Assembly (NCBI GenBank): GCA_017656385.1 | Contig: JACDNX010000009.1 | Coordinates: 1 to 64,000 of the forward strand | Direction of reading: 5' to 3' | Source of the DNA: Thermodesulfobacterium sp. | Lineage (GTDB): Bacteria; Desulfobacterota; Thermodesulfobacteria; Thermodesulfobacteriales; Thermodesulfobacteriaceae | DNA length: 64,000 nt | In this document: piece by piece, positions 1-64,000 of the stretch | How the letters are laid out: each line of letters opens with the position of its first letter | How positions within the stretch are numbered: the first letter of the stretch is position 1 | Program-made: the position numbers and the translations under genes | Notes under the pieces: generated by a model | Seen by the model: the letters and a program-made list of their open reading frames with translations, nothing else | What the model was told of the DNA's origin: nothing | The model's database searches: none

Positions 1-781
1 GTCTAAAGCCAACCTGATAATTTCTTGAAAGAGCTCCTGTGCAAGTTAAAACAAGATCTCCCATTCCTGCAAGTCCATAAAATGTATAAAGGCTTCCTCC
101 GAGCTTTGTTCCCAAACGAATTATTTCTATAAGCCCTCTTGTTATAAGGCTTGCTCTGGCATTGAGTCCAAGCTCCAAACCATCACTAATTCCTGAAGCA
201 ATGGCAATTACATTTTTTAAAGCACCTGCTATTTCTACCCCTAAGGGGTCATCACTTCTATAAACTCTAAAATAAGGGACAGCTAAAAGTTCTTGCATCT
301 TTTTTGTCTCTTCTTCCTTTTCTCCTGCAAGCACAACTGCTGTGGGTAAACCTTTTGCCACCTCTTTAGCAAAAGAAGGACCTCCTAAAACAAAAATTTG
401 ACAATCGCAAGAAAGCTCTTCTTTTAAAATGATAAAAGGGGTCTTTTCTGTTTTTAAGTCTATACCTTTTATACCAGAAATATGGTAAGGCACTTTTTCT
501 GCAAATTTTCTATATTTTTTAACAACTTCCTTTAAGGCAAAAGAAGGAATGACCCATAAAACAGTTTTAGAATCTTTAAAAGCAATCTTTGGATCAAGGG
601 TTGCTTTAAGATTTTTGGTAAGTTTTATTCCTGGCAGATAAAAAGGATTTTCTTTTTCTCTGTTTATAGCCTCACAAACTACTTCTCTTCTCACAAGAAG
701 ATAGACATCTAAACCTTTTTCAGCTAAAATTTTTGCAAGAGCTGTTCCCCAGCTTCCTCCTCCTACAACCGTAACCTTCAT
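1..781 (-). CDS. gpsA: Glycerol-3-phosphate dehydrogenase [NAD(P)+], C-terminus cut by window edge
   Basis: Makes sn-glycerol 3-phosphate from dihydroxyacetone phosphate for phospholipid synthesis in the cytoplasm. Reading leftwards from the ATG at 779-781, the protein opens MKVTVVGGGSWGTAL, the Rossmann nucleotide-binding motif GxGxWG of GpsA. It continues with NPFYLPGIKL, GGPSFAKEVAKG, GALKNVIAIASGISDGLELG (containing the catalytic lysine) and GLAGMGDLVLTCTG, all diagnostic of the family. About 260 codons are visible of roughly 330 expected; the rest lies left of base 1. A hairpin separates it from the binding-protein gene upstream on the same strand. Confidence 0.95.
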   Translation of the reverse strand, partial: MKVTVVGGGSWGTALAKILAEKGLDVYLLVRREVVCEAINREKENPFYLPGIKLTKNLKATLDPKIAFKDSKTVLWVIPSFALKEVVKKYRKFAEKVPYHISGIKGIDLKTEKTPFIILKEELSCDCQIFVLGGPSFAKEVAKGLPTAVVLAGEKEEETKKMQELLAVPYFRVYRSDDPLGVEIAGALKNVIAIASGISDGLELGLNARASLITRGLIEIIRLGTKLGGSLYTFYGLAGMGDLVLTCTGALSRNYQVGFR

Positions 782-815
782 CTTTACCTCTTATTTTTTA
801 AAAATAATTCTAAAT

Positions 816-838
816 TATACCACTTCGGAAGTGGTATA
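816..838. terminator. Perfect 10-bp hairpin between gpsA and the upstream gene
   Basis: TATACCACTT and AAGTGGTATA form a perfect 10-bp inverted repeat with a 3-nt loop, 6 nt beyond the stop of the binding-protein gene and about 35 nt before gpsA. Read on the minus strand it is followed by an A/T-rich tail with several T runs but no clean U-tract. It could be a terminator of the binding-protein transcript or an mRNA-stabilising hairpin. Confidence 0.45.
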
Positions 839-843
839 TGGTT

Positions 844-2487
844 TTAAGGAATTAAATATTTTTGTAGCTTTTTTGGCACCCACCATTTTTCTATGTTATA
901 TCCAATTCCTATAGGAGCCGGTTTAATACCTCTAAATCTCTTGTGAATAGCCTCTAAACTCATAGGAATATATAAAAAAGTATAAGGCTGATCTTCTGCT
1001 AAAATCTCCTGAACTTTATAATAAATTTTTTTTCTTTTTTCTTTGTTCAAAGTATATCTTCCTTCTTCTAAAAGTCTATCAAGTTCAGGATTACAATAGC
1101 TTACAAAATTAAGTCCTGGAGGTTTTATCCTGGAAGAATGAAATATATCATACAAATCTGGATCAGGACCTGTTGCCCATCCAAGAATTACAGCCTCAAA
1201 CCTTCTTTTGTCAATAAACTGATGTATTAGAGTAGTCCACTCCATAACCCTTATATTAACTTTAATCCCTATTTTTAAAAGCTGTCTCTGGATAATCTGA
1301 GCTGCAAGAAGTCTGGCGAGATTCCCCTGGTTTACAAGTAAAGTAAATTCAAAGGGTCTTCCATCCTTTTCAAGAATACCGTCCTTACCTTTTCTAAATC
1401 CTTCTTCGTATAAAAGCTCAAGAGCTTTCTGGGGATTATAGGGACAAGTTTTTTCAATGCTTTTATTGTAAAACCAAGTATCGGGTTTATAAGGACCGTA
1501 GGCAGGGATTCCTTGTCCTAAAAGCGCCCCTTTTATTATTTCTTCTTTATTTATCGCATAGCACAAGGCCTTTCTTACCTTTTTTCTTTTAAAGAAAGGA
1601 TGTTTCAGATTGTAGCCAATGTAAGAAAAAGAAAAAGATGAATATTTATAAAGATTAAACTCACTTTTTAACCTGCCTTCTCTTTGAAGTTTTAAATACT
1701 GGAGGGGAGTAAGAGATATCCAATCAACACCACCTGATTTTAATTCCATAAAAAGAGTGGAAGGGTCAGGAATAATTCTGTAAATTATATAGTTCAAATA
1801 GGGTCTCCCTTTATAATAAAGAGGATTGTATCTTAAAATTATTTCCTGCTGAGTTTTCCATCTCTGCAGTTTAAAAGGTCCGTTTCCAACCGGATTTCTT
1901 CCAAAAACATTTCTCAAGTAATCTAAGCTTTTTCCCTCAAGGATATGCTTTGGTAATACCACCAAATTTCCCCATGAGGAAAGAGCAAGAGCAAAGGGTC
2001 TTTTATAAGTCACTTTAAAGGTGTAGGAATCAATAATTTTAAATTCTTTAACCTCTAAAAATTCACTTGCATAAGGAGATGGAATCTCAGAAGAAGTTAT
2101 GAGCTTGAATCCAAAATAAACATCCTCTGCTGTAACCTCTACACCATCTTCCCACTTAACCCCTTTCTTCAGATGAAAAATAATAGTTTTTTGATCAGGA
2201 GATATTTCAAATCTTTCTGCTAAATCACCAACTATTTTAAGATCAGGTGCATACTTTACTACACCCAAAAAGATATGTCCTGCGACTTCATGGCTCATTA
2301 CATCAGTTGCTATCATAGGAATAAATATGCTTGCATCAGCTATAGAACCTATTACCAGAGCATCTCCATAATCGGGCTTGGTGGGAAATTTTTTTCTTTC
2401 TTCAGAAACAGCAACTTTTATAATACATAGAATACATAAAAAAATTAATGTTAAAATAATTGGTTTTGATTTAAATCTCATTTTCAC
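844..2487 (-). CDS. ABC transporter substrate-binding protein, family 5 (oligopeptide/nickel type)
   Basis: A 547-residue exported solute-binding protein of the SBP_bac_5 (DppA/OppA/NikA) family. Residues about 9-27 are a hydrophobic signal segment followed by a mature start near SEERKKF. Family landmarks are visible: the FHLKKGVKWEDGVEVTAEDVYFGFK block near residue 105, GNGPFKLQRW near 220, KVRKALCYAINKEEII near 320, and the C-terminal VSYCNPELDRLLEEGR block. No permease or ATPase gene lies beside it, so the transporter partners must be elsewhere. The ligand (peptide, nickel or other) cannot be read from the sequence. Its start overlaps the stop of the psiE-like gene by 4 nt. Confidence 0.85.
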   Translation of the reverse strand: MKMRFKSKPIILTLIFLCILCIIKVAVSEERKKFPTKPDYGDALVIGSIADASIFIPMIATDVMSHEVAGHIFLGVVKYAPDLKIVGDLAERFEISPDQKTIIFHLKKGVKWEDGVEVTAEDVYFGFKLITSSEIPSPYASEFLEVKEFKIIDSYTFKVTYKRPFALALSSWGNLVVLPKHILEGKSLDYLRNVFGRNPVGNGPFKLQRWKTQQEIILRYNPLYYKGRPYLNYIIYRIIPDPSTLFMELKSGGVDWISLTPLQYLKLQREGRLKSEFNLYKYSSFSFSYIGYNLKHPFFKRKKVRKALCYAINKEEIIKGALLGQGIPAYGPYKPDTWFYNKSIEKTCPYNPQKALELLYEEGFRKGKDGILEKDGRPFEFTLLVNQGNLARLLAAQIIQRQLLKIGIKVNIRVMEWTTLIHQFIDKRRFEAVILGWATGPDPDLYDIFHSSRIKPPGLNFVSYCNPELDRLLEEGRYTLNKEKRKKIYYKVQEILAEDQPYTFLYIPMSLEAIHKRFRGIKPAPIGIGYNIEKWWVPKKLQKYLIP

Positions 2488-2954
2488 CTACTTTGGTTTA
2501 TTTTTGATAAAACCTTATCAGGTCTGTAAATAATAGACAAAGTTCTTGCAAACACCACAATTATTATTCCGGCACACCACAAGAATACTTCCAGACCTGA
2601 AAGCGTTGACTCAAACAAATGAATCATAAATTCTCTTATTATAAATGCTATAAGAACCTCTAAGACAATTTCAATCCTTACCCTCTCATACTCAAAATAA
2701 TCTACAAATGCTCTTATAAGCTCAAGAACTACTATAAGTGTTAAGACATTGGTGACCAGATCCTTAAAACTCGCCCTCACTGTAGTTTCTGTAAAAATCA
2801 TGCTTAAACTTTCTACAGTTTTTAATATTCCTATGAATAAACTAAAGATTAAAATACAAATTGCTATATTAAAAGAAACTTTTATTACTCCTTTGTAAAA
2901 ATTCAGAATAAGAATTTGCAACAATTCTAACCGATTTTTTTTTAGATAACTCAC
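2484..2954 (-). CDS. PsiE-like four-helix membrane protein
   Basis: A 156-residue integral membrane protein with about four hydrophobic helices (near residues 24-44, 63-83, 94-113 and 120-140). The pattern of an N-terminal helix, the charged DYFEYERVRIEIVLEVLIAFIIREFMIHLFE stretch split between helices, and a final helix resembles the phosphate-starvation-inducible PsiE family. PsiE has no established biochemical activity. The gene overlaps both neighbours by 4 nt, so it is co-transcribed with thpR upstream and the binding protein downstream. Confidence 0.6.
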   Translation of the reverse strand: MSYLKKNRLELLQILILNFYKGVIKVSFNIAICILIFSLFIGILKTVESLSMIFTETTVRASFKDLVTNVLTLIVVLELIRAFVDYFEYERVRIEIVLEVLIAFIIREFMIHLFESTLSGLEVFLWCAGIIIVVFARTLSIIYRPDKVLSKINQSR

Positions 2955-3526
2955 TCATTTTTTAACTTTACTTTATAAAGAGGTCTATAAACAGGCCCTT
3001 TCGAGGATAGAATGCTTTCAAAAAAGATAAGTTCGTTTACCTTAAAAGTAAAGCCTTTAATGGCTTTTGCCTTTTCTGAAATCTGCTCTAAATAAGAATT
3101 AAAACTTTTTAAATCTCCTATTGTTTTTACTCTAAAGAGGGTAATATGCGGATGAAAATCTTTTTCTTCACCTAACTTAAATTTTTTAAAAATCTTTTTA
3201 AGTGCTCTGTGAAGTTCAAAGAGCGTGTTATCATGTGTATTTATTCCTATCCAAACTACACGTGGAGTTTTCTTCTGAGGGAAAAAACCTACTTCATTTA
3301 GTGAAAGCTGAAAAGAATTATGTTCTTGTGCTGACTTTTGAGTTTCTTTAAACAGCTTTTCAAGAAGTGTTTCCTTAATGTTTCCAAAAAATTTCAGAGT
3401 AATATGAAAATTTTCTTCTTCAACCCATTTTATTTTGATATCCTTTGGGATATCAATTTTGCCAAGGTTAGAAAGTTTTTTCTTTAATTCCTGTGGCAAA
3501 TCTATAGCTAAAAAAGCCCTCACCAT
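2951..3526 (-). CDS. thpR: RNA 2',3'-cyclic phosphodiesterase (2H family)
   Basis: A 191-residue 2H phosphoesterase of the ThpR/LigT group, which opens 2',3'-cyclic phosphates on RNA ends. Both catalytic H-x-T/S-x motifs are present: FHITLKFFG near residue 41 and FHPHITLFR near residue 124. Length and the MVRAFLAIDLP start fit the family. The first 59 nt overlap the 3' end of cinA in another frame, an unusually long overlap. The family can also act as a tRNA ligase in vitro; phosphodiesterase is the better-supported role. Confidence 0.88.
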   Translation of the reverse strand: MVRAFLAIDLPQELKKKLSNLGKIDIPKDIKIKWVEEENFHITLKFFGNIKETLLEKLFKETQKSAQEHNSFQLSLNEVGFFPQKKTPRVVWIGINTHDNTLFELHRALKKIFKKFKLGEEKDFHPHITLFRVKTIGDLKSFNSYLEQISEKAKAIKGFTFKVNELIFFESILSSKGPVYRPLYKVKLKNE

Positions 3527-4736
3527 AAAGAAGATACCTCCTCAAAATATCAAGTGATGTATAGCTTGCTAAGACCTGTATATGTTTTCTACTGCCTGAA
3601 AAGTTAAACCTAAAGGCTTTTACTTTATTCTGGAAAGAAAAGCCTATATAAACTGTTCCTACAGGATTTTCGGGTGTCCCACCTGTTGGGCCTGCAAAGC
3701 CAGTTATACTTAAAGCATAATCAACACCAGTTTTTTTCCTTACACCCTCTGCCATCTCTATGGCTACTTCAAAACTTACTACATCAAACTTTTTAATGGT
3801 TTCTGGATTTACTCCCAAAAGTTCAACTTTGCTTTCAGGACTGTAAGTGATAAAACCTCTATCAAAGTAAATAGAACTGCCAGAAACAGAAGTAATGAAA
3901 GAAGATAAAAGCCCACCTGTGCAGGACTCAGCTACAGCAAGCTTTTCTTTCCTCTTTTTAAGAAGTTCTCCTATAACTTCAGGCAATCCTTTGTCGGTTT
4001 CACTAACAAGGTGCAAGGAAAAATCTTCTTTCAACCTTTCTATAAAAATACTTATTTTTTTTTCCTCCTCCCCCTGCAAAATGAGCTTTAACTCTGGAAA
4101 TACCGGATAGTAACCTATTTTAACAGAGGATAAAAGATCCTCTGGAAAATTATTTATAACCTGATTAATATCTGTTTCATTTAGATCAAAAAATCTCAAA
4201 GTTTTAATAACTTGCTTTTTTACCTTTGATTTTAATTGCAGAAGCTTTGGAACAACTTCATTTTTCAAAAGAAATTCAAACTGGAAAGGGACTCCTGGAA
4301 GAAAAAAAAGAAGTTTATTTTTTATATTTAAAAGATATCCTGCTGAGGAAAAATCCTTAGATAGAGGAACAGCTCCTTCTGGCAAAAGAGCCATTTTTTT
4401 TGCTATGTCCTGAGAATCCTTATACTCTCTTGCAGAAAAAATAGCAGATAGGAAATTTTTGTTTTCTTTTAACCTTAAATTGAAAGCTTTTGCAACAGCT
4501 AAGTTAGTTAGATCATCATCTGTTGGACCAAGTCCCCCAGATACTATTAAAAAATCGTATTTATCTGTAAGATTTTCTAAACATTTAGTAATAGATTCCA
4601 CATTATCAGGAAGAATAACAATTTCACCAATCTCAAATCCATAAGATGTTAATATTTTTCCTGCAACAACACTATTTGTATTTTCAATAGCACCACAAAC
4701 AAGCTCATCACCAATAAAAATAAGAGCACCAGTCAT
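3468..4736 (-). CDS. cinA: CinA-family protein, MoCF-like domain plus NMN deamidase-like domain
   Basis: A 422-residue two-domain CinA protein. The N-terminal molybdopterin-binding-like half shows GALIFIGDELVCGAIENTNS and SGGLGPTDDDLT (residues about 3-80). The C-terminal half has LAVAESCTGGLLSSFITSVSGSS (near 270) and SITGFAGPTGGTPENPVGTVYIG (near 345), the nicotinamide-nucleotide amidase (PncC) signature. CinA proteins hydrolyse ADP-ribose and deamidate NMN in NAD recycling. The usual family end is near LDILRRYLL; here about 20 extra residues run into thpR. The start overlaps the pgpA stop by 4 nt. Confidence 0.92.
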   Translation of the reverse strand: MTGALIFIGDELVCGAIENTNSVVAGKILTSYGFEIGEIVILPDNVESITKCLENLTDKYDFLIVSGGLGPTDDDLTNLAVAKAFNLRLKENKNFLSAIFSAREYKDSQDIAKKMALLPEGAVPLSKDFSSAGYLLNIKNKLLFFLPGVPFQFEFLLKNEVVPKLLQLKSKVKKQVIKTLRFFDLNETDINQVINNFPEDLLSSVKIGYYPVFPELKLILQGEEEKKISIFIERLKEDFSLHLVSETDKGLPEVIGELLKKRKEKLAVAESCTGGLLSSFITSVSGSSIYFDRGFITYSPESKVELLGVNPETIKKFDVVSFEVAIEMAEGVRKKTGVDYALSITGFAGPTGGTPENPVGTVYIGFSFQNKVKAFRFNFSGSRKHIQVLASYTSLDILRRYLLYGEGFFSYRFATGIKEKTF

Positions 4737-5257
4737 TTTATTATTATATTTAAACCTAAATAGTCAACAATATATAGAAGAAAAGTTACAGAAAAATTGG
4801 TTAAAATACCTGCTATTATGTCATCAGCCATAATTCCCCATCCGTAAGGAAGTTTTTCGCTTTTTTTAAGAGGATAGGGTTTTTTGATGTCTATAAGTCT
4901 AAAAAGGAAAAAAGCAAGAACAAATTCAAGCAAAGTATGTTTACCTACTACACTTATCCACATCCCTGCAATTTCGTCTATTACTACAAAATCAGGGTCC
5001 TTTGTTTTTAAAAGTTTAGAAGTGATATCAGAGCTTATTATTCCCAAAATCGTTATCCCTAAGATTAATAGAAGCTGGTAATTTAAAGACAAATTTTTTA
5101 AAAACCAGAAAAAAATTAACCCTTCTAAGGATCCAAAAGTTCCTGGGCAAAGAGGAAGAAATCCTATTAATGCTCCTGAAGAAATAAAAACCCAGAGAAA
5201 ATTTTTGTAAAACTGGTTAAAAGGGAGGATTTTGGAATTCCCTTTCAAACTCATCAT
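4733..5257 (-). CDS. pgpA: Phosphatidylglycerophosphatase A
   Basis: Removes the terminal phosphate of phosphatidylglycerol phosphate at the inner membrane. The 174-residue protein has the PgpA landmarks PLCPGTFGSLEG (near residue 37) and DFVVIDEIAGMWIS (near 90), with hydrophobic helices between and after them and the conserved LPYGWGIMADDIIAG near residue 137. The chosen start overlaps the upstream lipoprotein gene by 41 nt, so a later start is possible, but the conserved region begins soon after. It belongs to the same tight minus-strand run as cinA. Confidence 0.9.
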   Translation of the reverse strand: MMSLKGNSKILPFNQFYKNFLWVFISSGALIGFLPLCPGTFGSLEGLIFFWFLKNLSLNYQLLLILGITILGIISSDITSKLLKTKDPDFVVIDEIAGMWISVVGKHTLLEFVLAFFLFRLIDIKKPYPLKKSEKLPYGWGIMADDIIAGILTNFSVTFLLYIVDYLGLNIIIK

Positions 5258-5807
5258 ACTCTTCCATCTCTATCAGATTTTTCAACTTCCATAAATAGAG
5301 CTTTATTTCAAGTCTTTTTTTTTCGGACTTAACGTTTTTGAGAACTCTTTGGGCTATTTTTTCCATTTTTTTGTATTTTTTTAAAGCTGAGGTTTTTAAA
5401 GTTTCTCGGTAAGCTTTAATATTTTCAAGAAGCTTTTTTGCCATAGAATTCACTTTTTTTAACTCTTTTTCAGCTGATTTGTAATATTTATTCTGATAAA
5501 GTTCTTTAGCCTTTTCCCAGGCATTTAAAACTCTTTCGTATTCATCTTTGAATATATCTTCAGCCTTATATGCTTTTAACTGGTTAATTAAATTTTTCGT
5601 TTCAGTGTAAAGTTTTTCTGGAGCTGGGGGCAAAGTAATATGTTTTTTTATAAAAGGAATTCTACTTAAAGAAACTTTTATCCTTTCTGATGCCTTTTCT
5701 TTAAATTCATAGAACGAAGATTTTAGAATTTCCAGATTTTTACAAGAACTCAGAAGAAAGAAAGCCATAAAAAGAATAACAATTTTTTTAAACCAGCTGT
5801 TTCTCAT
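5217..5807 (-). CDS. Predicted helical lipoprotein of unknown function
   Basis: A 196-residue protein with an N-terminal lipoprotein signal: charged start, hydrophobic stretch and lipobox LLSSC with the modifiable Cys near residue 22. The rest is rich in Lys and Glu and predicted strongly helical; the KAKELYQNKYYKSAEKELKKV stretch resembles the DUF4398/TPR-like helical repeats of small periplasmic lipoproteins. No catalytic motif is visible. It sits between a sugar-nucleotide-type epimerase and pgpA with overlaps on both sides, which suggests co-expression with envelope lipid genes. Confidence 0.6.
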   Translation of the reverse strand: MRNSWFKKIVILFMAFFLLSSCKNLEILKSSFYEFKEKASERIKVSLSRIPFIKKHITLPPAPEKLYTETKNLINQLKAYKAEDIFKDEYERVLNAWEKAKELYQNKYYKSAEKELKKVNSMAKKLLENIKAYRETLKTSALKKYKKMEKIAQRVLKNVKSEKKRLEIKLYLWKLKNLIEMEEYDEFEREFQNPPF

Positions 5808-6700
5808 TTTTTTAAAATTAGATTTTTTAAAGCATCTTTTATATTTTCAAATCTAAATTTAAAACCCAGCTCTAATAAATTTTTAGGATAAGCCTTTACG
5901 CTGTAAGTAATCACATTTGCCAACTCTCCAAAAAGAAGTCTCATAGCAAAAACAGGGGCAGGCAAAATAGTAGGTCTTTTTAATATACTTCCCAAAGTTT
6001 TGACAAACTCTTTATTAGTTACAGGATTTGGGGAAACTAAATTGTATATTCTTTCCTTTTGAGCTTTTATAAGAAAACCTATGGCTTGTGCAAGATCTTC
6101 TATATGTATCCACGAAAACCACTGATTACCTTTTCCGAGAGTGCCTCCAAGTCCTAACTTAAAAATTGGTAAAATTTTTGAAAGCATTCCCCCTTTCCCA
6201 AGAACAATACCAAATCTTGTAATAATTACTTTTGCACCTTTTTCTTTAGCTTTTTGAGCCTCTTTTTCCCATTCTATACAGGTTTTTGCTAAAAAATCAT
6301 CTCCAGGAGGGCTATCCTCTGTAAGTAAAGTGTCTCCCTTGTCTCCATAATATCCTATAGCTGAAGCATTAATAAGAATGCTATTTTCTTTTAAAAAAGA
6401 AACTACATTTTCTGTTGATTTAACTCTGCTTTCAAAAATAAGTCTTTTGTAGCTTTCGTTCCATCTGGAAAATATATTTTGTCCTGCCAGATTAATCACT
6501 ATATCAGCTTTACTTAAATATGTTTGCCACTCTCCCTTTTTTGTAGAATCTCCTAAAACTGGTTTGCAAAAAGAAGGCAGTCTTTTTGCCTTTTCTTTAC
6601 TTCTTACAAGAACATAAATTTCATAGCTTTCTTTATGAAGTAAAGGTAAGATATAACTTCCTATAAAACCTGTTCCACCCATAATGAAAACTTTTTTCAC
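5804..6700 (-). CDS. TIGR01777-type NAD-dependent epimerase/dehydratase (SDR, YfcH-like)
   Basis: A 298-residue extended short-chain dehydrogenase. MGGTGFIGSYIL (residues about 7-18) is the Rossmann GxxGxxG motif. The family-specific INASAIGYYGDKGD block (near 108) carries the catalytic Tyr region, and SWIHIEDLAQAIGFLI (near 196) and the C-terminal DUF1731-like end follow. The substrate of this family is unknown. The gene shares a 4-nt overlap with the lipoprotein gene downstream. Confidence 0.85.
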   Translation of the reverse strand: MKKVFIMGGTGFIGSYILPLLHKESYEIYVLVRSKEKAKRLPSFCKPVLGDSTKKGEWQTYLSKADIVINLAGQNIFSRWNESYKRLIFESRVKSTENVVSFLKENSILINASAIGYYGDKGDTLLTEDSPPGDDFLAKTCIEWEKEAQKAKEKGAKVIITRFGIVLGKGGMLSKILPIFKLGLGGTLGKGNQWFSWIHIEDLAQAIGFLIKAQKERIYNLVSPNPVTNKEFVKTLGSILKRPTILPAPVFAMRLLFGELANVITYSVKAYPKNLLELGFKFRFENIKDALKNLILKK

Positions 6701-6712
6701 AATCCCCCTCTA

Positions 6713-7726
6713 TTAAACCACACTTTCTCCCTTTGCGATTTGAGAAAGGGTATAAAGATTTGTTGATTTTCCTATTACGATAAGGTTATCTCCAGACTTT
6801 ATAATAGTGTTTGCTGAGGGATTAAATTCTATCTTTCCATCAGCTCGTTTTATTCCTATTATCATTACTCCCAGTTCTTGTCCAATTTTAGCTTCCTTTA
6901 AAGTTTTCCCTACGAGGCTTGATTTGTCAGATACTAAGATTTCCTCAATTTGAATGTCTCTAAATTCTGATCCCGTAGCAAATTCTAAAAAATCTATCAC
7001 ATTAGGTCTAAGAACACTTTGTGCTATTCTTAAACCACCTATGTGGTAGGGGCACACAGCTTTATTTGCTCCAGCCATTTTCAGTTTAATTCTTGCTTCT
7101 TCATCTGTTGCACGGGCAACTATAAAGATATTTGGATTTAAAAATCTTGCACTAATAACTACATAAAGATTTTCAGCATCAGAGGGCAAAAGAGAAATTA
7201 TTCCCTTTGCCCTCTCAATTCCTGCTTCTTTTAGCACTTCATCTTTGGTGGCATCCCCTACGATGTAAAGAAGATTTTCTTTGTCTTTTACATTTTCCTC
7301 AAATTTTTCAATTACTACAAAATCCACTTGATTTGCTTTGAATTCTTTACAAAGGATACTTCCCATTCTTCCATAACCACATACAATGTAATGATTTTTG
7401 AGAGTTGAAATTTCTTTTTTCATTTTCTTTTTTTTAAACACCTCCTTTATTTCTCCTTCTATTAAAATTTTTGCTCCTGTAGTCATGGCATAGGTAAACA
7501 CACCAAATCCACTAAAAATAAGTATTATAGTAAAAAGTTTCCCGGACTCACTTAAATCTTTCACTTCTCTAAAACCTACAGTTGCGACAGTAATCACCGT
7601 CATATAAAGAGCATTCAAAAAGTCTAAGTTTTCAATTGTCATGTAACCAATTGTTCCAAAAAAAAGAACCCCCAGAAATAAAATAAAAATGACTAAAATT
7701 TTCTTTTTTATGTAAAGCTCATTCAT
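6713..7726 (-). CDS. Two-TM potassium channel with cytoplasmic RCK (TrkA-N/TrkA-C) domains
   Basis: A 337-residue MthK-like channel. TM1 is at residues about 10-30, the pore loop carries TVITVATVGFREV (selectivity filter TVGF, near 50), and TM2 is near 65-87. The TrkA-N domain begins HYIVCGYGRMGSIL (near 113) with an NAD-binding Rossmann fold; a TrkA-C domain covers roughly 255-330 (IEEILVSDKSSLVGKTL). The filter reads GFRE rather than the common GYGD, so the residue after the filter is not Asp; K+ selectivity is inferred from the family. No operon partner; a small leader-like region lies upstream on the other strand. Confidence 0.87.
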   Translation of the reverse strand: MNELYIKKKILVIFILFLGVLFFGTIGYMTIENLDFLNALYMTVITVATVGFREVKDLSESGKLFTIILIFSGFGVFTYAMTTGAKILIEGEIKEVFKKKKMKKEISTLKNHYIVCGYGRMGSILCKEFKANQVDFVVIEKFEENVKDKENLLYIVGDATKDEVLKEAGIERAKGIISLLPSDAENLYVVISARFLNPNIFIVARATDEEARIKLKMAGANKAVCPYHIGGLRIAQSVLRPNVIDFLEFATGSEFRDIQIEEILVSDKSSLVGKTLKEAKIGQELGVMIIGIKRADGKIEFNPSANTIIKSGDNLIVIGKSTNLYTLSQIAKGESVV

Positions 7727-7921
7727 AACAGATTTTATAATAATAATATTTTTATAAATTTACAATAGAAAACTTTTGTTTTAATGTTTGTTTTTCTAAA
7801 GCTACTTGTATAATTTTACTTTCCGTTGATTTTCTTTTTTATGTGTTATTTTTGTGTAAAAGGAGGTGATTTTTGTGAGAAAAGCTACTCATAAAAAAGA
7901 AATCTTTCATCCCTATTTCTC

Positions 7922-7957
7922 CTCCTTTCTAAGTTAAATTCCTTAGAAAGGAGTTTA
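7922..7957 (+). terminator. 12-bp hairpin with T-rich tail
   Basis: CTCCTTTCTAAG (7922-7933) and CTTAGAAAGGAG (7942-7953) form a perfect 12-bp stem with an 8-nt loop, followed by TTTATTC. It looks like a factor-independent terminator for a short plus-strand transcript starting near 7820, although the T tract is short. Confidence 0.5.
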
Positions 7958-7960
7958 TTC

Positions 7961-8016
7961 CATATGTGACATTTCAAAATAGTAATTAAGTGTGACATTT
8001 TAAATTTGAAACCACA
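7961..8016 (+). repeat. 56-bp dispersed repeat, copy 1 (inverted relative to 60545-60600)
   Basis: This stretch runs from CATATG to ACCACA and contains TGTGACATTT twice (7965-7974 and 7991-8000). It recurs at 60545-60600 on the opposite strand with 54 of 56 bases identical. The similarity stops abruptly at both ends. Internally repeated TGTGACATT motifs resemble the terminal multiple repeats of IS21-like elements, so this could be a solo insertion-sequence end; that is inference. Confidence 0.75.
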
Positions 8017-8080
8017 AGACGCAAACAGGAGATTGACAAAATTTTAAGAATGATATAAACTTTATTTTATATTTCAAAAA

Positions 8081-8153
8081 GCCCCCATCGTCTAGTGGAC
8101 TAGGATACTGGCCTCTCACGCCAGAGACACGGGTTCGAATCCCGTTGGGGGCG
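8081..8153 (+). tRNA. tRNA-Glu (anticodon CTC)
   Basis: Cloverleaf: acceptor GCCCCCA pairs with TGGGGGC, the anticodon arm is CTGGC-CTCTCAC-GCCAG giving anticodon CTC, and the T arm is CGGGTTCGAATCCCG. The discriminator base is G. CCA is not encoded. It reads glutamate codon GAG. A protein gene starts only 9 nt after its 3' end on the same strand. Confidence 0.97.
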
Positions 8154-8162
8154 CTTTAAAAC

Positions 8163-8693
8163 ATGATTAAAAATTTTTTAAAAAATAAATTCAATTCCAA
8201 AATCTTTTTTTTCTTTCTGACCCTCTTTTTTCTTTTTACAGCTTCTCTTTATGCAAAAAAATTAGATTTATTAAACATTAAAAATTGGGTTCTAATCGGT
8301 GAAAACAAAAGGGGTGAAAAGCTTTTTTATGAGAAAAATTCTTTGAAAAACTATCCTGAGTTAAAATTAAGTCTTACTTTGCTTTATCTTCCCTCAGATG
8401 AGATAGCACAGAGATGTGAAGAATACTGGATGAATTGGTTTTTGATGAATGAATACAGAGAGGTTATGTGGAGCGGCATTCCAAAAGAGGAAAAAGCTAA
8501 ATGCAAAAGTCTGAAATACGGCATTTACACATGGCAAATTGATTGTAAAAAGAGAAATTTTAGAGAAATGGATTTTGTGTGGTATAATAATAAAGGAACC
8601 CCAGTTTATACAAGAAAGAATGTAGGTATTTCCTTTCTTTTTATTCCAGAAGATTTAGTAAAAACCCTTTTTGATAAATTCTGCAAACATTAA
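8163..8693 (+). CDS. Exported protein, possibly surface-adhesin E-like
   Basis: A 176-residue protein with a hydrophobic signal peptide at residues about 15-32 (FFFFLTLFFLFTASLYAK). The mature part starts with WVLIGENKRGEKLFYEKNSL, a pattern like the compact periplasmic domain annotated as surface-adhesin protein E, and has four cysteines that could form disulfides (C84, C117, C130, C174 approximately). Function is unknown. It begins 9 nt after tRNA-Glu with no visible Shine-Dalgarno, so it may be read from a transcript that also carries the tRNA. The radical SAM gene follows after 15 nt. Confidence 0.6.
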   Translation: MIKNFLKNKFNSKIFFFFLTLFFLFTASLYAKKLDLLNIKNWVLIGENKRGEKLFYEKNSLKNYPELKLSLTLLYLPSDEIAQRCEEYWMNWFLMNEYREVMWSGIPKEEKAKCKSLKYGIYTWQIDCKKRNFREMDFVWYNNKGTPVYTRKNVGISFLFIPEDLVKTLFDKFCKH

Positions 8694-8708
8694 CAAAATT
8701 GAGCTTAG

Positions 8709-10040
8709 ATGGTCTATGATTTTCTTCTCATTAATCCCTGGATTTATGACTTTGCAGCTTATGACTTCTGGCTAAAGCCATACGGTTTGCTTCTTCTTGG
8801 AGGCAAACTAAGAAAACTTGGCTATTCTATTTATTATATAGACCTTTTAGATCCCCTTCATCCAAAGCTCCCCGTAAAACCCAGAAGAAAGGAATTCGGA
8901 ACAGGGCACTTTTACAAAGAACCTATTCCCAAACCTGTCTATTTTAAAGATGTTCCGAGAAGATTTTTTCGTTATGGAATCCCTGTAAGCATTTTCAAAA
9001 AAATTCTATCAACTCTTAAATTTAAAGCTGTTCTCTTAACATGTACCATGACTTACTGGTATCCAGGGCTTATAAGTGTGTTGGAGATATTAACCTCAAA
9101 ATATCCTGAAATTCCTGTTTATATAGGAGGTATTTATGTAAAGCTCTGTTATGAGCATTTAAAATCTCACATAGAAAAATATTATTCTGACTTTCCAGTT
9201 TACATTGTAAAAGAAAATGCAGATGAGTTTTTGAAATTTATTATCAAAAAGTATAAACCTTCAATAAAGCCTTATATAAACGAATACCCTATTTTTGATA
9301 TGCAGAGTTTTATACCTTATGTGGTAATTATGACAAGCTACGGGTGTCCTTTCAATTGTCCATACTGTGCTTCCAAAACACTTTATCCTAAATTTAAACC
9401 GAGAGAGCCTGAAAATGTTTTTAAAGAAATAGTTTTTTGGCACAAAAATTACGGAGTTATTGATTTTGCCTTCTATGATGATGCGCTTTTATTTAATTTT
9501 GAGTCTCACTTGGCTATAATCCTTGAGAAAGTTCTTTCTCATAATCTGGGCCTCCGTTTTCACACTCCTAATGCTGTCCATGCAAGATTTATTACCAAAG
9601 ATGTGGCACAACTTTTAAAAAGGGCAGGATTTAAAACTATAAGGATAGGGCTTGAAAGGGTGGAAAATAGATTTGACAATAAAGTAAGTATTGATGAGTT
9701 TTTGCAGGCTGTATCCTACTTAAAATTTGCTGGTTTTAAAGAAAGAGAACTCGGAGCTTATCTACTTTATGGGGTTCCTGAAGAAGATTTTAAAGAAATA
9801 GAAAAAGGGTTAATTTTTTTGGAAAAACACAGGGTAGCTCCCTATTTAGCAGAGTTTTCTCCTATTCCTGGAACTCCTTTTTTTGAATTAACAAAAAAAT
9901 ACTCTCGCTACCCTATTGAGGAAGATCCTATCTTTCATAACAATACGATTTTCCCTGCTCTAAAAAATCCTGATTGGGAAGAAATAAAAAGAATAAAAAT
10001 CTTATCAAGAGAGATTCGCAGAAGGATTTTTAATCCTTAA
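8709..10040 (+). CDS. Radical SAM protein with N-terminal B12-binding-like region
   Basis: A 443-residue protein. The N-terminal 190 residues, beginning VYDFLLINPWIYDF and including LLLGGKLRKLGYSIYYIDLL, have the layout of a cobalamin-binding-like domain. SYGCPFNCPYCASKTLYP (near 210) supplies the CxxxCxxC [4Fe-4S]/SAM motif. DFAFYDDALLF and IRIGLERVE are typical radical SAM barrel strands. The group includes methyltransferases and cyclases; the substrate cannot be deduced. No CxxC cluster beyond the SAM site is visible. Its stop overlaps the convergent prmA stop by 4 nt. Confidence 0.82.
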   Translation: MVYDFLLINPWIYDFAAYDFWLKPYGLLLLGGKLRKLGYSIYYIDLLDPLHPKLPVKPRRKEFGTGHFYKEPIPKPVYFKDVPRRFFRYGIPVSIFKKILSTLKFKAVLLTCTMTYWYPGLISVLEILTSKYPEIPVYIGGIYVKLCYEHLKSHIEKYYSDFPVYIVKENADEFLKFIIKKYKPSIKPYINEYPIFDMQSFIPYVVIMTSYGCPFNCPYCASKTLYPKFKPREPENVFKEIVFWHKNYGVIDFAFYDDALLFNFESHLAIILEKVLSHNLGLRFHTPNAVHARFITKDVAQLLKRAGFKTIRIGLERVENRFDNKVSIDEFLQAVSYLKFAGFKERELGAYLLYGVPEEDFKEIEKGLIFLEKHRVAPYLAEFSPIPGTPFFELTKKYSRYPIEEDPIFHNNTIFPALKNPDWEEIKRIKILSREIRRRIFNP

Positions 10041-10879
10041 AGCACCATCCACAAAAAACTCCACTCCTTTTCTCTCTGCTTTTTTATCACCTTAAATCCC
10101 CTGTTTTTATAAATTCTTATAATATTTTTTACATCTTCATTTAATATTCCGCTCAGAAAAAGGTGTGTTTCCTTTTGAGAAAGAGTTTTTATAGTTTCAG
10201 CAAGACTTTTAAGTTCTTTATATCCGATATTTGCAAGGATTAGATGAAACTTTTTCTTGGGAACATTTTTTTGTATGTGGATTTTGGATTTTACTCTGTT
10301 TAAGGTAGCATTATACTTGCAAGCCTTAAGTGCTTCTTCATCTATATCTATTGCATAGACCTTGCAATTTTTCAAAAGTTTGACACAGGCAATTCCGAGA
10401 ATACCAGTTCCACATCCAAGATCAAGAATTTTTAAATTCTTGAAATTTTTCTGGATTATTTCTTCTACAAATATTTCTATATTTTCAAGCATCATCTGAG
10501 TTGTTGGATGATGTCCAGTTCCAAAGGCTTGTGCAGGTTCAATTAAAATGACAATTTTTTCTTTATCAACTCTATATTTTTCCCACGGGGGAATGATTAT
10601 AAATTTTTTTCCTACTTCTAAGGGTTTAAAATTAGCTTTCCATAATTCTGCCCAGTTTTTTTCTTCTAAAATTTTATAGCTTACTTCTATATCCAAGTGT
10701 CTTGCTAAAAATTTTTCTAAAAGAATCAATTCAGAGGTATTCTCTTTAAAGAATATGTTAAAGAGATATCCTGAATCCTTTTCCACAGTTTCCCATCCCT
10801 GAGAAATGTGAGAATAAAGAAAATCCTCAACAATTTCAACTTTTTCCTTAGGAACTTTTAGAGTAACTTGGTAATACAT
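10037..10879 (-). CDS. prmA: Ribosomal protein L11 methyltransferase
   Basis: A 280-residue SAM-dependent methyltransferase that modifies ribosomal protein L11. Diagnostic blocks are IEPAQAFGTGHHPTTQMML (near residue 155, the PrmA signature), ILDLGCGTGILGIACVKLL (SAM motif I, near 185) and LILANIGYKEL (post-motif region, near 235). The N-terminal part matches the L11-recognition domain in length. It is a single gene, convergent with the radical SAM gene and divergent from the MFS gene. Confidence 0.93.
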   Translation of the reverse strand: MYYQVTLKVPKEKVEIVEDFLYSHISQGWETVEKDSGYLFNIFFKENTSELILLEKFLARHLDIEVSYKILEEKNWAELWKANFKPLEVGKKFIIIPPWEKYRVDKEKIVILIEPAQAFGTGHHPTTQMMLENIEIFVEEIIQKNFKNLKILDLGCGTGILGIACVKLLKNCKVYAIDIDEEALKACKYNATLNRVKSKIHIQKNVPKKKFHLILANIGYKELKSLAETIKTLSQKETHLFLSGILNEDVKNIIRIYKNRGFKVIKKQREKEWSFLWMVL

Positions 10880-10939
10880 GGGAATATTATTTGAAAAACT
10901 TTTATTTTTAAAATCATAAAATATAATTTGATTTTTAAA

Positions 10940-12127
10940 ATGTTTAACAGAAAACTTTTTTACATAGGTTTTATTTATTTTTTCTCAGGACTTCCTTTTG
11001 GTTTCTTTTATACCTTTATTCCTGTATTTTTTAGAACTCAAGGAATAGATCTAAAAACTATAGGACTTTTTTCCATAGCAGGATTGCCCTGGAGTTTAAG
11101 ACTCCTTTTTGCACCTTTCATAGATAGATACTTTTATAAAAGTTTTTGGATGGGGATTTCACTTATTGGTATTTCTATAAGTATTACTGCCCTTTCTTTT
11201 TTTACTCCTGCTACCCTGCCCTTTTTTATTTTCTTGTTTCTTCTTACTCTCTCCTCAACTTTTTTTGACACCTCCTCTGATGGATTTGTAGTGGAATGGA
11301 TACCATCTAAGGAACTCGGTAAAGCCAATGGAATTCGCATTTCGGCTTACAGAATATCTCTTATCCTTTTCGGAGGAGGAATTGTTGCTATAAGCCACTA
11401 CCTTGGATTTAAACCCATATTTTATCTTTTAGGCATTATAACCTTTTTGGCAGGTATTTTTTTGATTTTAAATCCTGTTTTGAAGATTAATCCTCAAAAA
11501 TCTCACATATCTTTAAGCTCCCAATTTATAAAGCCGTTAAAGGAAATACTTAAAAGAGAGAGAGCATTTTTGCTTCTTTTCTTTGTCTTAACTTATAAAA
11601 TAGGAGATGCCTTACTCGGAGCCATGGTTTATCCCTTCTGGGTAGATAGAGGATTTAGTAGACTTGAAATTGGGCTTATTTCTGGAACTCTGGGAAGCAT
11701 TTTTACCATACTTGGCTCTCTTTTGGGAGGTTTCTTAGCAAGTATCTGGTGCTTAAAAACTTCTCTTTTTGCTCTGGGATTTTTTCAATCTATTTCTAAT
11801 ATAGGATATACCGTTGCTTCTTTACCTCAGCTACCAAGGGAAACAGTTTATTTTGCCTCTATATTTGAAAGCTTTAGCGGTGGGCTTGGAACAGCAGCTT
11901 TCCTTACTTTTCTTACCAGTCTTTGTAAAAAAGAGTTTTCTGCCACTCAATATGCAGTATTTTCAACTTTATTTAGCCTTTCTCTTACTTTTTCAAGAAC
12001 TTTGGCTGGATACGGAGCAAGTTATTTAGGATATACCTATTTTTTTCTTCTAAGCTTTCTTATCTCTTTACCGCCTCTTTTTCTTGTATTCTGGATAACA
12101 AAAGATGTTGAAAAAAAAGAAGATTAG
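10940..12127 (+). CDS. MFS transporter, AmpG/PAT-like
   Basis: A 395-residue protein with about twelve hydrophobic helices. The start MFNRKLFYIGFIYFFSGLPFGFFYTFIPVFF and SIAGLPWSLRLLFAPFIDRY match the AmpG / acetyl-CoA transporter-like branch of the major facilitator superfamily (muropeptide or CoA-derivative uptake). Substrate is not deducible. I use the ATG at 10940 rather than the TTG at 10928 because a TATAAT lies at 10922-10927, which would leave a very short or leaderless 5' end. It converges with the diguanylate cyclase gene, overlapping it by 4 nt. Confidence 0.8.
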   Translation: MFNRKLFYIGFIYFFSGLPFGFFYTFIPVFFRTQGIDLKTIGLFSIAGLPWSLRLLFAPFIDRYFYKSFWMGISLIGISISITALSFFTPATLPFFIFLFLLTLSSTFFDTSSDGFVVEWIPSKELGKANGIRISAYRISLILFGGGIVAISHYLGFKPIFYLLGIITFLAGIFLILNPVLKINPQKSHISLSSQFIKPLKEILKRERAFLLLFFVLTYKIGDALLGAMVYPFWVDRGFSRLEIGLISGTLGSIFTILGSLLGGFLASIWCLKTSLFALGFFQSISNIGYTVASLPQLPRETVYFASIFESFSGGLGTAAFLTFLTSLCKKEFSATQYAVFSTLFSLSLTFSRTLAGYGASYLGYTYFFLLSFLISLPPLFLVFWITKDVEKKED

Positions 12128-13833
12128 TAATTCTCTTCTGTCCAAAATTCCCTTTTAAACCTTACCACTTTGTTTCTTCCAAGTTCTTTAGCTTTGTAAA
12201 GGGCTACATCAGCAAACTTTATTGCCTCCCAAATAGCCTGTGTATCTATAGGGAACTCAGATACTCCAATAGATATTGTTCTTCTTATACTTCCCTGTGG
12301 TATTTTAAATTCATGACTTTCAATAAGAAATCTTAATTTTTCTCCTACCTTAACACTTTCTCCTTCTTTTACATCAATTAAAAGCACCAAAAATTCTTCT
12401 CCTCCAAACCTTATAACCATATCAGATTTCCTCACATTGGATGACAAAATTCTCGCTGTTTCTTTTAAAACCAAATCTCCTACATCGTGTCCATATCTGT
12501 CATTTACTGATTTAAAGAAATCTAAATCACACATAAGAATTCCTAAAACAGATTCTCTTCTCAGGATCTGAGCTACCAGATTTTCTAAGGTTGCTTCTAA
12601 AAAGTGTCTATTATATAGACCTGTAAGAGCATCTCTGAATGTTTGTTCTTTTAAAGCTTCAGCATACCTTTTAGCTTCTATAACCGGAGTTGCTTCATTA
12701 ATAAAAAGTTTAGCTTTTTTTATACTTTCTTTGATACCTTCTGAATTCTTAATAAGATCTTCCTTAGGTATATAAATAGCTACAACTCCTATGCACTTTC
12801 CTCCAGAGTTCATAGGAATGCAATAATATTCGTAATCATCTTTTAAAGGAAAAATCTTACAAATATTAGGAAATATCACAGAGCTTACAATTTCTCCTGT
12901 TCTTTTAGCTCTACATTTATCTGCATCAAACATTATTTCGGATGTAGGCTCAAGTTTAGGAACAGATATATATACAGGTGTCATAGTATTTTGAGAATTT
13001 GATACCTGATAAATAATAAAACAGTTTATGTTCAATGCATTTTTCAAGTAGTATCCCAACCTTTCATAAACTAAATCAGGAGTTTCATCGTTTTCTATGG
13101 TGTGTTTAAATATCCTTAATGAGTTGTATTCATTTAAAAGTTGATTAAGTTTAGTGGTAATTTTCCCTATTTCATCTCTTGAAGTATATTCCATAAGACA
13201 AACTTGTGAAAAATTTAGTTCTTTATGTTCTTTCTCTTCTGCTAAAAAGTCCAATCTTTCTAATATTTTATCAAGAGGTTTTTTCACCATATAATAAAAT
13301 GCCCATGTACCCCAAGCCAGAAATACTAACATAGTTAAAAGTAAAATAAATTGAAAGTATTTAGAAAGTTTTTTATACTTTAACAATCTGTTTTCTATAT
13401 CAAATCTTTTAGTGACAAAAAATTTGTTTAATATAAGAAATTGCTGATTTATATCCTTAATCTTTAAATTAGAAGGAGATGAAGAACTTTCAGAAATTAA
13501 CTTTTTTAGTTTTCCAATTTGAGGCTGAATTTGTGAATATTTTTCTTTTGCACTTTCAAGCTCTTTGATAATTGTATCAAGTTCTTTTTTAAACTTTAAA
13601 AATAGTTCTCTTTCTTGAGAATAAGTCAAAGCTTTATCAGTAAGTATTTCGTAATAATAAGGAATTTCTTTATATAACTTTACTGTGTGATTAAAAAGAT
13701 AGTAAAAATAAAAAGCAAGAAAAAGGTTGACAAAAAAGCAAGATCCAATAATAAAGCCTACTTTCCAGTATAGAGAAAGATTTAAAAACCAGTTTACAAA
13801 CGGATAAATTTTATTTTTAAACTTCTCAAACAT
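12124..13833 (-). CDS. Membrane diguanylate cyclase with HAMP/GAF-like sensor region
   Basis: A 569-residue protein predicted to make cyclic di-GMP. TM1 is at residues about 22-46 and TM2 about 160-183, enclosing a helical periplasmic sensor domain. A HAMP-like linker follows, then a GAF-like domain (about 245-385). The C-terminal GGDEF domain has FRDALTGLYNRHFLE, DLDFFKSVNDRYGHDVGD and the active site RFGGEEF. RKSD five residues before GGEEF is a complete RxxD product-inhibition site. It is last in the yebC-ruvC-ruvA-isochorismatase run, 20 nt after the previous gene. Confidence 0.9.
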   Translation of the reverse strand: MFEKFKNKIYPFVNWFLNLSLYWKVGFIIGSCFFVNLFLAFYFYYLFNHTVKLYKEIPYYYEILTDKALTYSQERELFLKFKKELDTIIKELESAKEKYSQIQPQIGKLKKLISESSSSPSNLKIKDINQQFLILNKFFVTKRFDIENRLLKYKKLSKYFQFILLLTMLVFLAWGTWAFYYMVKKPLDKILERLDFLAEEKEHKELNFSQVCLMEYTSRDEIGKITTKLNQLLNEYNSLRIFKHTIENDETPDLVYERLGYYLKNALNINCFIIYQVSNSQNTMTPVYISVPKLEPTSEIMFDADKCRAKRTGEIVSSVIFPNICKIFPLKDDYEYYCIPMNSGGKCIGVVAIYIPKEDLIKNSEGIKESIKKAKLFINEATPVIEAKRYAEALKEQTFRDALTGLYNRHFLEATLENLVAQILRRESVLGILMCDLDFFKSVNDRYGHDVGDLVLKETARILSSNVRKSDMVIRFGGEEFLVLLIDVKEGESVKVGEKLRFLIESHEFKIPQGSIRRTISIGVSEFPIDTQAIWEAIKFADVALYKAKELGRNKVVRFKREFWTEENY

Positions 13834-13853
13834 TTTAAAAAGATTATAATAAC

Positions 13854-14417
13854 TTATTTTATATGTTCTAAAACTTTTTTAAATTCATTTGTTCCGGCTT
13901 TTTTTAAAATTTGAAAAACCAAAGTTTCTGTGGTTGTTACAATACCACCAGCTGATTTTATCAAATCAAGTCCGGTTTCCCAGTCCATCTTTTTTCTACT
14001 ACATACTGCATCCTTAGGAACAAAAACTGTATATCCTTTTTTTAGTAAATCTATAGAAGTTTGCCATACACATACATGAGTTTCCATACCTGTTAAAAAT
14101 ACTTTTTTTCTGAGATTATATCTATAAAGCTCTTCTTCAAACTTTGTCTCTCCTAAGGAACTAAAAGTAATTTTTTCAATAGGATTATAAAAAGGAAGAA
14201 CTTCTTTAATTTCAGCCACAGTTTCTCCTAACCCCTTGGGATACTGCTCTGTAATTATCAAAGGAATATTAAAAAGTTTAGCGGTCTCAATTAAAATTGA
14301 ATTATTTTTAATCACACTTTTTGCTATTTCCTTATCCATTGCTTTAACAAGTTTCTCTTGTATGTCTGTAATTATGAGTATTGTTTCTTCTGGAGTAATA
14401 AAATATTTTTCGGTCAT
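13854..14417 (-). CDS. Isochorismatase-family cysteine hydrolase
   Basis: A 187-residue cytoplasmic hydrolase. The catalytic triad positions of the family are visible: Asp in ITDIQEKL (near 18), the Lys region near 80-85 (NPIEKITFSS) and Cys in GMETHVCVWQT (near 113). The family includes nicotinamidase-like and ycaC-type enzymes; the substrate is not evident. The gene starts 3 nt after the ruvA stop, so it is co-transcribed with ruvA, but no functional link to recombination is known. Confidence 0.85.
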   Translation of the reverse strand: MTEKYFITPEETILIITDIQEKLVKAMDKEIAKSVIKNNSILIETAKLFNIPLIITEQYPKGLGETVAEIKEVLPFYNPIEKITFSSLGETKFEEELYRYNLRKKVFLTGMETHVCVWQTSIDLLKKGYTVFVPKDAVCSRKKMDWETGLDLIKSAGGIVTTTETLVFQILKKAGTNEFKKVLEHIK

Positions 14418-14420
14418 TTT

Positions 14421-15050
14421 TTAATTTTCTTTAAAGGTTACTTCTTTCAGAGTGGGAGAAAATTCTTTCAAGGCTTTTTTCACTAAGGTATCAAGCGTAT
14501 CTGTTTCTTCAAAAACCTTATATAGAACTTTTTCTACTTCCTTGCTTTTAAAGCCCAAGCTCATAAGAGAGCTTTTAGCTTCTTCAATAAGAGCTTCTTT
14601 TTCGGAAGGGACTATTATCCCTTTTTCACGAGGTTTTGAAAAGATATCTTTTAATTCTAAAAAGAGTTTTTCTGCTCTCTTAGGACCTATGCCTGGCACT
14701 TTTGAAAGTTCTTTGATTTTTTTATGGAGAATTATTTCTCTCAATTTTTCTGGAGAAAAGACAGAAAGAAGGTTTAGAGCCAGTTTAGGTCCAATTCTTG
14801 AGAGAGTATTTAGTTTTATAAAGAATTCTCTTTCTTCTTTGGAAAGAAATCCGTAAATTTCTATATATTCGTTTTTTCTTAAAATAGGCACTACATAGAG
14901 AAGAATTTTTTTTTCTGAGAATTTTTCTTTTATAAGGTCTATCAGATTAAAAGGAATTAGGATTTCCCAGAAGATACATTCATTAGTTTGCAAAATTAAT
15001 CTATTGGGGAGTATTAATTCTTTAACAAATCCTTTAAGCTGGTATAGCAT
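14421..15050 (-). CDS. ruvA: Holliday junction branch migration subunit RuvA
   Basis: A 209-residue RuvA. The N-terminal OB-fold (about 1-65) is followed by tandem helix-hairpin-helix motifs, RIGPKLALNLLSVF and VPGIGPKRAEKLFLELKD (near residues 86 and 122), which bind junction DNA. A flexible acidic linker leads to the C-terminal RuvB-binding domain (about 155-205). RuvB is not in the window. The gene follows ruvC by 2 nt, so RuvA and RuvC are produced together. Confidence 0.94.
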   Translation of the reverse strand: MLYQLKGFVKELILPNRLILQTNECIFWEILIPFNLIDLIKEKFSEKKILLYVVPILRKNEYIEIYGFLSKEEREFFIKLNTLSRIGPKLALNLLSVFSPEKLREIILHKKIKELSKVPGIGPKRAEKLFLELKDIFSKPREKGIIVPSEKEALIEEAKSSLMSLGFKSKEVEKVLYKVFEETDTLDTLVKKALKEFSPTLKEVTFKEN

Positions 15051-15052
15051 GG

Positions 15053-15544
15053 TTATGTTTGCAATTCCAAGGCTAAAATTAAGGCTATTGCAAGAGCATC
15101 TATTTTATGAGAATCTGGATTCAGCTCAAACTTAAAATTTACGATTTTTTCTCTAAAAAATAGATTTAAAATATGATAAATATCTTCTTTTTCGGCTTTT
15201 CCGTATTGTGTAAAAAATTTTTTAATCTCTGAGGGGTGATAGGTTTTTACAGGGATATTATGAAGCCCTGCTACAAGTAAGGCAATTGCCTGAGCTTGAG
15301 CAAGTGTGCTCCCTGCCCGAGGGTAAGTTTTTGCAAATGTATCTTCTATTCCTATTATATCAGGCTTAAATTTTGTTACTGTCTCCTTTAGCCTGTTAAA
15401 AAGATAGGTTAGTTTTTCTATAAGATTTTTACACTTTTTGGTATTTAAAGTTTCCCAATCCTTTAATTCATAAGAACCATTTTTAATTTCAAGAAGAGCA
15501 AAGGCTAAGTTATTGATACCAGGATCTATTCCTAAGATTTTCAT
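15053..15544 (-). CDS. ruvC: Crossover junction endodeoxyribonuclease RuvC
   Basis: A 163-residue Holliday-junction resolvase with an RNase H fold. Catalytic acids are visible: Asp7 in LGIDPGINNLAFAL, Glu in IGIEDTFAKTYP (near 67), and the C-terminal acidic pair in SHKIDALAIALILAL (near 145-150). Length is normal. Its ATG overlaps the yebC stop as ATGA, the common yebC-ruvC-ruvA order. Confidence 0.94.
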   Translation of the reverse strand: MKILGIDPGINNLAFALLEIKNGSYELKDWETLNTKKCKNLIEKLTYLFNRLKETVTKFKPDIIGIEDTFAKTYPRAGSTLAQAQAIALLVAGLHNIPVKTYHPSEIKKFFTQYGKAEKEDIYHILNLFFREKIVNFKFELNPDSHKIDALAIALILALELQT

Positions 15545-16290
15545 TTATTTAAAGCTTCCATAATCTTTTCGGGTATATCAAAATTGGCATAAACCTGTTG
15601 CACATCATCGTGATCATCAAGGGCTTCTATAAGTTTTAAAAGACTACTTGCAGTTGCTTCATCTTCTACAGGAACTGTTGTTTTGGGGACCATGGTTATT
15701 TTAGCTGAAATTATTTCTATTTTTGCTTCTTCCAAAGCCTTTTTTACATCTTCAAACTGAGAAGGATCTGTAACGATTTCTATTTCACTTTCATATTCTT
15801 TAGTATCTTCTGCTCCTTTTTCTATTGCAATTTCTAAGATTTTTTCCTCATCTTTTTTGGGCACAACTATAAGGCCTTTCTGTTCAAATATCCAGGCTAC
15901 TGCTCCTGGTTCAGCAAGATTACCTCCGTGTTTACTAAAAAGATGCCTCAACTCTGAAACAGTTCTCCTTCTGTTATCAGTTATGGTATTAATAAGTATT
16001 GCAACTCCTCCTGGACCATATCCTTCAAAAACTGCTTCTTCGTAATTTGTTCCTTCTTCCAGGCCAAGGGCTTTTTTGATAGCCCTTTCTATGTTTTCTT
16101 TGGGCATATTGGCAGCTCTTGCTGCCTGAATGGCTGCTCTCAAACGGGGATTAAGCTCAGGATCTCCACTCCCTCCAGCTCTAACTGCTATAATAATTTC
16201 TCTTATAAGCTTGGTAAAAAGCTGGCCTCTTTTAGCATCCTGAACTGCTTTTTTTCTTTTAATTTGCGCCCAGTGGGAATGTCCTGCCAT
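15541..16290 (-). CDS. yebC: YebC/PmpR-family transcription/translation factor
   Basis: A 249-residue YebC protein, opening MAGHSHWAQIKRKKAVQDAKRG with the conserved KLIREIIIAVRAGG and PRLRAAIQAARAANMPKENIERAI blocks. Family members act as DNA-binding regulators or as factors relieving ribosome stalling at proline runs. It is the first gene of the ruv operon, next to tRNA-Leu on the opposite strand. Confidence 0.95.
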   Translation of the reverse strand: MAGHSHWAQIKRKKAVQDAKRGQLFTKLIREIIIAVRAGGSGDPELNPRLRAAIQAARAANMPKENIERAIKKALGLEEGTNYEEAVFEGYGPGGVAILINTITDNRRRTVSELRHLFSKHGGNLAEPGAVAWIFEQKGLIVVPKKDEEKILEIAIEKGAEDTKEYESEIEIVTDPSQFEDVKKALEEAKIEIISAKITMVPKTTVPVEDEATASSLLKLIEALDDHDDVQQVYANFDIPEKIMEALNK

Positions 16291-16388
16291 ACCCTTACCC
16301 CTCTCAAAAATGTTTTAATCAGCTTTAAAATTAAGTATAATAAGTCTTGTAAAAAATTCAAACTTTATTAGAATATATTTTGAAAATA

Positions 16389-16473
16389 GCCGAGGTGGCG
16401 GAATTGGAAGACGCGGCGGACTCAAAATCCGCTGGGGGTTAACCCCGTGCGGGTTCGACTCCCGCCCTCGGCA
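16389..16473 (+). tRNA. tRNA-Leu (anticodon CAA)
   Basis: A class II tRNA with a long variable arm. The acceptor GCCGAGG pairs with CCTCGGC, the anticodon arm GCGGA-CTCAAAA-TCCGC gives CAA, the variable arm is TGGGGGTTAACCCCGT, and the T arm is GCGGGTTCGACTCCCGC. The discriminator is A and CCA is not encoded. It reads UUG. Its 3' end is 4 nt from the stop of the convergent permease gene. Confidence 0.97.
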
Positions 16474-16477
16474 TTTT

Positions 16478-17560
16478 TTAAATTTTTATAATAAACCTTC
16501 TGGTTCTTCTGTTCCATTCCACAAAGAAAATCCATAAAAATAAAACTACTAAAACAAGAAAAAAAGCTCCAGGATAGGTTAAATAATCAGGTAAATATAC
16601 TTTCTTTCCTAAAAATCCCTTTTCCCAAATATTCCATACATGCTCTAAGTAATATCTAAAAATAGATGTGCTTAAACCAAAAAACACAGTCACAATAAGA
16701 AGTTTAAGCTGTCCTTCTCCCAGTTTCCATAACATACTTAAAGCACAACTATCAGCTAACACCATCCCCAGACCAAATAGGATACCCCCTACGAAAGAGC
16801 CCAATACAAATGTAGGAATAACATAAAAATAAGAATCCTGGATCTTTGAAAATTTCAAGAAAAAAATTCCAGTAGTAGCTATGAATAAACTTAAAACAAA
16901 ACTTCTTGTCATTAATGAATCTCCAGAAATAAAAGGCTCACGAAAGGCTTTTGCCATACATAATTTGCTTCTCTGAATAATAAATCCTGCTATCGCGGAA
17001 AATAATAATAACTTTCCCAAGATTTCTTTTTCTTTATTACTTTTCAAATAACCTAATGCCTTCCATAGAATTATGATAAGGACAATTATTCCGATAACAG
17101 TTCCGAATTTTTTGAGATAAATATTAATTCCACCCTTAGAAGGAAATTTTTCTGCTTCCCAGATTAAATACTTTAACCCCATTAATACCCCTATAATCAA
17201 TCCTAAAAACATTGTGAGTCCACTTGCTGAAAAATTGGCAGTAGCGGTATAAAATCCTCCTATATTTCCTCCAAGAGCAAGAGTAGAACCAATTCCCATT
17301 AAAATTCCAGCTACAACAGCTTTGAAAATTTCAATTTTTGTGGGTATTTTTATTCCAAATTCCTGTGCAAAAGTGGAAGAGATAAAAGATCCTCCTATAA
17401 TACCAAGAATAATAAAAAATAAAGGATTTCCTGAAGAAGAATATAAATCCAATCCTCCTGCAATTTCTAAGGGAATGTCATGAAATTCTAAAAGAATAGC
17501 AAACAATCCCAAAAAAATTCCTCCTACTAAAGGATTGCTGAAAGTCTTAAATACAGACAT
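16478..17560 (-). CDS. YeeE/YedE-family sulfur-compound permease
   Basis: A 360-residue integral membrane protein with about nine helices, made of two half-repeats. GIGSTLALGGNIGGFY (near 90) and the second-half RSKLCMAKAFREPFISGD (near 198) and GMVLADSCALSMLWKLGEGQ (near 265) match the YeeE/YedE (TsuA-like) family, which takes up thiosulfate or other sulfur or selenium species. The two cysteines in the second half occupy positions conserved for substrate passage; the first-half equivalent is not a cysteine. A good Shine-Dalgarno (AGGAGGTG) precedes the ATG. No partner TusA-like gene is next to it. Confidence 0.82.
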   Translation of the reverse strand: MSVFKTFSNPLVGGIFLGLFAILLEFHDIPLEIAGGLDLYSSSGNPLFFIILGIIGGSFISSTFAQEFGIKIPTKIEIFKAVVAGILMGIGSTLALGGNIGGFYTATANFSASGLTMFLGLIIGVLMGLKYLIWEAEKFPSKGGINIYLKKFGTVIGIIVLIIILWKALGYLKSNKEKEILGKLLLFSAIAGFIIQRSKLCMAKAFREPFISGDSLMTRSFVLSLFIATTGIFFLKFSKIQDSYFYVIPTFVLGSFVGGILFGLGMVLADSCALSMLWKLGEGQLKLLIVTVFFGLSTSIFRYYLEHVWNIWEKGFLGKKVYLPDYLTYPGAFFLVLVVLFLWIFFVEWNRRTRRFIIKI

Positions 17561-17637
17561 TAAACACCTCCTTTCCTATATCTCAGAAAAGTAGTCTGAA
17601 TAAATTTAAATAAAAATAACATTTTTACAAGCTAATA

Positions 17638-18720
17638 TTACTCGGGAGAGAAAAAATATAGATTTTTTTTACTAAATCCTGCTTTTATCAAACTTTTCTC
17701 AGGGAACTTATTTTTTGTTAAGATTTTAATATCATAGTTTTTGTATGTTGTATGAAGTAGATACTCTTTACCCAAGCTTTCAATAATATTTACTTTAACT
17801 GTAAGAATAAAATCTTCTTTTTCTACTTCGGTTTTGATATCTTCAGGTCTTATCCCTATTCCTATTTTTTGGTCTTTTACAAGATGAAGTTTTTCTTCAG
17901 GAACTTCTATTTTTAACTCACCTAAGTAACCATAAATATTTGATTGTTCGCTTTTAACCTCGACCACGAAAAAGTTTATAGGGGTAGTGCCTATAAACTT
18001 AGCTACAAAGAGATTTTCAGGCTTATGATATACTTCTTCTGGTGTTCCTATTTGTTCTATCTTTCCTTTATTCATTACCACAATCCTTTCTCCTAAGCTC
18101 ATAGCTTCTATTTGGTCATGGGTTACATAGATAGTCGTGATTTTTAAATTTTTTTGAAGTGTTTTTAATTCTGTTCGTGCTGTAAGTCTTAACTGAGCAT
18201 CTAAATTGGAAAGAGGTTCGTCAAGTAAGAAAAGATTTGGTTTTCTTACTAAAGCTCTTGCAATGGCTACTCTTTGTTTTTCACCTCCAGAAAGTTCATA
18301 GGGTCTTGCCTGTAACAAACCTTTTATATTAAGCATTTCTGCCACTTTCTCTACTTCTTTTTTTATAATATTTTTATCCATCTTTTGAATTCTTAGAGGA
18401 AATGCAATATTTTCAAATACACTCATGTGTGGATAGAGGGCATAGTTTTGAAAGACCATAGCAATATTTCTTTCTTTTGGGGAGACAAAGACATTTTTTT
18501 TATCAGAAAAGACCAATTTTTCTCCGAAATATATTTCTCCAGAAGAGGGTTTCTCAATACCTGCTATTAAATTTAACAATGTCGTCTTTCCACATCCACT
18601 CGGACCAAGAATAACTAAAAATTCTCTATCTCTTATTTCCAAATTTATTTCGGAAAGAGCTTTTACTTTGCCCCTGAGGGAAAAATATGTTTTAGAAATG
18701 TTTTCCAGCTTTACTTTCAT
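17638..18720 (-). CDS. Sugar ABC transporter ATP-binding protein (MalK/UgpC type)
   Basis: A 360-residue ATPase. Walker A is GPSGCGKTTLLNLIAG, the signature LSGGEKQRVAIARAL, and Walker B LFLLDEPLSNLD, followed by the switch H in VTHDQ; a TOBE-type regulatory domain covers the C-terminal third (TPINFFVVEV onward). An upstream ATG would add 37 residues inside the permease gene, but I choose 18720, which gives an ATGA overlap with that gene and the standard MKVKLENISKTY start. It forms an importer with the two permeases and the binding protein upstream. Confidence 0.92.
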   Translation of the reverse strand: MKVKLENISKTYFSLRGKVKALSEINLEIRDREFLVILGPSGCGKTTLLNLIAGIEKPSSGEIYFGEKLVFSDKKNVFVSPKERNIAMVFQNYALYPHMSVFENIAFPLRIQKMDKNIIKKEVEKVAEMLNIKGLLQARPYELSGGEKQRVAIARALVRKPNLFLLDEPLSNLDAQLRLTARTELKTLQKNLKITTIYVTHDQIEAMSLGERIVVMNKGKIEQIGTPEEVYHKPENLFVAKFIGTTPINFFVVEVKSEQSNIYGYLGELKIEVPEEKLHLVKDQKIGIGIRPEDIKTEVEKEDFILTVKVNIIESLGKEYLLHTTYKNYDIKILTKNKFPEKSLIKAGFSKKNLYFFSPE

Positions 18721-19544
18721 CCTTTTAACCCACTTCTTATAACTCCATGGATAATGTATTTTTGAAAGAAAATAACAATTAAAAATACGGGAATTAGAGA
18801 AAGAGTGGTAAAAGCCATTATACTTCCCCACGGAAGTTCTCCGTGAAGCCCTTGGAACATCACAATTCCCACTGGAACAGTTCTGGCACGATAATCAACG
18901 GTTAAAAGCAAAGCAAAAAGAAATTCATTAAAAGAAAATAAAAAAGAAAGCAGACCAGCAGAAATAATACCGGGCTTTGCCACAGGTAATATAATTTTTA
19001 TAAAAATTTGAAACCAGCTACATCCATCTAAAAGTGCAGATTTATCTAAATCCTTAGGTATACTCGAAAGGTAGCTTGTCATAATCCACAAGGAAATGGG
19101 TATGTTCCAAGAAATATAAGGAAGTATAAGAGCTGGATAGGTATTTATCAAATTTAATTTTACCATTACTTTAAAAAGAAATCCAACTATACTTATTTGT
19201 GGAAACATAGAGGAGGCAAGAATAAATAGTAAAATAGAAAATCTGAAAGGAAATTGAAACCTTGAAATAGCATAAGCACCCATAGTAGCCACAAATACAG
19301 AAATAAAGGCACTTATTCCAGAAATTATTAAGCTATTTTTAATATAATCCATACAGTGAAAACCTGGATCTTTTAAAATTTCGGTATAGTTTTTAAAGGT
19401 AAACTCAAGTTTTACCAGGGAAAATATATCCCAGCTTTTGGAAAAGCTTATAACCAACATATACAAGAAAGGAAATAAACAGAAAAAAATAGCCAGTAAA
19501 GTAGCTATAATAAGTAAAACCTTCGTAAGTTTTTCTTCTCTCAT
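18717..19544 (-). CDS. Sugar ABC transporter permease (MalG type)
   Basis: A 275-residue inner-membrane protein with six helices. The EAA loop near residues 185-200 reads ALLDGCSWFQIFIKIILPVAKPG, the site that docks the ATPase. The N-terminus (LFPFLYMLVISFS) and the ending HGVIRSGLKG are typical of the MalG/UgpE group. It is second of four genes encoding one importer and overlaps both neighbours by 4 nt. Confidence 0.92.
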   Translation of the reverse strand: MREEKLTKVLLIIATLLAIFFCLFPFLYMLVISFSKSWDIFSLVKLEFTFKNYTEILKDPGFHCMDYIKNSLIISGISAFISVFVATMGAYAISRFQFPFRFSILLFILASSMFPQISIVGFLFKVMVKLNLINTYPALILPYISWNIPISLWIMTSYLSSIPKDLDKSALLDGCSWFQIFIKIILPVAKPGIISAGLLSFLFSFNEFLFALLLTVDYRARTVPVGIVMFQGLHGELPWGSIMAFTTLSLIPVFLIVIFFQKYIIHGVIRSGLKG

Positions 19545-20422
19545 AATGTTTCTTCTTTAAATCTGCTCAGCTTAAGATATAAAATTGAAATGGCAAGAGA
19601 AACCAAGAAGAGAAAAACAGAAATGGCTGAAGCATATCCAAAATCTCCTGAAAGATAATATTCATAAGCATAAATAGAAAGTGAAGTGGTAGCACCACCT
19701 GGGCCACCTTTCGTGAGAACATAAATGAGATCAAAAATTCTTATAGCATCTATAGTTCTGAAAAGAAATGCAACAATAATTACAGGTTTTAAAAGAGGAA
19801 GGGTGACTTTAAAAAACCTTTGCAAAAAATTTGCTCTATCAACAAGAGCTTGGTGGTAAATCTCCTTAGGAATTGTTTGGAGTCCTGCAAGCAAGATAAT
19901 GGCTACAAAAGGTGTAGTTTTCCATATATCTGCAATCACAAGAGATATGAAAGCAGAGACTCCTGTTTCAAGCCAGTTAACAGGTTTTTCAATTAATCCT
20001 AATTTTAATAAAATAAAATTCGCCAGGCCATAGTTGTAGCTATATATAAGTTCCCATAATCTTGCAGAAACCACAGCAGGGATTGCCCAGGGAAGAAGAA
20101 TGCACACCCTTATAAAACCTCTATAAGGAATTTTTTCATTTAAAATCACAGCAAATAAAAGCCCCAGAATTATTTCAAGAGGAACAGAAATCGTAATAAA
20201 GAGAAGAGTAAATTTTAAAGATTCCCAGAATGCATAATCTTTCGCTAAGAAAATATAATTTTCCAGAAAAACAAATTTTTTACCAAGAAAAGTAACATCT
20301 CTAAAAAGACTGTTTATAAACACGAATATAACGGGAATAAAGATGAAAAGAATTACGAAAATAAATAGGGGTAACAAAAAAATAGATAGAGCTTTGATTT
20401 CATTCTTATAAAGTCTTATCAT
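19541..20422 (-). CDS. Sugar ABC transporter permease (MalF type)
   Basis: A 293-residue inner-membrane protein with six helices. The EAA loop near residues 190-210 is ALVDRANFLQRFFKVTLPLLKP, matching the MalF/UgpA family, and TKGGPGGATTSLSIYAYEYYL (near 240) is a family hallmark. It pairs with the MalG-type permease. The start overlaps the binding-protein gene by 17 nt, suggesting coupled translation. Confidence 0.92.
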   Translation of the reverse strand: MIRLYKNEIKALSIFLLPLFIFVILFIFIPVIFVFINSLFRDVTFLGKKFVFLENYIFLAKDYAFWESLKFTLLFITISVPLEIILGLLFAVILNEKIPYRGFIRVCILLPWAIPAVVSARLWELIYSYNYGLANFILLKLGLIEKPVNWLETGVSAFISLVIADIWKTTPFVAIILLAGLQTIPKEIYHQALVDRANFLQRFFKVTLPLLKPVIIVAFLFRTIDAIRIFDLIYVLTKGGPGGATTSLSIYAYEYYLSGDFGYASAISVFLFLVSLAISILYLKLSRFKEETL

Positions 20423-21695
20423 TTCTATATCTTTTTATCATAGAATTTATTTCCTCTTCTGCAAGACTTAAAGCCTCTTGGGGTGTTAGCTTATTGGCTA
20501 AGGAAGCATTTATATATTTTTGAATAATTTTTGAAACCAAAGGATAGTAAGGCAGTGAAGGTCTGGAAACGATAAAGTTGTCAAAAATATTTTTCAGTTT
20601 TTCAAAATGGGGCAATTTCTTAAGGACATCTTTATCTTCGTATACATCTTTTCTCCCAGGATTCCATCCTAAATTTAAAGCAAGTTCTTTTTGGGTTTCA
20701 TAGGAAAGAACGAATTCAATAAATTTCCAGCTTTTCTCTTTCTGATCCGAATATTTTGATATTCCTATGTGCCATCCTCCAAGAGTTGAAGCAGGTTTTC
20801 CATTTTTAAAGTGAGGTAAAGGAGCAATTTCTACTTTATTTTTAACTGGAGAATTGTTGCTCTGATGTAACATCCAGGCATAGGGCCAGTTTCTTTCAAA
20901 TAAAGCAAGGCCTTTTTGGAAGTATATCCTTACCTCTTCTTCTTTCATTTCAGTAAAGGTATTGGGAGGAGAGATTTTATAATCATGGATAAAAGATTTT
21001 AAAAGGTTTAAAGCTTTTATATTTTCAGGAGTGTTAAGAATTACTTTATGATTCTCAAAAAAGATTCCTCCATTATTAGAGGAGGCAATTTCTAAAAAAT
21101 TACATATCAATCCTTCATACTGAGCTCCCTGCCATATAAATCCATAAAATCCGGGGGAATTTCTTCTCATTAAGTTTTGTGCTTTTAAAGAATATTCAAT
21201 CAGTTCATTCCAAGTTCTGGGAGGTTCTTTAACTCCTATTTTCTCCAGCAAGTCTTTTCTGTAATAAAGAATTCCGCCATCTATATATACAGGAAGAGCA
21301 ACTATTTTACCTTTGTAGGTATCAATATTTTTAACCACCTTTTCAAAAAACAGCTTTAGAGCGAGTGGGCTATTTTTGAGATATCTATCTAAGGGTTCAA
21401 GCCATTCTGATGCTGAAAACTGAGGGATCCATATAACATCCATTAAAAAGACATCCGGATCCTTGCTATGAGATGAAAGAGCTATAACTAAGCTCTGTCT
21501 TCTTTGTTCGGTGTCAGCAGGTTGTCTGAGGATTTCAACCTTAATACCTGTTTTTTTCTCAAAATTTTTAACAACTTCACTCCAAAAAATAAGTTCATTT
21601 GGTGCTCCACCAACCATAAAAGTGAGTTTGCTTTTATCTTCAGATGAACATCCAATAAGGAGAAAAAGCGAAAAAAGAACTAAAAAGAGTTTCAT
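20406..21695 (-). CDS. Extracellular sugar-binding lipoprotein (SBP family 1)
   Basis: A 429-residue binding protein, first gene of the importer operon. MKLFLVLFSLFLLIGCSS carries a lipobox with Cys at residue 16, so it is membrane-anchored. KNFEKKTGIKVEILRQP, DVFLMDVIWIPQFSASEWLEPLD and TLGGWHIGISKYSDQKEKSWKFIEF match the maltose/trehalose-type (ThuE/MalE) family. The ligand is probably an alpha-linked disaccharide or similar, by family only. A GGDEF gene lies 11 nt upstream, so the sugar operon may be read through from signalling genes. Confidence 0.9.
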   Translation of the reverse strand: MKLFLVLFSLFLLIGCSSEDKSKLTFMVGGAPNELIFWSEVVKNFEKKTGIKVEILRQPADTEQRRQSLVIALSSHSKDPDVFLMDVIWIPQFSASEWLEPLDRYLKNSPLALKLFFEKVVKNIDTYKGKIVALPVYIDGGILYYRKDLLEKIGVKEPPRTWNELIEYSLKAQNLMRRNSPGFYGFIWQGAQYEGLICNFLEIASSNNGGIFFENHKVILNTPENIKALNLLKSFIHDYKISPPNTFTEMKEEEVRIYFQKGLALFERNWPYAWMLHQSNNSPVKNKVEIAPLPHFKNGKPASTLGGWHIGISKYSDQKEKSWKFIEFVLSYETQKELALNLGWNPGRKDVYEDKDVLKKLPHFEKLKNIFDNFIVSRPSLPYYPLVSKIIQKYINASLANKLTPQEALSLAEEEINSMIKRYRNDKTL

Positions 21696-21706
21696 AATTT
21701 CAATTT

Positions 21707-22648
21707 TTACTTTCTTCTGTCTATGAAATAGCTACTACCCTCTAATGTTTTTGTGACATTTTTTATTTCTGCTGCTCTTGCTGATATTTCTCCTATATGC
21801 TTGAATTTGCTTTTATAAACAGGCACTATCGCTATAGAAACCGAGGGGAGCGGAATTTTGGAAGATTGTCCCAATCTGTTTACAGAAACAAAATATCCTC
21901 TCTCCAGATCCTTTTTATCAATAAAATAAGGCACAAGGGTATCAAACCTTTTGATAATCTCTTTAGCAATTTGTTCAACCTTTTCTAAAGGCACAATAAA
22001 TACGAAATCATCACCTCCTATATGGCCTACAAAATAGTCATCTTTGGAAAATTCAGAAACAGTGTTGATGAGAATTCTTGCTAAACTTTTAATAAGCTCG
22101 TCTCCTCTGGTAAATCCATAGGTGTCGTTGTATGTTTTAAAATTATCCAGATCTACATATGCTACGGCGTATTTTTTGGAGCTTGACATCACCTTTTCTA
22201 TTTCTTTGGAAATAGATGTATTCCCAGGAAGTCCAGTTAAAGGATTATTATCAGAAATTTTGTCAATCTTTTTTAGTGCATATTCAATTCTGAGATAAGC
22301 TTCTTCAATCTTGTCATTTAAAGTGAGAAAGTCATCGGTCCAGTCTGCAATAGATATTAAAAGATTAAAATTTAACTCATCAAGAAGAATGATTAAAGGA
22401 ATATGAGTTAGATTAAAACTTTTTCTTATTTCTAAAAGTTTTTCCAATCCTTCTTCATTTTTGTGATAGTAGTATAGAGTTATAGAGGGAGGTTTAAAAA
22501 AAAGGGCATTAAAAAATCTTTTTAAGTCGTAGAAGGTCTTTAAGGAGTATTTCTTTTCTAAGTAAGATTTAAGCGAATTTTTCCACTCTTTTAGTGTCTT
22601 ATTTTTTTTGAGATAAACATAAACAAGTTTTTTTTGGGAAGAACGCAT
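21707..22648 (-). CDS. GGDEF-domain protein with degenerate receiver-like N-terminus
   Basis: A 313-residue cytoplasmic protein. Residues about 1-130 look like a receiver-like domain without a clear phospho-acceptor Asp (LIILLDELNFNLLISIADW). The GGDEF domain follows: NPLTGLPGNTSISKEIE, YVDLDNFKTYNDTYGFTRGDE and the active site IGGDDFVFIVP. The fourth residue is Asp where the canonical motif has Glu, and no RxxD inhibition site precedes it. It could be an active cyclase, a weak one or a c-di-GMP/GTP sensor. It sits 9 nt after the HDOD gene, forming a small signalling cluster. Confidence 0.82.
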   Translation of the reverse strand: MRSSQKKLVYVYLKKNKTLKEWKNSLKSYLEKKYSLKTFYDLKRFFNALFFKPPSITLYYYHKNEEGLEKLLEIRKSFNLTHIPLIILLDELNFNLLISIADWTDDFLTLNDKIEEAYLRIEYALKKIDKISDNNPLTGLPGNTSISKEIEKVMSSSKKYAVAYVDLDNFKTYNDTYGFTRGDELIKSLARILINTVSEFSKDDYFVGHIGGDDFVFIVPLEKVEQIAKEIIKRFDTLVPYFIDKKDLERGYFVSVNRLGQSSKIPLPSVSIAIVPVYKSKFKHIGEISARAAEIKNVTKTLEGSSYFIDRRK

Positions 22649-22657
22649 CTTTTAAAG

Positions 22658-23545
22658 TTAACTACTTACTTCCATTTCTCTTCTAAGCTCCTCGGTAAAA
22701 AATTTTAATTCATAAAGTTTTGGTTCTAATTTAAAAAAGATATCTTTTATTTCCAAAAGGTTCAATTTTAAAACTTTTAGAGCCTTTTCTTGGAGAGGAG
22801 GGATTTTTTGATAGAGGGATGTGCCATAACCTCTTACATGGATAAGAATATCTGAGAGATGGATTACAGCTGCCTCTTTTTTAAATTTTTTTGTTTTTTT
22901 AAGATCGTGGTGAGCATCCACTGCTTCAACCAGTTTATCAGGCAGATTCCAAGTCCTCATAAGAAAGCTTCCTATTTCTGCGTGATCTATACCAAGAACT
23001 TCTTTTTCAGCCTGAAGAGCATCTTTACCATTTTCAACCAGTTCTGAAATTTTCTTATAATCCTCTTTAAAGGTTACTCTTTCAATTATCCTTCCAAGAT
23101 CATGAAGAAGACCTGCAGTTGCAACTTCTTGAGAATCTTTTAATTCTACTTTTTCAGCTAAAATTTTTGCACAAGCTGCAACCCCAATAGAATGTTCCCA
23201 AAGTCCTACATCTTCTTTATAAATAATGTCAAAAATGGATGAAGTAATTATTAGGACTTTAACTACATTAATTCCAAGAAGCATAAGAGCATTCTGAACC
23301 GTGCTTACCTTCTTTGGAAATCCGTAAAAAGCTGAATTGGCCAATCTCAAAATTTTGGTAGTTATAACTTGATCTTTTTCAATAAGAGCTGCAATCTGAT
23401 GAATAGAAGAGCTTTCATCTTCTATCATCAGGTTAAGTTTTTGAACAATAGGAGGAAGTGTAGGCAATCCCTCAAGTTTTCTCAACTTCTTTTTTACTAA
23501 TTTTCTTTTTTCTGAAAAATCTAATTTCATTAGGTCTAATTTCAT
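22658..23545 (-). CDS. HDOD-domain signalling protein
   Basis: A 295-residue protein with an HDOD domain (residues about 24-225): LPTLPPIVQKLNLMIEDESSSIHQIAALIEKDQVITTKILRLANSAF is the classic start and TAGLLHDLGRIIERVTF holds the HD-like motif. HDOD proteins are regulatory and usually non-catalytic. The N-terminus has two possible ATGs 15 nt apart because of a short direct repeat (MKLDLMKLD); the second, at 23530, is equally plausible. Co-transcribed with the small PGM-domain gene upstream and the GGDEF gene downstream. Confidence 0.87.
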   Translation of the reverse strand: MKLDLMKLDFSEKRKLVKKKLRKLEGLPTLPPIVQKLNLMIEDESSSIHQIAALIEKDQVITTKILRLANSAFYGFPKKVSTVQNALMLLGINVVKVLIITSSIFDIIYKEDVGLWEHSIGVAACAKILAEKVELKDSQEVATAGLLHDLGRIIERVTFKEDYKKISELVENGKDALQAEKEVLGIDHAEIGSFLMRTWNLPDKLVEAVDAHHDLKKTKKFKKEAAVIHLSDILIHVRGYGTSLYQKIPPLQEKALKVLKLNLLEIKDIFFKLEPKLYELKFFTEELRREMEVSS

Positions 23546-23554
23546 TTTTTACTC

Positions 23555-23887
23555 TCATTTGGATTGTTTTTCAGAACTCTGTGATTCCTGATATTTTTCA
23601 ATTAAAAATTCTTTAAACAGTCTTTTTATCTCGAGAAGATTCTCATCTGTTATTCCCTCAAATCTTTTTTCCAGTTCTTTCAGTTCTTCTTCCAACTCTT
23701 TTTCCCAAGGAAGTTTTACAGGATTACCTTCTACAGTAACAAAAGTCACTCCGAATTCTTCAAAACGTTTGATATGATCTGCTGTTAATTCTACTCCTTT
23801 TCCGCAAAGAACTCTCCCGTTTGCATCAACTACTTCCTCATAAGTTTTCATTCCTGGCTTTATATAGGATAACGGCAATCTTTGCAT
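23555..23887 (-). CDS. Small protein related to the N-terminal module of HD-GYP/HDOD proteins
   Basis: A 110-residue protein. LSYIKPGMKTYEEVVDANGRVLCGKGVELTADHIKRFEEFGVTFVTVEG (residues 6-54) resembles the short module found before HD-GYP or HDOD domains in c-di-GMP-linked proteins, here encoded alone. The C-terminal half is a charged helix, probably a coiled coil. It lies 9 nt upstream of the HDOD gene, so the two may act together. No enzymatic motif. Confidence 0.6.
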   Translation of the reverse strand: MQRLPLSYIKPGMKTYEEVVDANGRVLCGKGVELTADHIKRFEEFGVTFVTVEGNPVKLPWEKELEEELKELEKRFEGITDENLLEIKRLFKEFLIEKYQESQSSEKQSK

Positions 23888-23902
23888 AATTCTCTTTTCC
23901 TT

Positions 23903-24775
23903 TTAAATAACTTTATTTAAGCTGTATTCTATAATTCCCTCAGCTCCGAGTTCTAAAAGTTTTGGAATAAGTTCTCTTACCTCCTTTTCAGAAACCACTA
24001 TCTCTAAAGCATACCATTTTTTATTATAAAGAGAAGATATTGTGGGAGAAGTTATACTTGGTAAAATCTGAATTACCTTTTCTAAACTCTCCTCAGGAAC
24101 ATTCATTTTTAATCCTACTTTTTTATGTGCATTTAGTGCACCTTTTAAAAGAGTTGAAATTTGCTGTATTTTCTTTTTTTTCCATTCGTTTTCCCATGCT
24201 TTTTCATTAGCTATAAGTTGAGGATAGGTGATTAGAAGTTCATAAATTATTTTTAACCCATGAGCTCTTATAGTGGTTCCTGTTTCAGTTACTTCAACAA
24301 TTGCATCTGCCAAACCTTGAACCACTTTGGCTTCTGTTGCACCCCAGGAATAACTTACTTCTACAGGAATTCCTCTTTCTGTAAAAAATTTTTTAGTGAA
24401 ATTAACAAGCTCAGTGCTTATTTTTTTGTTTTTAAGGTCCTCAAGTTTTTCAATTCCTGAACCTTCTTTTACTGCAAGAACCCATCTTGCAGGTTTTTTA
24501 CTCACTTTTGAATAGATAAGATCTTCAACAACCACTACTTTTGATTCGTTTTCTAAAATCCAGTCTTTTCCTGTAATTCCTGCATCGAGAATACCAGCTT
24601 CTACATATTTGCTCATTTCCTGTGGTCTGCAAATAACCATTTCTAATTCTGGATCATCAACATCTGGGAAGTAATTTCTGCGATGAACATTAATTGTCCA
24701 TCCAGCCTTTTCAAAAAGCTCAATAGTTGCTTTTTCAAGACTACCCTTAGGAATGCCAAATTTAAGCTTTTCCAT
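23903..24775 (-). CDS. hisG: ATP phosphoribosyltransferase, long form
   Basis: First step of histidine synthesis, joining ATP and PRPP. The 290-residue protein starts MEKLKFGIPKGSLEKATIEL. It has CRPQEMSKYVEAGILDAGITGKDW (near 55) and the PRPP-binding region IVEVTETGTTIRAHGL (near 170). A C-terminal ACT-like regulatory domain (about 210-290) makes it the long, histidine-inhibited type that does not need HisZ. An earlier ATG at 24832 would bury 57 nt in hisI, so the ATG at 24775 (14-nt overlap) is preferred. Confidence 0.94.
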   Translation of the reverse strand: MEKLKFGIPKGSLEKATIELFEKAGWTINVHRRNYFPDVDDPELEMVICRPQEMSKYVEAGILDAGITGKDWILENESKVVVVEDLIYSKVSKKPARWVLAVKEGSGIEKLEDLKNKKISTELVNFTKKFFTERGIPVEVSYSWGATEAKVVQGLADAIVEVTETGTTIRAHGLKIIYELLITYPQLIANEKAWENEWKKKKIQQISTLLKGALNAHKKVGLKMNVPEESLEKVIQILPSITSPTISSLYNKKWYALEIVVSEKEVRELIPKLLELGAEGIIEYSLNKVI

Positions 24776-25142
24776 AAACCTCCTCCGGATTGTATGATTT
24801 TTCCTCAATGCACTTAAGTTCATTATTTTCAAGTTTTCTGTAGAAGCAACTCATGTAACCTTTATGACAAACAGGCCCCTTGGGTTCCACTTTAAAAAGT
24901 ATAGTATCTTCATCACAATCGACATAAATTTCTTTTACAACCAGATAGTGTCCTGAAGTTTCTCCTTTAAGCCATAGTTTGCCTCTGGTCCTACTGTAAA
25001 AATGCACAAGTCCTGTTTCAAGAGTTTTTTCCCACGCTGTTTTATTAAGAAAACCAAGCATTAAAACTTTACCTGTATTGTAATCCTGAACAATAGCAGG
25101 AACTAATCCATTACCTTTTTCAAAGTTAGGATTATACTGCAT
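24762..25142 (-). CDS. hisI: Phosphoribosyl-AMP cyclohydrolase
   Basis: Third step of histidine synthesis, hydrolytic ring opening of phosphoribosyl-AMP. The 126-residue single-domain protein has the HisI blocks VPAIVQDYNTGKVLMLGFLN, HFYSRTRGKLWLKGETSGHYL, VDCDEDTILFKVEP (Zn/Mg-binding CDxD) and the CHKGYMSCFYR cysteines. There is no fused HisE domain. It overlaps trpC by 11 nt and hisG by 14 nt. Confidence 0.95.
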   Translation of the reverse strand: MQYNPNFEKGNGLVPAIVQDYNTGKVLMLGFLNKTAWEKTLETGLVHFYSRTRGKLWLKGETSGHYLVVKEIYVDCDEDTILFKVEPKGPVCHKGYMSCFYRKLENNELKCIEEKSYNPEEVYGKA

Positions 25143-25926
25143 TTAAATCCTCCAAAAATTTTTTCAGTTTTTTCTCCGGATCTGTGCTTTTTACCAAGGA
25201 AGTTCCTATTAGCACCCCTTTAAATCCTATCTTTTTAATTCTTTTTAACTCCTTAGAATTATTATAACCGCTTTCTGCAATTACAGGAATACTTTTTGGG
25301 ATAAAAGAAAAAAGTTTGATACTCTGATTAATATCTACTTTAAGAGTTGAAAGGTTTCTGTTGTTTATCCCTATGATTTCAGCACCTGCTTTAAGAGCCT
25401 TCTCTAAATCTTCTTCATCGTGAACTTCTACAAGACTTGAAAGATTTAGTTTTTTTGCATATTTGATAAGCTCTGAAAGCTCTTTTTCTTTAAGGATCGA
25501 GCTTATTAATAAAACAATGTCAGCTCCAAAAGCTTTAGCTTCTTCAATTTGAACTGGATCAAGAATGAAGTCCTTTCTTAAAAGAGGCAAATTGGTTTTA
25601 CTTCTTACACTTGCTAAATACTCTAAGGAACCTTTAAAGTATATTTCTTCAGTGATTACCGAAATAGCCTTTGCTCCTCCTTTTTCATAAGCAGATGCCA
25701 GTTTTAAAGGATTGAAGTCTTTTCTAAACTCGTCACTTAAAGGACTTGCCTTTTTTATCTCAGCTATAATAACAAAACCTTCTTTTAAAAGATATTCCTT
25801 AAAATTAACGGGGTGTCTATCCCAAAAAGGTCTAAAATAAAGACCTCTTTGCTTTCTTTTCAGAACATCATAATATTTTTCAAGCAAAATTTTATTCAAA
25901 ACTTGATTGATTTTACAATTTTTCAT
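25132..25926 (-). CDS. trpC: Indole-3-glycerol-phosphate synthase
   Basis: Tryptophan pathway enzyme, a 264-residue TIM barrel. Diagnostic blocks are VIIAEIKKASPLSDEFR (catalytic Lys, near 55), LPLLRKDFILDPVQIEEAKAFGADIVLLI (near 112), GINNRNLSTLKVD (near 183) and VIAESGYNNSKEL (near 210). It is the only trp gene here and heads a trpC-hisI-hisG mixed operon. The divergent rpmH lies 110 nt away across an inverted repeat. Confidence 0.95.
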   Translation of the reverse strand: MKNCKINQVLNKILLEKYYDVLKRKQRGLYFRPFWDRHPVNFKEYLLKEGFVIIAEIKKASPLSDEFRKDFNPLKLASAYEKGGAKAISVITEEIYFKGSLEYLASVRSKTNLPLLRKDFILDPVQIEEAKAFGADIVLLISSILKEKELSELIKYAKKLNLSSLVEVHDEEDLEKALKAGAEIIGINNRNLSTLKVDINQSIKLFSFIPKSIPVIAESGYNNSKELKRIKKIGFKGVLIGTSLVKSTDPEKKLKKFLEDLNAV

Positions 25927-25972
25927 AGTAACTTTTAAAAAGTTTTTCTTTTATTTTAAACTGTAGAAAATT

Positions 25973-26000
25973 TTTTAAAAGATGTTAATATCTTTTAAAA
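25973..26000. repeat. 11-bp perfect inverted repeat in the trpC/rpmH divergent region
   Basis: TTTTAAAAGAT (25973-25983) and ATCTTTTAAAA (25990-26000) are perfect inverted repeats around a 6-nt centre. They sit between the divergent starts of trpC and rpmH. The AT-only content makes a chance palindrome possible; it could be an operator for either gene. Confidence 0.4.
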
Positions 26001-26036
26001 TTTATTAAAGAATTTTTTCAGCATGGAGGAAGTTTT

Positions 26037-26171
26037 ATGAAAAGAACTTATCAGCCAAGCAGAATTAAAATGAAAAGAAGACACGGTTTTAGAGCCAGAA
26101 TGAGAACACGCTCAGGAAGAAGAATACTTAAAAATAGAAGAAGAAAAGGACGCTGGCGTTTAACTGTTTAG
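26037..26171 (+). CDS. rpmH: 50S ribosomal protein L34
   Basis: A 44-residue ribosomal protein, [18 protein letters not shown] through to [13 protein letters not shown], almost entirely Lys/Arg-rich and of the normal family length. GGAGGA sits at 26025-26030, 6 nt before the ATG. It leads the conserved rpmH-rnpA-yidD-yidC-jag-mnmE block usually found beside the chromosome origin. No dnaA lies upstream here; trpC does. Confidence 0.97.
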
Positions 26172-26188
26172 GGATTATTTTTGTTTTT

Positions 26189-26572
26189 GTGAAAAAAGAA
26201 GGCTTATCTAAAAAAGAAAAACTAAGAAAAAATAAAGAATTTCAGGCTGTTTTTAAGGAAGGTAAAAAACTTTGGGTAAATTCAATTTTGTTAATTATAT
26301 ATAGACCTAATAGTTTGAATTATAGAAGATTGGGAATAGTAGTTTCTAAAAAAATTAGAAAGGCTACCCAGAGAAATAAAGTAAAAAGATGGATAAGAGA
26401 GTTGTTTAGAAGAAATAAAGATTTGTTTCCTGAAAGTTGTGATATAATAATAATTCCACATCCTAATTTGTTAAACTTAAGTTATAAAGATTTTGTGGAA
26501 GTTGCAAAAGAAAAACTTCTTTCCTTGAAAGGGATTGAGATTTCTTTCCATGATAAGAAAGCTAATAATTAA
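26189..26572 (+). CDS. rnpA: Ribonuclease P protein component
   Basis: A 127-residue basic protein that assists RNase P RNA in tRNA 5' maturation. The RNR motif is visible as [19 protein letters not shown] (near residue 60), together with [16 protein letters not shown] near the start. The start codon is GTG at 26189 with a weak AGGGA upstream. It is 17 nt after rpmH, the standard order, and its end overlaps yidD by 23 nt. Confidence 0.93.
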
Positions 26573-26804
26573 GTTTATTTATTTTTATCAGAGATTTGCT
26601 TCTCCTGTCTTTTCTACTTACTTAGGTATCAATTGTAGGTTTTATCCTTCTTGTAGTGAATATACTAAAGAAGCTATAGAAAGATATGGTCTTTTAAGAG
26701 GAATTTTTGCTGGTTTTAAAAGAATTTTAAGGTGTCATCCCTTCTCTTCAGGGGGTTATGACCCTGTTTGTCCGAATTCTTCAAAAAAGGAGGAAAAAAG
26801 TTAA
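26550..26804 (+). CDS. yidD: Membrane protein insertion efficiency factor YidD
   Basis: An 84-residue amphipathic inner-membrane-associated protein that aids YidC-dependent insertion. Family motifs are [24 protein letters not shown] and [15 protein letters not shown] choose the ATG at 26550 ([14 protein letters not shown]) rather than the TTG at 26535. It overlaps rnpA at the start, and its TAA shares one base with the yidC ATG. Confidence 0.92.
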
Positions 26805-28438
26805 TGGAGAAAAGAGCTCTTTTAGCTATAGTTATTTCTTTTGCTATAATTTTTATTTTTAACTATCTTTACATGAAGTTTATGCCTGTTCCCCAACCTT
26901 CTCAAACTCAAATTGCTAATAATACTCAATCCAAAAAAGATATAACTTCTGTCTCAAAAAATGTTTCAAAAAAGGAAGTAAAATCTGAAAAAATAGAAAT
27001 TCCTAAAAGTCTTTTTAATAATTACAAAATTTATGTAATAGATTCTCCCAAATATGAAGTTTCAGTTACATCTGCAGGAGCAAGATTTACCAAATTTCAA
27101 TTAAAGAATTTTTTTAGGGAAAAAAACAAAAAAGAACCAATTGACCTTGTATCTTCTCCTTCCGAATCACTTCCTTTGGAAATCTATTTTGCAGGATTAC
27201 CTGAATTAGCTATAATAAACTATAAAGGTCCAGAGGAAAAAAACTTCTCTCTGGAAAATTCAACTTCTCAAACCTTAAACTTTGTGAGCTCCTTTAAAGA
27301 TATTGTTCTTAAAAAAACTTTTACTTTTAAAAAAGACTCCTACTTTATTGATGTTTCTTTCAAAGTTTTAAATAAAGGGAATGAGGTTATAAAGGACAGA
27401 GTTCTTTTAAGAGGAGTTTTTTCTCCCTTTGCAGACGGAACAAAATATGTGTTTAAAGGTCCTTTTTATTACACGGATCATTTGAACGAAGTAAAAGTAA
27501 AGGACGATATTGAAGAATACTCAGGTGCTCTTAAGTATATTGGATATGAAGATAACTATTTTATGGTTGCAGTTATTCCTCAAAATAAAAGTAACCAAAC
27601 TTATAAGGCTACTTTTAGAAATATAAAAAAAGATACTCAGGAATTTATTCTTTGGTTTTCTCCTTTTGAGCTAAAGCCTGGGGAAGAGATAAGCTATAAA
27701 TTTAAGCTTTATATAGGACCAAAGAAAATAGAGGAAATGGAAAAAGAATATCCACTTTTGGGGAAAGCCCTTTATTTTGGAATTTTTGATTTTATAGCCA
27801 AACCACTCCTTCATATTTTAAAATTCAGTCATCAGTTTACCGGTAATTTTGGCTGGGATATCATCTTTGTAACTATTTTACTAAGAATTATCTTCTTTCC
27901 TCTTAATCACATCAGTTATAAAAGCATGAAAAGGATGCAGGAAATTCAGCCTATTATTCAGAAACTGAGAGAGAAGTATAAAAAAGACCCTCAAACTTTA
28001 AACAAAGAACTCATGAAGGTTTATAAAGCATATAAGATAAATCCTTTTTCAGGGTGTCTACCTATCCTTATTCAGATACCTATATTTATAGCTTTCTATA
28101 AAGTATTGCTTATGGCAATTGAGTTAAGGCATGCACCCTTTATGTTATGGATTGATGATCTTTCTTCTCCTGAGAGGCTTTATCTGGGAAATTTTTACAT
28201 ACCCTATCTTGGGGGAATACCACTTCTTTCCATTTTAATGGGGGCTTCCATGTATGTTCAGCAAAAGCTTACACCTGCAAGCACAGATCCTCTGCAAAAT
28301 AAAATAATGCTTCTCATGCCCCTATTTTTTGTAGTTCTTTTTATAAACTTTCCCTCTGGACTGGTTTTATACTGGTTTGTAAATAATGTTTTATCTATTA
28401 TTCAGCAAATTTTTACCCTTAAACTTCTTAAAAAATAA
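26804..28438 (+). CDS. yidC: Membrane protein insertase YidC
   Basis: A 544-residue insertase. Residues about 5-24 form the N-terminal TM helix (LLAIVISFAIIFIFNYLYM). A large periplasmic beta domain (about 75-330) follows, then five TM helices starting GNFGWDIIFVTILLRIIFFPL. MKRMQEIQPIIQKLREKYKKDP is the cytoplasmic coiled coil, and NPFSGCLPILIQIPIFIAFYKVL the conserved TM region. AAGGAGG at 26786-26794 favours the ATG at 26804 over an upstream ATG inside yidD. A normal Gram-negative-type, long YidC. Confidence 0.95.
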   Translation: MEKRALLAIVISFAIIFIFNYLYMKFMPVPQPSQTQIANNTQSKKDITSVSKNVSKKEVKSEKIEIPKSLFNNYKIYVIDSPKYEVSVTSAGARFTKFQLKNFFREKNKKEPIDLVSSPSESLPLEIYFAGLPELAIINYKGPEEKNFSLENSTSQTLNFVSSFKDIVLKKTFTFKKDSYFIDVSFKVLNKGNEVIKDRVLLRGVFSPFADGTKYVFKGPFYYTDHLNEVKVKDDIEEYSGALKYIGYEDNYFMVAVIPQNKSNQTYKATFRNIKKDTQEFILWFSPFELKPGEEISYKFKLYIGPKKIEEMEKEYPLLGKALYFGIFDFIAKPLLHILKFSHQFTGNFGWDIIFVTILLRIIFFPLNHISYKSMKRMQEIQPIIQKLREKYKKDPQTLNKELMKVYKAYKINPFSGCLPILIQIPIFIAFYKVLLMAIELRHAPFMLWIDDLSSPERLYLGNFYIPYLGGIPLLSILMGASMYVQQKLTPASTDPLQNKIMLLMPLFFVVLFINFPSGLVLYWFVNNVLSIIQQIFTLKLLKK

Positions 28439-28456
28439 TCTTAAAGCGGGGGGACT

Positions 28457-29095
28457 ATGATGGAGAAAGAACTGGTAGGAAAGAGTTTGGATCAATTAGT
28501 TGAAATTGCCTGTCAGGAGTTAGGTTGTATCCCTGAGGATCTTGAATTGGAAATTCTGGAATTTTCATCTTCAAGTCTTTTAGGAATTCCAGGTAAAAAA
28601 ATAAGAATCAAAGCCAGAATAAAGCCAGACAAAGTGCTTTCTGAAAGAGCCAACCGTGCAGTTATGTTTCTTAAAGAAGTGTTTAATTGTGCAGATTTTA
28701 AAATAGATATCAAAACCAATCTTCTTAAAGATAAAATGCAGGTAGAGATTATTTTATCTGGAGAGGATGTGAAGTATTTGATTCAGAATACAGCTGAACC
28801 TTTGGTAGCATTTGAATTTTTAACCAACAAAGTGGTAGCCAGAGCTTTGGGATTGGGTCCTAAAATTGTTCTTAAACCAGAGGGTATTGATATTGAGAAA
28901 GAAAAGAAACTTGTAAACGCAGTAAAAAGAGCAATAGAAAAAATCAAAAACAGTAAAGAACCCCAAGTGATAAAAGTTGGTTCACAAAGGGAACAGAAAA
29001 TTGTTATCAACTTTGTAAAACAGGAAGAAAATATAGATTACAAAATAGAGGGAGAGGGCAAACAAAAAAAAGTTATACTACACTGGAAAGAGTAG
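28457..29095 (+). CDS. jag: Jag/KhpB-like RNA-binding protein with degenerate R3H domain
   Basis: A 212-residue protein in the classic place after yidC. The N-terminal Jag_N domain (LVGKSLDQLVEIACQELGC..DLELEILEFSSSSLLGIPGKK, residues 6-48) is followed by a KH-like domain (about 75-150). The C-terminal R3H-like region reads QREQKIVINFVKQEENIDYKIEGEGKQKKVILHW. The histidine of the R-x-x-x-H motif is not present; the aligned stretch is REQKIVI. RNA binding would then depend on the KH domain. A Shine-Dalgarno-like GGGGGG precedes the two adjacent ATGs. Confidence 0.85.
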   Translation: MMEKELVGKSLDQLVEIACQELGCIPEDLELEILEFSSSSLLGIPGKKIRIKARIKPDKVLSERANRAVMFLKEVFNCADFKIDIKTNLLKDKMQVEIILSGEDVKYLIQNTAEPLVAFEFLTNKVVARALGLGPKIVLKPEGIDIEKEKKLVNAVKRAIEKIKNSKEPQVIKVGSQREQKIVINFVKQEENIDYKIEGEGKQKKVILHWKE

Positions 29096-30496
29096 TTGAA
29101 ACCAAAACTTTATACAGAAGACACCATAGCTGCTATTGCTACTCCTCCTGGTAGAGGAGCTATTGGTGTAATTAAAATAAGTGGAGATTTAGCACTTTCT
29201 ATCCTCAAAAAAATTTTTCGTCCTTTTAAACCAAGAAACAAATTTGAATCACACAGGCTTTATTATGGTTTTATTGTTGATCCAAGAGATGATAAGGTTA
29301 TAGATGAAGTGCTTGTTTGCTACATGAAAAAGCCAAAAACTTACACCCGTGAAGATGTGGTGGAGATATACGCTCACAGTGGTTACTACATATTAAAAAA
29401 AATTTTAGAACTTGTTCTGATTGCAGGAGCAAGACCTGCTGAACCAGGAGAATTTACATTAAGAGCTTATCTTAATGGACGGATAGATCTTTCTCAGGCA
29501 GAGGCTATACAAGAACTTGTCTCAGCTAAAACTGAAACAGCTTTAAATCTTGCGCTCAACACCCTTTTAGGAAAACTCTCAGAAAAGGTAACTTTTTTAA
29601 AAAATGAACTTATGGATATCCTTGTGCTGGTTGAAAGTGCCATAGATTTTCCAGAAGAAGATATTGAAATAATGGAACCAGAAAAACTTTTCCAGAAAAT
29701 AAAGAAAAAAATTCTTCCTGTAATAGATGATCTTATTAAAAACTACGAAGAGGGAAGAATTTACAAAGAAGGAATAAGATTAGTAATAGCAGGGAAACCT
29801 AATGTGGGGAAGTCGTCCCTGATGAATGCTCTTTTAAAAGAAGAAAGAGCCATTGTAACTCCTGTGCCAGGCACAACAAGAGATTTTCTGGAAGAAGAAG
29901 CAACCATTGAAGGGCTTCCTGTAAAACTCATAGATACAGCAGGTCTCAGAGAAACCGAAGACATAGTTGAAAAAATAGGAGTTGAAAGAGCAAAAAAGAA
30001 ATTTAAAGAAGCTGATCTCATACTGTTTTTAGTTGATGTGAGTGCACATCCCTCTGAAGAAGATTTTAGAATTTATCAGGAAGTAAAAAGTTTTCCACAT
30101 CTGGTAGTTTTAAATAAAATAGATATTCATCCCAACTATTTAGAAGAGTGGAAAAGAGAACTTTCAAAATGGAAAGTTGAGGAATTTCTGGAAATTTCGG
30201 TTAAGGAAAACACTAACTTAGATATTCTTTGTAAGAAAATTTTTGAAAAGATAACCTCTGAGAAGGGAGCAGAGGTTCCAGAGATTGTTCCTAATCTTAG
30301 ACAAAAAATTGCTCTTGAGAATGCAAGGGAATACCTTTTAAACGCATTGAAAGAGCTTGAAAAGCCCAATCCTTTACCAGAGCTTGTAGCTATAGAAGTA
30401 AGATCTGCTATTTCAAATCTTTCTGAGATAATAGGAGAAGTAACTACAGAGGATCTTTTAACTCAAATTTTTTCAACTTTCTGTATAGGAAAGTAA
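29096..30496 (+). CDS. mnmE: tRNA uridine-5-carboxymethylaminomethyl(34) synthesis GTPase
   Basis: A 466-residue GTPase that, with MnmG, modifies the wobble uridine of tRNAs. The N-terminal tetrahydrofolate-binding domain opens DTIAAIATPPGRGAIGVIKISG. The inserted G domain carries AGKPNVGKSSLMNALLKEERAIVTPVPGTTRD (near 220), DTAGLRETED and LNKID. The C-terminal FCIGK ending has the catalytic Cys. Translation starts at a TTG immediately abutting the jag stop. MnmG is not in the window. Confidence 0.95.
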   Translation: MKPKLYTEDTIAAIATPPGRGAIGVIKISGDLALSILKKIFRPFKPRNKFESHRLYYGFIVDPRDDKVIDEVLVCYMKKPKTYTREDVVEIYAHSGYYILKKILELVLIAGARPAEPGEFTLRAYLNGRIDLSQAEAIQELVSAKTETALNLALNTLLGKLSEKVTFLKNELMDILVLVESAIDFPEEDIEIMEPEKLFQKIKKKILPVIDDLIKNYEEGRIYKEGIRLVIAGKPNVGKSSLMNALLKEERAIVTPVPGTTRDFLEEEATIEGLPVKLIDTAGLRETEDIVEKIGVERAKKKFKEADLILFLVDVSAHPSEEDFRIYQEVKSFPHLVVLNKIDIHPNYLEEWKRELSKWKVEEFLEISVKENTNLDILCKKIFEKITSEKGAEVPEIVPNLRQKIALENAREYLLNALKELEKPNPLPELVAIEVRSAISNLSEIIGEVTTEDLLTQIFSTFCIGK

Positions 30497-30498
30497 AA

Positions 30499-32442
30499 AT
30501 GCAGGTTGCTATTGATACAGGGGGAACATTTACAGATCTCGTTTATTTAGAAAGTGGTTTTTTAAAGTCTAAAAAAGTTTTTTCAACTCCTAAGGATCCT
30601 TCTGAAGCAGTGCTAAAGGCTTTTTCCCAGCTTTCTGACAAAGCCAAAATTCTTATTCATGGAAGCACGGTAGGAACAAATGCTTTTTTAGAAAGGAAAG
30701 GAGCAAAAATTGCTTTTATTACAACTTCTGGGTTTGAAGATATTCTTTTCATTGGTCGTCAAGCAAGACCAAAGCTTTATGATTTTTTCGTAGAAAAGCC
30801 CCGTCCTTTTGTCTTAGAAAAAAACTGTTTTGGTTTGAATGAAAGAATTGATGCCAGAGGAAAAGTAATAAAACCTCTTGAACCTCATGAAATAGAAAAA
30901 GTTTTAAAGAAACTCAGAAAAAATCCTGTAGAATCTATTGCAGTTTGTTTTATCAACAGTTATTTAAATCCTTCTCATGAAAAGAAGTTAAAAAAAGAGC
31001 TATCCTTTCTTGAGATTCCTGTGAGTTTATCTTCGGAGATTCTTCCTGAGTTTAGAGAGTTTGAAAGAGCATCAACCACCGCTATAAATGCCTACCTTTC
31101 TCCTGTTATGTCAAAGTATCTGGGAAAACTTAGAGATAAACTTTCTGAGGTTAATCTTTACATTCAGCAATCAAACGGTGGGTGGATGACAGTTGAAGAG
31201 GCAGGTAGATTTGCTTCTCACACTATCCTTTCAGGTCCTGCAGGAGGAGTAAACGGAGCCTATATTCTGGCAAAATACTTTGGCAAGTCAAAAATTATCA
31301 CCTTTGATATGGGAGGAACTTCCACTGATGTGTGCCTTATTGACGAAAGAATTCCTTTTACCAAAGAATATAACTTAGATGGTTTTCCTTTAAGCATTCC
31401 TGTGATAGATATTCACACTGTCGGGGCAGGAGGAGGATCCATTGCTTATGTAGACGAAGGAGGAGCTCTAAAGGTAGGTCCAGAAAGTGCAGGGGCAGAT
31501 CCAGGACCTGCCTGCTACGGAAAAAGTCTTTTTCCTACAGTGACAGATGCCAATCTTGTCCTGGGAAGACTTTTGCCAGATGTTTTCTTAGGAGGAAAAT
31601 TTAAACTCCAGAAAGAAAGGTCTTTAAAAGCATTGTCTTCTATTGCTAAAAAATTGAACCTTTCTTTAGAAGAAACAGCACTTGGTATAGTTAGAGTTGC
31701 CAATATAGTTATGAGTAGAGCTTTTAGAAGGGTTTCCTTAGAAAGAGGGTATGATCCTCAGGACTTTACACTAATTTGCTTTGGAGGTGCAGGGGGGCTT
31801 CATGTTTGCTCCCTTTCCAGAGAACTTGAAATCAAGGAAATTATAATACCAAAACTTGCCGGTAGTTTTTCTGCCTTTGGTCTTCTTTTTTCTCCGCCTT
31901 TAAAAGATTTTTCTCAAACAGTATGGATAGAATCTAAAGAAAAGAAAAAACTTACAGAACATATAGAAAATTTTAAAAGGTCTGCACTTTCTTATGTAAA
32001 AAAATTGGGTCTTGAACCAGATAATTTTACCTGTGAGATTTTTCTTGATATGAGATATAAAGGACAGGGGTTTGAGTTGACTATACCCTATTCAGAAGAC
32101 TACATTGATGTCTTTGAAAAAGAACATGAAAAACAGTTTGGTTATATAGCACATCAGTTCCCTGTTGAAATTGTTACTTTAAGAGTAAGATTGAAGGGTA
32201 GTCCAGTTGAAAACAACTGGAAAATAGAGAAGAGTAAAAATTTTTGTCCTCTTTTTCAGACCAGAGTTTTTACTGAAAAGGGGTGGATAGAAGTTCCTGT
32301 AATAGACTGGAATTCTCTCAATATAGGGGAGACCTTAAAAGGTCCTGCACTCATTGTGGAAGAATTTACCACTGTGTGGGTTGAAGAGAATTTTCAGGTA
32401 AAAGTTGATGAAAACTACACTTTAAGGTTGTTTAAGTTATGA
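30499..32442 (+). CDS. hyuA: Hydantoinase A / N-methylhydantoinase or 5-oxoprolinase A-type subunit
   Basis: A 647-residue ATP-dependent amidohydrolase subunit of the ASKHA fold. IDTGGTFTDLVYL and HGSTVGTNAFLERKGAK mark the N-terminal domain, TFDMGGTSTDVCLI (near 273) the phosphate-binding core, and HTVGAGGGSIAYVDEGGALKVGPESAGADPGPACYG the family signature. It starts 2 nt after mnmE and its end overlaps hyuB by 4 nt, so the pair forms one enzyme. Substrate (hydantoin, 5-oxoproline or related lactam) cannot be read; some relatives are acetone carboxylase subunits but no third subunit is present. Confidence 0.88.
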   Translation: MQVAIDTGGTFTDLVYLESGFLKSKKVFSTPKDPSEAVLKAFSQLSDKAKILIHGSTVGTNAFLERKGAKIAFITTSGFEDILFIGRQARPKLYDFFVEKPRPFVLEKNCFGLNERIDARGKVIKPLEPHEIEKVLKKLRKNPVESIAVCFINSYLNPSHEKKLKKELSFLEIPVSLSSEILPEFREFERASTTAINAYLSPVMSKYLGKLRDKLSEVNLYIQQSNGGWMTVEEAGRFASHTILSGPAGGVNGAYILAKYFGKSKIITFDMGGTSTDVCLIDERIPFTKEYNLDGFPLSIPVIDIHTVGAGGGSIAYVDEGGALKVGPESAGADPGPACYGKSLFPTVTDANLVLGRLLPDVFLGGKFKLQKERSLKALSSIAKKLNLSLEETALGIVRVANIVMSRAFRRVSLERGYDPQDFTLICFGGAGGLHVCSLSRELEIKEIIIPKLAGSFSAFGLLFSPPLKDFSQTVWIESKEKKKLTEHIENFKRSALSYVKKLGLEPDNFTCEIFLDMRYKGQGFELTIPYSEDYIDVFEKEHEKQFGYIAHQFPVEIVTLRVRLKGSPVENNWKIEKSKNFCPLFQTRVFTEKGWIEVPVIDWNSLNIGETLKGPALIVEEFTTVWVEENFQVKVDENYTLRLFKL

Positions 32443-33983
32443 GGGCTGTTGAATTAGAGATTTTTAACAATCTTTTTTCAGCAATTGCTGATGAAATGGG
32501 GATTGTGCTTAGGCGTTCTTCTTTTTCTCCTAATATAAGAGAAAGGTGTGATTTTTCCTGTGCCATTTTTGATGAGAAGGGTGAGCTTGTTGCTCAGGCA
32601 TCACACATTCCTGTTCACCTTGGTGCTATGCCAGAAACAATGAAAAACATTTTGCCTCTTTTTAAGTGGGATAAAGGTGATGTAATAATTACAAATGATC
32701 CCTTCTGCGGAGGAACTCATCTTCCAGATATTACTCTTATAAAACCTGTTTTTTATCAAAACGAATTAATCTTTTTTCTTATTGTAAGAGCTCACCATGC
32801 TGATGTGGGAGGTAAATATGCAGGTTCTATGGCTGTTACAACTCATATTGAGGAAGAAGGAATCCTTATAAGACCCACCTATCTTGTTAAGAAAGGAAAA
32901 ATTCAGGAAAGCTTTTTAAAAGATTTTATAAATAAATTACGAAATCCTTATGAAAGAGAAGGAGATTTAAAAGCTCAAAATGCTTCTCTTTTAAGAGGGG
33001 AAAAGCGTCTTATTGAGATGTGCGAAAAATACGGAGTTTCTAAGTTAAAAGAGATTAGCGAAGAACTCAAAGATTATTCACAAAAAGCTATGGAAAAACT
33101 TCTTGAAAAAGCCCCTTCTGGAGAGTTTTCGTTTGTGGATTATCTTGATGACGATGGTTTTAGAGAAAAAGATATTCCTATAAAAGTTAAAATAGTCTTT
33201 GAAAAAAACAAAGTAACTGTAGATTTTAGTGAAAGTGCACCTCAGGTAAAAGGTTGTATTAATGCTACAAAAGCAGTAACTCATTCAGCGGTTTATTATG
33301 TATTTCTTTCACTTTTAAATACCATAGGAGCGTATCCTGTAAATGAGGGGTGTTTTAGACCTATAAAAATTATTACCAAATCGGGAACAGTTGTCTCTGC
33401 AACCTATCCTTCTGCTGTTGCAGCAGGAAATGTAGAAACATCACAAAGAATAGTTGATGTGCTTTTAGGGGCTCTTTCAGGTGCATTCCCAGATTTAATT
33501 CCATCTGCTTCCTGTGGAACAATGAATAATATTGCTATAGGAAATGAAAACTTTGCCTATTATGAAACTATTGGTGGTGGAATGGGAGCAAGACCAGGAA
33601 AAGATGGATTAAATGGGGTTCACACCCACATGACTAACACTCTTAATACACCTGTTGAGGCTCTGGAACATGAATATCCCTTAAGAATTGAGCGTTATGC
33701 TTTAAGAAAAAACTCTGGAGGTAAGGGTAAATACAGAGGAGGAGACGGGCTTGTAAGGGAATATCTTTTTCTTAACTCCTGTAGTGTAACTATTCTTTCA
33801 GAAAGAAGAATTCACAGTCCTTATGGTCTTTTTGGAGGAGAACCCGGTAAAAAAGGAGAGAACATACTTATAAGAGGAAAAGAAAAAATTTATCTTCCAG
33901 GAAAAGTAAATCTTCAGGTAAGAGAAGGAGATAAAATAATTATAAAAACCCCAGGAGGAGGGGGTTGGGGAAAAGAGGAATAG
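32439..33983 (+). CDS. hyuB: Hydantoinase B / 5-oxoprolinase B-type subunit
   Basis: A 514-residue partner of HyuA. Landmarks are GIVLRRSSFSPNIRERCDFSCAIFDEKGELVAQASHIPVHLGAMP (near 25), NDPFCGGTHLPDITLIKPV (near 87), VRAHHADVGGKYAGSM (near 118) and the C-terminal NSGGKGKYRGGDGLVRE. Metal-binding His/Asp positions in the HHADVGG region are intact. The 3' end overlaps the most upstream thiD start by 19 nt. Confidence 0.88.
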   Translation: MRAVELEIFNNLFSAIADEMGIVLRRSSFSPNIRERCDFSCAIFDEKGELVAQASHIPVHLGAMPETMKNILPLFKWDKGDVIITNDPFCGGTHLPDITLIKPVFYQNELIFFLIVRAHHADVGGKYAGSMAVTTHIEEEGILIRPTYLVKKGKIQESFLKDFINKLRNPYEREGDLKAQNASLLRGEKRLIEMCEKYGVSKLKEISEELKDYSQKAMEKLLEKAPSGEFSFVDYLDDDGFREKDIPIKVKIVFEKNKVTVDFSESAPQVKGCINATKAVTHSAVYYVFLSLLNTIGAYPVNEGCFRPIKIITKSGTVVSATYPSAVAAGNVETSQRIVDVLLGALSGAFPDLIPSASCGTMNNIAIGNENFAYYETIGGGMGARPGKDGLNGVHTHMTNTLNTPVEALEHEYPLRIERYALRKNSGGKGKYRGGDGLVREYLFLNSCSVTILSERRIHSPYGLFGGEPGKKGENILIRGKEKIYLPGKVNLQVREGDKIIIKTPGGGGWGKEE

Positions 33984-34750
33984 TTTTGAGCATAGCTGGT
34001 TTAGACCCTACAGGAGGAGCAGGTGTTCTTCTTGATGTAAAAGTTTTCAGCTTTTTTGGTTTTAAAGGAGCAGGAATCCCTACAACCCTTACTTTGCAGA
34101 ATACCTCGGTATTTCAGGGATGGGAAAGTGTTGGTTCAGAATACTTAAAAAATGCTTTAGAGCTTGTTTTTTCGGATTTGCCTGTAAAGGGTGTTAAAAT
34201 AGGAATGATAGGAACTTCTGAAAATGCAGAAATTATAGGAGATTTTTTAAAAGAGCATAGAAAAAAGATATCTTGGATTGTTCTGGATCCCGTGTTAAAA
34301 GCAAGCTTGAACTATAATCTCTTTTCTTCTTCTGAATTCTTAGAGGTTTTAAAAAAGAAGGTTTTACCTTTTGTTGATGTAATTACTCCCAATGTATCAG
34401 AAGTAGAAACTTTGGTAGAAAAAACAGTTAGAAAAAGAGAGGATCTTTTCAAAGCAGTCCAAAAAATTCTTGATCTGGGACCCAATGTTGTAATTGTTAC
34501 AGGATGGAAAAGTTCTCAATTTGTGTGGGATCTTTTTTATACCAAAGAGAAACAATTTTTTTTAAAAAAGAAAAAGTTAAGCGGAAGTTTTCATGGAACA
34601 GGCTGTGCTTTTTCTTCTGCACTGCTTTCTTATTTAATAAAAGAAAGAAATCCAGAAAATGCTTTTAAAAAAGCTAAAAATTGGTTATACTTAAAGCTTA
34701 AAAAAGCTGAAAAGGAAAAATTGGGAGGCAGGTTATGGCTATTTCTTTAG
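33965..34750 (+). CDS. thiD: Hydroxymethylpyrimidine/phosphomethylpyrimidine kinase
   Basis: A 261-residue ribokinase-fold kinase of thiamine synthesis, phosphorylating HMP and HMP-P. LSIAGLDPTGGAGVLLDVKVFS matches the family start, GVKIGMIGTSENAEIIGDFL the mid-region, DPVLKAS and DVITPNVSEVETLV the substrate loop, and SGSFHGTGCAFSSALLSYL the ATP/anion hole. Two TTG starts are possible: 33965, with AGGAGG 6 nt upstream inside hyuB, or 33986, with AGAGGA 6 nt upstream; the first gives the more usual length. It overlaps gatC by 16 nt. Confidence 0.87.
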   Translation: MGKRGIVLSIAGLDPTGGAGVLLDVKVFSFFGFKGAGIPTTLTLQNTSVFQGWESVGSEYLKNALELVFSDLPVKGVKIGMIGTSENAEIIGDFLKEHRKKISWIVLDPVLKASLNYNLFSSSEFLEVLKKKVLPFVDVITPNVSEVETLVEKTVRKREDLFKAVQKILDLGPNVVIVTGWKSSQFVWDLFYTKEKQFFLKKKKLSGSFHGTGCAFSSALLSYLIKERNPENAFKKAKNWLYLKLKKAEKEKLGGRLWLFL

Positions 34751-35028
34751 AAGAAGTTTATAAAATTGCTCATCTCTGCAGACTTGAGTTTAATGAAGAG
34801 GAGGCAAAAGTTTTGACTGAAGAGCTTTCAAAAATTTTAGATTATTTTAAAAAACTTCAAACTGTCAATACAGAAAATGTAGCCCCTACTTTTCATACCT
34901 TAAAAGTCAAAACTCCTTTCAGAGAAGATGAGGTTAAGGAATTTCCATATATAGAAGATATTTTAAAAAATGCACCTCAACTTTATGAAAGAATGATAAT
35001 TGTTCCCAAGGTAGTTAAAACACCTTAA
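34735..35028 (+). CDS. gatC: Asp-tRNA(Asn)/Glu-tRNA(Gln) amidotransferase subunit C
   Basis: A 97-residue stabilising subunit of the GatCAB amidotransferase. VYKIAHLCRLEFNEEEAKVLTEELSKILDYFKKLQTVNTENVAPT is the standard N-terminal helical pair, and the LREDxxxx equivalent reads FREDEVKE. GGGAGG precedes the ATG. gatA follows after 23 nt; gatB is not in the window. Confidence 0.93.
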   Translation: MAISLEEVYKIAHLCRLEFNEEEAKVLTEELSKILDYFKKLQTVNTENVAPTFHTLKVKTPFREDEVKEFPYIEDILKNAPQLYERMIIVPKVVKTP

Positions 35029-35051
35029 AAATTTTTGGAGGGGGAAAAGCG

Positions 35052-36515
35052 GTGACTGATTTTAAAGAATTAACCATCCTTGAAGCTTTAAAACTTCTGG
35101 AAAAAGGAAAAATAAGCAGTAAAGAGCTTGTAGAGGAGACTTTAAAACAGATTAAAAAGGTAGATCCTCAGATAAAGGCTTATATTTATGTAGATGAAGA
35201 AGGAGCTATTAAATCCGCTGAGGAAGCAGACAGGCTTATTCAAAAGGGAGAGAAAAAGAAGCTTTTAGGAATTCCTATTTCTATAAAGGACAATATATGT
35301 ATTAAAGGTCTTCCTACAACTTGTGCGTCCAAGATTTTGCAGAACTTCGTTGCTCCTTACAATGCTACGGTTATAGAGAGACTCAAGGCTGAGGGAGCAA
35401 TTTTTATAGGAAAAACCAATTTAGATGAATTTGCTATGGGTTCTTCAACTGAAAATTCTGCCTTTTTCCCAACGCGTAATCCTTGGGATTTAGAGAGGGT
35501 TCCTGGTGGATCTTCTGGTGGTTCTGCAGCAGCTGTGGCAAGCAGAATGGGACTTGGTTCTCTTGGATCAGATACAGGTGGTTCTATAAGACAGCCAGCT
35601 GCTTTCTGCGGTGTTGTGGGAATGAAACCCACTTATGGACTTGTCTCCCGTTTTGGTCTGGTAGCCTTTGCCTCCTCACTTGACCAAATTGGTCCTTTTG
35701 CAACAACTGTAGAAGATACAGCTCTTCTACTCCAAGTTATAGCAGGACATGACCCCAAAGATTCAACCTCTGCATCTGTTGAAGTTCCTGATTTTTTAAA
35801 ATCTATTAAAGAACATGAGAAAACCTCTTTCAAAATAGGCCTTCCTAAGGAGTATTTTGAAAGCGAGATAGATTCAGAGATGGCTAAGATAATTCTGGAA
35901 ATTATAGAAAAGCTCAAAAAAAGGCACAAAATAAAAGAGATAAGTCTTCCTCATACTGAATATGCAGTGGCAACTTACTATATAATTGCACCTGCTGAAG
36001 CCTTTTCAAACCTTGCCCGTTATGATGGAGTAAAATATGGATTTAGAGCAGAATCTAAGAATCTGATTGAGATGTATAAAAAAAGCAGAGCTCTTGGCTT
36101 TGGAAAAGAGGTGAAAAGAAGAATAATGCTCGGAGCTTATGCTCTGTCTGCTGGATATTACGATGCCTTTTACTTAAAAGCTTCAAAGGTAAGAACTTTA
36201 ATTTTACATGACTTTTTAGAAGCTTTTAAGGAGGTTGATTTGATTTTAACTCCTGTCACCCCTACCCCTCCTTTTAAAATCGGAGAAAAAATTTCTGATC
36301 CTTTACAGATGTATCTTTCTGATATATTTACTATTCCTGTCAATTTAGCAGGCCTTCCGGGAATAAGTGTTCCTGTAGGATTGACTTCTGACAATCTTCC
36401 TGTTGCTGTGCAGGCAATAGGTCCTCATTTTAGAGATGAACTGGTGTTGAGTCTTGCCTACCAAATAGAAAAAGAAGTAAATAAAAAATTTGTCCCATCT
36501 ATTCTGAGCGAGTAA
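35052..36515 (+). CDS. gatA: Asp-tRNA(Asn)/Glu-tRNA(Gln) amidotransferase subunit A
   Basis: A 487-residue amidase that releases ammonia from glutamine to amidate misacylated tRNAs. The Ser-cis-Ser-Lys triad is visible: Lys in PISIKDNICIKG (near 79), and the Ser-rich GGSSGGSAAAVASRMGLGSLGSDTGGSIRQPA (near 153-178). ALQAIGPHFRDE-type C-terminus is intact (VQAIGPHFRDELVL). Start codon GTG with GGAGGGGG upstream. It lies between gatC and parB, apparently one operon. Confidence 0.95.
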   Translation: MTDFKELTILEALKLLEKGKISSKELVEETLKQIKKVDPQIKAYIYVDEEGAIKSAEEADRLIQKGEKKKLLGIPISIKDNICIKGLPTTCASKILQNFVAPYNATVIERLKAEGAIFIGKTNLDEFAMGSSTENSAFFPTRNPWDLERVPGGSSGGSAAAVASRMGLGSLGSDTGGSIRQPAAFCGVVGMKPTYGLVSRFGLVAFASSLDQIGPFATTVEDTALLLQVIAGHDPKDSTSASVEVPDFLKSIKEHEKTSFKIGLPKEYFESEIDSEMAKIILEIIEKLKKRHKIKEISLPHTEYAVATYYIIAPAEAFSNLARYDGVKYGFRAESKNLIEMYKKSRALGFGKEVKRRIMLGAYALSAGYYDAFYLKASKVRTLILHDFLEAFKEVDLILTPVTPTPPFKIGEKISDPLQMYLSDIFTIPVNLAGLPGISVPVGLTSDNLPVAVQAIGPHFRDELVLSLAYQIEKEVNKKFVPSILSE

Positions 36516-36518
36516 AAA

Positions 36519-37364
36519 ATGAAAAAGAAAGCCTTAGGTAGAGGACTTTCTGACCTTATTCCAGAAGTTGAAGAGGAAAGTATAAAATATATTGTCGCAG
36601 AAAAAATTCTTTATTCACCCTTTCAGCCCAGAATAAAATTTGAAGAAGATGATCATTTCAAAGAACTGGTAAAATCAATTAAAGAAAAAGGGATTTTACA
36701 GCCTATTCTGGTAAGAGAAAAAGGTGGAGGCTTTTATGAGTGTATAGCTGGGGAAAGGAGACTGAGGGCTGCCAAAAAGGCAGGACTGAAAGAAGTTCCT
36801 GCTATTGTAAAAAATTTTTCTGATGAAGAAGCCCTTGTTATCGCACTTATAGAAAATTTGCAGAGAAAAAATTTAAATCCCTTAGAAGAAGCACTGGGAT
36901 ACAAAAATCTTATTGAAAAATTTGGATATACTCAGGAAGAAATAGCAGAAAAAGTAGGTAAAGATAGAGCAACAGTTGCTAATCTTTTAAGACTTTTAAA
37001 ACTACCTTCTGTTATTCAAGAAGATCTTTTAGAAGAAAGACTTACAGTTGGTCATGCTAAAGCACTTCTTTCCCTTGATTCAGAAAAAAAGCAGATATAT
37101 GCAAGAAATCTCATATTGGAAAGAGGTCTTTCTGTAAGGGAGACAGAAAAGCTGGTCTCCAAGCTACAAAAGGGAGAAATTTCTAAAAAGAAAAAAGAAC
37201 CCGATCCAGATCTTGTTTATCTTTCTGAAGAGTTAAGTAAATTAATAGGCACTCAAGTTCAGGTAAAGACTAAAAAGAAAAAAACCTATTTTATCTTTGA
37301 ATTTGACGAACTTGAAAGGGCTGAAGCTTTTATAGAAAAACTAAAAAAGAGCTTCCAACTTTAG
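36519..37364 (+). CDS. parB: Chromosome partitioning protein ParB
   Basis: A 281-residue ParB/Spo0J-type CTP switch and parS-binding protein. KKALGRGLSDLIPE is the ParA-stimulating N-terminal motif, and YECIAGERRLRAAKKAGLKEVPAIVKNF the GERRxRA CTP-binding box. The helix-turn-helix follows in FGYTQEEIAEKVGKDRATVANLLRLLKLP. The C-terminal dimerisation domain ends near FIEKLKKSF. No parA is adjacent. I saw no clear parS palindrome in the window. It supports a location near the origin. Confidence 0.94.
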   Translation: MKKKALGRGLSDLIPEVEEESIKYIVAEKILYSPFQPRIKFEEDDHFKELVKSIKEKGILQPILVREKGGGFYECIAGERRLRAAKKAGLKEVPAIVKNFSDEEALVIALIENLQRKNLNPLEEALGYKNLIEKFGYTQEEIAEKVGKDRATVANLLRLLKLPSVIQEDLLEERLTVGHAKALLSLDSEKKQIYARNLILERGLSVRETEKLVSKLQKGEISKKKKEPDPDLVYLSEELSKLIGTQVQVKTKKKKTYFIFEFDELERAEAFIEKLKKSFQL

Positions 37365-37468
37365 TTTTTCTGATACTTGCCTTTTAATTTTAAATCCTTA
37401 TTTTTATATTGTCAAAATTATACTTAATTTTTTCAATGAATCTCAATTAAAATAGAAAAGTAATTCCT

Positions 37469-37813
37469 TTAAGCCCTTACATATTTGTAGCCCTCGTTCT
37501 GCCACTCAACAAGGGCTACAATTCCCGCAGGGACGGTTTTACCACCCTCTGGAACTTTATCAAAGGGAATGTTGAATCCTTTTAATGCATTCTCGCAAAA
37601 ATAAACCTCAACACCGAGATCTAAAACCTCTCTAAAAAGATTTTCAAAAATTCTAAAATTGTTCAAAACCGTTATTCCTTCAAAATTTACAAGAATTCTT
37701 GCTGAAAAAGACTTTTTATCTTTTACAGCCATAACAAAATTTTTAGCAACCTTTAAAGCAGGCTCAAACCTCTTAGAATCTGGAACATGTATAAGAAGCT
37801 TTAAATCAGCCAT
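37469..37813 (-). CDS. DsrE/DsrF-like small protein
   Basis: A 114-residue protein. LKLLIHVPDSKRFEPALKVAKNFVMAV, RILVNFEGITVLNN and VEVYFCENALKGFNIPFDKVPEG match the DsrE/DUF1791-like fold of sulfur-transfer and related proteins. A single Cys in YFCENAL occupies the position of the DsrE active-site cysteine. The ATG at 37813 has AAGGTGG just upstream, better than the GTG at 37819. It is a single gene between parB and moeB; its sulfur role is inferred from the family. Confidence 0.65.
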   Translation of the reverse strand: MADLKLLIHVPDSKRFEPALKVAKNFVMAVKDKKSFSARILVNFEGITVLNNFRIFENLFREVLDLGVEVYFCENALKGFNIPFDKVPEGGKTVPAGIVALVEWQNEGYKYVRA

Positions 37814-37916
37814 AACCACCTTAAATATCTAATTATGTTTTTTACAAAATATAATTCTAAAGTTTATAAATTAGTTTGTCAAGTTTCTATTGTTTAATTT
37901 AATAGTTGTAGTTTAA

Positions 37917-38735
37917 CTACAAATTAACTTTTTCAAATTCCATAGCTTTTAAATCAAAAAAGAAAAATGTGCTTTCCTTTAACTCCCCTAAAAGATAGCT
38001 AATTCCTAATGCTGTCATTAAACTTGCTACTAATGATGGAGTAAAGGGTGGATTTCCCAAAATTTGCTCAATACCTGTTTTGTGTTTCCTATAAATTTTG
38101 CTCAACCAATTACTTCCTGGGAAAAAAAATCCTACCTGACCATACCAACCAGCTACTGCTCCGTGAACTAAAGGAATTTTTAATTTTTCTGCCTTTTTCT
38201 CAAGATAAAGCCGGGAATCTATCCGATCTAAACAATCAAAAACAAGTTCCACCCCCTCCCAATGAATTTCTGAAATATTTTCTATTTTGTCTCTAAAGCT
38301 CTTTATAACCACCGTTTTATTTATCTCTGAAGCCCTCTTCTTAGCCACATCAGCTTTCTCCTGTCCGAGAGTATTTTCTGTAGCAAGGAGTTGCCGATTT
38401 AAATTGGTTTCCTCAAATGTATCGTAGTCAACAACAACTATCTCCCCTACCCCTGCCCTACATAATTCCTCTAATACATATCCACCTAATCCTCCTAATC
38501 CAACAATCATAACTTTTGAAGCTAAAAGCTTTTTCTGCCCTTCTATAGTAAAACTCCCGATGTTTCTCACATACCTTAAAGGAACAATTTCATTTTCCAA
38601 AGCAAAATATTCAATAGCACGTAGCTCAATATTTGTTTCTTCTGAAATTTCTTTGCTCATCTCAAATGGCAATTCTTCAATATCTTTTTTAGAAAAAATT
38701 CTTTTTAAAATATCTTTCTCCCTTTCACCCAGCAT
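37917..38735 (-). CDS. MoeB/ThiF/HesA-family adenylyltransferase
   Basis: A 272-residue E1-like enzyme that adenylates the C-terminus of a MoaD/ThiS-type sulfur carrier. MIVGLGGLGGYVLEELCRAGVGEIVVVDYDTFEETNLNRQLL (near 77) is the ATP-binding core, with the RQ/NR adenylation residues, and FDCLDRIDSRLYLEKKA (near 160) follows. No CxxC zinc pair is visible, which fits the HesA/MoeB subset near AOR genes. It abuts the moaD-like gene and lies downstream of AOR, so a role in tungsten/molybdenum pterin synthesis is likely. Confidence 0.87.
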   Translation of the reverse strand: MLGEREKDILKRIFSKKDIEELPFEMSKEISEETNIELRAIEYFALENEIVPLRYVRNIGSFTIEGQKKLLASKVMIVGLGGLGGYVLEELCRAGVGEIVVVDYDTFEETNLNRQLLATENTLGQEKADVAKKRASEINKTVVIKSFRDKIENISEIHWEGVELVFDCLDRIDSRLYLEKKAEKLKIPLVHGAVAGWYGQVGFFFPGSNWLSKIYRKHKTGIEQILGNPPFTPSLVASLMTALGISYLLGELKESTFFFFDLKAMEFEKVNL

Positions 38736-38960
38736 TTATCCTCCTCCAACTGGAGGAAAAAGAGAAATGTAGTCTCCGTCTTTCAATACATACTCCGGTT
38801 CAGCATTCATACCATTTACCAAAAGTATAGCCACTTCTTCTGGCTTAATTCCCAAAAGATTTAAAACATCAATCACTTTAGTTCCTTCAGGAAGTTCCCA
38901 CACCTCTTTTTTAAAACGTCCTTCTCTGAAAGTCGCAAAAAGACGAATCTCAACTTTCAT
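38736..38960 (-). CDS. MoaD/ThiS-family sulfur carrier protein
   Basis: A 74-residue ubiquitin-like protein starting MKVEIRLFATFREGRF and ending LFPPVGGG. The C-terminal Gly-Gly is where the thiocarboxylate forms; here there are three glycines. An earlier ATG at 38981 would add 7 residues outside the domain. It is directly between AOR and the MoeB-like enzyme, so it probably supplies sulfur to the metal-binding pterin of that AOR. Confidence 0.88.
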   Translation of the reverse strand: MKVEIRLFATFREGRFKKEVWELPEGTKVIDVLNLLGIKPEEVAILLVNGMNAEPEYVLKDGDYISLFPPVGGG

Positions 38961-39042
38961 CCTTTTCTCCTTTACGCACAAAAAATTAATCTCTCTGTTT
39001 GGAAACTTTCAGCGTAGAAGAATTGATTACTTATACAAGTTA

Positions 39043-40836
39043 TTATAAACCCAAAGCTTTAAGCTTTTCAGGAGTCGGAATGCCTTTCTCGTCCCATCCT
39101 CTTACCCGGTAATACTCAGGCAGAAGCTCTTTTAAGCGATGGACATGTCCCTTTGAGGGTCCTTCAGGAATAGGTTCTTCTAAAAGTCTTTTAGGTAGTG
39201 TATCTTCTTCTGGTGAAATTCCTGCTTGTAAATTGAAAAGCCTTTCTAAATTCCATATTCTTTCTCCAGCAATCAGCATATCTTCAGGAGTAAAAGTTTC
39301 ACCAACTATACAATTATAAAGTTCACAATAATCGTTAAGATCAAAAGCAAATGAGGTGAACAAACAAAGACCAAGAGAATCTATGACTGCTGTCAAATCC
39401 TGAAAAAGTTTTGCCCATTTAGCTTTTCCTTCTAAAGAGAAACGATCAAGTTTTTCTGGAACGCCTAAAACTTCTGGTGAAATCAAATAACCTCTTACAT
39501 GGCATCCACCTCTATTAGAAGTGGCATACTGAAGGCCGTGCCCCTGAACTCCCCTCGGGTCGTAAGCAGGAAGTTCCTGTTTTTTTACAGACATGGAAAG
39601 TTCCGACACACCGTAAGATTCTGCTAATCTATAGGAACCAAGAGCTAATTTAGCACCAAAGCCCTCACCAGCTCCCATTTTTCTCGTCCATTCAATTATA
39701 GCTTCAGCAGAACCAAACTTTAATTCAGGACCATCAAGTTCTTCTTTTTTAATATACCCTTTTTCATAAAGCTCCATTGCACAGGCAATTGTTGCCCCAG
39801 CAGAAATAGTATCAAGCCCATATTCATTACAAAGGTTATTTGCCTTTATAATTGCAGATAAATCACTTACACCACAATCAGCACCAAAAGCCCACACAGT
39901 TTCGTATTCTGGTCCACCACCCTCTTCATCATCAACTTTGCAATAACGCCCACAGGCGATCGGACAGTGATAACAGGGATCTTTTTTCACGAGATACTTT
40001 TCAGCCAATGTTTCTCCTGAAATAGCATCAGCCAGAGGAAAGTAGGCTTTCTGAAAGTTATTAGTAGGGAAAATGCCGTGCTCATTTATAATATTTACCA
40101 AAACCGCTGTTCCATACTTTGGAAGTCCTTGTCCTGTAACTCCATTCTCTTTGATCTTTTTAATTAAATTTGATAAAAGTTTCTTGGTTTTTTCCTGATC
40201 CGCAGATTTAACTTTACCCGAACCTCTAACTACAATTGCCTTTAAATTTTTACTACCCATTACTGCTCCTACGCCAGAACGACCAGCAGCTCTGTATTTT
40301 TCATTCATTATTGCAGCAATTGGAGAAAGTTTTTCTCCAGCAGGACCAATAGTGAGAACACGAGCTTTGGGATCACCTACTTCATTTTGTAAAAGTTCAG
40401 TTGTTTCCGAAACCAATTTCCCCCAGCAGGCTTTTGCATCTTTTATTTCAACTGTGTCATCTTTGATGTATATGTAACTTGGATTTTGTGCTTTTCCCTC
40501 AACTATAATTAAATCGTAACCAGCAAATTTTAACTCAGCTCCCCAGAAACCTCCTGAATTGGAACACGCAATTGCTCCTGTAAGAGGAGATTTTGTTATC
40601 ACCATGTAGCGAGATGTAGGAGCAGATGATCCTGTTAAAGGCCCAGTTGCAAAAATAATTTTGTTTTCAGGAGATAAGGGATCTACAGCAGGGTCAATTT
40701 CTTTAAATAAAATATAACTTCCTAAACCTCTGCCTCCTATAAACTTTTTTGCTATGCCTAAATCAAGCTCTTCTTTTTTTATTTCTCCTGTAGTTAAATT
40801 AACTCTTAAAATTTTTCCACAATATCCGCCTCTCAT
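39043..40836 (-). CDS. aor: Tungsten aldehyde:ferredoxin oxidoreductase
   Basis: A 597-residue AOR-family enzyme that oxidises aldehydes to acids with ferredoxin, using a tungsten bis-pterin centre. [16 protein letters not shown] and [20 protein letters not shown] mark the N-terminal domain, and [45 protein letters not shown] the pterin-binding domain. The [12 protein letters not shown] cluster near residue 285 with a further Cys in [10 protein letters not shown] (near 490) holds the [4Fe-4S]. The ATG at 40836 has AAGGAGG upstream and gives the standard start; the one at 40857 is 7 codons earlier. MoaD- and MoeB-like genes follow. Confidence 0.93.
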
Positions 40837-41049
40837 AGTTTTAACCTCCTTATTCATTTTCTTTATAATAATTATATGAATTTTCTAAAAAGTTAAAAGA
40901 AGTAAAAAATCGTTTATTCTGTTTTGTATGATAATGTAAATGAGCTTTTTTAATTTAAGGAAAAACCGGTTTAAATTTTACTTCTTTTTGACTAAAGAAC
41001 TATCAAACATTAAAAATAGAGCATCTAATAGAAAGTATAAATTATTATG

Positions 41050-41129
41050 AAAAGCTCACGGGGGAGTCTCCGGCTCCCCTCGTGCTGCTGCTGGATCAAA
41101 CGGTGCCGGGACACCATCTCCAGTCAGCA
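41050..41129 (-). ncRNA. Structured small RNA candidate, element A
   Basis: A GC-rich island in AT-rich intergenic DNA. On the minus strand, GCTG-A-CTGGA (from 41128) pairs with TCCAG-CAGC. It encloses hairpin 1, GGTG-TCCCGG-CACC, and the internal loop GAT/GTTTGA. Hairpin 2 is CACG-a-GGGGAG..CTCCCC-CGTG (41084-41057) with a CCGG-bearing loop and a CTTTT tail, plausibly a terminator. Loop 1 and loop 2 each contain CCGG and can kiss. The fold matches elements B and C. A promoter at 41138-41166 is positioned to start it. It lies about 210 nt upstream of aor on the same strand. Class unknown to me. Confidence 0.65.
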
Positions 41130-41137
41130 TCAATAAT

Positions 41138-41166
41138 ACCATAGTACTAAAATTAAATTCTGTCAA
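41138..41166 (-). promoter_or_regulatory. Sigma-70-like promoter of element A
   Basis: On the minus strand TTGACA (41166-41161), a 17-nt spacer, then TATGGT (41143-41138). Nine bases separate the -10 box from the GCTG that opens element A, the same geometry as in element C. Confidence 0.65.
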
Positions 41167-41331
41167 TTTAAAAATTCAGTTTTATAAAACAGGATTTTTC
41201 CCAATCAAAATAATTAAAAATTTTTATAAACTTTAAACCGAAGCCAAAAAATTTATCTTAAAAATATTAAAAATAAGGATATAAGAATAATCTTTTAAAT
41301 TATGAGGAGAATTTTTAAGTGTTGAAAATTG

Positions 41332-41991
41332 CTATTCAAGAATTTTCTTACAAAATTCTTCCCAGCCGAATTTTTCAATAAAGCGTCCTAAACGCAGCCC
41401 TTTTTTGCCGTTTTCTTCGTAAAAATTGATAACTTTCTCAGCAATTTTTAAGGCTTCTTCTGTAGAAAGATTTCTTGCAAGCACGCGTGCAAGTAATGGA
41501 CGCGCACCGCCGCAACCACCTACAGTTACTGTCCATCCCTTAGGTTTACCAATAAATCCCAAATCTTTTATACAGGTTTCTGCACAATCATTTACACATC
41601 CGGAAACCCCTATTTTAAATTTGGTGGGTAAATCTTTTCCGTGATATCGTTTATCAAGCTCGGCTCCTAAGTTTAATGAATCTTGCTGTCCTAAACGGCA
41701 AAAGGTGATACCAGGACATACTTTAACACTACGAACACATAATCCTTTAGCAGCTCCTGGAACTACTCCCAAATCTTCCCAAACTTCATCAAGCTCTTCT
41801 TCTTTAAAACCTATTAAAGCAATTCTATTAGCACTGGTAATTTTTATAGCTTTAACTTCGTATTTTTTAGCTACTTCCAAAAGTTTTTGCAAAAAATCAA
41901 CCGTTAATAATCCAAGAGGCACATGAGGGACAATGGCATAGGTTTTCTTATCTCTCTGCAAAACTACGCCTTTTTCTCTGTCTTTTAACAT
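41332..41991 (-). CDS. Small siroheme sulfite reductase, assimilatory-type low-molecular-mass form
   Basis: A 219-residue single-subunit sulfite (or nitrite) reductase, close in size to the low-molecular-mass assimilatory-type enzyme described from Desulfovibrio. The siroheme/[4Fe-4S] motif is present as CX5C, VCPGITFCRLG (near 95-101), and CX3C, SGCVNDCAETC (near 135-139). IKITSANRIALIGF supplies the N-terminal ferredoxin-like half. It is not the DsrAB type of sulfate respiration. No redox partner is adjacent. Divergent from the HAD gene. Confidence 0.88.
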   Translation of the reverse strand: MLKDREKGVVLQRDKKTYAIVPHVPLGLLTVDFLQKLLEVAKKYEVKAIKITSANRIALIGFKEEELDEVWEDLGVVPGAAKGLCVRSVKVCPGITFCRLGQQDSLNLGAELDKRYHGKDLPTKFKIGVSGCVNDCAETCIKDLGFIGKPKGWTVTVGGCGGARPLLARVLARNLSTEEALKIAEKVINFYEENGKKGLRLGRFIEKFGWEEFCKKILE

Positions 41992-42113
41992 TTATAACCC
42001 CCAATTATTTATTTTATTAACTCAAAAGCTTAACATGATAAATCCATTTTTTCCATTGCTAATTTTAGATTTAAAACTTTAAATTTAAAAATAAGTAGTT
42101 AAATTTTATTCTT

Positions 42114-42767
42114 ATGTTAAGCAAAACAAGAATAAAAGTAATTTCTTTTGATATGGATGGAACTCTTGTGCCCACCGATTTCGTAAATGCTGTATGGCTT
42201 GAAGGTATACCTTCTTTATACGCTAAAAAACACAAAATTAGCTTTGAAAAAGCTTATGAAATAGTAACCAAAGCTTATAATGAAGTAGGAGAACACAGAA
42301 TAGAATGGTATTATCTTGATTACTGGCTAAAAAAGTTTGATCTTAAAATAACAAAAAAAGAACTATTTAATATGTATAAGGATAAAGTAAAAATTTATAA
42401 GGATGCCGAACATGTAATAAAATTCTTAAGTAATCGTTATACATTAATAGTTTCCTCCAATGCAGAAAAAGATTTTATCTGGTTTCAATTAAAACCTCTT
42501 TTACCCTATTTTCACCATGTATTTTCTGCAACCTCAGATTTAAAAGAAGTTAAAAAATCTCAAGAATTCTATGGAAAGGTTTGCGAATTACTTAAAGTGG
42601 AGCCAGAAGAAACTGTTCATATAGGAGATCATCTTGTGTTTGACTACTTAAATCCCCGTAAAATCGGTATAAATGCATTTTTACTAAACAGAAATCAACA
42701 TAAAATTGGATTAAAGGTAAACTCACTTAAAAATCTAAAAGAAATTTTAGATCTGCTAAATTTTTAA
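42114..42767 (+). CDS. HAD-family hydrolase
   Basis: A 217-residue phosphatase-like protein. Motif I is FDMDGTLVPTDF (near 12, nucleophile Asp), motif II VSSNAEKDF (near 111), and motif IV IGDHLVFDYLNPRKIGINAFLL (near 172). A helical cap lies between motifs I and II. The substrate is unknown. No Shine-Dalgarno is seen before the ATG, so it may be leaderless. It precedes cas6 by 53 nt on the same strand but HAD proteins are not known CRISPR components. Confidence 0.85.
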   Translation: MLSKTRIKVISFDMDGTLVPTDFVNAVWLEGIPSLYAKKHKISFEKAYEIVTKAYNEVGEHRIEWYYLDYWLKKFDLKITKKELFNMYKDKVKIYKDAEHVIKFLSNRYTLIVSSNAEKDFIWFQLKPLLPYFHHVFSATSDLKEVKKSQEFYGKVCELLKVEPEETVHIGDHLVFDYLNPRKIGINAFLLNRNQHKIGLKVNSLKNLKEILDLLNF

Positions 42768-42820
42768 GCTTTTGTCCTTAAAACTTGACACTTTTTCTCC
42801 CACTCATAGAATAAAATTTT

Positions 42821-43558
42821 ATGAGATTAGCAATTACTTTTGCTTCTAAAAATGAAGTTATTTTACCTATCCATTATAATGAACTTTTGCAAGGATTAAT
42901 TTATCATCTTTTAGATAAAGCCCTTGCTGAAAAACTTCACAATGAAGGTTTTGTTTACAGAAAGAGAAAATTTAAACTTTTTACCTTTTCTCGAATTTTT
43001 GGAAAGTTTAAGAAAGAAGGAAATAAGTTTAAAATTTCTTCACCTTTTAAGTTGTTTATTTCTTCTCCTTATACTGAAATGCTTCAGAGTTTTACCTCTA
43101 ATCTTTTGAAAAAACCAGAAATAAGGCTTGATCTAAATAAAGTCTGGATTGAATCCATAGAAGTTCTTGCAACTCCGGAGATAAAAAAAGAAATTTTTAT
43201 ACGGATGCTTTCTCCTCTGACAATTTATAGCACTCTTTATAGCCCTGATGGTAAAAAGAAAACCTATTATTACAACCCAGGTGAAAAAGAATTTTCAATG
43301 CTTATCAAAGAAAATATTGTCAAAAAGTATAAAGCTTTCTACGAAAAAATTCCTCCTTCAGAGGAATTTTTTATAAAACCTATTAAGTTAGAGAACAAAA
43401 ATGAGAAAATAGTTATTTACAAGGATTTTGTGATAAAAGGGTGGATGGGAAAATTTAAGTTGAAAGGAGAGCCAGAACTTTTAAAACTTGCTTATGATGC
43501 AGGACTTGGTGCTAAAAATTCCCAAGGTTTTGGAATGTTTGAGATCATATATAAATAA
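42821..43558 (+). CDS. cas6: CRISPR pre-crRNA endoribonuclease Cas6
   Basis: A 245-residue Cas6, which cuts the precursor CRISPR RNA within the repeat. MRLAITFASKNEVILPIHYNELLQGLIYHLLD is the family start, and the C-terminal glycine-rich loop is GLGAKNSQGFGMFEI (near 230). A candidate catalytic His lies near residue 30. It lies on the far side of the array from cas2-cas1-cas4, separated from the array by two structured RNA elements. Confidence 0.88.
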   Translation: MRLAITFASKNEVILPIHYNELLQGLIYHLLDKALAEKLHNEGFVYRKRKFKLFTFSRIFGKFKKEGNKFKISSPFKLFISSPYTEMLQSFTSNLLKKPEIRLDLNKVWIESIEVLATPEIKKEIFIRMLSPLTIYSTLYSPDGKKKTYYYNPGEKEFSMLIKENIVKKYKAFYEKIPPSEEFFIKPIKLENKNEKIVIYKDFVIKGWMGKFKLKGEPELLKLAYDAGLGAKNSQGFGMFEIIYK

Positions 43559-43647
43559 ATTTTAAAGCTTTGACTAAATTGTAAATTTCTTATAAATAGG
43601 TTTTAAACTTATGAATTTTGTATTATATTTTATTTTAAAATTTCAAC

Positions 43648-43727
43648 TACTGGTGGCAGGGGATGGTGTCCCGGCACCGTTTAACCCTGTATCACCAGCA
43701 TGGGTAGGACCGGAGACCCTCCCATAA
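43648..43727 (+). ncRNA. Structured small RNA candidate, element B
   Basis: On the plus strand GGTG-g-CAGGG (43652-43661) pairs with CCCTG-tat-CACC (43685-43696), extended by CT/AG outside. It encloses hairpin 1, GGTG-TCCCGG-CACC (43665-43678), and internal loop GAT/GTTTAA. Hairpin 2 is ATGGG..CCCAT (43700-43725) with CCGG in its loop at 43710-43713. Both loops carry CCGG. The outer stem differs from A and C but keeps pairing. No TTGACA-N17-TAnnnT promoter is at the expected place; TTGACT lies farther upstream at 43570-43575. It may be a weakly expressed or decayed copy, convergent with element C. Confidence 0.5.
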
Positions 43728-43794
43728 CCCTTTCTTGTTCAAATAATTTCATGTATACTTCTATTAAAGTTATTAAAAAGCCTAAAATAAATGA

Positions 43795-43901
43795 TAAAAT
43801 GGGCACCTCCGAAGAGGCGCCCATCCCGTCTCGTGGAGAGCCTGGGCTCCACGAAGTTGCTGCGGAGTCAAGCGGTCCCCAGGAGACCTCCTCCGTCAGC
43901 A
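43795..43901 (-). ncRNA. Structured small RNA candidate, element C, with UUCG hairpin end
   Basis: On the minus strand GCTG-A-CGGAG (43900-43891) pairs with CTCCG-CAGC (43867-43859) around hairpin 1 GGTC-TCCTGGG-GACC and internal loop GA/GCTTGA. Hairpin 2 is a perfect 8-bp stem, TCGTGGAG/CTCCACGA (43831-43854), with loop CCCAGGCT. Loop 1 CCTGG and loop 2 CCAGG are complementary, whereas A and B use CCGG/CCGG. A third hairpin, GGGCGCCTC-TTCG-GAGGTGCCC (43822-43801), has a cUUCGg tetraloop and a G-U pair only on this strand, and ATTTTAT follows, like a terminator. A promoter lies at 43910-43938. Confidence 0.68.
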
Positions 43902-43909
43902 CAAATAAT

Positions 43910-43938
43910 AAATTAATACAAGAAACTCCTTCTGTCAA
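43910..43938 (-). promoter_or_regulatory. Sigma-70-like promoter of element C
   Basis: On the minus strand a perfect TTGACA (43938-43933), 17 nt, then TAATTT (43915-43910). Nine bases separate the -10 box from the GCTG that opens element C, identical to element A. The -10 box is a weak match. Confidence 0.6.
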
Positions 43939-44059
43939 GTTTAAAGGAGAAGGCTGGATTATTGTTCCTTCTGAAAAAGGTAAATTTAGAGTTGCTTTTG
44001 AAGATTCAGAATTAGAACGACCGGTTAAAGATGCTCTTTATTCAGATTGTAGAAATTAA
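43939..44059 (+). pseudogene. Short coding relic before the CRISPR array
   Basis: The plus-strand frame ending at TAA (44057-44059) reads KFKGEGWIIVPSEKGKFRV then AFEDSELERPVKDALYSDCRN, which looks like the C-terminus of a real protein by composition. Upstream the frame runs through the antisense of element C and has no convincing start. It may be the remains of a gene cut by the insertion of elements B and C or of the array. No family recognised. Confidence 0.3.
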
Positions 44060-44064
44060 AACCC

Positions 44065-45196
44065 ATTTCAATTCCTCATAGGTAGGCTTAGACACCATAA
44101 CAAGAGGGCTTTCAAGCTTGCTTCTTAACTTTCAATTCCTCATAGGTAGGCTTAGACGGTTTATTGAGGTGTTTTAAGTGGCTTACAAAAAACTTTCAAT
44201 TCCTCATAGGTAGGCTTAGACTTATAAACTTCAGGAAATAAAATTGAAGTTGTATCTTCTTTCAATTCCTCATAGGTAGGCTTAGACAAGAAATCCCCTT
44301 CACAACTTTTGTCATTACTGGATCTTTCAATTCCTCATAGGTAGGCTTAGACTTTTGTTTCTTTATCTCTCAAAATTACTCTAATAGGCTTTCAATTCCT
44401 CATAGGTAGGCTTAGACCATTTTTGTTTTCAGCCATATTACAATCTCCCTCTCAACTTTCAATTCCTCATAGGTAGGCTTAGACAATTGCAACTTCAGCT
44501 TTATCAAATGAAATAACAACCTTTCAATTCCTCATAGGTAGGCTTAGACAGTGGTCTTAAATCAAAATCAGATAATGTATAAGGCTTTCAATTCCTCATA
44601 GGTAGGCTTAGACTCGTGGAATTTCATTACCAAATTGACTGCATTTTGCCTTTCAATTCCTCATAGGTAGGCTTAGACGCTTTTTCCTTGTCAGGTTGCC
44701 TGTGGTAAACATAACTTTCAATTCCTCATAGGTAGGCTTAGACTCGTGGAATTTCATTACCAAATTGACTGCATTTTGCCTTTCAATTCCTCATAGGTAG
44801 GCTTAGACGCGTTGTAGGTTTTGATTATGATCATAATTTCATACTTTCAATTCCTCATAGGTAGGCTTAGACTACATTTTTAGAAAACTCAGGCTTGGAA
44901 CACTTAAACTTTCAATTCCTCATAGGTAGGCTTAGACATTATTCAGAGAAACTTTCTTCAATAAGAGGTTTACTTTCAATTCCTCATAGGTAGGCTTAGA
45001 CCCTAATCCTAATGATTTAATTTATACTTTCAAGAAACTTTCAATTCCTCATAGGTAGGCTTAGACAATGTATTAACTATTCATGCGTTGCCTCTCAAGG
45101 AACTTTCAATTCCTCATAGGTAGGCTTAGACAGTAACTTTTAAAATTTTTCGTGTTTAACCAAAAGTCTTTCAATTCCTCATAGGTAGGCTTAGAC
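44065..45196 (-). CRISPR. CRISPR array, 18 repeats of 29 nt and 17 spacers, type I-B
   Basis: The repeat on the plus strand starts CTTTCAATTCCTCATAGG and ends TAGGCTTAGAC; read as transcribed (minus strand) it ends in ATTGAAAG, the usual crRNA 5' handle. Repeats begin at 44065, 44129, 44193, 44259, 44324, 44389, 44456, 44521, 44585, 44650, 44715, 44780, 44844, 44909, 44973, 45038, 45103 and 45168. Spacers are 35-38 nt. All repeats are identical except the leftmost, whose first base is A instead of C, as expected for the old, leader-distal end. Spacers at 44614-44649 and 44744-44779 are identical. One spacer (44418-44455) reads, on the minus strand, like a ribosome binding site and gene start. 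Confidence 0.98.
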
Positions 45197-45363
45197 CGTA
45201 ATCAAAATATAGAATATACCTTAATTTCAAAAAATTTTAAACATTAATTTTGCGTCAAATTATAAGCATGGAATAAAAATTTACCAAACCGCTCAGATTT
45301 TTATTCAATTGTCAAAGAACGATGACTTTTTATCTTAATTTCGCTCCCATTTTACTAAATATT
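45197..45363 (-). promoter_or_regulatory. CRISPR leader with promoter
   Basis: The AT-rich stretch between the newest repeat and cas2. On the minus strand TTGGTA (45287-45282), a 17-nt spacer and a perfect TATAAT (45264-45259) form a good sigma-70 promoter that would start transcription about 55 nt before the first repeat. This agrees with the minus-strand direction deduced from the repeat and the degenerate repeat at the far end. Confidence 0.75.
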
Positions 45364-45648
45364 TTATAATACATTGCTATCAAAGTCAAAACTCTTTCTT
45401 GCTAAAATTATTCTTTCCCATTTTATAGTATCTGGTAATTTATAAATTATTACACTATCTCTGTCTTTATCTACTATTTCTAAAATTGCTCTTTCAAGTT
45501 TATAAAGCTGACCTTCTGTCAAATCCCCTTCAAATACTGATTTTTGCACATGATACAAATATCTTCTTGCTATCTTACGAACCTTATTCAACCTTTTTTG
45601 ATCTCTTGGTTCAATTGTTTCAATATCATAAATTAAAATTACTTTCAT
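45364..45648 (-). CDS. cas2: CRISPR adaptation protein Cas2
   Basis: A 94-residue ferredoxin-fold protein that bridges Cas1 dimers in spacer integration. VILIYDIETIEPRDQKRLNKVRKIARRYLYHVQKSVFEG is the typical start, with the conserved Asp in YDIE (near 8), and IYKLPD near 70. Only 3 nt after cas1. Confidence 0.95.
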   Translation of the reverse strand: MKVILIYDIETIEPRDQKRLNKVRKIARRYLYHVQKSVFEGDLTEGQLYKLERAILEIVDKDRDSVIIYKLPDTIKWERIILARKSFDFDSNVL

Positions 45649-45651
45649 CCT

Positions 45652-46617
45652 TTACCACCAAATTCTTAATCCTTTATATCTTTTTTCTCCTAAAAGATGT
45701 TTTATTAATTTATAAAGCTCAAGCCTAATTAATGTTTTATATCTTACCTTTCTTTTTAATTTTCTATGATAAATTGTAGATTCTAACAATTTATCGAAAT
45801 GATAAATAAATGTTTTTCTTCCTTTTTCAGTAAGATAAGCAAAATTTACTTCTTTTAAAAAATCAGAAAGCTTCAATATATTTTCGTTTATTAATCTAAA
45901 AATCAATTTATCTACCAGCAAAGGTTTAAAAATTTCTGAAATATCAAGAGCTAAAGAAAACCTTCTTTCAAATGGTTCATGTAAAAAACTTATTGCTGGA
46001 TTAAGTTGAGTATGATAAATTTCTTTTAAAATTGTTGTATAAAGCATAGAATTACCAAAAGAAATCAATGCATTTAAAGGATTTTCCGGAGGTCTAAAAG
46101 TTCTTTCACCAAACTCCCAATTTGTGATACTTTCAAAAGTAGAATAATAAATTCTCCGGGCCTTTGCTTCTATAAGCATTATCTCATTTATAGATTTAGC
46201 TTTCATTACTTCTTCTTCGCATTCTCTTAATGCTAAAATTTCTTTTTCATACTCTCTTTTCTCAAGAATTCTGTGAATATTATGAATTGCAGAAGCAATA
46301 ATTTCTTTAGCTAAATAAAGTCTTTGAGAATGATTTAAATAATGTTCAACTTGTTTTACTATTACTGTGCCCGAAATATTGATCTCTCGTGGATAAAAAC
46401 TACCAGTGTAATATCCATAATAATTGAAAAAATGAAGTAAAATACTATTCTGAGATAGAAAATTTATAAGCTTTGTATTAAGAGTGGTTTCTCCAAAAAG
46501 ATAAATCTGTTCTACTTGTGTAACAGGAATAAATCTTTTCCCTTCTGGGGTAGAAAAACACAGGGTATTTTCTTTTCTTTCAAGTTTTCCCGAAGAAAAG
46601 ATGTAAAAAGTTCTCAT
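45652..46617 (-). CDS. cas1: CRISPR integrase Cas1
   Basis: A 321-residue Cas1 (type I-B-like). The N-terminal beta domain (about 1-75) is followed by the helical catalytic domain. NALISFGNSMLYT (near 180) contains the family helix, AISFLHEPFERRFSLALDISEIFKPLLVDKLIF (near 205-237) holds the conserved His and acidic residues for metal binding. It lies between cas4 and cas2, both co-directional, so the adaptation module is complete. Confidence 0.96.
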   Translation of the reverse strand: MRTFYIFSSGKLERKENTLCFSTPEGKRFIPVTQVEQIYLFGETTLNTKLINFLSQNSILLHFFNYYGYYTGSFYPREINISGTVIVKQVEHYLNHSQRLYLAKEIIASAIHNIHRILEKREYEKEILALRECEEEVMKAKSINEIMLIEAKARRIYYSTFESITNWEFGERTFRPPENPLNALISFGNSMLYTTILKEIYHTQLNPAISFLHEPFERRFSLALDISEIFKPLLVDKLIFRLINENILKLSDFLKEVNFAYLTEKGRKTFIYHFDKLLESTIYHRKLKRKVRYKTLIRLELYKLIKHLLGEKRYKGLRIWW

Positions 46618-46637
46618 CTTAAATCTCCTGTAAAAAT

Positions 46638-47138
46638 TTAGCTATAGCAAAATTCGTAATAACTACATTTTTTGCAGTATTTTACTTTTATTGGAGGGGG
46701 TAAAGAAGATTCTAAAATTATACCTACATTTCTTTTAAAACCTTCAATTATTTCTTTATCTTTTTCAGTAAATTTAACTTCAATTTTTTTTAAAAGTTTG
46801 GGATAATGGATAATTCCTGAAGAGCAATTTATTCCCAATTCTTTTAATTTATATATATAAAATTTGACTTGCCATATATGAGCTGGTTCTAATTTTCTTG
46901 ACTTCTTTACTTCATGAACCACTATGCCATTTTTTGTTTTTATAAAATCTATTTTTACATCTCCAAGTTCTAATTCTTTATGTTTTTCTTTCTTAAAGGT
47001 TTCTTCGTTTATCAATTTACCAAGTTCAACATAATCAGAATATTTTTCAAAACTTATTTGATGAGAAAAAAGCCATAGTTTCCTTTTACACACTACATAA
47101 TAAGCTATCTGCGTCCCCGTAAAACTTTCTTTAAGCAT
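46638..47138 (-). CDS. cas4: CRISPR-associated exonuclease Cas4
   Basis: A 166-residue RecB-type nuclease that trims prespacers and selects PAMs. The iron-sulfur cysteines are VVCKRKLWLF (near 18) and KYCKKCSYYEFCYS (near 155-165). The nuclease core shows DVKIDFIK, HEVKKS and the QVKFYIYKL helix. It is the first gene of the cas4-cas1-cas2 operon. Confidence 0.93.
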   Translation of the reverse strand: MLKESFTGTQIAYYVVCKRKLWLFSHQISFEKYSDYVELGKLINEETFKKEKHKELELGDVKIDFIKTKNGIVVHEVKKSRKLEPAHIWQVKFYIYKLKELGINCSSGIIHYPKLLKKIEVKFTEKDKEIIEGFKRNVGIILESSLPPPIKVKYCKKCSYYEFCYS

Positions 47139-47620
47139 TAAAAATTTAATAAAAAATTAAAATTTTTATTAAATTTAAATCAAAAAATTGTTTATTAATT
47201 TTTTTCGGATTAAATTAAATTTATTTAAACTTTACTAAAAATTGCAAAAATGGTATATTTTTTAAAAAGAAGAAAAAATCAAAATTAATAGACACGGAAT
47301 CTAATCTTATGATATTGCTGAAAATTTTGATAAAAAGAAAAAAGGTTAATTAAGTATGTAGAAAAGTTAAAAAAATGGATAAAAAGGATTGAATATCGAT
47401 TATCTAGTAAATTTTATTTCCTATACCACAAAAAGAGTTTGAAAAAGTTAAAAAAAGACTAAGGCTGGTTAAGGATGTATTGAAGAAGATAAAAATTTTT
47501 AAACTGGGTTGACTTTCGTTGCAGAGGGAAGTAGGGAGCTTTGAATAAGATACAAGGCAGGTTTGATGAAAAAAATTCAATGAGTATTTTAGATGCTGAA
47601 GGGTGTTGAAGGGTCGCGGA
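47139..47620. other. AT-rich intergenic region between divergent cas4 and cas8, with coding debris
   Basis: No intact gene. On the plus strand one frame reads FPIPQKEFEKVKKRLRLV then KDVLKKIKIFKLG to a stop at about 47510, and another near 47545-47605 reads RFDEKNSMSILDAEG. Both look like fragments of decayed coding sequence. A TTGACT lies at about 47511 but no good -10 follows at 17 nt. No GC-rich structured element is present. Confidence 0.4.
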
Positions 47621-48982
47621 ATGGCAGAAATAAGCACAATTAGAAGTTTATTAGAAAAAAGAATATGTTGGGTCGGGAACGTCTCTCAAAGAGGAAAAGC
47701 GAGGAAAATCCCGATAGATTTTGATGGTTTATTGGGTGCTGTACTACAGGGTATAATAGATCCACCTAATAAAATAAACTTACCTAAAAAATTGAAGCAA
47801 AAATGTAATCAAGTAAAAACCGTAGATGATTGGATAAATATCATATTAGAATACCTAATGCAAACAAAGGATGTAAGCTCATCCCATTTTCCGACTATTT
47901 TACAAAAAAGTGAAGCTCCAAATTACCATTTTTCTGACTATAGGCTTACCATAGATGATTCATCAAAAGTGAACATGCTTTATTGGCTTTTGAAGTTTTA
48001 TTATGTTGAACTATCCCGTGAAAGACGAAAAGTAGTTGTAGGTGTTAGAACCAAAGATGAAATCGTTGAAAATATTATTCGTGATTTTAGGAGAGTTGGA
48101 AGTCGATTTGATTTTGAGTTAAATCGGGGGAGGGTCGATAAGACGATTTTAGACAAGGAAATTACATTTTATATACCTCCTAGCCCCTCATCCACATACT
48201 TCACTCTACTTTCACTTCTTTGTGCTATACTACAGACCTTTGAGTACATTCACGCAGATAGTAGAATTTCTTTAAATTTAGATTTTGAGGCGCTGGTTTT
48301 GAGTAATACAGGAGGAAAGAAGTGGTCCACAGTATACCATCCAATTATAAACCTCACGAGAATTTACAATATATTCTTTAGACCAGAAGAACTAACCGAA
48401 AATGGAAAGTCAAAGTTTATTGTGTTTTTGGAGTCTTTATTACCACCAAGGCTTACAAATCAAAATATTATTGACTCATATTATACACAACTATCTTCTC
48501 TGGCCTTTTCTATCCTCTTGGAAGGTTATTTGAACGTTCATAAACTTTCTCAGGTTATAAGCGAGAAAATCTCACTTGAATTAAGATCAAAAAGAGAAAA
48601 TCAAAATTATAAATTAGGAAATATCTACTACTTGGAGCACGTTCATACAAAATTTTTTGGAGGTGATAGTATGAGCGAAGATTTTGGGAAGTTAAGAAAA
48701 CAGATGATAGCCATTGCATTCAATATAAGCGAGCTTGCTAAAAAAGGAGATACACAACGTAGTTTATTAAAAAGAATAATACTTGACTTAAAAAATGAAG
48801 AAACACCTGTGACATTTGTAGAAAAACTTGTTTCGTACTTACCAAGGCTTGAAAGAGAAGGAATTAAGATAACATTACCACAGGAATTGATTTTATTACC
48901 AGTTAGAGAATTTTTTATAACTAAAAATGAATTTATTGTAATTTTATGGAATAAATACATGGGAGGAGGTGATATTACATGA
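47621..48982 (+). CDS. cas8: Type I-B Cascade large subunit, Cas8-like (by position)
   Basis: A 453-residue protein from the ATG at 47621, with AAGGG upstream; a GTG at 47603 would add 6 residues. I do not recognise a family motif. Its place before cas7-cas5-cas3 and its size fit the Cas8b/Cst1 large subunit that reads the PAM. The CxxC zinc pairs typical of many Cst1/Cas8b proteins are absent: the two cysteines near the start (KRICWVG, KQKCNQ) are isolated. Alternatives are a divergent Cas8a/b. Its ATGA overlap with cas7 shows joint translation. Codon use is less AT-biased than in cas1, cas2, cas4 and cas6. Confidence 0.65.
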   Translation: MAEISTIRSLLEKRICWVGNVSQRGKARKIPIDFDGLLGAVLQGIIDPPNKINLPKKLKQKCNQVKTVDDWINIILEYLMQTKDVSSSHFPTILQKSEAPNYHFSDYRLTIDDSSKVNMLYWLLKFYYVELSRERRKVVVGVRTKDEIVENIIRDFRRVGSRFDFELNRGRVDKTILDKEITFYIPPSPSSTYFTLLSLLCAILQTFEYIHADSRISLNLDFEALVLSNTGGKKWSTVYHPIINLTRIYNIFFRPEELTENGKSKFIVFLESLLPPRLTNQNIIDSYYTQLSSLAFSILLEGYLNVHKLSQVISEKISLELRSKRENQNYKLGNIYYLEHVHTKFFGGDSMSEDFGKLRKQMIAIAFNISELAKKGDTQRSLLKRIILDLKNEETPVTFVEKLVSYLPRLEREGIKITLPQELILLPVREFFITKNEFIVILWNKYMGGGDIT

Positions 48983-49866
48983 GAAAAATAGTAATTGGTC
49001 TCCTAACGAGGGTCTCAGGAAATGTAAATGCAAATGAGATAGAAGGAGATAGAATCAGAATAAAAAAGCTTGTTTCAATAGATGGAGAGACTTATCCTTT
49101 TGTTTCTGCAAGAGCTGTTAAAAGAGGAATTAGAGAGAAATTTGTAGAGTGGGGCTTTGAAGTAGATCAATTTAGGATTGGTGAAGGTGAAAAATTGGCA
49201 GATAGTGGAGACCCTATAAAATACGTTGACAATGATTTGTTTGGTTATTTGTACATAAAAGGCAACAGACAAAGACCAAGAGTGTCTCCTATTTCAATGT
49301 CACCTATAATTGCTGTTAAGCATACGCCGATAGAAATTGACTTTGGGGGCAGATTTCCAAAAGAGATCGGCGAAACAAACCCAACACCATTTGAAATTGA
49401 GGTTGCTGATTTCATTGGTCTAATGAAAGTTGTAATTACAGAAAGGTGCGGGATATTCACCGAAAGTGAAAAAACTGATCAAATCAAGAAGTGGGATGAA
49501 TATGTCAAGGAAAACAAAGTGCAGAAGGAAACGAGAAACAAGGCATTATATGTGCTTGAAGACGAAGAACGGATTAAAAGAGTTACAGCTTTCTTAGAAA
49601 TTCTTTTTAACGAGGGTTGGGCCTATCCAAGGAGAGCAAATTACTTTGCAATGGCAGAGCATTTTTCGGCAATAGTATACTGTGGAGAAAAGCTGTATCC
49701 TGTTTGGAAGAACTTTGACGAGAACTACCAGTTTACTCAACCAAATATTTTAATTGAAGACCGTGAGAAGCTGTTTGGACCGTATAATCTAAAGATCGCC
49801 TCTGTCTTGAAAGAAGATATCGAGAAAATGGCAACTTGGCTGGTGACTGGACAATGGAAAAAATAG
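48979..49866 (+). CDS. cas7: Type I-B Cascade backbone protein Cas7 (Cst2/DevR family)
   Basis: A 295-residue RAMP protein that forms the crRNA-coating filament. LLTRVSGNVNANEIEGDRIRIKKLVSIDGETYPFVSARAVKRGIRE is the typical DevR/Cst2 start, and FGGRFPKEIGETNPTPFEIEVADFIGLMKVVITERCG the mid-region. YPRRANYFAMAEHFSAIVYC is a conserved helix near 218. The end overlaps cas5 by 13 nt. Confidence 0.9.
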   Translation: MRKIVIGLLTRVSGNVNANEIEGDRIRIKKLVSIDGETYPFVSARAVKRGIREKFVEWGFEVDQFRIGEGEKLADSGDPIKYVDNDLFGYLYIKGNRQRPRVSPISMSPIIAVKHTPIEIDFGGRFPKEIGETNPTPFEIEVADFIGLMKVVITERCGIFTESEKTDQIKKWDEYVKENKVQKETRNKALYVLEDEERIKRVTAFLEILFNEGWAYPRRANYFAMAEHFSAIVYCGEKLYPVWKNFDENYQFTQPNILIEDREKLFGPYNLKIASVLKEDIEKMATWLVTGQWKK

Positions 49867-50516
49867 GATTAACTGTAGACGTTTTATTCGATTTGGCCCA
49901 CTTTAGGGTTCATACAACAATGAAGGGTAGGTCGTCTTATCTACTTCCACTGCCTACAACGATAATTGGTTTCTTTTTCTCAATTCTTGGAAAAAGTCGG
50001 GAATATTATATTGAAGAAAGAAAGAATTTTAAAGCTGGTGCCCAAATTATTGATATTGGCGGTGTTTGCCGTGAGAACGCACAGTTATTAAAACTCAAAA
50101 CTGGGAGGGAAGATAGAACAACGGAGGAGCTAATGTTACTTCTTAGACCCAAATATAAATTTGCAATCTGGGGCAAGCAAGAGACAATTTACTTGCTACA
50201 TAAAAAGCTCAACAATTTTGAGTTCGATTTCGTACCCTATGCTGGAATAAGCGATTTTATATTCTTTGATATAGAAAATCCAAGAATTCATGAACATTTT
50301 GAAGAGACGTACACCGTAAAAGACTCATATGCTCCAAGAAATATTGTAGATTCAGTAGAGCTATCGGAAAAGAGTATAGTCTATAATCTTCCCTACACAT
50401 ACTCGGGTAAGCCAGAATTTGTTGTAATGGGGATCAATGTTGGTTTTAAATTAAAAAATAAGATTATATCGATTGATGGTGTTCCACTCTATGACTGTTT
50501 TCTGGTGACAAGATGA
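49854..50516 (+). CDS. cas5: Type I-B Cascade protein Cas5
   Basis: A 220-residue RAMP protein that caps the 5' handle of the crRNA. VDVLFDLAHFRVHTTMKGRSSYLLPLPTTIIGFFFSILG matches the Cas5t/Cas5b start (hydrophobic strand, then LPxPTTIxG). I use the ATG at 49854; a TTG at 49836 is possible. The C-terminus ends GVPLYDCFLVTR. It overlaps cas7 and cas3 by 13 and 4 nt. Confidence 0.88.
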   Translation: MEKIGLTVDVLFDLAHFRVHTTMKGRSSYLLPLPTTIIGFFFSILGKSREYYIEERKNFKAGAQIIDIGGVCRENAQLLKLKTGREDRTTEELMLLLRPKYKFAIWGKQETIYLLHKKLNNFEFDFVPYAGISDFIFFDIENPRIHEHFEETYTVKDSYAPRNIVDSVELSEKSIVYNLPYTYSGKPEFVVMGINVGFKLKNKIISIDGVPLYDCFLVTR

Positions 50517-52723
50517 AATTGGAGTTAATTATTGAGGAACTTGGATTGGAATCACTATCTAAAACATCTCACAAGAATGGTAGTTTAGAGAAGCCCTTAA
50601 ACAAACATATTGAAGAAGTAAGAAGTATTTCAAAAGTATTAGCAAGAAAACATGGATTAACTGAATCTTTAGACATTCTTGATGTGCTTGCTGAGTGGCA
50701 TGATATTGGAAAACTAAATCCTGCATGGTGTATTGACGAAGACCAAAAACCGCCACACTCAGCTCTTTCTGCTTATCTTTTTCTAAAATACTCAGAGAAG
50801 GAAGATCCAAGGTTATTTTATTTTATTCTTAAGCATCACTCAAGTTTGGTGCAGGTTCCCCTTAATATTCCCTCTATTTGCAAAAATGTGGTGGGAAAAA
50901 TAAAGTACAAAATCGACCAGAAAGAAGCTTTGAATCTTATTTTCAAGGAACTCAGAAAATTTAAGCTATCAGTAGAGGATATAAAAAGCAACGTCGATCT
51001 TGTTGACTTATTTGGAACTTTTAAGACTGCAGACATACTGTCAGCCATGTTTGAAGAAGAGAGCAGAATTTCTAAGCAAAATATTGATCTTAAGGTTGAA
51101 TTACTCAAAGAGCGTCTTCGAGATTACGTTAGAAGTAAGAATTTAAAGTTCGACGAAAATAAGTGGAAAATTTTCACAGAGATGGCAAGGACAGACAGAG
51201 ACATTCTCTTTTTAGCCCCTACTGGCTGGGGAAAGACATTTGCGGCATTGACTGTTGCAGTAAGCAAAAAACCGAGTCACATAATCTATGTGTTACCGAC
51301 CATAACATCTATTAGAAAAATGAGACAATCACTCCAGAAATTACTTAGTGGTGTCGGAGTCGAGGAAAATTACTATTTCGCTGATACAAAAAAATTAAAG
51401 AGGCTCGGGATACCCGAAGAGACTGATATAGATTTGGATTTGTTTATTTCTAGATCTTTCATAAGTCCTGTGACTATTACAACCTTGGACCAATTACTTC
51501 TAAGTTTTTTGCATGTCGGAAAGTACTTCTTGAAAAGGTACCACTTTAGGAATTCAGTTTTTATTTTTGATGAGTTCCACCTTTACCCCATTAATGGACT
51601 TTACCTTCTTCTTTATTTCTTTAAAAAGTTTAATGAAAAATTCAAATATAATATGAGATCAGTTTTTATGTCCGCCACTATACATCCAGTGTTTAGATCA
51701 CTGATAAACCAATTTATTGCTCCCAGAGAATTCGAATTTCTTCAAGAGTACAAGAAAAAGAGGAGATACCTATATTCTCTTGAAGAGAACGACATAACAA
51801 GTGATGAGGTGCTCAAACAAATTATAGAAAAGTCCAAACTTGGAAATGTTTTAGTTATATGTAACACTGTTGAAAAAGCAATCAGAGTCTATTTACTCCT
51901 AAAACACAACTACAAAATGAAGAATAATATGCTCCTACTTCACTCCCGCTACACATACCATGATAGACGAAAGAAAGAAGAACAATTAGAGAAGTTATCT
52001 ACTAAATCCAGAGAGTTTATATTTATATCAACACAAGTATCTGAAGTCAGTCTTGACATCTCTTTTGACTATTTATTCACAGAACTTGCACCGATACCAT
52101 CTCTGATTCAGCGATTTGGCAGAGTTAACAGATATTCGGATTTCATTGATAACATTAATGTAAATATAACATATCCAGAAGAAATTAACAAAACGCGGTT
52201 TTACCCTTATGATGAAAAGGAAATAAAATTTGCCACCAGTACTCTATCTGAACTGGAGTACAAAATTAAAAATGAATTTGAGCTAATTGAACGATTAAAA
52301 GATGCTCCGATGTTAGTAGATAATGCTGAATTAAATGAAATAGAAAAATACTTGAGAAAATGGGAAGATGACACCAGATTCTTTTTCTCAATCGATTTGA
52401 AAGATGAAGAACTAAATAGACTTTTGAAGTTTAGAGACACGAACACAGCATTGATCATTCCTGGTTGCTTTACGAGTGACGTTTTAGAAATTCTTTTGAG
52501 CGATAGAAGATATAAATCACAATTAGTTAAGGAATATTTTGTTCCTGTGCCTATTTGGTGGCTTTTTGAAAAATCAGGGTACATTTACAAGGAAAAGAAT
52601 TTGTTGTTTTTGTCAAGTCAAAGATTTCTTTATTCTCAGGATGTTGGATATTTCGACTCAGAAAAGTTAAAAAAATTCGTAGATTTAATAGATATCTGTG
52701 TTAAATCTAACAATATAGCTTAA
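50513..52723 (+). CDS. cas3: CRISPR helicase-nuclease Cas3
   Basis: A 736-residue DNA-degrading effector. The N-terminal HD nuclease has LAEWHDIGKLNPAW (near 62) plus further His residues in LKHHSSLV (near 108). The SF2 helicase shows Walker A LAPTGWGKTFAAL (near 238), the DEAD-box equivalent FDEFHLYP (near 352), MSATIHP (motif III) and the C-terminal STQVSEVSLDISFD and QRFGRVNRYS (motif VI). Both activities look intact. It ends the cas8-cas7-cas5-cas3 operon. Confidence 0.94.
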   Translation: MKLELIIEELGLESLSKTSHKNGSLEKPLNKHIEEVRSISKVLARKHGLTESLDILDVLAEWHDIGKLNPAWCIDEDQKPPHSALSAYLFLKYSEKEDPRLFYFILKHHSSLVQVPLNIPSICKNVVGKIKYKIDQKEALNLIFKELRKFKLSVEDIKSNVDLVDLFGTFKTADILSAMFEEESRISKQNIDLKVELLKERLRDYVRSKNLKFDENKWKIFTEMARTDRDILFLAPTGWGKTFAALTVAVSKKPSHIIYVLPTITSIRKMRQSLQKLLSGVGVEENYYFADTKKLKRLGIPEETDIDLDLFISRSFISPVTITTLDQLLLSFLHVGKYFLKRYHFRNSVFIFDEFHLYPINGLYLLLYFFKKFNEKFKYNMRSVFMSATIHPVFRSLINQFIAPREFEFLQEYKKKRRYLYSLEENDITSDEVLKQIIEKSKLGNVLVICNTVEKAIRVYLLLKHNYKMKNNMLLLHSRYTYHDRRKKEEQLEKLSTKSREFIFISTQVSEVSLDISFDYLFTELAPIPSLIQRFGRVNRYSDFIDNINVNITYPEEINKTRFYPYDEKEIKFATSTLSELEYKIKNEFELIERLKDAPMLVDNAELNEIEKYLRKWEDDTRFFFSIDLKDEELNRLLKFRDTNTALIIPGCFTSDVLEILLSDRRYKSQLVKEYFVPVPIWWLFEKSGYIYKEKNLLFLSSQRFLYSQDVGYFDSEKLKKFVDLIDICVKSNNIA

Positions 52724-53343
52724 GTTATAATTATTTATTAAAGCCAAAAATATCAAAAAGAGCAAAAAACTAAAAAAAAGCCTCAAATTAGGCAACTGAT
52801 AAAAACTGTTATACTAAAGTATTACATCTCTTACAATTTTAGAAGAGTTAAATAAATCTTATTCTTATATTAAATTTAAAAAATAACTATAACTTCTCAG
52901 TCCCCTCACCAAATATCACATATTCATCTCTTAAACTATCAATAAGCTTTCTATCAAGAATCACTATAATAAAATATTCAAAAACGAAAGAAAATGTAAT
53001 TATAATGAAAGAAAAGATGTAATTTTTTAAAATTTTGCAAGCCACTTAAGATATACCTTTGAAAAACATTTCCTAAATTTCTTCCTTAAATCAAAAAATC
53101 ATTTACTATCCTTTTAGACTATCTATTATTAAACATTGCTATTCTGAGATAAACAAATTTTCAACAGCATTAAACTGAAGATAAAGCCCCTATCACCTTA
53201 AACTTTCTCCCCTACTTTTTTAATCCTCCTTTTTATCAAATTGATAACATGTTTAATTTTTGTATATAAGATAAAATAAATTTGAGAAAATGTTTTTATA
53301 AAAGCTTGCTTGAAATCTCAAGCTAATGTGACAAAAAGCAATT
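52724..53343. other. AT-rich intergenic region after cas3
   Basis: A 620-base stretch with no intact gene and no GC-rich structured element. It contains one short minus-strand frame (listed separately) and scattered A/T runs. Possibly decayed DNA between the CRISPR locus and the ATPase gene. Confidence 0.6.
52887..53045 (-). CDS. Possible small membrane peptide or gene relic
   Basis: A 52-codon frame from GTG (53045-53043) to TAG (52889-52887). It encodes a hydrophobic segment, YIFSFIIITFSFVFEYFIIV, followed by a charged tail LDRKLIDSLRDEYVIFGEG. The composition looks protein-like, but no Shine-Dalgarno is visible. It could be a single-pass peptide or the C-terminal remains of a larger membrane protein. 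Confidence 0.25.
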   Translation of the reverse strand: MACKILKNYIFSFIIITFSFVFEYFIIVILDRKLIDSLRDEYVIFGEGTEKL

Positions 53344-54588
53344 TTATAAATAAAAACAAGGAATGAAGGCTAATTTTGTAGAATTAATTTTTTTAACAGA
53401 AACTTCTGAAAAATTTAAATTCATAATCACTGCTCTTTCAGGCTTATAAGTCCTTATAAAACTATATAAACTTTTTTCTATTTTGGGAGTAATCTTTACC
53501 TCTAAAGGTATAATCTTATTTTTTATAAATATAATAAAATCTATCTCCGCTTTTCCGGCTGTTCTCCAGTATTTTGTTTCAAGCCCGTTTTTCCTGAGTT
53601 CACTTAATACAAAATTTTCAAGCAAAAAACCTCTATCAGGTCTTTCTGAAAATGGAAGGAAATTATTTATAAGTGCATTTCTTAATCCTGTATCTATAAA
53701 ATAAAGCTTTTTGCTTTTTTTTAATTCTGTTATAAGACTTTTATGAAATGGTAAAAGAGGCTCAATAATATAAGTATAAATAAGTATGTTTAAATATTCC
53801 TCTACAGTTTTGAAATCCATCTTAAATTCTCTTGAAAAAGAAGAGATTTCAATAATGTTTCCTATATTTAAAGCAAGACTTTTTAAAAAATTTTTGAATT
53901 TATTCAACTGTCTTACATTTAAAAAGAAAAATATATCTTTTTCTAAATAAGTTTGGATAAGATTTTTAAGAAGTTCTATTTTTATTTGAACATCATTTTC
54001 TTTTACTATAGCCGGGAAACCACCAAAAATAATAAATTCTTCTAAAAATTCTGTAAATTCTTTTTCAAAAATAGGAGATTTTAAAGAAACTTCTTCACCC
54101 TTTAAAAATTTCCAAAAAAGAGAATTGTATTCTTTATAAAGAGAATGCAAATCTTCTCTTTTCCAAAGAAGAAATTCCTCAAAAGTAAGAGGTAAAAGTT
54201 CAAAATAAACAGCTCGTCCAACAAGATATTTTCCAAGATTTTCTTTTACTTCGAAAGAACCTGAACCCGTAACCACTAATTTCAATTTTCCTTTAAAATT
54301 ATCTTGAATGATTTTTAAATATTTACCTATCTCCTTTACATATTGGGCTTCATCTACATAAAGAAATTTTTTACCAAGAAATCTTTTAGCAAAAGAAATA
54401 GGATCTTTTTTTATTGCTTCTGCATATTCTTCAATTTCTAAACTTATATACTCTCCGCCATACTTTTCTTCCAGATGTTTTAAAAAAGTAGTCTTACCAC
54501 TTTGTCTCGGTCCTTTAATAAGGATTATCTCCTCTCTACTAATCCATTTTTCCAATTTTTCTTCTATTTTTCTTGGAAGATAGTCCAT
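53344..54588 (-). CDS. AAA ATPase with DUF4143 domain
   Basis: A 414-residue protein. Walker A is LIKGPRQSGKTTFLKHLE (near 23), Walker B KKFLYVDEAQYVKEIGKYL (near 72), and the arginine region KLVVTGSGSFEVKENLGKYLVGRA follows. The C-terminal DUF4143 part ends with FLLENFVLSELRKNG..KYWRTAGKAEIDFII (near 330), whose E-x-D-F and later EVK have a PD-(D/E)XK nuclease-like look. These proteins are common, often laterally acquired, and of unknown function. It is a single gene with AT-rich gaps on both sides. Confidence 0.85.
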   Translation of the reverse strand: MDYLPRKIEEKLEKWISREEIILIKGPRQSGKTTFLKHLEEKYGGEYISLEIEEYAEAIKKDPISFAKRFLGKKFLYVDEAQYVKEIGKYLKIIQDNFKGKLKLVVTGSGSFEVKENLGKYLVGRAVYFELLPLTFEEFLLWKREDLHSLYKEYNSLFWKFLKGEEVSLKSPIFEKEFTEFLEEFIIFGGFPAIVKENDVQIKIELLKNLIQTYLEKDIFFFLNVRQLNKFKNFLKSLALNIGNIIEISSFSREFKMDFKTVEEYLNILIYTYIIEPLLPFHKSLITELKKSKKLYFIDTGLRNALINNFLPFSERPDRGFLLENFVLSELRKNGLETKYWRTAGKAEIDFIIFIKNKIIPLEVKITPKIEKSLYSFIRTYKPERAVIMNLNFSEVSVKKINSTKLAFIPCFYL

Positions 54589-54816
54589 AAAAATTAGCCT
54601 TAAAACTGGAGTAAACTCTAAAAATTATTTAACTCATTGATTAAAAAAGTCAAGGGGTTAAAAATTTATGTAAATGAAGCTCTTATCCTCGCTGAGTTCA
54701 TTGATGCTGCATAATTTAAAATTTAGGTTGTTCCTTGCTTCAAACCTAACAAACTCGTTTTAAATATATCTAAACTCTAAATTGGATTAAATAAAATATG
54801 AAATTATAATAAAATT

Positions 54817-55740
54817 ATGGAATTTAAATTAAGTATAGATAAAATAATAAATACACTTTCTTCTTATCTTCATGGAAAAGTAAGGGCTTTAAAACTTTCC
54901 ATAATTGCTCTTTTAGCTGATGGTCATCTTCTCATAGAAGATCTCCCTGGGATAGGAAAAACAACCCTTGCCATTGCACTCGCAAGATGTTTTGGACTTA
55001 ATTTTGCAAGAATTCAGGCAACCTCTGACCTTCTTCCTTCTGATATCACAGGTGTTTCTATTTATAACAAAAAAACAGGCGAGTTTGAGTTTCGTCCCGG
55101 TCCTATTTTTAATAACATAGTTCTTGTTGATGAAATAAATAGAGCAACTCCAAAAACCCAAAGTGCTCTACTTGAAGCTATGGGAGAAAGACAGGTTACT
55201 ATTGAAGGAAAAACTTATAAGCTTCCTCAACCTTTCTTTGTAATAGCAACCCAAAATCCTATAGAACTTTATGGCACCTTCCCCCTTCCTGAGGCTCAAC
55301 TTGATAGGTTTATTATGAAAATATCTATAGGTTATCCTCCAAGAGAAGCAGAAAAAGAAATTTTAAAGGGTGGAAGTAAAAGAGAAGAACTTCATAATAT
55401 AACTCCTCTTTTTTCAAAAAATGAACTGATTGAAATCCAAAATCAGGTGAAAAATATATATGTATCAGATAAAATTACAGACTACATTCTTAACATAGTA
55501 GAAGCAACCAGAAAAAGTAAATATTTTTATGCAGGGCTTTCAACAAGGGGAGCACTTGCTATAGTCTCTACAGCTAAAGCTAATGCTTATCTTAATAAAA
55601 GAGATTATGTAATTCCAGAAGATATAAAAGAACTAATACCCTATGTAGTAACTCACAGAGTAATTTTTAAAGAAGAATACGAAGCTAATAAGGAGGTAGT
55701 TATAAAATCCTTATTAGAAAATATAGACACTCCGATATAA
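54817..55740 (+). CDS. MoxR-family AAA ATPase
   Basis: A 307-residue chaperone-like ATPase. Walker A is LIEDLPGIGKTTLAIAL (near 45), Walker B VLVDEINRATPKTQSALLEAMGERQVTIEG (near 107), and sensor 1 FVIATQNPIELYGTFPLPEAQLDRFIM (near 145). MoxR ATPases work with DUF58 and von Willebrand-type partners in maturation of protein complexes. Here it heads a MoxR-DUF58-transglutaminase set, and its last 34 nt overlap the probable start of the DUF58 gene. Confidence 0.93.
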   Translation: MEFKLSIDKIINTLSSYLHGKVRALKLSIIALLADGHLLIEDLPGIGKTTLAIALARCFGLNFARIQATSDLLPSDITGVSIYNKKTGEFEFRPGPIFNNIVLVDEINRATPKTQSALLEAMGERQVTIEGKTYKLPQPFFVIATQNPIELYGTFPLPEAQLDRFIMKISIGYPPREAEKEILKGGSKREELHNITPLFSKNELIEIQNQVKNIYVSDKITDYILNIVEATRKSKYFYAGLSTRGALAIVSTAKANAYLNKRDYVIPEDIKELIPYVVTHRVIFKEEYEANKEVVIKSLLENIDTPI

Positions 55741-56594
55741 AATTAACAAAAGCTGGTTGGTTATACATTGCTGTCACTATTGCTCTGGGAGTTGCCTCTG
55801 TAAATACAGGAAATAATCTTCTTTACCTCATAACCGCTACTTTCCTGAGTTTCATGCTTCTTGCAGGTGTTTTTGGAAAAAGAAATTTGAAAGCTATAGA
55901 TATTAAAATAACTTTTCCAGAAGAAATCTATGCTAATAGAGAAAATTTCATAAAATTAAAAATAGTAAATCATAAAAAATTTCTCCCAGGTTTTTTGATA
56001 AAAGTAAGTATAAAAGAGCTCAATCTTTCCTATCTTTTCCCCTATTTTGAAAAGGAGAAGGAAGCTGTTGTGTCTATAAAACCAACCCGAAGAGGAAACT
56101 TCTCTTTAAAAGAAATTTATATATCCTCGGTTTTTCCTTTCAACTTTTTTGTTAGGTGGAGAAAAATTTCTAACACCTTTTCTTTTCTTGTTTTTCCTGA
56201 ACCAAAAAGGTGTAAAATCGTTTCTATTACCTCAAATAAAATCAAAGGCGATAAATATTCAGAAACCTTTGGGTTTGAAGGAGACCTGATTTCTATAAAA
56301 GATTACGAAGAGGGCATGCCTGTAAAATATATTCACTGGAAAGCCTCTGCCAAAACCGAAAAACTTAAAGTAAAACAATTTTCTGATCTCACTTCTCCTC
56401 CTCTTATTATACATTTAGAACAAATTCCTATCCCTGATAGAGAAGAAAAAATAAGCTGTGCCACTTATTTAATTGTTGAATCTTTTAAAAAAGGAATCCC
56501 TGTTGGAATGAAAATTGGAAAAGAATTTTTTAAACCTTCTCTTTTGTATAAACACAAAATAAATTTACTTAAAAAACTTGCTCTTTATGAATAA
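55707..56594 (+). CDS. DUF58-domain membrane protein with a non-canonical start
   Basis: Two N-terminal helices (KLTKAGWLYIAVTIALGVAS, then NNLLYLITATFLSFMLLAGV) precede an Ig-like domain and the DUF58 core, GDLISIKDYEEGMPVKYIHWKASAKTEKLKVKQF (near 200), whose family motif is intact. The first ATG in frame is at 55854, which would remove both helices. Upstream the frame is open from 55692 with no ATG, GTG or TTG. AGGAGGT at 55691-55697 lies 9 nt before ATC at 55707, so an AUC (or AUU at 55713) start is likely. Frameshifting from moxR is the alternative. About 295 residues. Confidence 0.75.
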   Translation: MLIRKYRHSDIKLTKAGWLYIAVTIALGVASVNTGNNLLYLITATFLSFMLLAGVFGKRNLKAIDIKITFPEEIYANRENFIKLKIVNHKKFLPGFLIKVSIKELNLSYLFPYFEKEKEAVVSIKPTRRGNFSLKEIYISSVFPFNFFVRWRKISNTFSFLVFPEPKRCKIVSITSNKIKGDKYSETFGFEGDLISIKDYEEGMPVKYIHWKASAKTEKLKVKQFSDLTSPPLIIHLEQIPIPDREEKISCATYLIVESFKKGIPVGMKIGKEFFKPSLLYKHKINLLKKLALYE

Positions 56595-58521
56595 AATAAA
56601 AACTTATAAAGTTGAAAGCATAGTTAAAGCTCTCACTTATTTAACTGCTTTTCTTACTTTTGCAGTATCATTTCAGAAAGTTTCTTTCTTTTATTATACT
56701 TTCTCTTTTTCTATCTTTTCCTTTTCTCTTTTTTTGGAATATAAAAATACTTTTGTAAATAGAACTTTAATCAACATCTTAGCTCTCACCTTTACAATCT
56801 TCAGATCACTTTTCATCACATTTGAAACTCTAATTGAAACCCTTATAGAAATTCTCTTATTTTTGCTCTCTTTAAAATTCTTAGAAGAAAAAAAATTCAG
56901 AGACTATATGCAAATTTATCTTTTATCTATAATTATTTTTGCAGGAACTACACTCATTTCTTTAGAAATAATCTTTTTACTCTATCTTTTCTTATATATA
57001 ATTCTTTTAAATTTTTCTATAATATTTTTGACTTATCATTCGCAAGAAAAAAATCTATCTTTTTCTAAAGAAACTTTAACAAAAATTTTCCTTAAAACCG
57101 GGCTTATTCCATTATTAGCCATTCCTTTTACAGCTTTTTTCTTTATTATCCTTCCAAGAACAGATTTTCCCATTTTTGGTTTTATTAACAAAGGCTTTAA
57201 AGCTAAAACCGGTTTTTCAGACACCGTAAATTTGGGAGCAGTTTCAAGTATTCAAGAAGAAGATGTGGTAGTTTTCAGAGCAAAAATGAAAAAAATAGAT
57301 GAATCTTCTTTATACTGGCGGGGAATTGTTTTTGAAGTCTTTAACGGAAAAACCTGGATATCTTTAAAATCCCAATCAACTTTTAAGGGTAAAACTAATT
57401 TTAAAAATAAAAAAACCATTTATCAAATTATATATCTTGAGCCTTATGGAGATCGCTATTTATTTGGATTAGATGTGCCTTACAAAATTGTTACAAGCCC
57501 TGGTTTTTCTCAAAATCTTATAGAAAAAGATTTCACCTATTCTCTTAAAACACCAATTCTTTCTCGCATAAAATATAAAGTCTATTCCTGCCCCTCGCCT
57601 TACATTCCAGAAAGTATTAAAAAATCTTTGTATCTGCAACTTCCATCAAACATATCCAGAAATGTAAAGAACTTAGCAAAATCACTAAAAGGCTCAACTC
57701 CAGAAGAAACCATCGAAAATATTTTAAACTTTTTAAAATATGGAGATTACAAATATTCCTTAACTAACTTACCTCTTTCTTCAGACCCTATAAGTGATTT
57801 TCTCTTTAAATATAAAAGGGGAAACTGCGAATACTTCGCTTCTTCCATGGCGATTTTATTAAGAATAAATGGTATTCCTGCAAGAGTGGTTGGAGGCTAT
57901 AAAGGAGGTATTTACAATGAAATAGGAGGTTATTATTTAGTAAGACAGAAAGATGCCCATATGTGGGTAGAAGCATTTATAGATGGTAAAGGGTGGGTAA
58001 GATATGACCCCACACCTTATCTAACAAAATCAAGTTTTAATCACAAACTTTCTAAAATTGCACTTTTCTGGGAAACTATAAATTATTACTACATAAACTT
58101 TATATTAAATTATGACATAAGAAAACAATTAATCCTTGCTCAAAAGATTTCTTCTTTAGTAAAACTAAAACAATTAAATTGGACAACATTTAAAAATATT
58201 TCCTATTTTCTTTTGCTTTTATCTTTTATTATCTTAAGTGTGTATTTAACTTCTCGTTTGCCAAAAAGGAAACCCTTAAGTCCAGAAATAAAATTAATTA
58301 ATGAGTTTTTAAAAATTTTAAAAACCAAGGGGTATTCAAAAAGAAAGGAAGAAGGTTTAGAAGAATTTGTATCAAAAATAAAAGAGCCTCAATTAAGAGA
58401 AAAGGCTTTGGAGTTTGTAAAAATTTTTGAAACCTTCTTTTACAAAGATTTATCTTTATCTAAATCAGAAATTAAAAAACTTAAAAATTTGATAAAAGAC
58501 CTTAAAAACTTAAGAAATTAA
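56587..58521 (+). CDS. Transglutaminase-like membrane protein (TgpA family)
   Basis: A 644-residue protein. About seven TM helices (residues about 12-205) form the DUF3488-like part. The periplasmic transglutaminase core has the triad Cys in RGNCEYFASSMAILLRINGIPARVVGGYKGG (near 415), His in KDAHMWVEAFIDGKGWVRYDPTP (near 460) and the following Asp. A last TM helix (about 540-560) and a DUF4129-like tail follow. The ATG at 56587 overlaps the DUF58 stop by 8 nt. The set probably remodels or crosslinks envelope proteins; substrate unknown. Confidence 0.87.
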   Translation: MNKIKTYKVESIVKALTYLTAFLTFAVSFQKVSFFYYTFSFSIFSFSLFLEYKNTFVNRTLINILALTFTIFRSLFITFETLIETLIEILLFLLSLKFLEEKKFRDYMQIYLLSIIIFAGTTLISLEIIFLLYLFLYIILLNFSIIFLTYHSQEKNLSFSKETLTKIFLKTGLIPLLAIPFTAFFFIILPRTDFPIFGFINKGFKAKTGFSDTVNLGAVSSIQEEDVVVFRAKMKKIDESSLYWRGIVFEVFNGKTWISLKSQSTFKGKTNFKNKKTIYQIIYLEPYGDRYLFGLDVPYKIVTSPGFSQNLIEKDFTYSLKTPILSRIKYKVYSCPSPYIPESIKKSLYLQLPSNISRNVKNLAKSLKGSTPEETIENILNFLKYGDYKYSLTNLPLSSDPISDFLFKYKRGNCEYFASSMAILLRINGIPARVVGGYKGGIYNEIGGYYLVRQKDAHMWVEAFIDGKGWVRYDPTPYLTKSSFNHKLSKIALFWETINYYYINFILNYDIRKQLILAQKISSLVKLKQLNWTTFKNISYFLLLLSFIILSVYLTSRLPKRKPLSPEIKLINEFLKILKTKGYSKRKEEGLEEFVSKIKEPQLREKALEFVKIFETFFYKDLSLSKSEIKKLKNLIKDLKNLRN

Positions 58522-58534
58522 GAACTTTTTCTTT

Positions 58535-59605
58535 TTATTTTTTAAAAAACTCATCTGAAGGCAAAATAGGTTCTCCTTTTAGCTTTTTTTCTTCTATTTC
58601 TTTAACGGTTTTTTCAATGAGAAGAAACCTTTCTGGAGAGCTTGGATGAGTAGCAAGAAAGGTTTTACTTATTGCATTAGGAAATTCAACTGCCATGCGT
58701 CTCCACATCTCCGCTGCATCGCTAACATCGTATCCACCTCTTGCAGCAATATAAGTTCCTAAATAATCTGCTTCTCTTTCAAATTGCTTAGAATAAACTA
58801 CACCTCCCAGTTGCTGAAATGTTCCCTGTGTATTTACTCCTGTGGTAACTGCAATTAAAATATCAATAACTGAACCTATAATCATATTCCCCATTTTTTT
58901 TGAAATGTGTTCAAGAACATGATGAGAAAGCTCGTGTCCTAAAACAAGTGCAAGCTCTTTTTCATTTTGGATAAATCTCATCAACCCTGTTGTCACAAAA
59001 ACTCTGTTTGGAGGGGATGCCCAAGCATTTACAGATTCGTGAAAAATAAGATATACTTCATAATCACAGCCCTCTATCGGCTGCATCTCTATGTTGAGCA
59101 ACTTTCCATTTCTTTCTATTAAAAGTTTCAAACTTTTTGACTTTCTTACAATTTCAAGAACTTCACGACTATTTTTTACCTCTTTATCGTTTATTTTTAA
59201 GATTTTGTCATTTACTCTTAAACCAGATTTATAAGCAGGAAAATCTTGTTTAACATACCATACAGTTGGTTTATGATTAAGAACAAATCTTTCACTTAAC
59301 AATTTCACATCTTCTTCTTTATACATTGTCTTATCATGAACTTCAAAGCCGTAAATAGGTCTGACATTTTCTTTACAAAAAGGTCTTGCACCAGTAATGA
59401 GATTATACCAAACATTGTTCAATTTTTCTTTTCTTTCAAAATAGGTAAAAAGCGCTAATTTTCTTTGCTTCTGTCTTTCTGCTTCTATAGCTTCCTTGGG
59501 AACCTCTGGAATTTCTTTTAAAGTTGGAGCACAACCGGAAATTAAAATCGATAAAGAAATTAAAAGAAGACTAATTATTTTTATTTTGTAATTTCTTTTT
59601 CTCAT
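58535..59605 (-). CDS. M48 family metalloprotease lipoprotein with PDZ-like domain
   Basis: A 356-residue periplasmic protease. The signal ends in a lipobox, LSILISGC, with Cys at residue 25. A PDZ-like segment covers about 115-175 (AYKSGLRVNDKILKINDKEVKNSREVLEIV). The zinc site is ALVLGHELSHHVLEHIS (HExxH, near 222), with the third ligand in QFEREADYLGTYIAARGGYD (near 275). It resembles periplasmic quality-control M48 proteases such as BepA, but lacks TPR repeats. Convergent with the transglutaminase gene. Confidence 0.88.
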   Translation of the reverse strand: MRKRNYKIKIISLLLISLSILISGCAPTLKEIPEVPKEAIEAERQKQRKLALFTYFERKEKLNNVWYNLITGARPFCKENVRPIYGFEVHDKTMYKEEDVKLLSERFVLNHKPTVWYVKQDFPAYKSGLRVNDKILKINDKEVKNSREVLEIVRKSKSLKLLIERNGKLLNIEMQPIEGCDYEVYLIFHESVNAWASPPNRVFVTTGLMRFIQNEKELALVLGHELSHHVLEHISKKMGNMIIGSVIDILIAVTTGVNTQGTFQQLGGVVYSKQFEREADYLGTYIAARGGYDVSDAAEMWRRMAVEFPNAISKTFLATHPSSPERFLLIEKTVKEIEEKKLKGEPILPSDEFFKK

Positions 59606-59615
59606 AGCTTAGCAG

Positions 59616-60455
59616 CTATGAGATAGGAAAATGAGGCACAAAACCATACTTAGCATAAATCTTTTGAGCTTCCGAGGATTTTATAAAATCCAGAAACTTT
59701 CTGGCGTTTTCTGGATGGAGTGCATTAGTAAGGGCTGTAATGTAGTAATTTACTTTATCCCTTTGATCAAGTTCTTCTCCTACTTCTACCATCTCTACAG
59801 GTAATCCTTGAGTTTGGGCATGTATTACCTCTGTTGCCCATACAGGTCCTACATCAACTGTGCCTTTAACAATTCTTAAAGGTGTTTCTCTATGATGAAC
59901 AAGAGTAAAAATGGTTGTACCTTCTGCTCTTTTTTCCTCCATAATTCGGTGAACAAGTTCTTCTCTACCTGCCTTTCTGTACATCTCCACAATATAACGA
60001 GTTATATCTTCAAGGGGGCCCGGTTGAGAAATTCTAACATCATCCCTTGTAAGATCTTTTAAATTTTTTATTCTTGCTGGATTACCTTTAGGAACCATTA
60101 ATACAAGACGGTTATGAAGATAAATAAAATAGTTTTCTATAAGACCTCTTTTCATCAATTCCTGCATTGCCTCTTCACTAACTGCTGTATAAATATCTGG
60201 CATCACTCTAATTTCCATATCCCCAAAACGAGCACCACCAGCAAGAATTTGTTTTAATTCAAGTCCCGGAGGTAAAGTTTCATAAAAAATCTTTTTTACT
60301 TCAGGATAGGCTTTTTGAAAAGCCTCAAGTAATTCTTCCATTACCATAAATTGATTTCCAGCCATAAATAAAATCAAATCTGCTTCATTAAGATATTCTA
60401 AGTTATGTAAGTCTTCTTTGTAATTTACAGGAATTTCAGGAAGTTCTACTTTCAT
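59616..60455 (-). CDS. Cytoplasmic periplasmic-binding-fold protein, ModA/WtpA-like
   Basis: A 279-residue protein of the molybdate/tungstate-type substrate-binding fold: ADLILFMAGNQFMVMEELLEAFQKAYPEVKKIFYETLPPG (near 30) and MVPKGNPARIKNLKDLTRDDVRISQPGPLEDI (near 120). The C-terminal TNALHPENARKFLDFIKSSEAQKIYAKYGF is the classic lobe-closing helix. Unlike normal binding proteins it has no signal peptide; the ATG has AGAGG upstream and no upstream extension is visible. It may sense or store an oxyanion in the cytoplasm, or be exported without a cleaved signal. No transporter genes adjoin it. Confidence 0.7.
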   Translation of the reverse strand: MKVELPEIPVNYKEDLHNLEYLNEADLILFMAGNQFMVMEELLEAFQKAYPEVKKIFYETLPPGLELKQILAGGARFGDMEIRVMPDIYTAVSEEAMQELMKRGLIENYFIYLHNRLVLMVPKGNPARIKNLKDLTRDDVRISQPGPLEDITRYIVEMYRKAGREELVHRIMEEKRAEGTTIFTLVHHRETPLRIVKGTVDVGPVWATEVIHAQTQGLPVEMVEVGEELDQRDKVNYYITALTNALHPENARKFLDFIKSSEAQKIYAKYGFVPHFPIS

Positions 60456-60544
60456 AATTAAACCTCTTCCTTCTATAAATTTTTTATTTATTTATACTTA
60501 TTATATTTTGCAGTTGATATAAAGTCAAGAAAATTATTAAGATG

Positions 60545-60600
60545 TGTGGTTTCAAATTTAAAATGTCACACTTAATTACTATTTTGAGATGTTACATATG
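60545..60600 (-). repeat. 56-bp dispersed repeat, copy 2
   Basis: Inverted copy of 7961-8016, 54 of 56 identical (differences: TGTAAC for TGTGAC and ATCTC for ATTTC). It lies in the gap between the binding-fold gene and the hydrogenase maturation protease. Sequence outside it does not match the other copy, so the unit is sharply bounded. Confidence 0.75.
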
Positions 60601-60614
60601 AGATATTAATTTTA

Positions 60615-61061
60615 TTAAGATAATTTTAAAATTTCTTTAATTTTTGAAACAACCTTTGGGATTGCTTCTTTCACTTTAGGACTGCATTCTTTATCAAGGG
60701 TGTCCACATCTTCTACTTCTACACCTATAATTTTAATTTTCTTAGGCATTTCTTCTGGGAAAACCTTATATCCTACTCTAATTACTTCAAAAATATTTAT
60801 ACTATGAGTTCCACTTGCATAAACATTTTTCCAGCTTTCCGCAGGATCAATTTCTATAATAGTGCCAGGTTCAGTTCCTATTTTTATTCCATCTACTATT
60901 ATAGCTATATCATAATTTAATATAGCATCTATTACTTTAAGATCTGTATTTAGAAAACAAACAGTATCTACCAGTCCTTTTAAATTCTCTATAACTTTAA
61001 ATCCCACACCATCGTCTCTAAAATTTGGATTACCTATTCCAACTACTATAGCTCTTTTCAT
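60615..61061 (-). CDS. Hydrogenase maturation protease
   Basis: A 148-residue HyaD/HycI/FrhD-like peptidase that clips the C-terminus of the [NiFe]-hydrogenase large subunit after nickel insertion. AIVVGIGNPNFRDDGVGFKVIENL (with the nickel-binding Asp) and IAIIVDGIKIGTEPGTIIEID, with a conserved Asp and a His in ASGTHSINIFEV, match the family. It lies downstream of mvhA, its likely substrate, separated by a terminator hairpin, and has no clear Shine-Dalgarno. Confidence 0.9.
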   Translation of the reverse strand: MKRAIVVGIGNPNFRDDGVGFKVIENLKGLVDTVCFLNTDLKVIDAILNYDIAIIVDGIKIGTEPGTIIEIDPAESWKNVYASGTHSINIFEVIRVGYKVFPEEMPKKIKIIGVEVEDVDTLDKECSPKVKEAIPKVVSKIKEILKLS

Positions 61062-61065
61062 AACT

Positions 61066-61105
61066 TTTTAAAAAATGAAAGGGGCATTGAGGCCCCTTTC
61101 ATTTT
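61066..61105 (-). terminator. Terminator hairpin after mvhA
   Basis: A 14-bp perfect stem (plus coordinates 61072-61085 and 61092-61105) with a 6-nt loop, starting at the mvhA stop codon. On the minus strand the stem is followed by TTTTTTA, so it is a typical factor-independent terminator. It lies just upstream of the protease start and may reduce protease expression relative to the structural genes. Confidence 0.8.
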
Positions 61106-62571
61106 CAATTTTCAAAATTTCTTAAGCTTTTTATTAATTCTTTATCTTTGTTATAAATATCAATTTGAATGGGTAATCTTCCAGGCAAAGTATGAGTAGC
61201 ACAGGCTAAACAAAGGTCATAAGGTCTATAAGCTATTTCTACTAAATTAAGTATCTCTTCATTTATTTTTCCTTTTTTAATGAAATTTTCTGCTGCTTTT
61301 TTTATAGCTATATTAATAGCCCCTTTATTATGCGTTGTTGCTACAATAAGATTAGCATCCGTTACTATTCCATTCTCATCTGTTTTATAATGATGAATTA
61401 AAGTCCCTCTTGGTGCCTCTACTATACCTACTCCTTCTCCTGATACTTTACCTAATTCCTGTCTTACATTTCCATCTGTTATACTTTCATCAGAAGCTAT
61501 CTTTTTTATTCTTTCTGCTGCGTGTAATAATTCTATGGCTCTTACCCAATGATATGCTAAGGTATTATGAATCGGCTTTCCTCCAAAAAATTCTACTACC
61601 TCTTCATAGGCTTCCTGAGCAAGAGGTGTATCATAGCCATTTCCTATATTTAATCTTGCAAGTGGACCTACACTATATAAACTTGTTTCTTTCCCATCTA
61701 CAAATCCTTTCCATCCGAATTTCTTTATATAGGGTGCTTTAATATAACTCCATTCTAAGGTTCTCTCTGAAATCCAATCCAAATATTCCTTGCCACGAAA
61801 TCTTCCTATCTCATTACCTTCTGTATCTATAAATACCTGAACACCGTCATAATATACTATTTTCCCTTCTTCATCCACTGTGCCTAAATAATTAGTTATT
61901 ACTTTATACACCTCTCCTTTCATTAATTCTACATATTGAGGATTATTTAATATTACTTCTTTAAATATTTTTAAAGTAAATTTTCCTAACTCTATACATT
62001 CATCTGCTAATTTTAATATTTCTTTTCTTTCTTCTTCTGTTAATCTCTTGCTCCATCCTCCTGGTAATCCTGCTACTGGATGGCTGGGTTTACCTCCAAG
62101 CATCTCAAATATTCTTACTGCTGCAAATCTTTTCTTTAAAACATCTTTTCCTATATCTACTCCTACTTTCCTTATTAATCCTATCAGATTTCTTTCTTCT
62201 GGTGAAGCTGTTAATCCACATACAAAATCTGGTAATCCCAATGCATATAATATTTCAGTATGATCTTCTATATAATGAGCTAAAAATAATAATTCTCTTA
62301 ATTTTTGAGCAGTAGGAGTTGGCTTTGTTCCATAAATTTCATCCGCTGCTTTTAAAGCTGCCATAAAGTGTACACCTCTACATACTCCACATATAGTACT
62401 TACTGTTCTTGGAACTTCTTCTATAGGCATTCCTATTAAAAATTTTTCATATCCCATAAACTCTACTGCCTGAAAAAAAACATTATCTACATCTCCTTTA
62501 TCATCTAAGAATATACTTATCTTCCCATGACCTTCCAATCTGGTCATAGGATTTAATTCTATCTTTTGCAT
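61105..62571 (-). CDS. mvhA: F420-non-reducing [NiFe]-hydrogenase large subunit
   Basis: A 488-residue catalytic subunit. The N-terminal nickel ligands are in STICGVCRGVHFMAAL (near 58-68) and the C-terminal pair in RPYDLCLACATHTLPGRLP (near 455), the His before the proteolytic cut. Both use Cys; no selenocysteine here. MvhAGD oxidises H2 and passes electrons to heterodisulfide reductase (Hdr) for electron bifurcation. AAGGAGG precedes the ATG, 2 nt after mvhG. Confidence 0.96.
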   Translation of the reverse strand: MQKIELNPMTRLEGHGKISIFLDDKGDVDNVFFQAVEFMGYEKFLIGMPIEEVPRTVSTICGVCRGVHFMAALKAADEIYGTKPTPTAQKLRELLFLAHYIEDHTEILYALGLPDFVCGLTASPEERNLIGLIRKVGVDIGKDVLKKRFAAVRIFEMLGGKPSHPVAGLPGGWSKRLTEEERKEILKLADECIELGKFTLKIFKEVILNNPQYVELMKGEVYKVITNYLGTVDEEGKIVYYDGVQVFIDTEGNEIGRFRGKEYLDWISERTLEWSYIKAPYIKKFGWKGFVDGKETSLYSVGPLARLNIGNGYDTPLAQEAYEEVVEFFGGKPIHNTLAYHWVRAIELLHAAERIKKIASDESITDGNVRQELGKVSGEGVGIVEAPRGTLIHHYKTDENGIVTDANLIVATTHNKGAINIAIKKAAENFIKKGKINEEILNLVEIAYRPYDLCLACATHTLPGRLPIQIDIYNKDKELIKSLRNFEN

Positions 62572-62573
62572 AC

Positions 62574-63551
62574 TTAAACCTCCTTCTTTTTTGTTTCTTT
62601 TTTTATTCTTTTTCTCAACATAGAGCCTGCTAAGCTGTATCTATAAAATAAATAAATAGGAGCTGCTATTTTATCTATTAATTCCTCTTTTTCCAATATG
62701 CTGGCTATTGCACTTATTGCTCTTAATCCAAAATCTTTTACCCCTGGTATAGGGCCTCCACATCCTCTACAAGGCATATTGTTTTTTATACAACTTGCTC
62801 CACAGTCTCCTTGTGTTATCGGACCCAAACATAAATATCCTGCTTCAAGTAAACACTTATCTTCTGGTAATTGCCCTTCTATTACTCTTTTCACTTCTCC
62901 TACAGGATTTTTTAGCTCTCCTCTTCCTACTGGATTTCTTACACATACTTCACATACAGCATGCCCCATGGTTATCCAGCTACCTTTTGGTGGCAATTCT
63001 CCTTTTAATAAAGCTGTCAATGCTTTTTTTACGTGATTATAATGAGGCGGGCATCCTCCTATATAATAATCAACTTCTACTACCTGATCTAATGTTTTGA
63101 CTTCGGTCAATTCTGGTAATTCTAATTCATATTTTCCATCTATTACAAATTTTGGACTTGGTAATATTCCATCTGGATTATCTGTGCTAAATGTATCTTT
63201 ATATGCCTTTTCTAATAATTCTTGATTATCGTATAAATTTACTAAACCTTTTATTCCTCCTAAACAAGCACATATTCCGAATGCTATCAATATTTTACAT
63301 TTTTGTCTCATTAATTTTGCCATATGTTCATGTTCTTTATTTCTTATATTTCCCGAAAAAAAACCCACATCCACTGAACCATCTGGTAATGTTTCAAAAT
63401 CTTTATATTTAACATCTACTAAAGTCGGAGCAAAAAATACTACTTCTACCGCATTTAATACATCTACAAGATAATCTGCTAAATCTACCAATGCTATATC
63501 ACAGCCCGCACATCCTCCAGCCAGATAATATGCTATTTTGGGCTTAGACAT
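62574..63551 (-). CDS. mvhG: F420-non-reducing [NiFe]-hydrogenase small subunit
   Basis: A 325-residue electron-transfer subunit with three iron-sulfur clusters. YYLAGGCAGCDIALVDLADYL (near 8-28) is the proximal cluster start, GICACLGGIKGLVNL (near 92) and GCPPHYNHVKKALTALLKG (near 168) continue it, and CGASCIKNNMPCRGCGGPIPG (near 252-268) the distal clusters. No Tat signal is present, so it is cytoplasmic. AAAGGAGG precedes the ATG; it overlaps the mvhD end by 8 nt. Confidence 0.95.
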   Translation of the reverse strand: MSKPKIAYYLAGGCAGCDIALVDLADYLVDVLNAVEVVFFAPTLVDVKYKDFETLPDGSVDVGFFSGNIRNKEHEHMAKLMRQKCKILIAFGICACLGGIKGLVNLYDNQELLEKAYKDTFSTDNPDGILPSPKFVIDGKYELELPELTEVKTLDQVVEVDYYIGGCPPHYNHVKKALTALLKGELPPKGSWITMGHAVCEVCVRNPVGRGELKNPVGEVKRVIEGQLPEDKCLLEAGYLCLGPITQGDCGASCIKNNMPCRGCGGPIPGVKDFGLRAISAIASILEKEELIDKIAAPIYLFYRYSLAGSMLRKRIKKETKKKEV

Positions 63552-63963
63552 TTCTTACCTCCTTTAAAGGGTTTGGACCAATCTGTCTAATTTTCGCATC
63601 CATTTCTGTTATTACATCTGCAAACTTCTTCCCTTCACTTCCTGAAATCCATTCTAATCTTACTCTTTCTTCTTCTATTCCCAATTCTTTTAAGACCCTT
63701 TTTAATAATTTAAATCTTCTTAAAGCTTTATAATTACCGGACCGGTAATGACAATCTCCTGGAGGTCAACCACCAATTAAAACTCCATCAGCTCCGTTAG
63801 TTAAAGCCTTTACAATGAATTCTGGCTCTACTCTACCACTACATGGTACTCTTACTATATAGGCTGTAGGAGGATAATTGTATTTTAAACTACCTGCAAG
63901 ATCTGCTGCTGCATAAGTACACCAATTACAGGCAATTACTATTATTTTGGGCTCCCAGCTCAT
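63544..63963 (-). CDS. mvhD: Methyl-viologen-reducing hydrogenase delta subunit, selenoprotein (UGA read as Sec)
   Basis: A 139-residue [2Fe-2S] protein that links MvhAG to heterodisulfide reductase. It reads IVIACNWCTYAAADLAG (near 8-24) and RVPCSGRVEPEFIVKAL (near 38-54), then DGVLIGG followed by in-frame UGA (63768-63766), then PPGDCHYRSGNYKALRRFKLL and RLEWISGSEGKKFADVI to a TAA at 63546-63544. Homologues have Cys at the UGA position (GGC.PGDCHY); Methanococcus VhuD has Sec there. A SECIS-like hairpin follows. Ending at the UGA would give a 65-residue fragment without half the domain. Confidence 0.9.
63733..63768 (-). promoter_or_regulatory. Bacterial SECIS element of mvhD with the UGA codon
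   Basis: On the mRNA, UGA is followed by 16 nt and then the hairpin AUUACC-GGUCC-GGUAAU (plus 63733-63749). The apical loop begins GGUC, the loop of the Escherichia coli fdhF SECIS bound by SelB, 22 nt after the UGA (18 in fdhF). The hairpin lies within coding sequence, as bacterial SECIS elements do. Confidence 0.75.
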
Positions 63964-63964
63964 C

Positions 63965-64000
63965 TTATTTACCTCCTTTTATTTTTGTTATTATTCCATC
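63965..64000 (-). CDS. C-terminal tail of an upstream gene (partial)
   Basis: The minus-strand frame entering from the right edge reads DGIITKIKGGK and stops at TAA (63967-63965). The mvhD Shine-Dalgarno AAAGGAGG lies inside these codons, and mvhD begins 1 nt after the stop, which supports a real upstream gene. In related operons hdr genes occupy this place; identity cannot be told from 11 residues. Confidence 0.5.
   Translation of the reverse strand, partial: DGIITKIKGGK

Follow-up and report, generated by a model that had tools for sequence, protein, structure and literature searches.

What are the three short, GC-rich elements, A, B and C, that lie in a 64-kb stretch of DNA (the window, meaning the whole of the stretch that was analysed), do they form one RNA family, and what could such an RNA do? 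The elements were placed as follows.

41056..41130, minus strand: element A, with a bipartite P1 stem, a kink-turn (k-turn)-like internal loop GAU/GUUUGA, P2 loop UCCCGG and P3 loop CCGGAGA
43650..43727, plus strand: element B, with the fold common to A and C and loops UCCCGG and ACCGGAGAC
43828..43902, minus strand: element C, with the fold common to A and B and loops UCCUGGG and CCCAGGCU

The preliminary description had reported three elements with one shared fold, standing as GC-rich islands in AT-rich intergenic DNA. The three elements and their shared fold were confirmed. All of the pairings that it had listed were also present, namely the outer stem swaps GCTG/CAGC versus GGTG/CACC, the inner stems CTGGA/TCCAG, CAGGG/CCCTG and CGGAG/CTCCG, and the loops CCGG/CCGG and CCTGG/CCAGG. 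The GC-rich islands held as well, as the only 75-bp segments with GC of 0.58 or more in the window (mean GC 0.32) were two tRNAs and A, B and C. Two points were corrected: the coordinates given for C had also taken in a downstream terminator hairpin, and the setting is not plain intergenic DNA, since A, B and C lie inside decayed fragments of a phage gene (for A and B, the reading frame was inspected). The kink-turn, the promoters and the phage origin were absent from that description.

R1, a covariance model derived from A, B and C, was run on 30 genomes of the bacterial family and found four new members, D through G, at 37.9-67.8 bits, none of which had been used in building it. A second model (R2), built from the seven sequences A-G, added one viral copy, H, for a total of 8 known members (A-H).

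G012:C172:244-315: element D, found with R1
G045:C87:1891-1968 and 2046-2124: elements E and F, a tandem pair, found with R1
G012:C145:7021-7089, minus strand: element G, found with R1
Viral contig IMGVR_UViG_3300017593_001843: element H, found with R2 at 63.1 bits

No additional hosts were found in a phylum sample of 395 genomes, and BLAST of phage and plasmid collections found nothing. The order-level and class-level searches both covered one set of 41 genomes. An Rfam scan (4227 families, gathering score) matched only two tRNAs and left the elements unmatched, in agreement with the earlier failure to place them in a known class. Scanning the elements against Rfam at a permissive threshold gave only chance matches, none credible. 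Exact-pattern scans gave two viral matches for the A/B loop, both judged to be chance on context and score, and two for the C/H loop, one of which was judged to be chance. A pattern scan of genome contigs gave four actinobacterial matches, with a pattern that forced an extra base and was unable to match A, B, D or G. We consider this previously uncatalogued RNA family, together with its mobile origin, to be very likely.

The shared fold and its covarying loop-loop contact are supported by the 8-sequence alignment, in which 94.8% of cells were paired and 18 of 27 pairs showed compensatory changes on both sides; the new homologues carry compensatory changes, as the preliminary description had required. 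The covariation score was 0.517, compared to 0.202 +/- 0.029 for shuffled alignments, and 0 of 500 shuffles scored as high. The score gains from the fitting of the alignment to the structure, and kin sequences were counted more than once. However, structures slid along the same alignment scored 0.134 or less, about a quarter or less of the true value, and members had been found independently, so neither fitting nor kinship is a likely source of the covariation. The contact between the P2 and P3 loops (L2-L3) occurs in three forms, CCCGG/CCGGG, CCUGG/CCAGG and CUCGG/CCGAG. Complementarity between each copy's own L2 and L3 exceeded that of permuted loops (p=0.005) and of letter-shuffled loops (0 of 20000), and in A, B and D it comprises just four contiguous Watson-Crick pairs.

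The internal loop of P1 carries GA on its 5' side and (N)YUU-RA on its 3' side, with AUU in H. GA stands opposite RA in seven of the eight copies and opposite UA in F, and an extra, fourth unpaired base makes a four-nucleotide bulge in C, E and H. Published k-turns have a three-nucleotide bulge and then tandem G.A/A.G pairs between a C-helix and an NC-helix (PMC5061560, PMC4316175). With P2 as the C-helix and P1 as the NC-helix, the internal loop can be read as this layout, although some copies depart from the textbook form (the bulge of C, E and H, and the UA of F in place of GA). This assignment is inferred from sequence alone, without three-dimensional data, as is the bend of P2 towards P3 that a k-turn would produce and that the covarying loops require.

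Signals for transcription were found beside several copies, and those in the window were as follows.

41138..41166, minus strand: promoter-like site of A, TTGACA (41161-41166), 17-nt spacer, TATGGT (41138-41143), 7 nt upstream of the modelled start (p=0.0003)
43636..43641, plus strand: possible -10 of B, TAAAAT, with no convincing -35 (p=0.11, weak)
43910..43938, minus strand: promoter-like site of C, TTGACA (43933-43938), 17-nt spacer, TAATTT (43910-43915) (p=0.0008)
43790..43827, minus strand: intrinsic-terminator-like hairpin of C, GGGCGCCUC-UUCG-GAGGUGCCC then UUUUAU, read from the sequence

Sigma70-like hexamers precede five copies (A, C, D, E and H), and their -10 ends 7-8 nt upstream of where the model begins (p 0.0003-0.003 in comparison with positions matched for local GC). 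The signal was weak in B and F, and the same hexamer test found no promoter for G. Because the upstream DNA of C, D and H is homologous, the promoter cases amount to about three independent ones. Two copies, C and H, have a strong terminator hairpin with U after it, the phage copy having the same hairpin with GGGCACCUC/GAGGUGCCC. No copy other than A leads a gene, and the elements therefore look like independent RNA genes. We consider free-standing RNA genes likely, rather than riboswitches, with transcription inferred in the absence of transcript data.

The phage copy H lies antisense within an open phage gene for a 1096-aa polyvalent protein, in which PBECR2, predicted to be an RNase domain, occupies residues 376-467 and the RNA corresponds to about residues 482-507, directly after it. 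Such polyvalent proteins have been described as injected along with the DNA, and PBECR as a predicted RNase (PMC5512222). Three related phage contigs have the polyvalent gene without the PBECR2 module and without the RNA. Among 80 loci fetched by capsid-protein similarity, the RNA was present only in H's own contig, and a search for further phages with the PBECR2 module recovered that contig only. The absence of the RNA from close relatives and from capsid-similar loci makes it look accessory. An essential, pRNA-like packaging RNA would be expected throughout the group, which was not the case, and we consider that role unlikely, with the reservation that the relatives' contigs may be incomplete. 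The PBECR2 link itself has one intact case behind it, together with fragments of that same gene.

The tandem copies E and F belong to a 9.96-kb integrative element (L021 18-10027) bounded by 51-bp att-like direct repeats, with genes for an integrase, a CHC2/Toprim primase, an Arc-like repressor and Doc (Doc/Fic). No structural genes were recognised in it, no PBECR domain was recognised in the 10 of its proteins that were scanned, and its primase had no relatives among the viral contigs. It is possibly a phage-satellite-like element, which is not proven.

The remaining copies are chromosomal, and the relevant features of the window were as follows.

40970..41055, plus strand: remnant of the phage polyvalent gene at A, reading TKELSNIKNRASNRKYKLL, a stop, then KAH (compare phage PKKLPNIKNRILKGEYKIKWAPH); RNA A is antisense; reading frame inspected
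43778..44060, plus strand: phage polyvalent-gene fragment around C, with C antisense within it
42821..43558, plus strand: cas6, immediately upstream of B; a neighbour, with no role in the system shown
44065..45196, no strand assigned: CRISPR array of 18 repeats CTTTCAATTCCTCATAGGTAGGCTTAGAC (read on the plus strand); the phage fragment stops 5 nt before the first repeat

By inspection, remnants of the polyvalent gene, carrying stops, can be recognised on the flanks of A and B. Around C, 275 bp (43786-44060) share 89% DNA identity with viral contig L028 (11397-11674). D is antisense in a polyvalent-gene fragment located between CRISPR repeats, and both C and D abut such repeats. The flanks of C, D and H are homologous on both sides of the RNA.

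A 13.3-kb phage contig was searched against 14 genomes of the genus, with G011 set apart as the carrier of a related phage. Outside G011 there were three substantial chromosomal matches (in G000, G012 and G002), and all three overlapped the RNA; the remaining matches were merely 24-38 bp. Weak fragments may have been missed, and not all first-look candidates were scored. The chance that three fragments of such lengths, placed at random, would all overlap the RNA is about 1.5e-5, a figure that overstates the case, as the RNA itself had led to two of these matches. The sole unbiased match is that of G002, for which chance overlap alone is about 0.012. A preference of chromosomal phage matches for the RNA locus is therefore possible; these data are suggestive and do not prove it. 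The G002 copy has decayed to P3 and the terminator (about 1.3 kb from a CRISPR array), and P1 is broken in G, so hosts do not always retain the RNA.

Several observations were made in passing around these loci. In three genomes, phage-gene fragments bearing the RNA adjoin a CRISPR array or lie close to one (window 43786-44065; L023 51-504; G002 L067 4062-4152). The fragment of about 395 bp in G012 sits between a degenerate and a good CRISPR repeat and resembles a giant spacer; L023 has a second large insert (570-1322, with a PIN-domain gene) between the CRISPR repeats at 541-569 and 1323-1351. Type I-B cas8b, cas7 and cas5 lie near the window's array at 47603-50516, and the spacer TCGTGGAATTTCATTACCAAATTGACTGCATTTTGC occurs in that array twice (44585-44800, spacers 9 and 11). 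No convincing match was found between the window's CRISPR spacers and the phage and satellite contigs. A degenerate CRISPR repeat upstream of B, possible by eye, fell below threshold. By eye only, G (L022 around 7089) is fused to an apparent hydrogenase maturation protease start (MKKAIVVGIGNPNFRDDG).

The accessory distribution, the mobile carriers, the fold kept despite sequence divergence and the PBECR2 neighbour suggest a shape-dependent conflict RNA. The explanation that we propose is an accessory, free-standing small-RNA gene, carried by a phage and a satellite-like element and taken up into host chromosomes. Transcription from a sigma70-type promoter would give an RNA of about 75-120 nt. 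A P1 kink-turn (P1-GA-P2 opposite P2-(N)YUU-RA-P1) would fold P2 back, and the P2 loop would pair with the P3 loop over 4-6 bp. It would be the shape of this compact RNA that matters, most probably through the binding of a protein, in a conflict between phage and host or between phages. An RNase would be the preferred partner, given the antisense position of H right after the PBECR2 of a presumably injected polyvalent protein; the RNA may neutralise the PBECR2 RNase in the producing cell, as an RNA antitoxin or decoy, and satellites or hosts with the RNA would gain protection. As a whole, this explanation is slightly more apt to be wrong than right. Its RNase-neutralising step we judge clearly more apt to fail than to hold. 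The protein partner is inferred, and the benefit to hosts is likewise an inference; neither a transcript nor a partner has been shown. A bolder reading, which is no more than possible, is that of a new RNA class serving as a transferable immunity or antitoxin module, with which the phage tames an injected RNase, the satellite-like element holds tandem copies, and bacteria capture the RNA preferentially at CRISPR loci as an added defence.

Other scenarios can be considered. The one that survives best, and remains possible, is a regulatory or immunity RNA of phage or satellite that acts by base pairing, like P4 CI RNA or as an antisense to the polyvalent mRNA, whose captors would gain superinfection immunity. 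In its favour, H runs antisense to the mRNA for the polyvalent protein, the satellite-like element holds two copies in tandem, and the captured copies A, C and D retain promoter-like sites and a mostly intact fold. However, the loops change jointly and the stems diverge, so no fixed external target is conserved, and no polyvalent gene was recognised in the element carrying E and F. It is unlikely that the RNA is an anti-CRISPR, or otherwise tied to CRISPR, with Cas6 or the type I-B complex as its target. B follows cas6, C and D adjoin repeats, and the G002 remnant is close to an array, but, examined as possible repeat mimics, the elements were no closer to the window's repeat than their shuffled versions were (repeats of other arrays were left out), and no CRISPR repeat was found near H or G with the window's repeat as query. 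Also unlikely is an element that works as DNA, without RNA (a hairpin for recombination, packaging or replication, or else a small mobile element). Its support is the location in and at the junctions of phage fragments and the closeness of several copies; against it, promoter-like sites and terminators line up with the element, it is missing from close phage relatives, C, D and H have both flanks in common and so did not arise there by a lone jump, and, as weak evidence, stem G-U exceeds A-C on the RNA strand by 7 to 3. A riboswitch or cis-regulatory leader is very unlikely. The k-turn plus loop-loop architecture recalls lysine and SAM-I riboswitches, and A is directed towards a gene some 200 nt off whose product resembles a tungsten-type aldehyde ferredoxin oxidoreductase. 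Against this reading, A is the only copy that stands in sense ahead of a gene; B and C face each other, H and D run antisense to the gene that contains them, C and H are followed by terminators, and Rfam has no match.

A free-standing conflict RNA remains our preferred reading. What the family offers is an uncatalogued RNA with tertiary structure of riboswitch grade in what is apparently a mobile RNA gene instead of a riboswitch. Should the link to the RNase prove true, this would be an RNA countering a phage-delivered nuclease, with the chromosomal copies as captured immunity genes. Because the RNA is small and covaries clearly, its fold and its partner can both be put to a direct test.

Known systems resemble this RNA in part. 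The lysine riboswitch has a loop-loop interaction and SAM-I a loop-receptor interaction (PMC4316175), and in both, as proposed here, the terminal loop of the k-turn C-helix makes a tertiary contact elsewhere in the RNA. In contrast to them, the new RNA appears to form free-standing genes with no consistent 5' leader position, and has two hairpin units, no multi-way junction and no Rfam match. The RNA of type III toxin-antitoxin systems (ToxI) is comparable as a small folded RNA beside a predicted RNase, with tandem copies in one element. However, the new RNA has a proposed k-turn and kissing loop instead of a pseudoknot repeat, the predicted RNase near it belongs, as a single domain, to a polyvalent phage protein, and no ToxN/CptN/TenpN-type toxin gene was matched among the genes scanned (some neighbours were unscanned). 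P4 CI RNA is likewise a small RNA of a satellite-type element; its fold is not known to resemble that of the new RNA, for which a sequence-based target was not found. Phage-derived sRNAs, as reviewed (PMC12197685), are alike in kind, being phage-encoded small RNA genes; compared with them in general, and not singly, the new family stands apart in its strongly covarying tertiary fold and its chromosomal copies.

Follow-up and report, generated by a model that had tools for sequence, protein, structure and literature searches.

The locus raises the question of whether a GC-rich stretch between cas6 and a CRISPR array of a Thermodesulfobacterium sp. (here, element C) is a gene for a small RNA and, if so, whether that RNA belongs to the host, to its CRISPR system or to a mobile element. 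The window (the whole 64,000-nt stretch of DNA that was analyzed) has an overall GC content of 32%, and its islands above 61% GC are two tRNAs and three related elements, A, B and C, with no others; the GC content of element C peaks at 68%. On the minus strand of element C, a -35 box and a -10-like box are followed by three hairpins (43901-43796): (i) P1, a kinked compound hairpin (43858-43901) with the loop CCUGGG at 43883-43878, (ii) P2 (43830-43855), the loop of which (CCCAGG, 43846-43841) is complementary to that of P1, and (iii) a third hairpin (43796-43827) with a UUCG loop and the shape of an intrinsic terminator. The minus-strand fold has a predicted energy of -60.0 kcal/mol (z -4.5), which is equaled by none of 200 shuffled sequences and compares to -50.3 kcal/mol for the plus strand. 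The predicted transcribed unit extends on the minus strand from about 43903 to 43793 and is expected to yield an RNA of ~105-112 nt. A first-pass annotation of the same DNA had proposed a minus-strand RNA of about 105 nt, and the fold and the strand signs found across the family support it. Element C is very probably a minus-strand gene for a putative folded RNA of ~110 nt.

The elements that resemble C form a small family. Alignment and a covariance model identify A (41053-41131, minus strand; P1 and P2) and B (43649-43730, plus strand) as paralogues of C, and the three align as homologues. Two further copies (AUK151-a and AUK151-b) are present in Thermodesulfobacterium sp. AUK151 (genome G012), and a tandem pair (S143_67-1 and S143_67-2) is present in Thermodesulfobacteriaceae bacterium S143_67 (genome G025), which is of another genus. 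The tandem pair was found at an E value of 8e-6 with a covariance model built without it, from A, B, C and the two AUK151 copies. The family comprises seven good copies in three genomes, with additional copies that are decayed or truncated. No further copy was found among 41 genomes of the order by covariance model search or among 395 genomes of the phylum by a retrained model with strict filters, and the family is absent from most of the genus. This census is a lower bound, as the DNA search missed a copy in genome G002 that local BLAST detected. Matches to a C-type model in two other genomes are an ordinary terminator adjoining a flagellin-like gene (G010), which was rejected, and a weak match (G029). 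Pattern searches of IMG/VR returned no family member, matches among GTDB contigs beyond AUK151 and S143_67 were chance matches to the P1 tip, and BLAST against phages and plasmids returned nothing credible. With seven good copies, several decayed or truncated ones and absence from most of the genus, selection on function is unproven.

The promoter of element C consists of a perfect TTGACA (43938-43933, minus strand) and, at the exact 17-nt spacing that had been claimed, a weak TAATTT (43915-43910). The latter matches TATAAT at three of six positions (the first T, the A and the last T), which accounts for its absence from the output of a promoter scan. The offset of this promoter from P1 had been described as equal in C and A at 9 nt; the equality is borne out, with 8 nt from the -10 box to P1 in C and likewise in A, where TTGACA-17-TATGGT occupies 41138-41166 of the minus strand. 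The -35 box is conserved at the same distance in AUK151-a, and the S143_67 pair is preceded, at an equal offset, by a promoter-like sequence of its own. When scored against shuffled sequences, the promoters on the RNA strand have probabilities of 0.0005 (A), 0.007 (AUK151-a) and 0.017 (C), with 0 of 2000 shuffles for S143_67-1; those of A, C and AUK151-a are not independent, as they share a common upstream piece, and that of S143_67-1 is independent. By the same scoring, no family copy has promoter-like sequence on the opposite strand, and neither B nor S143_67-2 has a convincing one of its own on the RNA strand.

The third hairpin of element C bears the C(UUCG)G tetraloop noted earlier on the minus strand, here found on a 14-pair stem followed by a TTTTA tail, and its single non-Watson-Crick pair is indeed G-U on the minus strand and a mismatch on the plus strand. 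It is the sole terminator-like site that a terminator scan finds in the 42.5-45.5 kb interval; shuffles of this interval average 1.9 such sites, so the presence of one is unremarkable and it is the 14-pair stem that is surprising. The truncated C-type copy of G002, a third species, keeps P2 and a terminator-shaped third hairpin in which, relative to C, the G-U pair is replaced by A-U and a C-G pair by U-A, a compensatory change. The terminator is clear in C and not clear in A and B. Across the family, a count over helices chosen by hand gives three non-Watson-Crick stem pairs, each of them G-U on the RNA strand. The promoter, tetraloop and G-U pair that the first-pass annotation treated as three agreeing signs are all present on the minus strand, but each is weaker than claimed: taken by itself, the promoter of C scores at a shuffle probability of 0.017, and a single G-U pair is little evidence.

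The pattern of change among copies provides further evidence for a folded RNA. In P1, an asymmetric internal loop separates P1a and P1b (about 10 pairs) from P1c, and P2 is a hairpin of 8-10 pairs. In the family alignment, both partners have changed in 17 of the 25 pairs, and 88.7% of cells are paired, compared to 35-51% once the partners are slid by 1-3 columns, values that lean towards structure because a related model was used to fit the alignment. The loops of P1 and P2 are complementary in every good member (seven of seven), with the pairs CCGG/CCGG in A, B and AUK151-a, CCUGGG/CCCAGG in C, CCCGG/CCGGG in AUK151-b and S143_67-1, and CUCGG/CCGAG in S143_67-2. The total complementarity is reached by none of 20,000 shuffles and, when the second loop is permuted among members, by two of 120 arrangements, the identity included as one. 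Comparison of the copies shows that the loops of P1 and P2 covary in their predicted pairing, which could be intramolecular or could join two molecules; the comparison also shows the strand bias, the helices, and the shape of the putative promoter and terminator. This pattern bears on the reading in which the plus strand of the element C region (43700-44059) encodes a protein and the fold arises incidentally. A frame of 119 codons is indeed open on the plus strand, and one like it runs through an AUK151 copy, which is why coding was considered. It was dropped, and is barely credible, because A and B contain in-frame stops, AUK151 has a frameshift, the S143_67 copies have no conserved frame, the 119-codon product has no family match, and the changes preserve base pairs rather than codons.

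The surroundings of element C suggest other roles. A type I-B CRISPR-Cas locus spans 42821-52723 of the window (cas6, array, cas2, cas1, cas4, cas8b, cas7, cas5 and cas3), and the gap that separates cas6 from the distal end of the array, empty in a relative, holds B, C and a fragment of a phage gene. The fragment (43944-44059, plus strand), which hosts the element C unit, derives from a gene for a large protein; its DNA is 82% identical to that of a 1,427-codon frame of genome G011, and the similarity ends at 43944, a few bases beyond the -35 box of C. The array adjoining element C (44065-45196, minus strand) has 18 repeats, and two of its spacers (44605-44649 and 44735-44779, beginning TCGTGGAATTTCATTACCAAATTGACTGC) are nearly identical, with one repeat-spacer unit between them. 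In AUK151, the same phage-gene fragment together with an A-like copy adjoins CRISPR repeats. An RNA dedicated to the type I-B system (guide-like, tracr-like or CreTA-like) would fit these positions but is very improbable: no repeat match lies outside the array (three mismatches allowed), no 15-base repeat core lies near the elements (two mismatches allowed), and the array spacers match neither the elements nor the phage fragment. Moreover, the members on the S143_67 contig and on contig 145 of AUK151 have no cas genes nearby, and relatives with the same locus lack the elements.

The position of the elements after genes invites a further explanation, namely that B and C are not genes in their own right but form the structured ends, or the terminators, of convergent transcripts (that of cas6 on the plus strand and that of the array on the minus strand). 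B lies 90 nt 3' of cas6, C follows the array and A follows a sulfite-reductase-like gene, each on the same strand as the gene or array before it, and C ends in a terminator. Against this, a promoter separates each of A, C and S143_67-1 from the gene upstream of it; the array of G010 directly follows cas6 without B or C; and the truncated copy of G002, which also follows that sulfite-reductase-like gene, points the opposite way. Such a role in 3'-end formation is improbable. In AUK151, neither an element nor the array adjoins cas6.

The copies occur at unrelated sites, as judged from their contexts in this genome, AUK151, S143_67 and G002. The promoter of the A locus (TTGACA..TATGGT) runs directly into ilvC in G011, is followed by a decayed element and then ilvC in AUK151, and is followed by element A here. 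This promoter, which lies after a sulfite-reductase-like gene, is nearly unchanged in the three genomes (G011, contig C175 of AUK151 and 41138-41166 of the window), with flanks that diverge. A may have been inserted 3' of an existing promoter, or G011 may have lost the RNA and kept the promoter. A gene that is intact in the window (60615-61061, minus strand) is broken in AUK151 by another copy, which lacks the 5' side of P1a. The S143_67 pair has a tRNA-Ile on one side and a phage-type integrase on the other, and a primase and a Doc-like gene are also present; the RNA genes lie at the opposite end from the integrase and on the other strand. About 1.5 kb beyond this integrase is ilvC (contig C87, 1501-2499), which also adjoins the A-locus element of AUK151; its presence at both sites may be chance. 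A short metagenome contig of AUK151 (C172) has palindromic repeats at 571-623, 1284-1321, 1663-1718, 2181-2233 and 2879-2929 that end in GTTAGAT-like core sites, like the attC sites of integrons, in varying orientation; they lie between short gene cassettes and are interleaved with CRISPR repeats at ~481, 548 and 1321.

Dispersal of this kind would also be expected of a mobile palindromic DNA repeat (similar to MITE, REP or Rickettsia palindromic elements), the folding of which serves DNA movement or is a by-product and any transcript of which is incidental. Copies are found in a phage-gene fragment, after cas6, inside an AUK151 gene, in the gap between a promoter and ilvC, and in an integrative element; some are decayed, A and AUK151-a have 207 bp in common including AT-rich flanks, and the opposite-strand frame stays open through some copies. 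Flank comparison, in which no clean two-flank empty site was available, revealed no common terminal inverted repeats or target duplications, and no transposase is nearby. In addition, the copy number is low (three in this genome), the promoter is at a fixed offset in two genera, C-type copies have a terminator, and the loop-loop covariation is what a folded RNA should show and a terminal palindrome has no need of. A purely DNA-level repeat is, on balance, unlikely.

The reading favored here (probability of roughly 0.6) is that element C is a minus-strand small RNA gene of a rare, dispersed Thermodesulfobacteriaceae family that is borne by mobile elements and has a loop-loop fold. According to this reading, a sigma-70-type promoter would direct synthesis of an RNA of ~110 nt that ends at the intrinsic terminator. 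The internal loop of P1 presumably bends this hairpin so that the terminal loops of P1 and P2 can meet and pair, which would close the RNA into a compact module. The family would travel with mobile elements, which the module may serve as a protein-binding or regulatory RNA, and host copies would decay once stranded. The differing contexts and the decayed copies point to an RNA of a mobile element rather than a host or CRISPR RNA. Several observations count against the favored reading: the promoter of A is that of ilvC in G011 and may not be the RNA's own, the same covariation would arise from DNA hairpins, the -10 box of C is weak, and B and S143_67-2 lack a clear promoter. A broader proposal, put forward tentatively and more doubted than held, is that the family is a new loop-loop RNA class of the integrative elements or phages of thermophiles, regulatory or protein-scaffolding in role, with C-type and A-type subtypes that are in tandem in S143_67 and with stranded copies beside the host CRISPR locus.

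Among catalogued RNAs, the family has no match in Rfam 15 at the gathering cut-off and nothing credible at E values up to 10; it is an uncatalogued structured RNA, new relative to this release. A Thermodesulfobacteria genome was among those covered by a published survey of GC-rich intergenic regions (PMC8632094), and the family may be an unnamed entry in the supplementary motif lists of that survey. The fixed-offset promoter, compact GC-rich fold and U-tailed terminator hairpin are shared with small RNA genes that have a sigma-70 promoter and an intrinsic terminator, from which the family differs in its two adjacent loop-paired hairpins, its dispersed, multicopy and rare occurrence, and its lack of an Rfam 15 homologue. 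Two adjacent hairpins with mutually paired loops are also a feature of the Guanidine-II (mini-ykkC) riboswitch and other loop-loop RNAs. The likeness is one of general description only; the loop sequences differ, P1 is long and kinked, and there is no downstream same-strand gene to control. The immunity RNAs of satellites and phages (P4 CI and P1/P7 C4) are small RNAs of mobile elements and, in an equally general comparison, resemble the S143_67 members as small two-hairpin RNAs on an element with an integrase and a primase. Unlike these, the family has no Rfam match, and its RNA genes lie at the far end from the integrase, in the opposite orientation. A search of the S143_67 contig for perfect antisense runs found none longer than 13 nt and no target beyond the level of short matches. 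With REP, MITE and Rickettsia palindromic elements, the family shares a dispersed, structured and GC-rich nature and occasional placement inside reading frames, but its copy number is low, it has a promoter and terminator, and no common ends were found.

The finding adds to the known structured RNAs a family that is missing from Rfam, with covariation of both the helices and the loop-loop contact across two genera. The matched changes in both loops among the copies provide a ready mutational test of that contact. More generally, the family suggests that thermophiles harbor mobile elements with their own folded RNAs.
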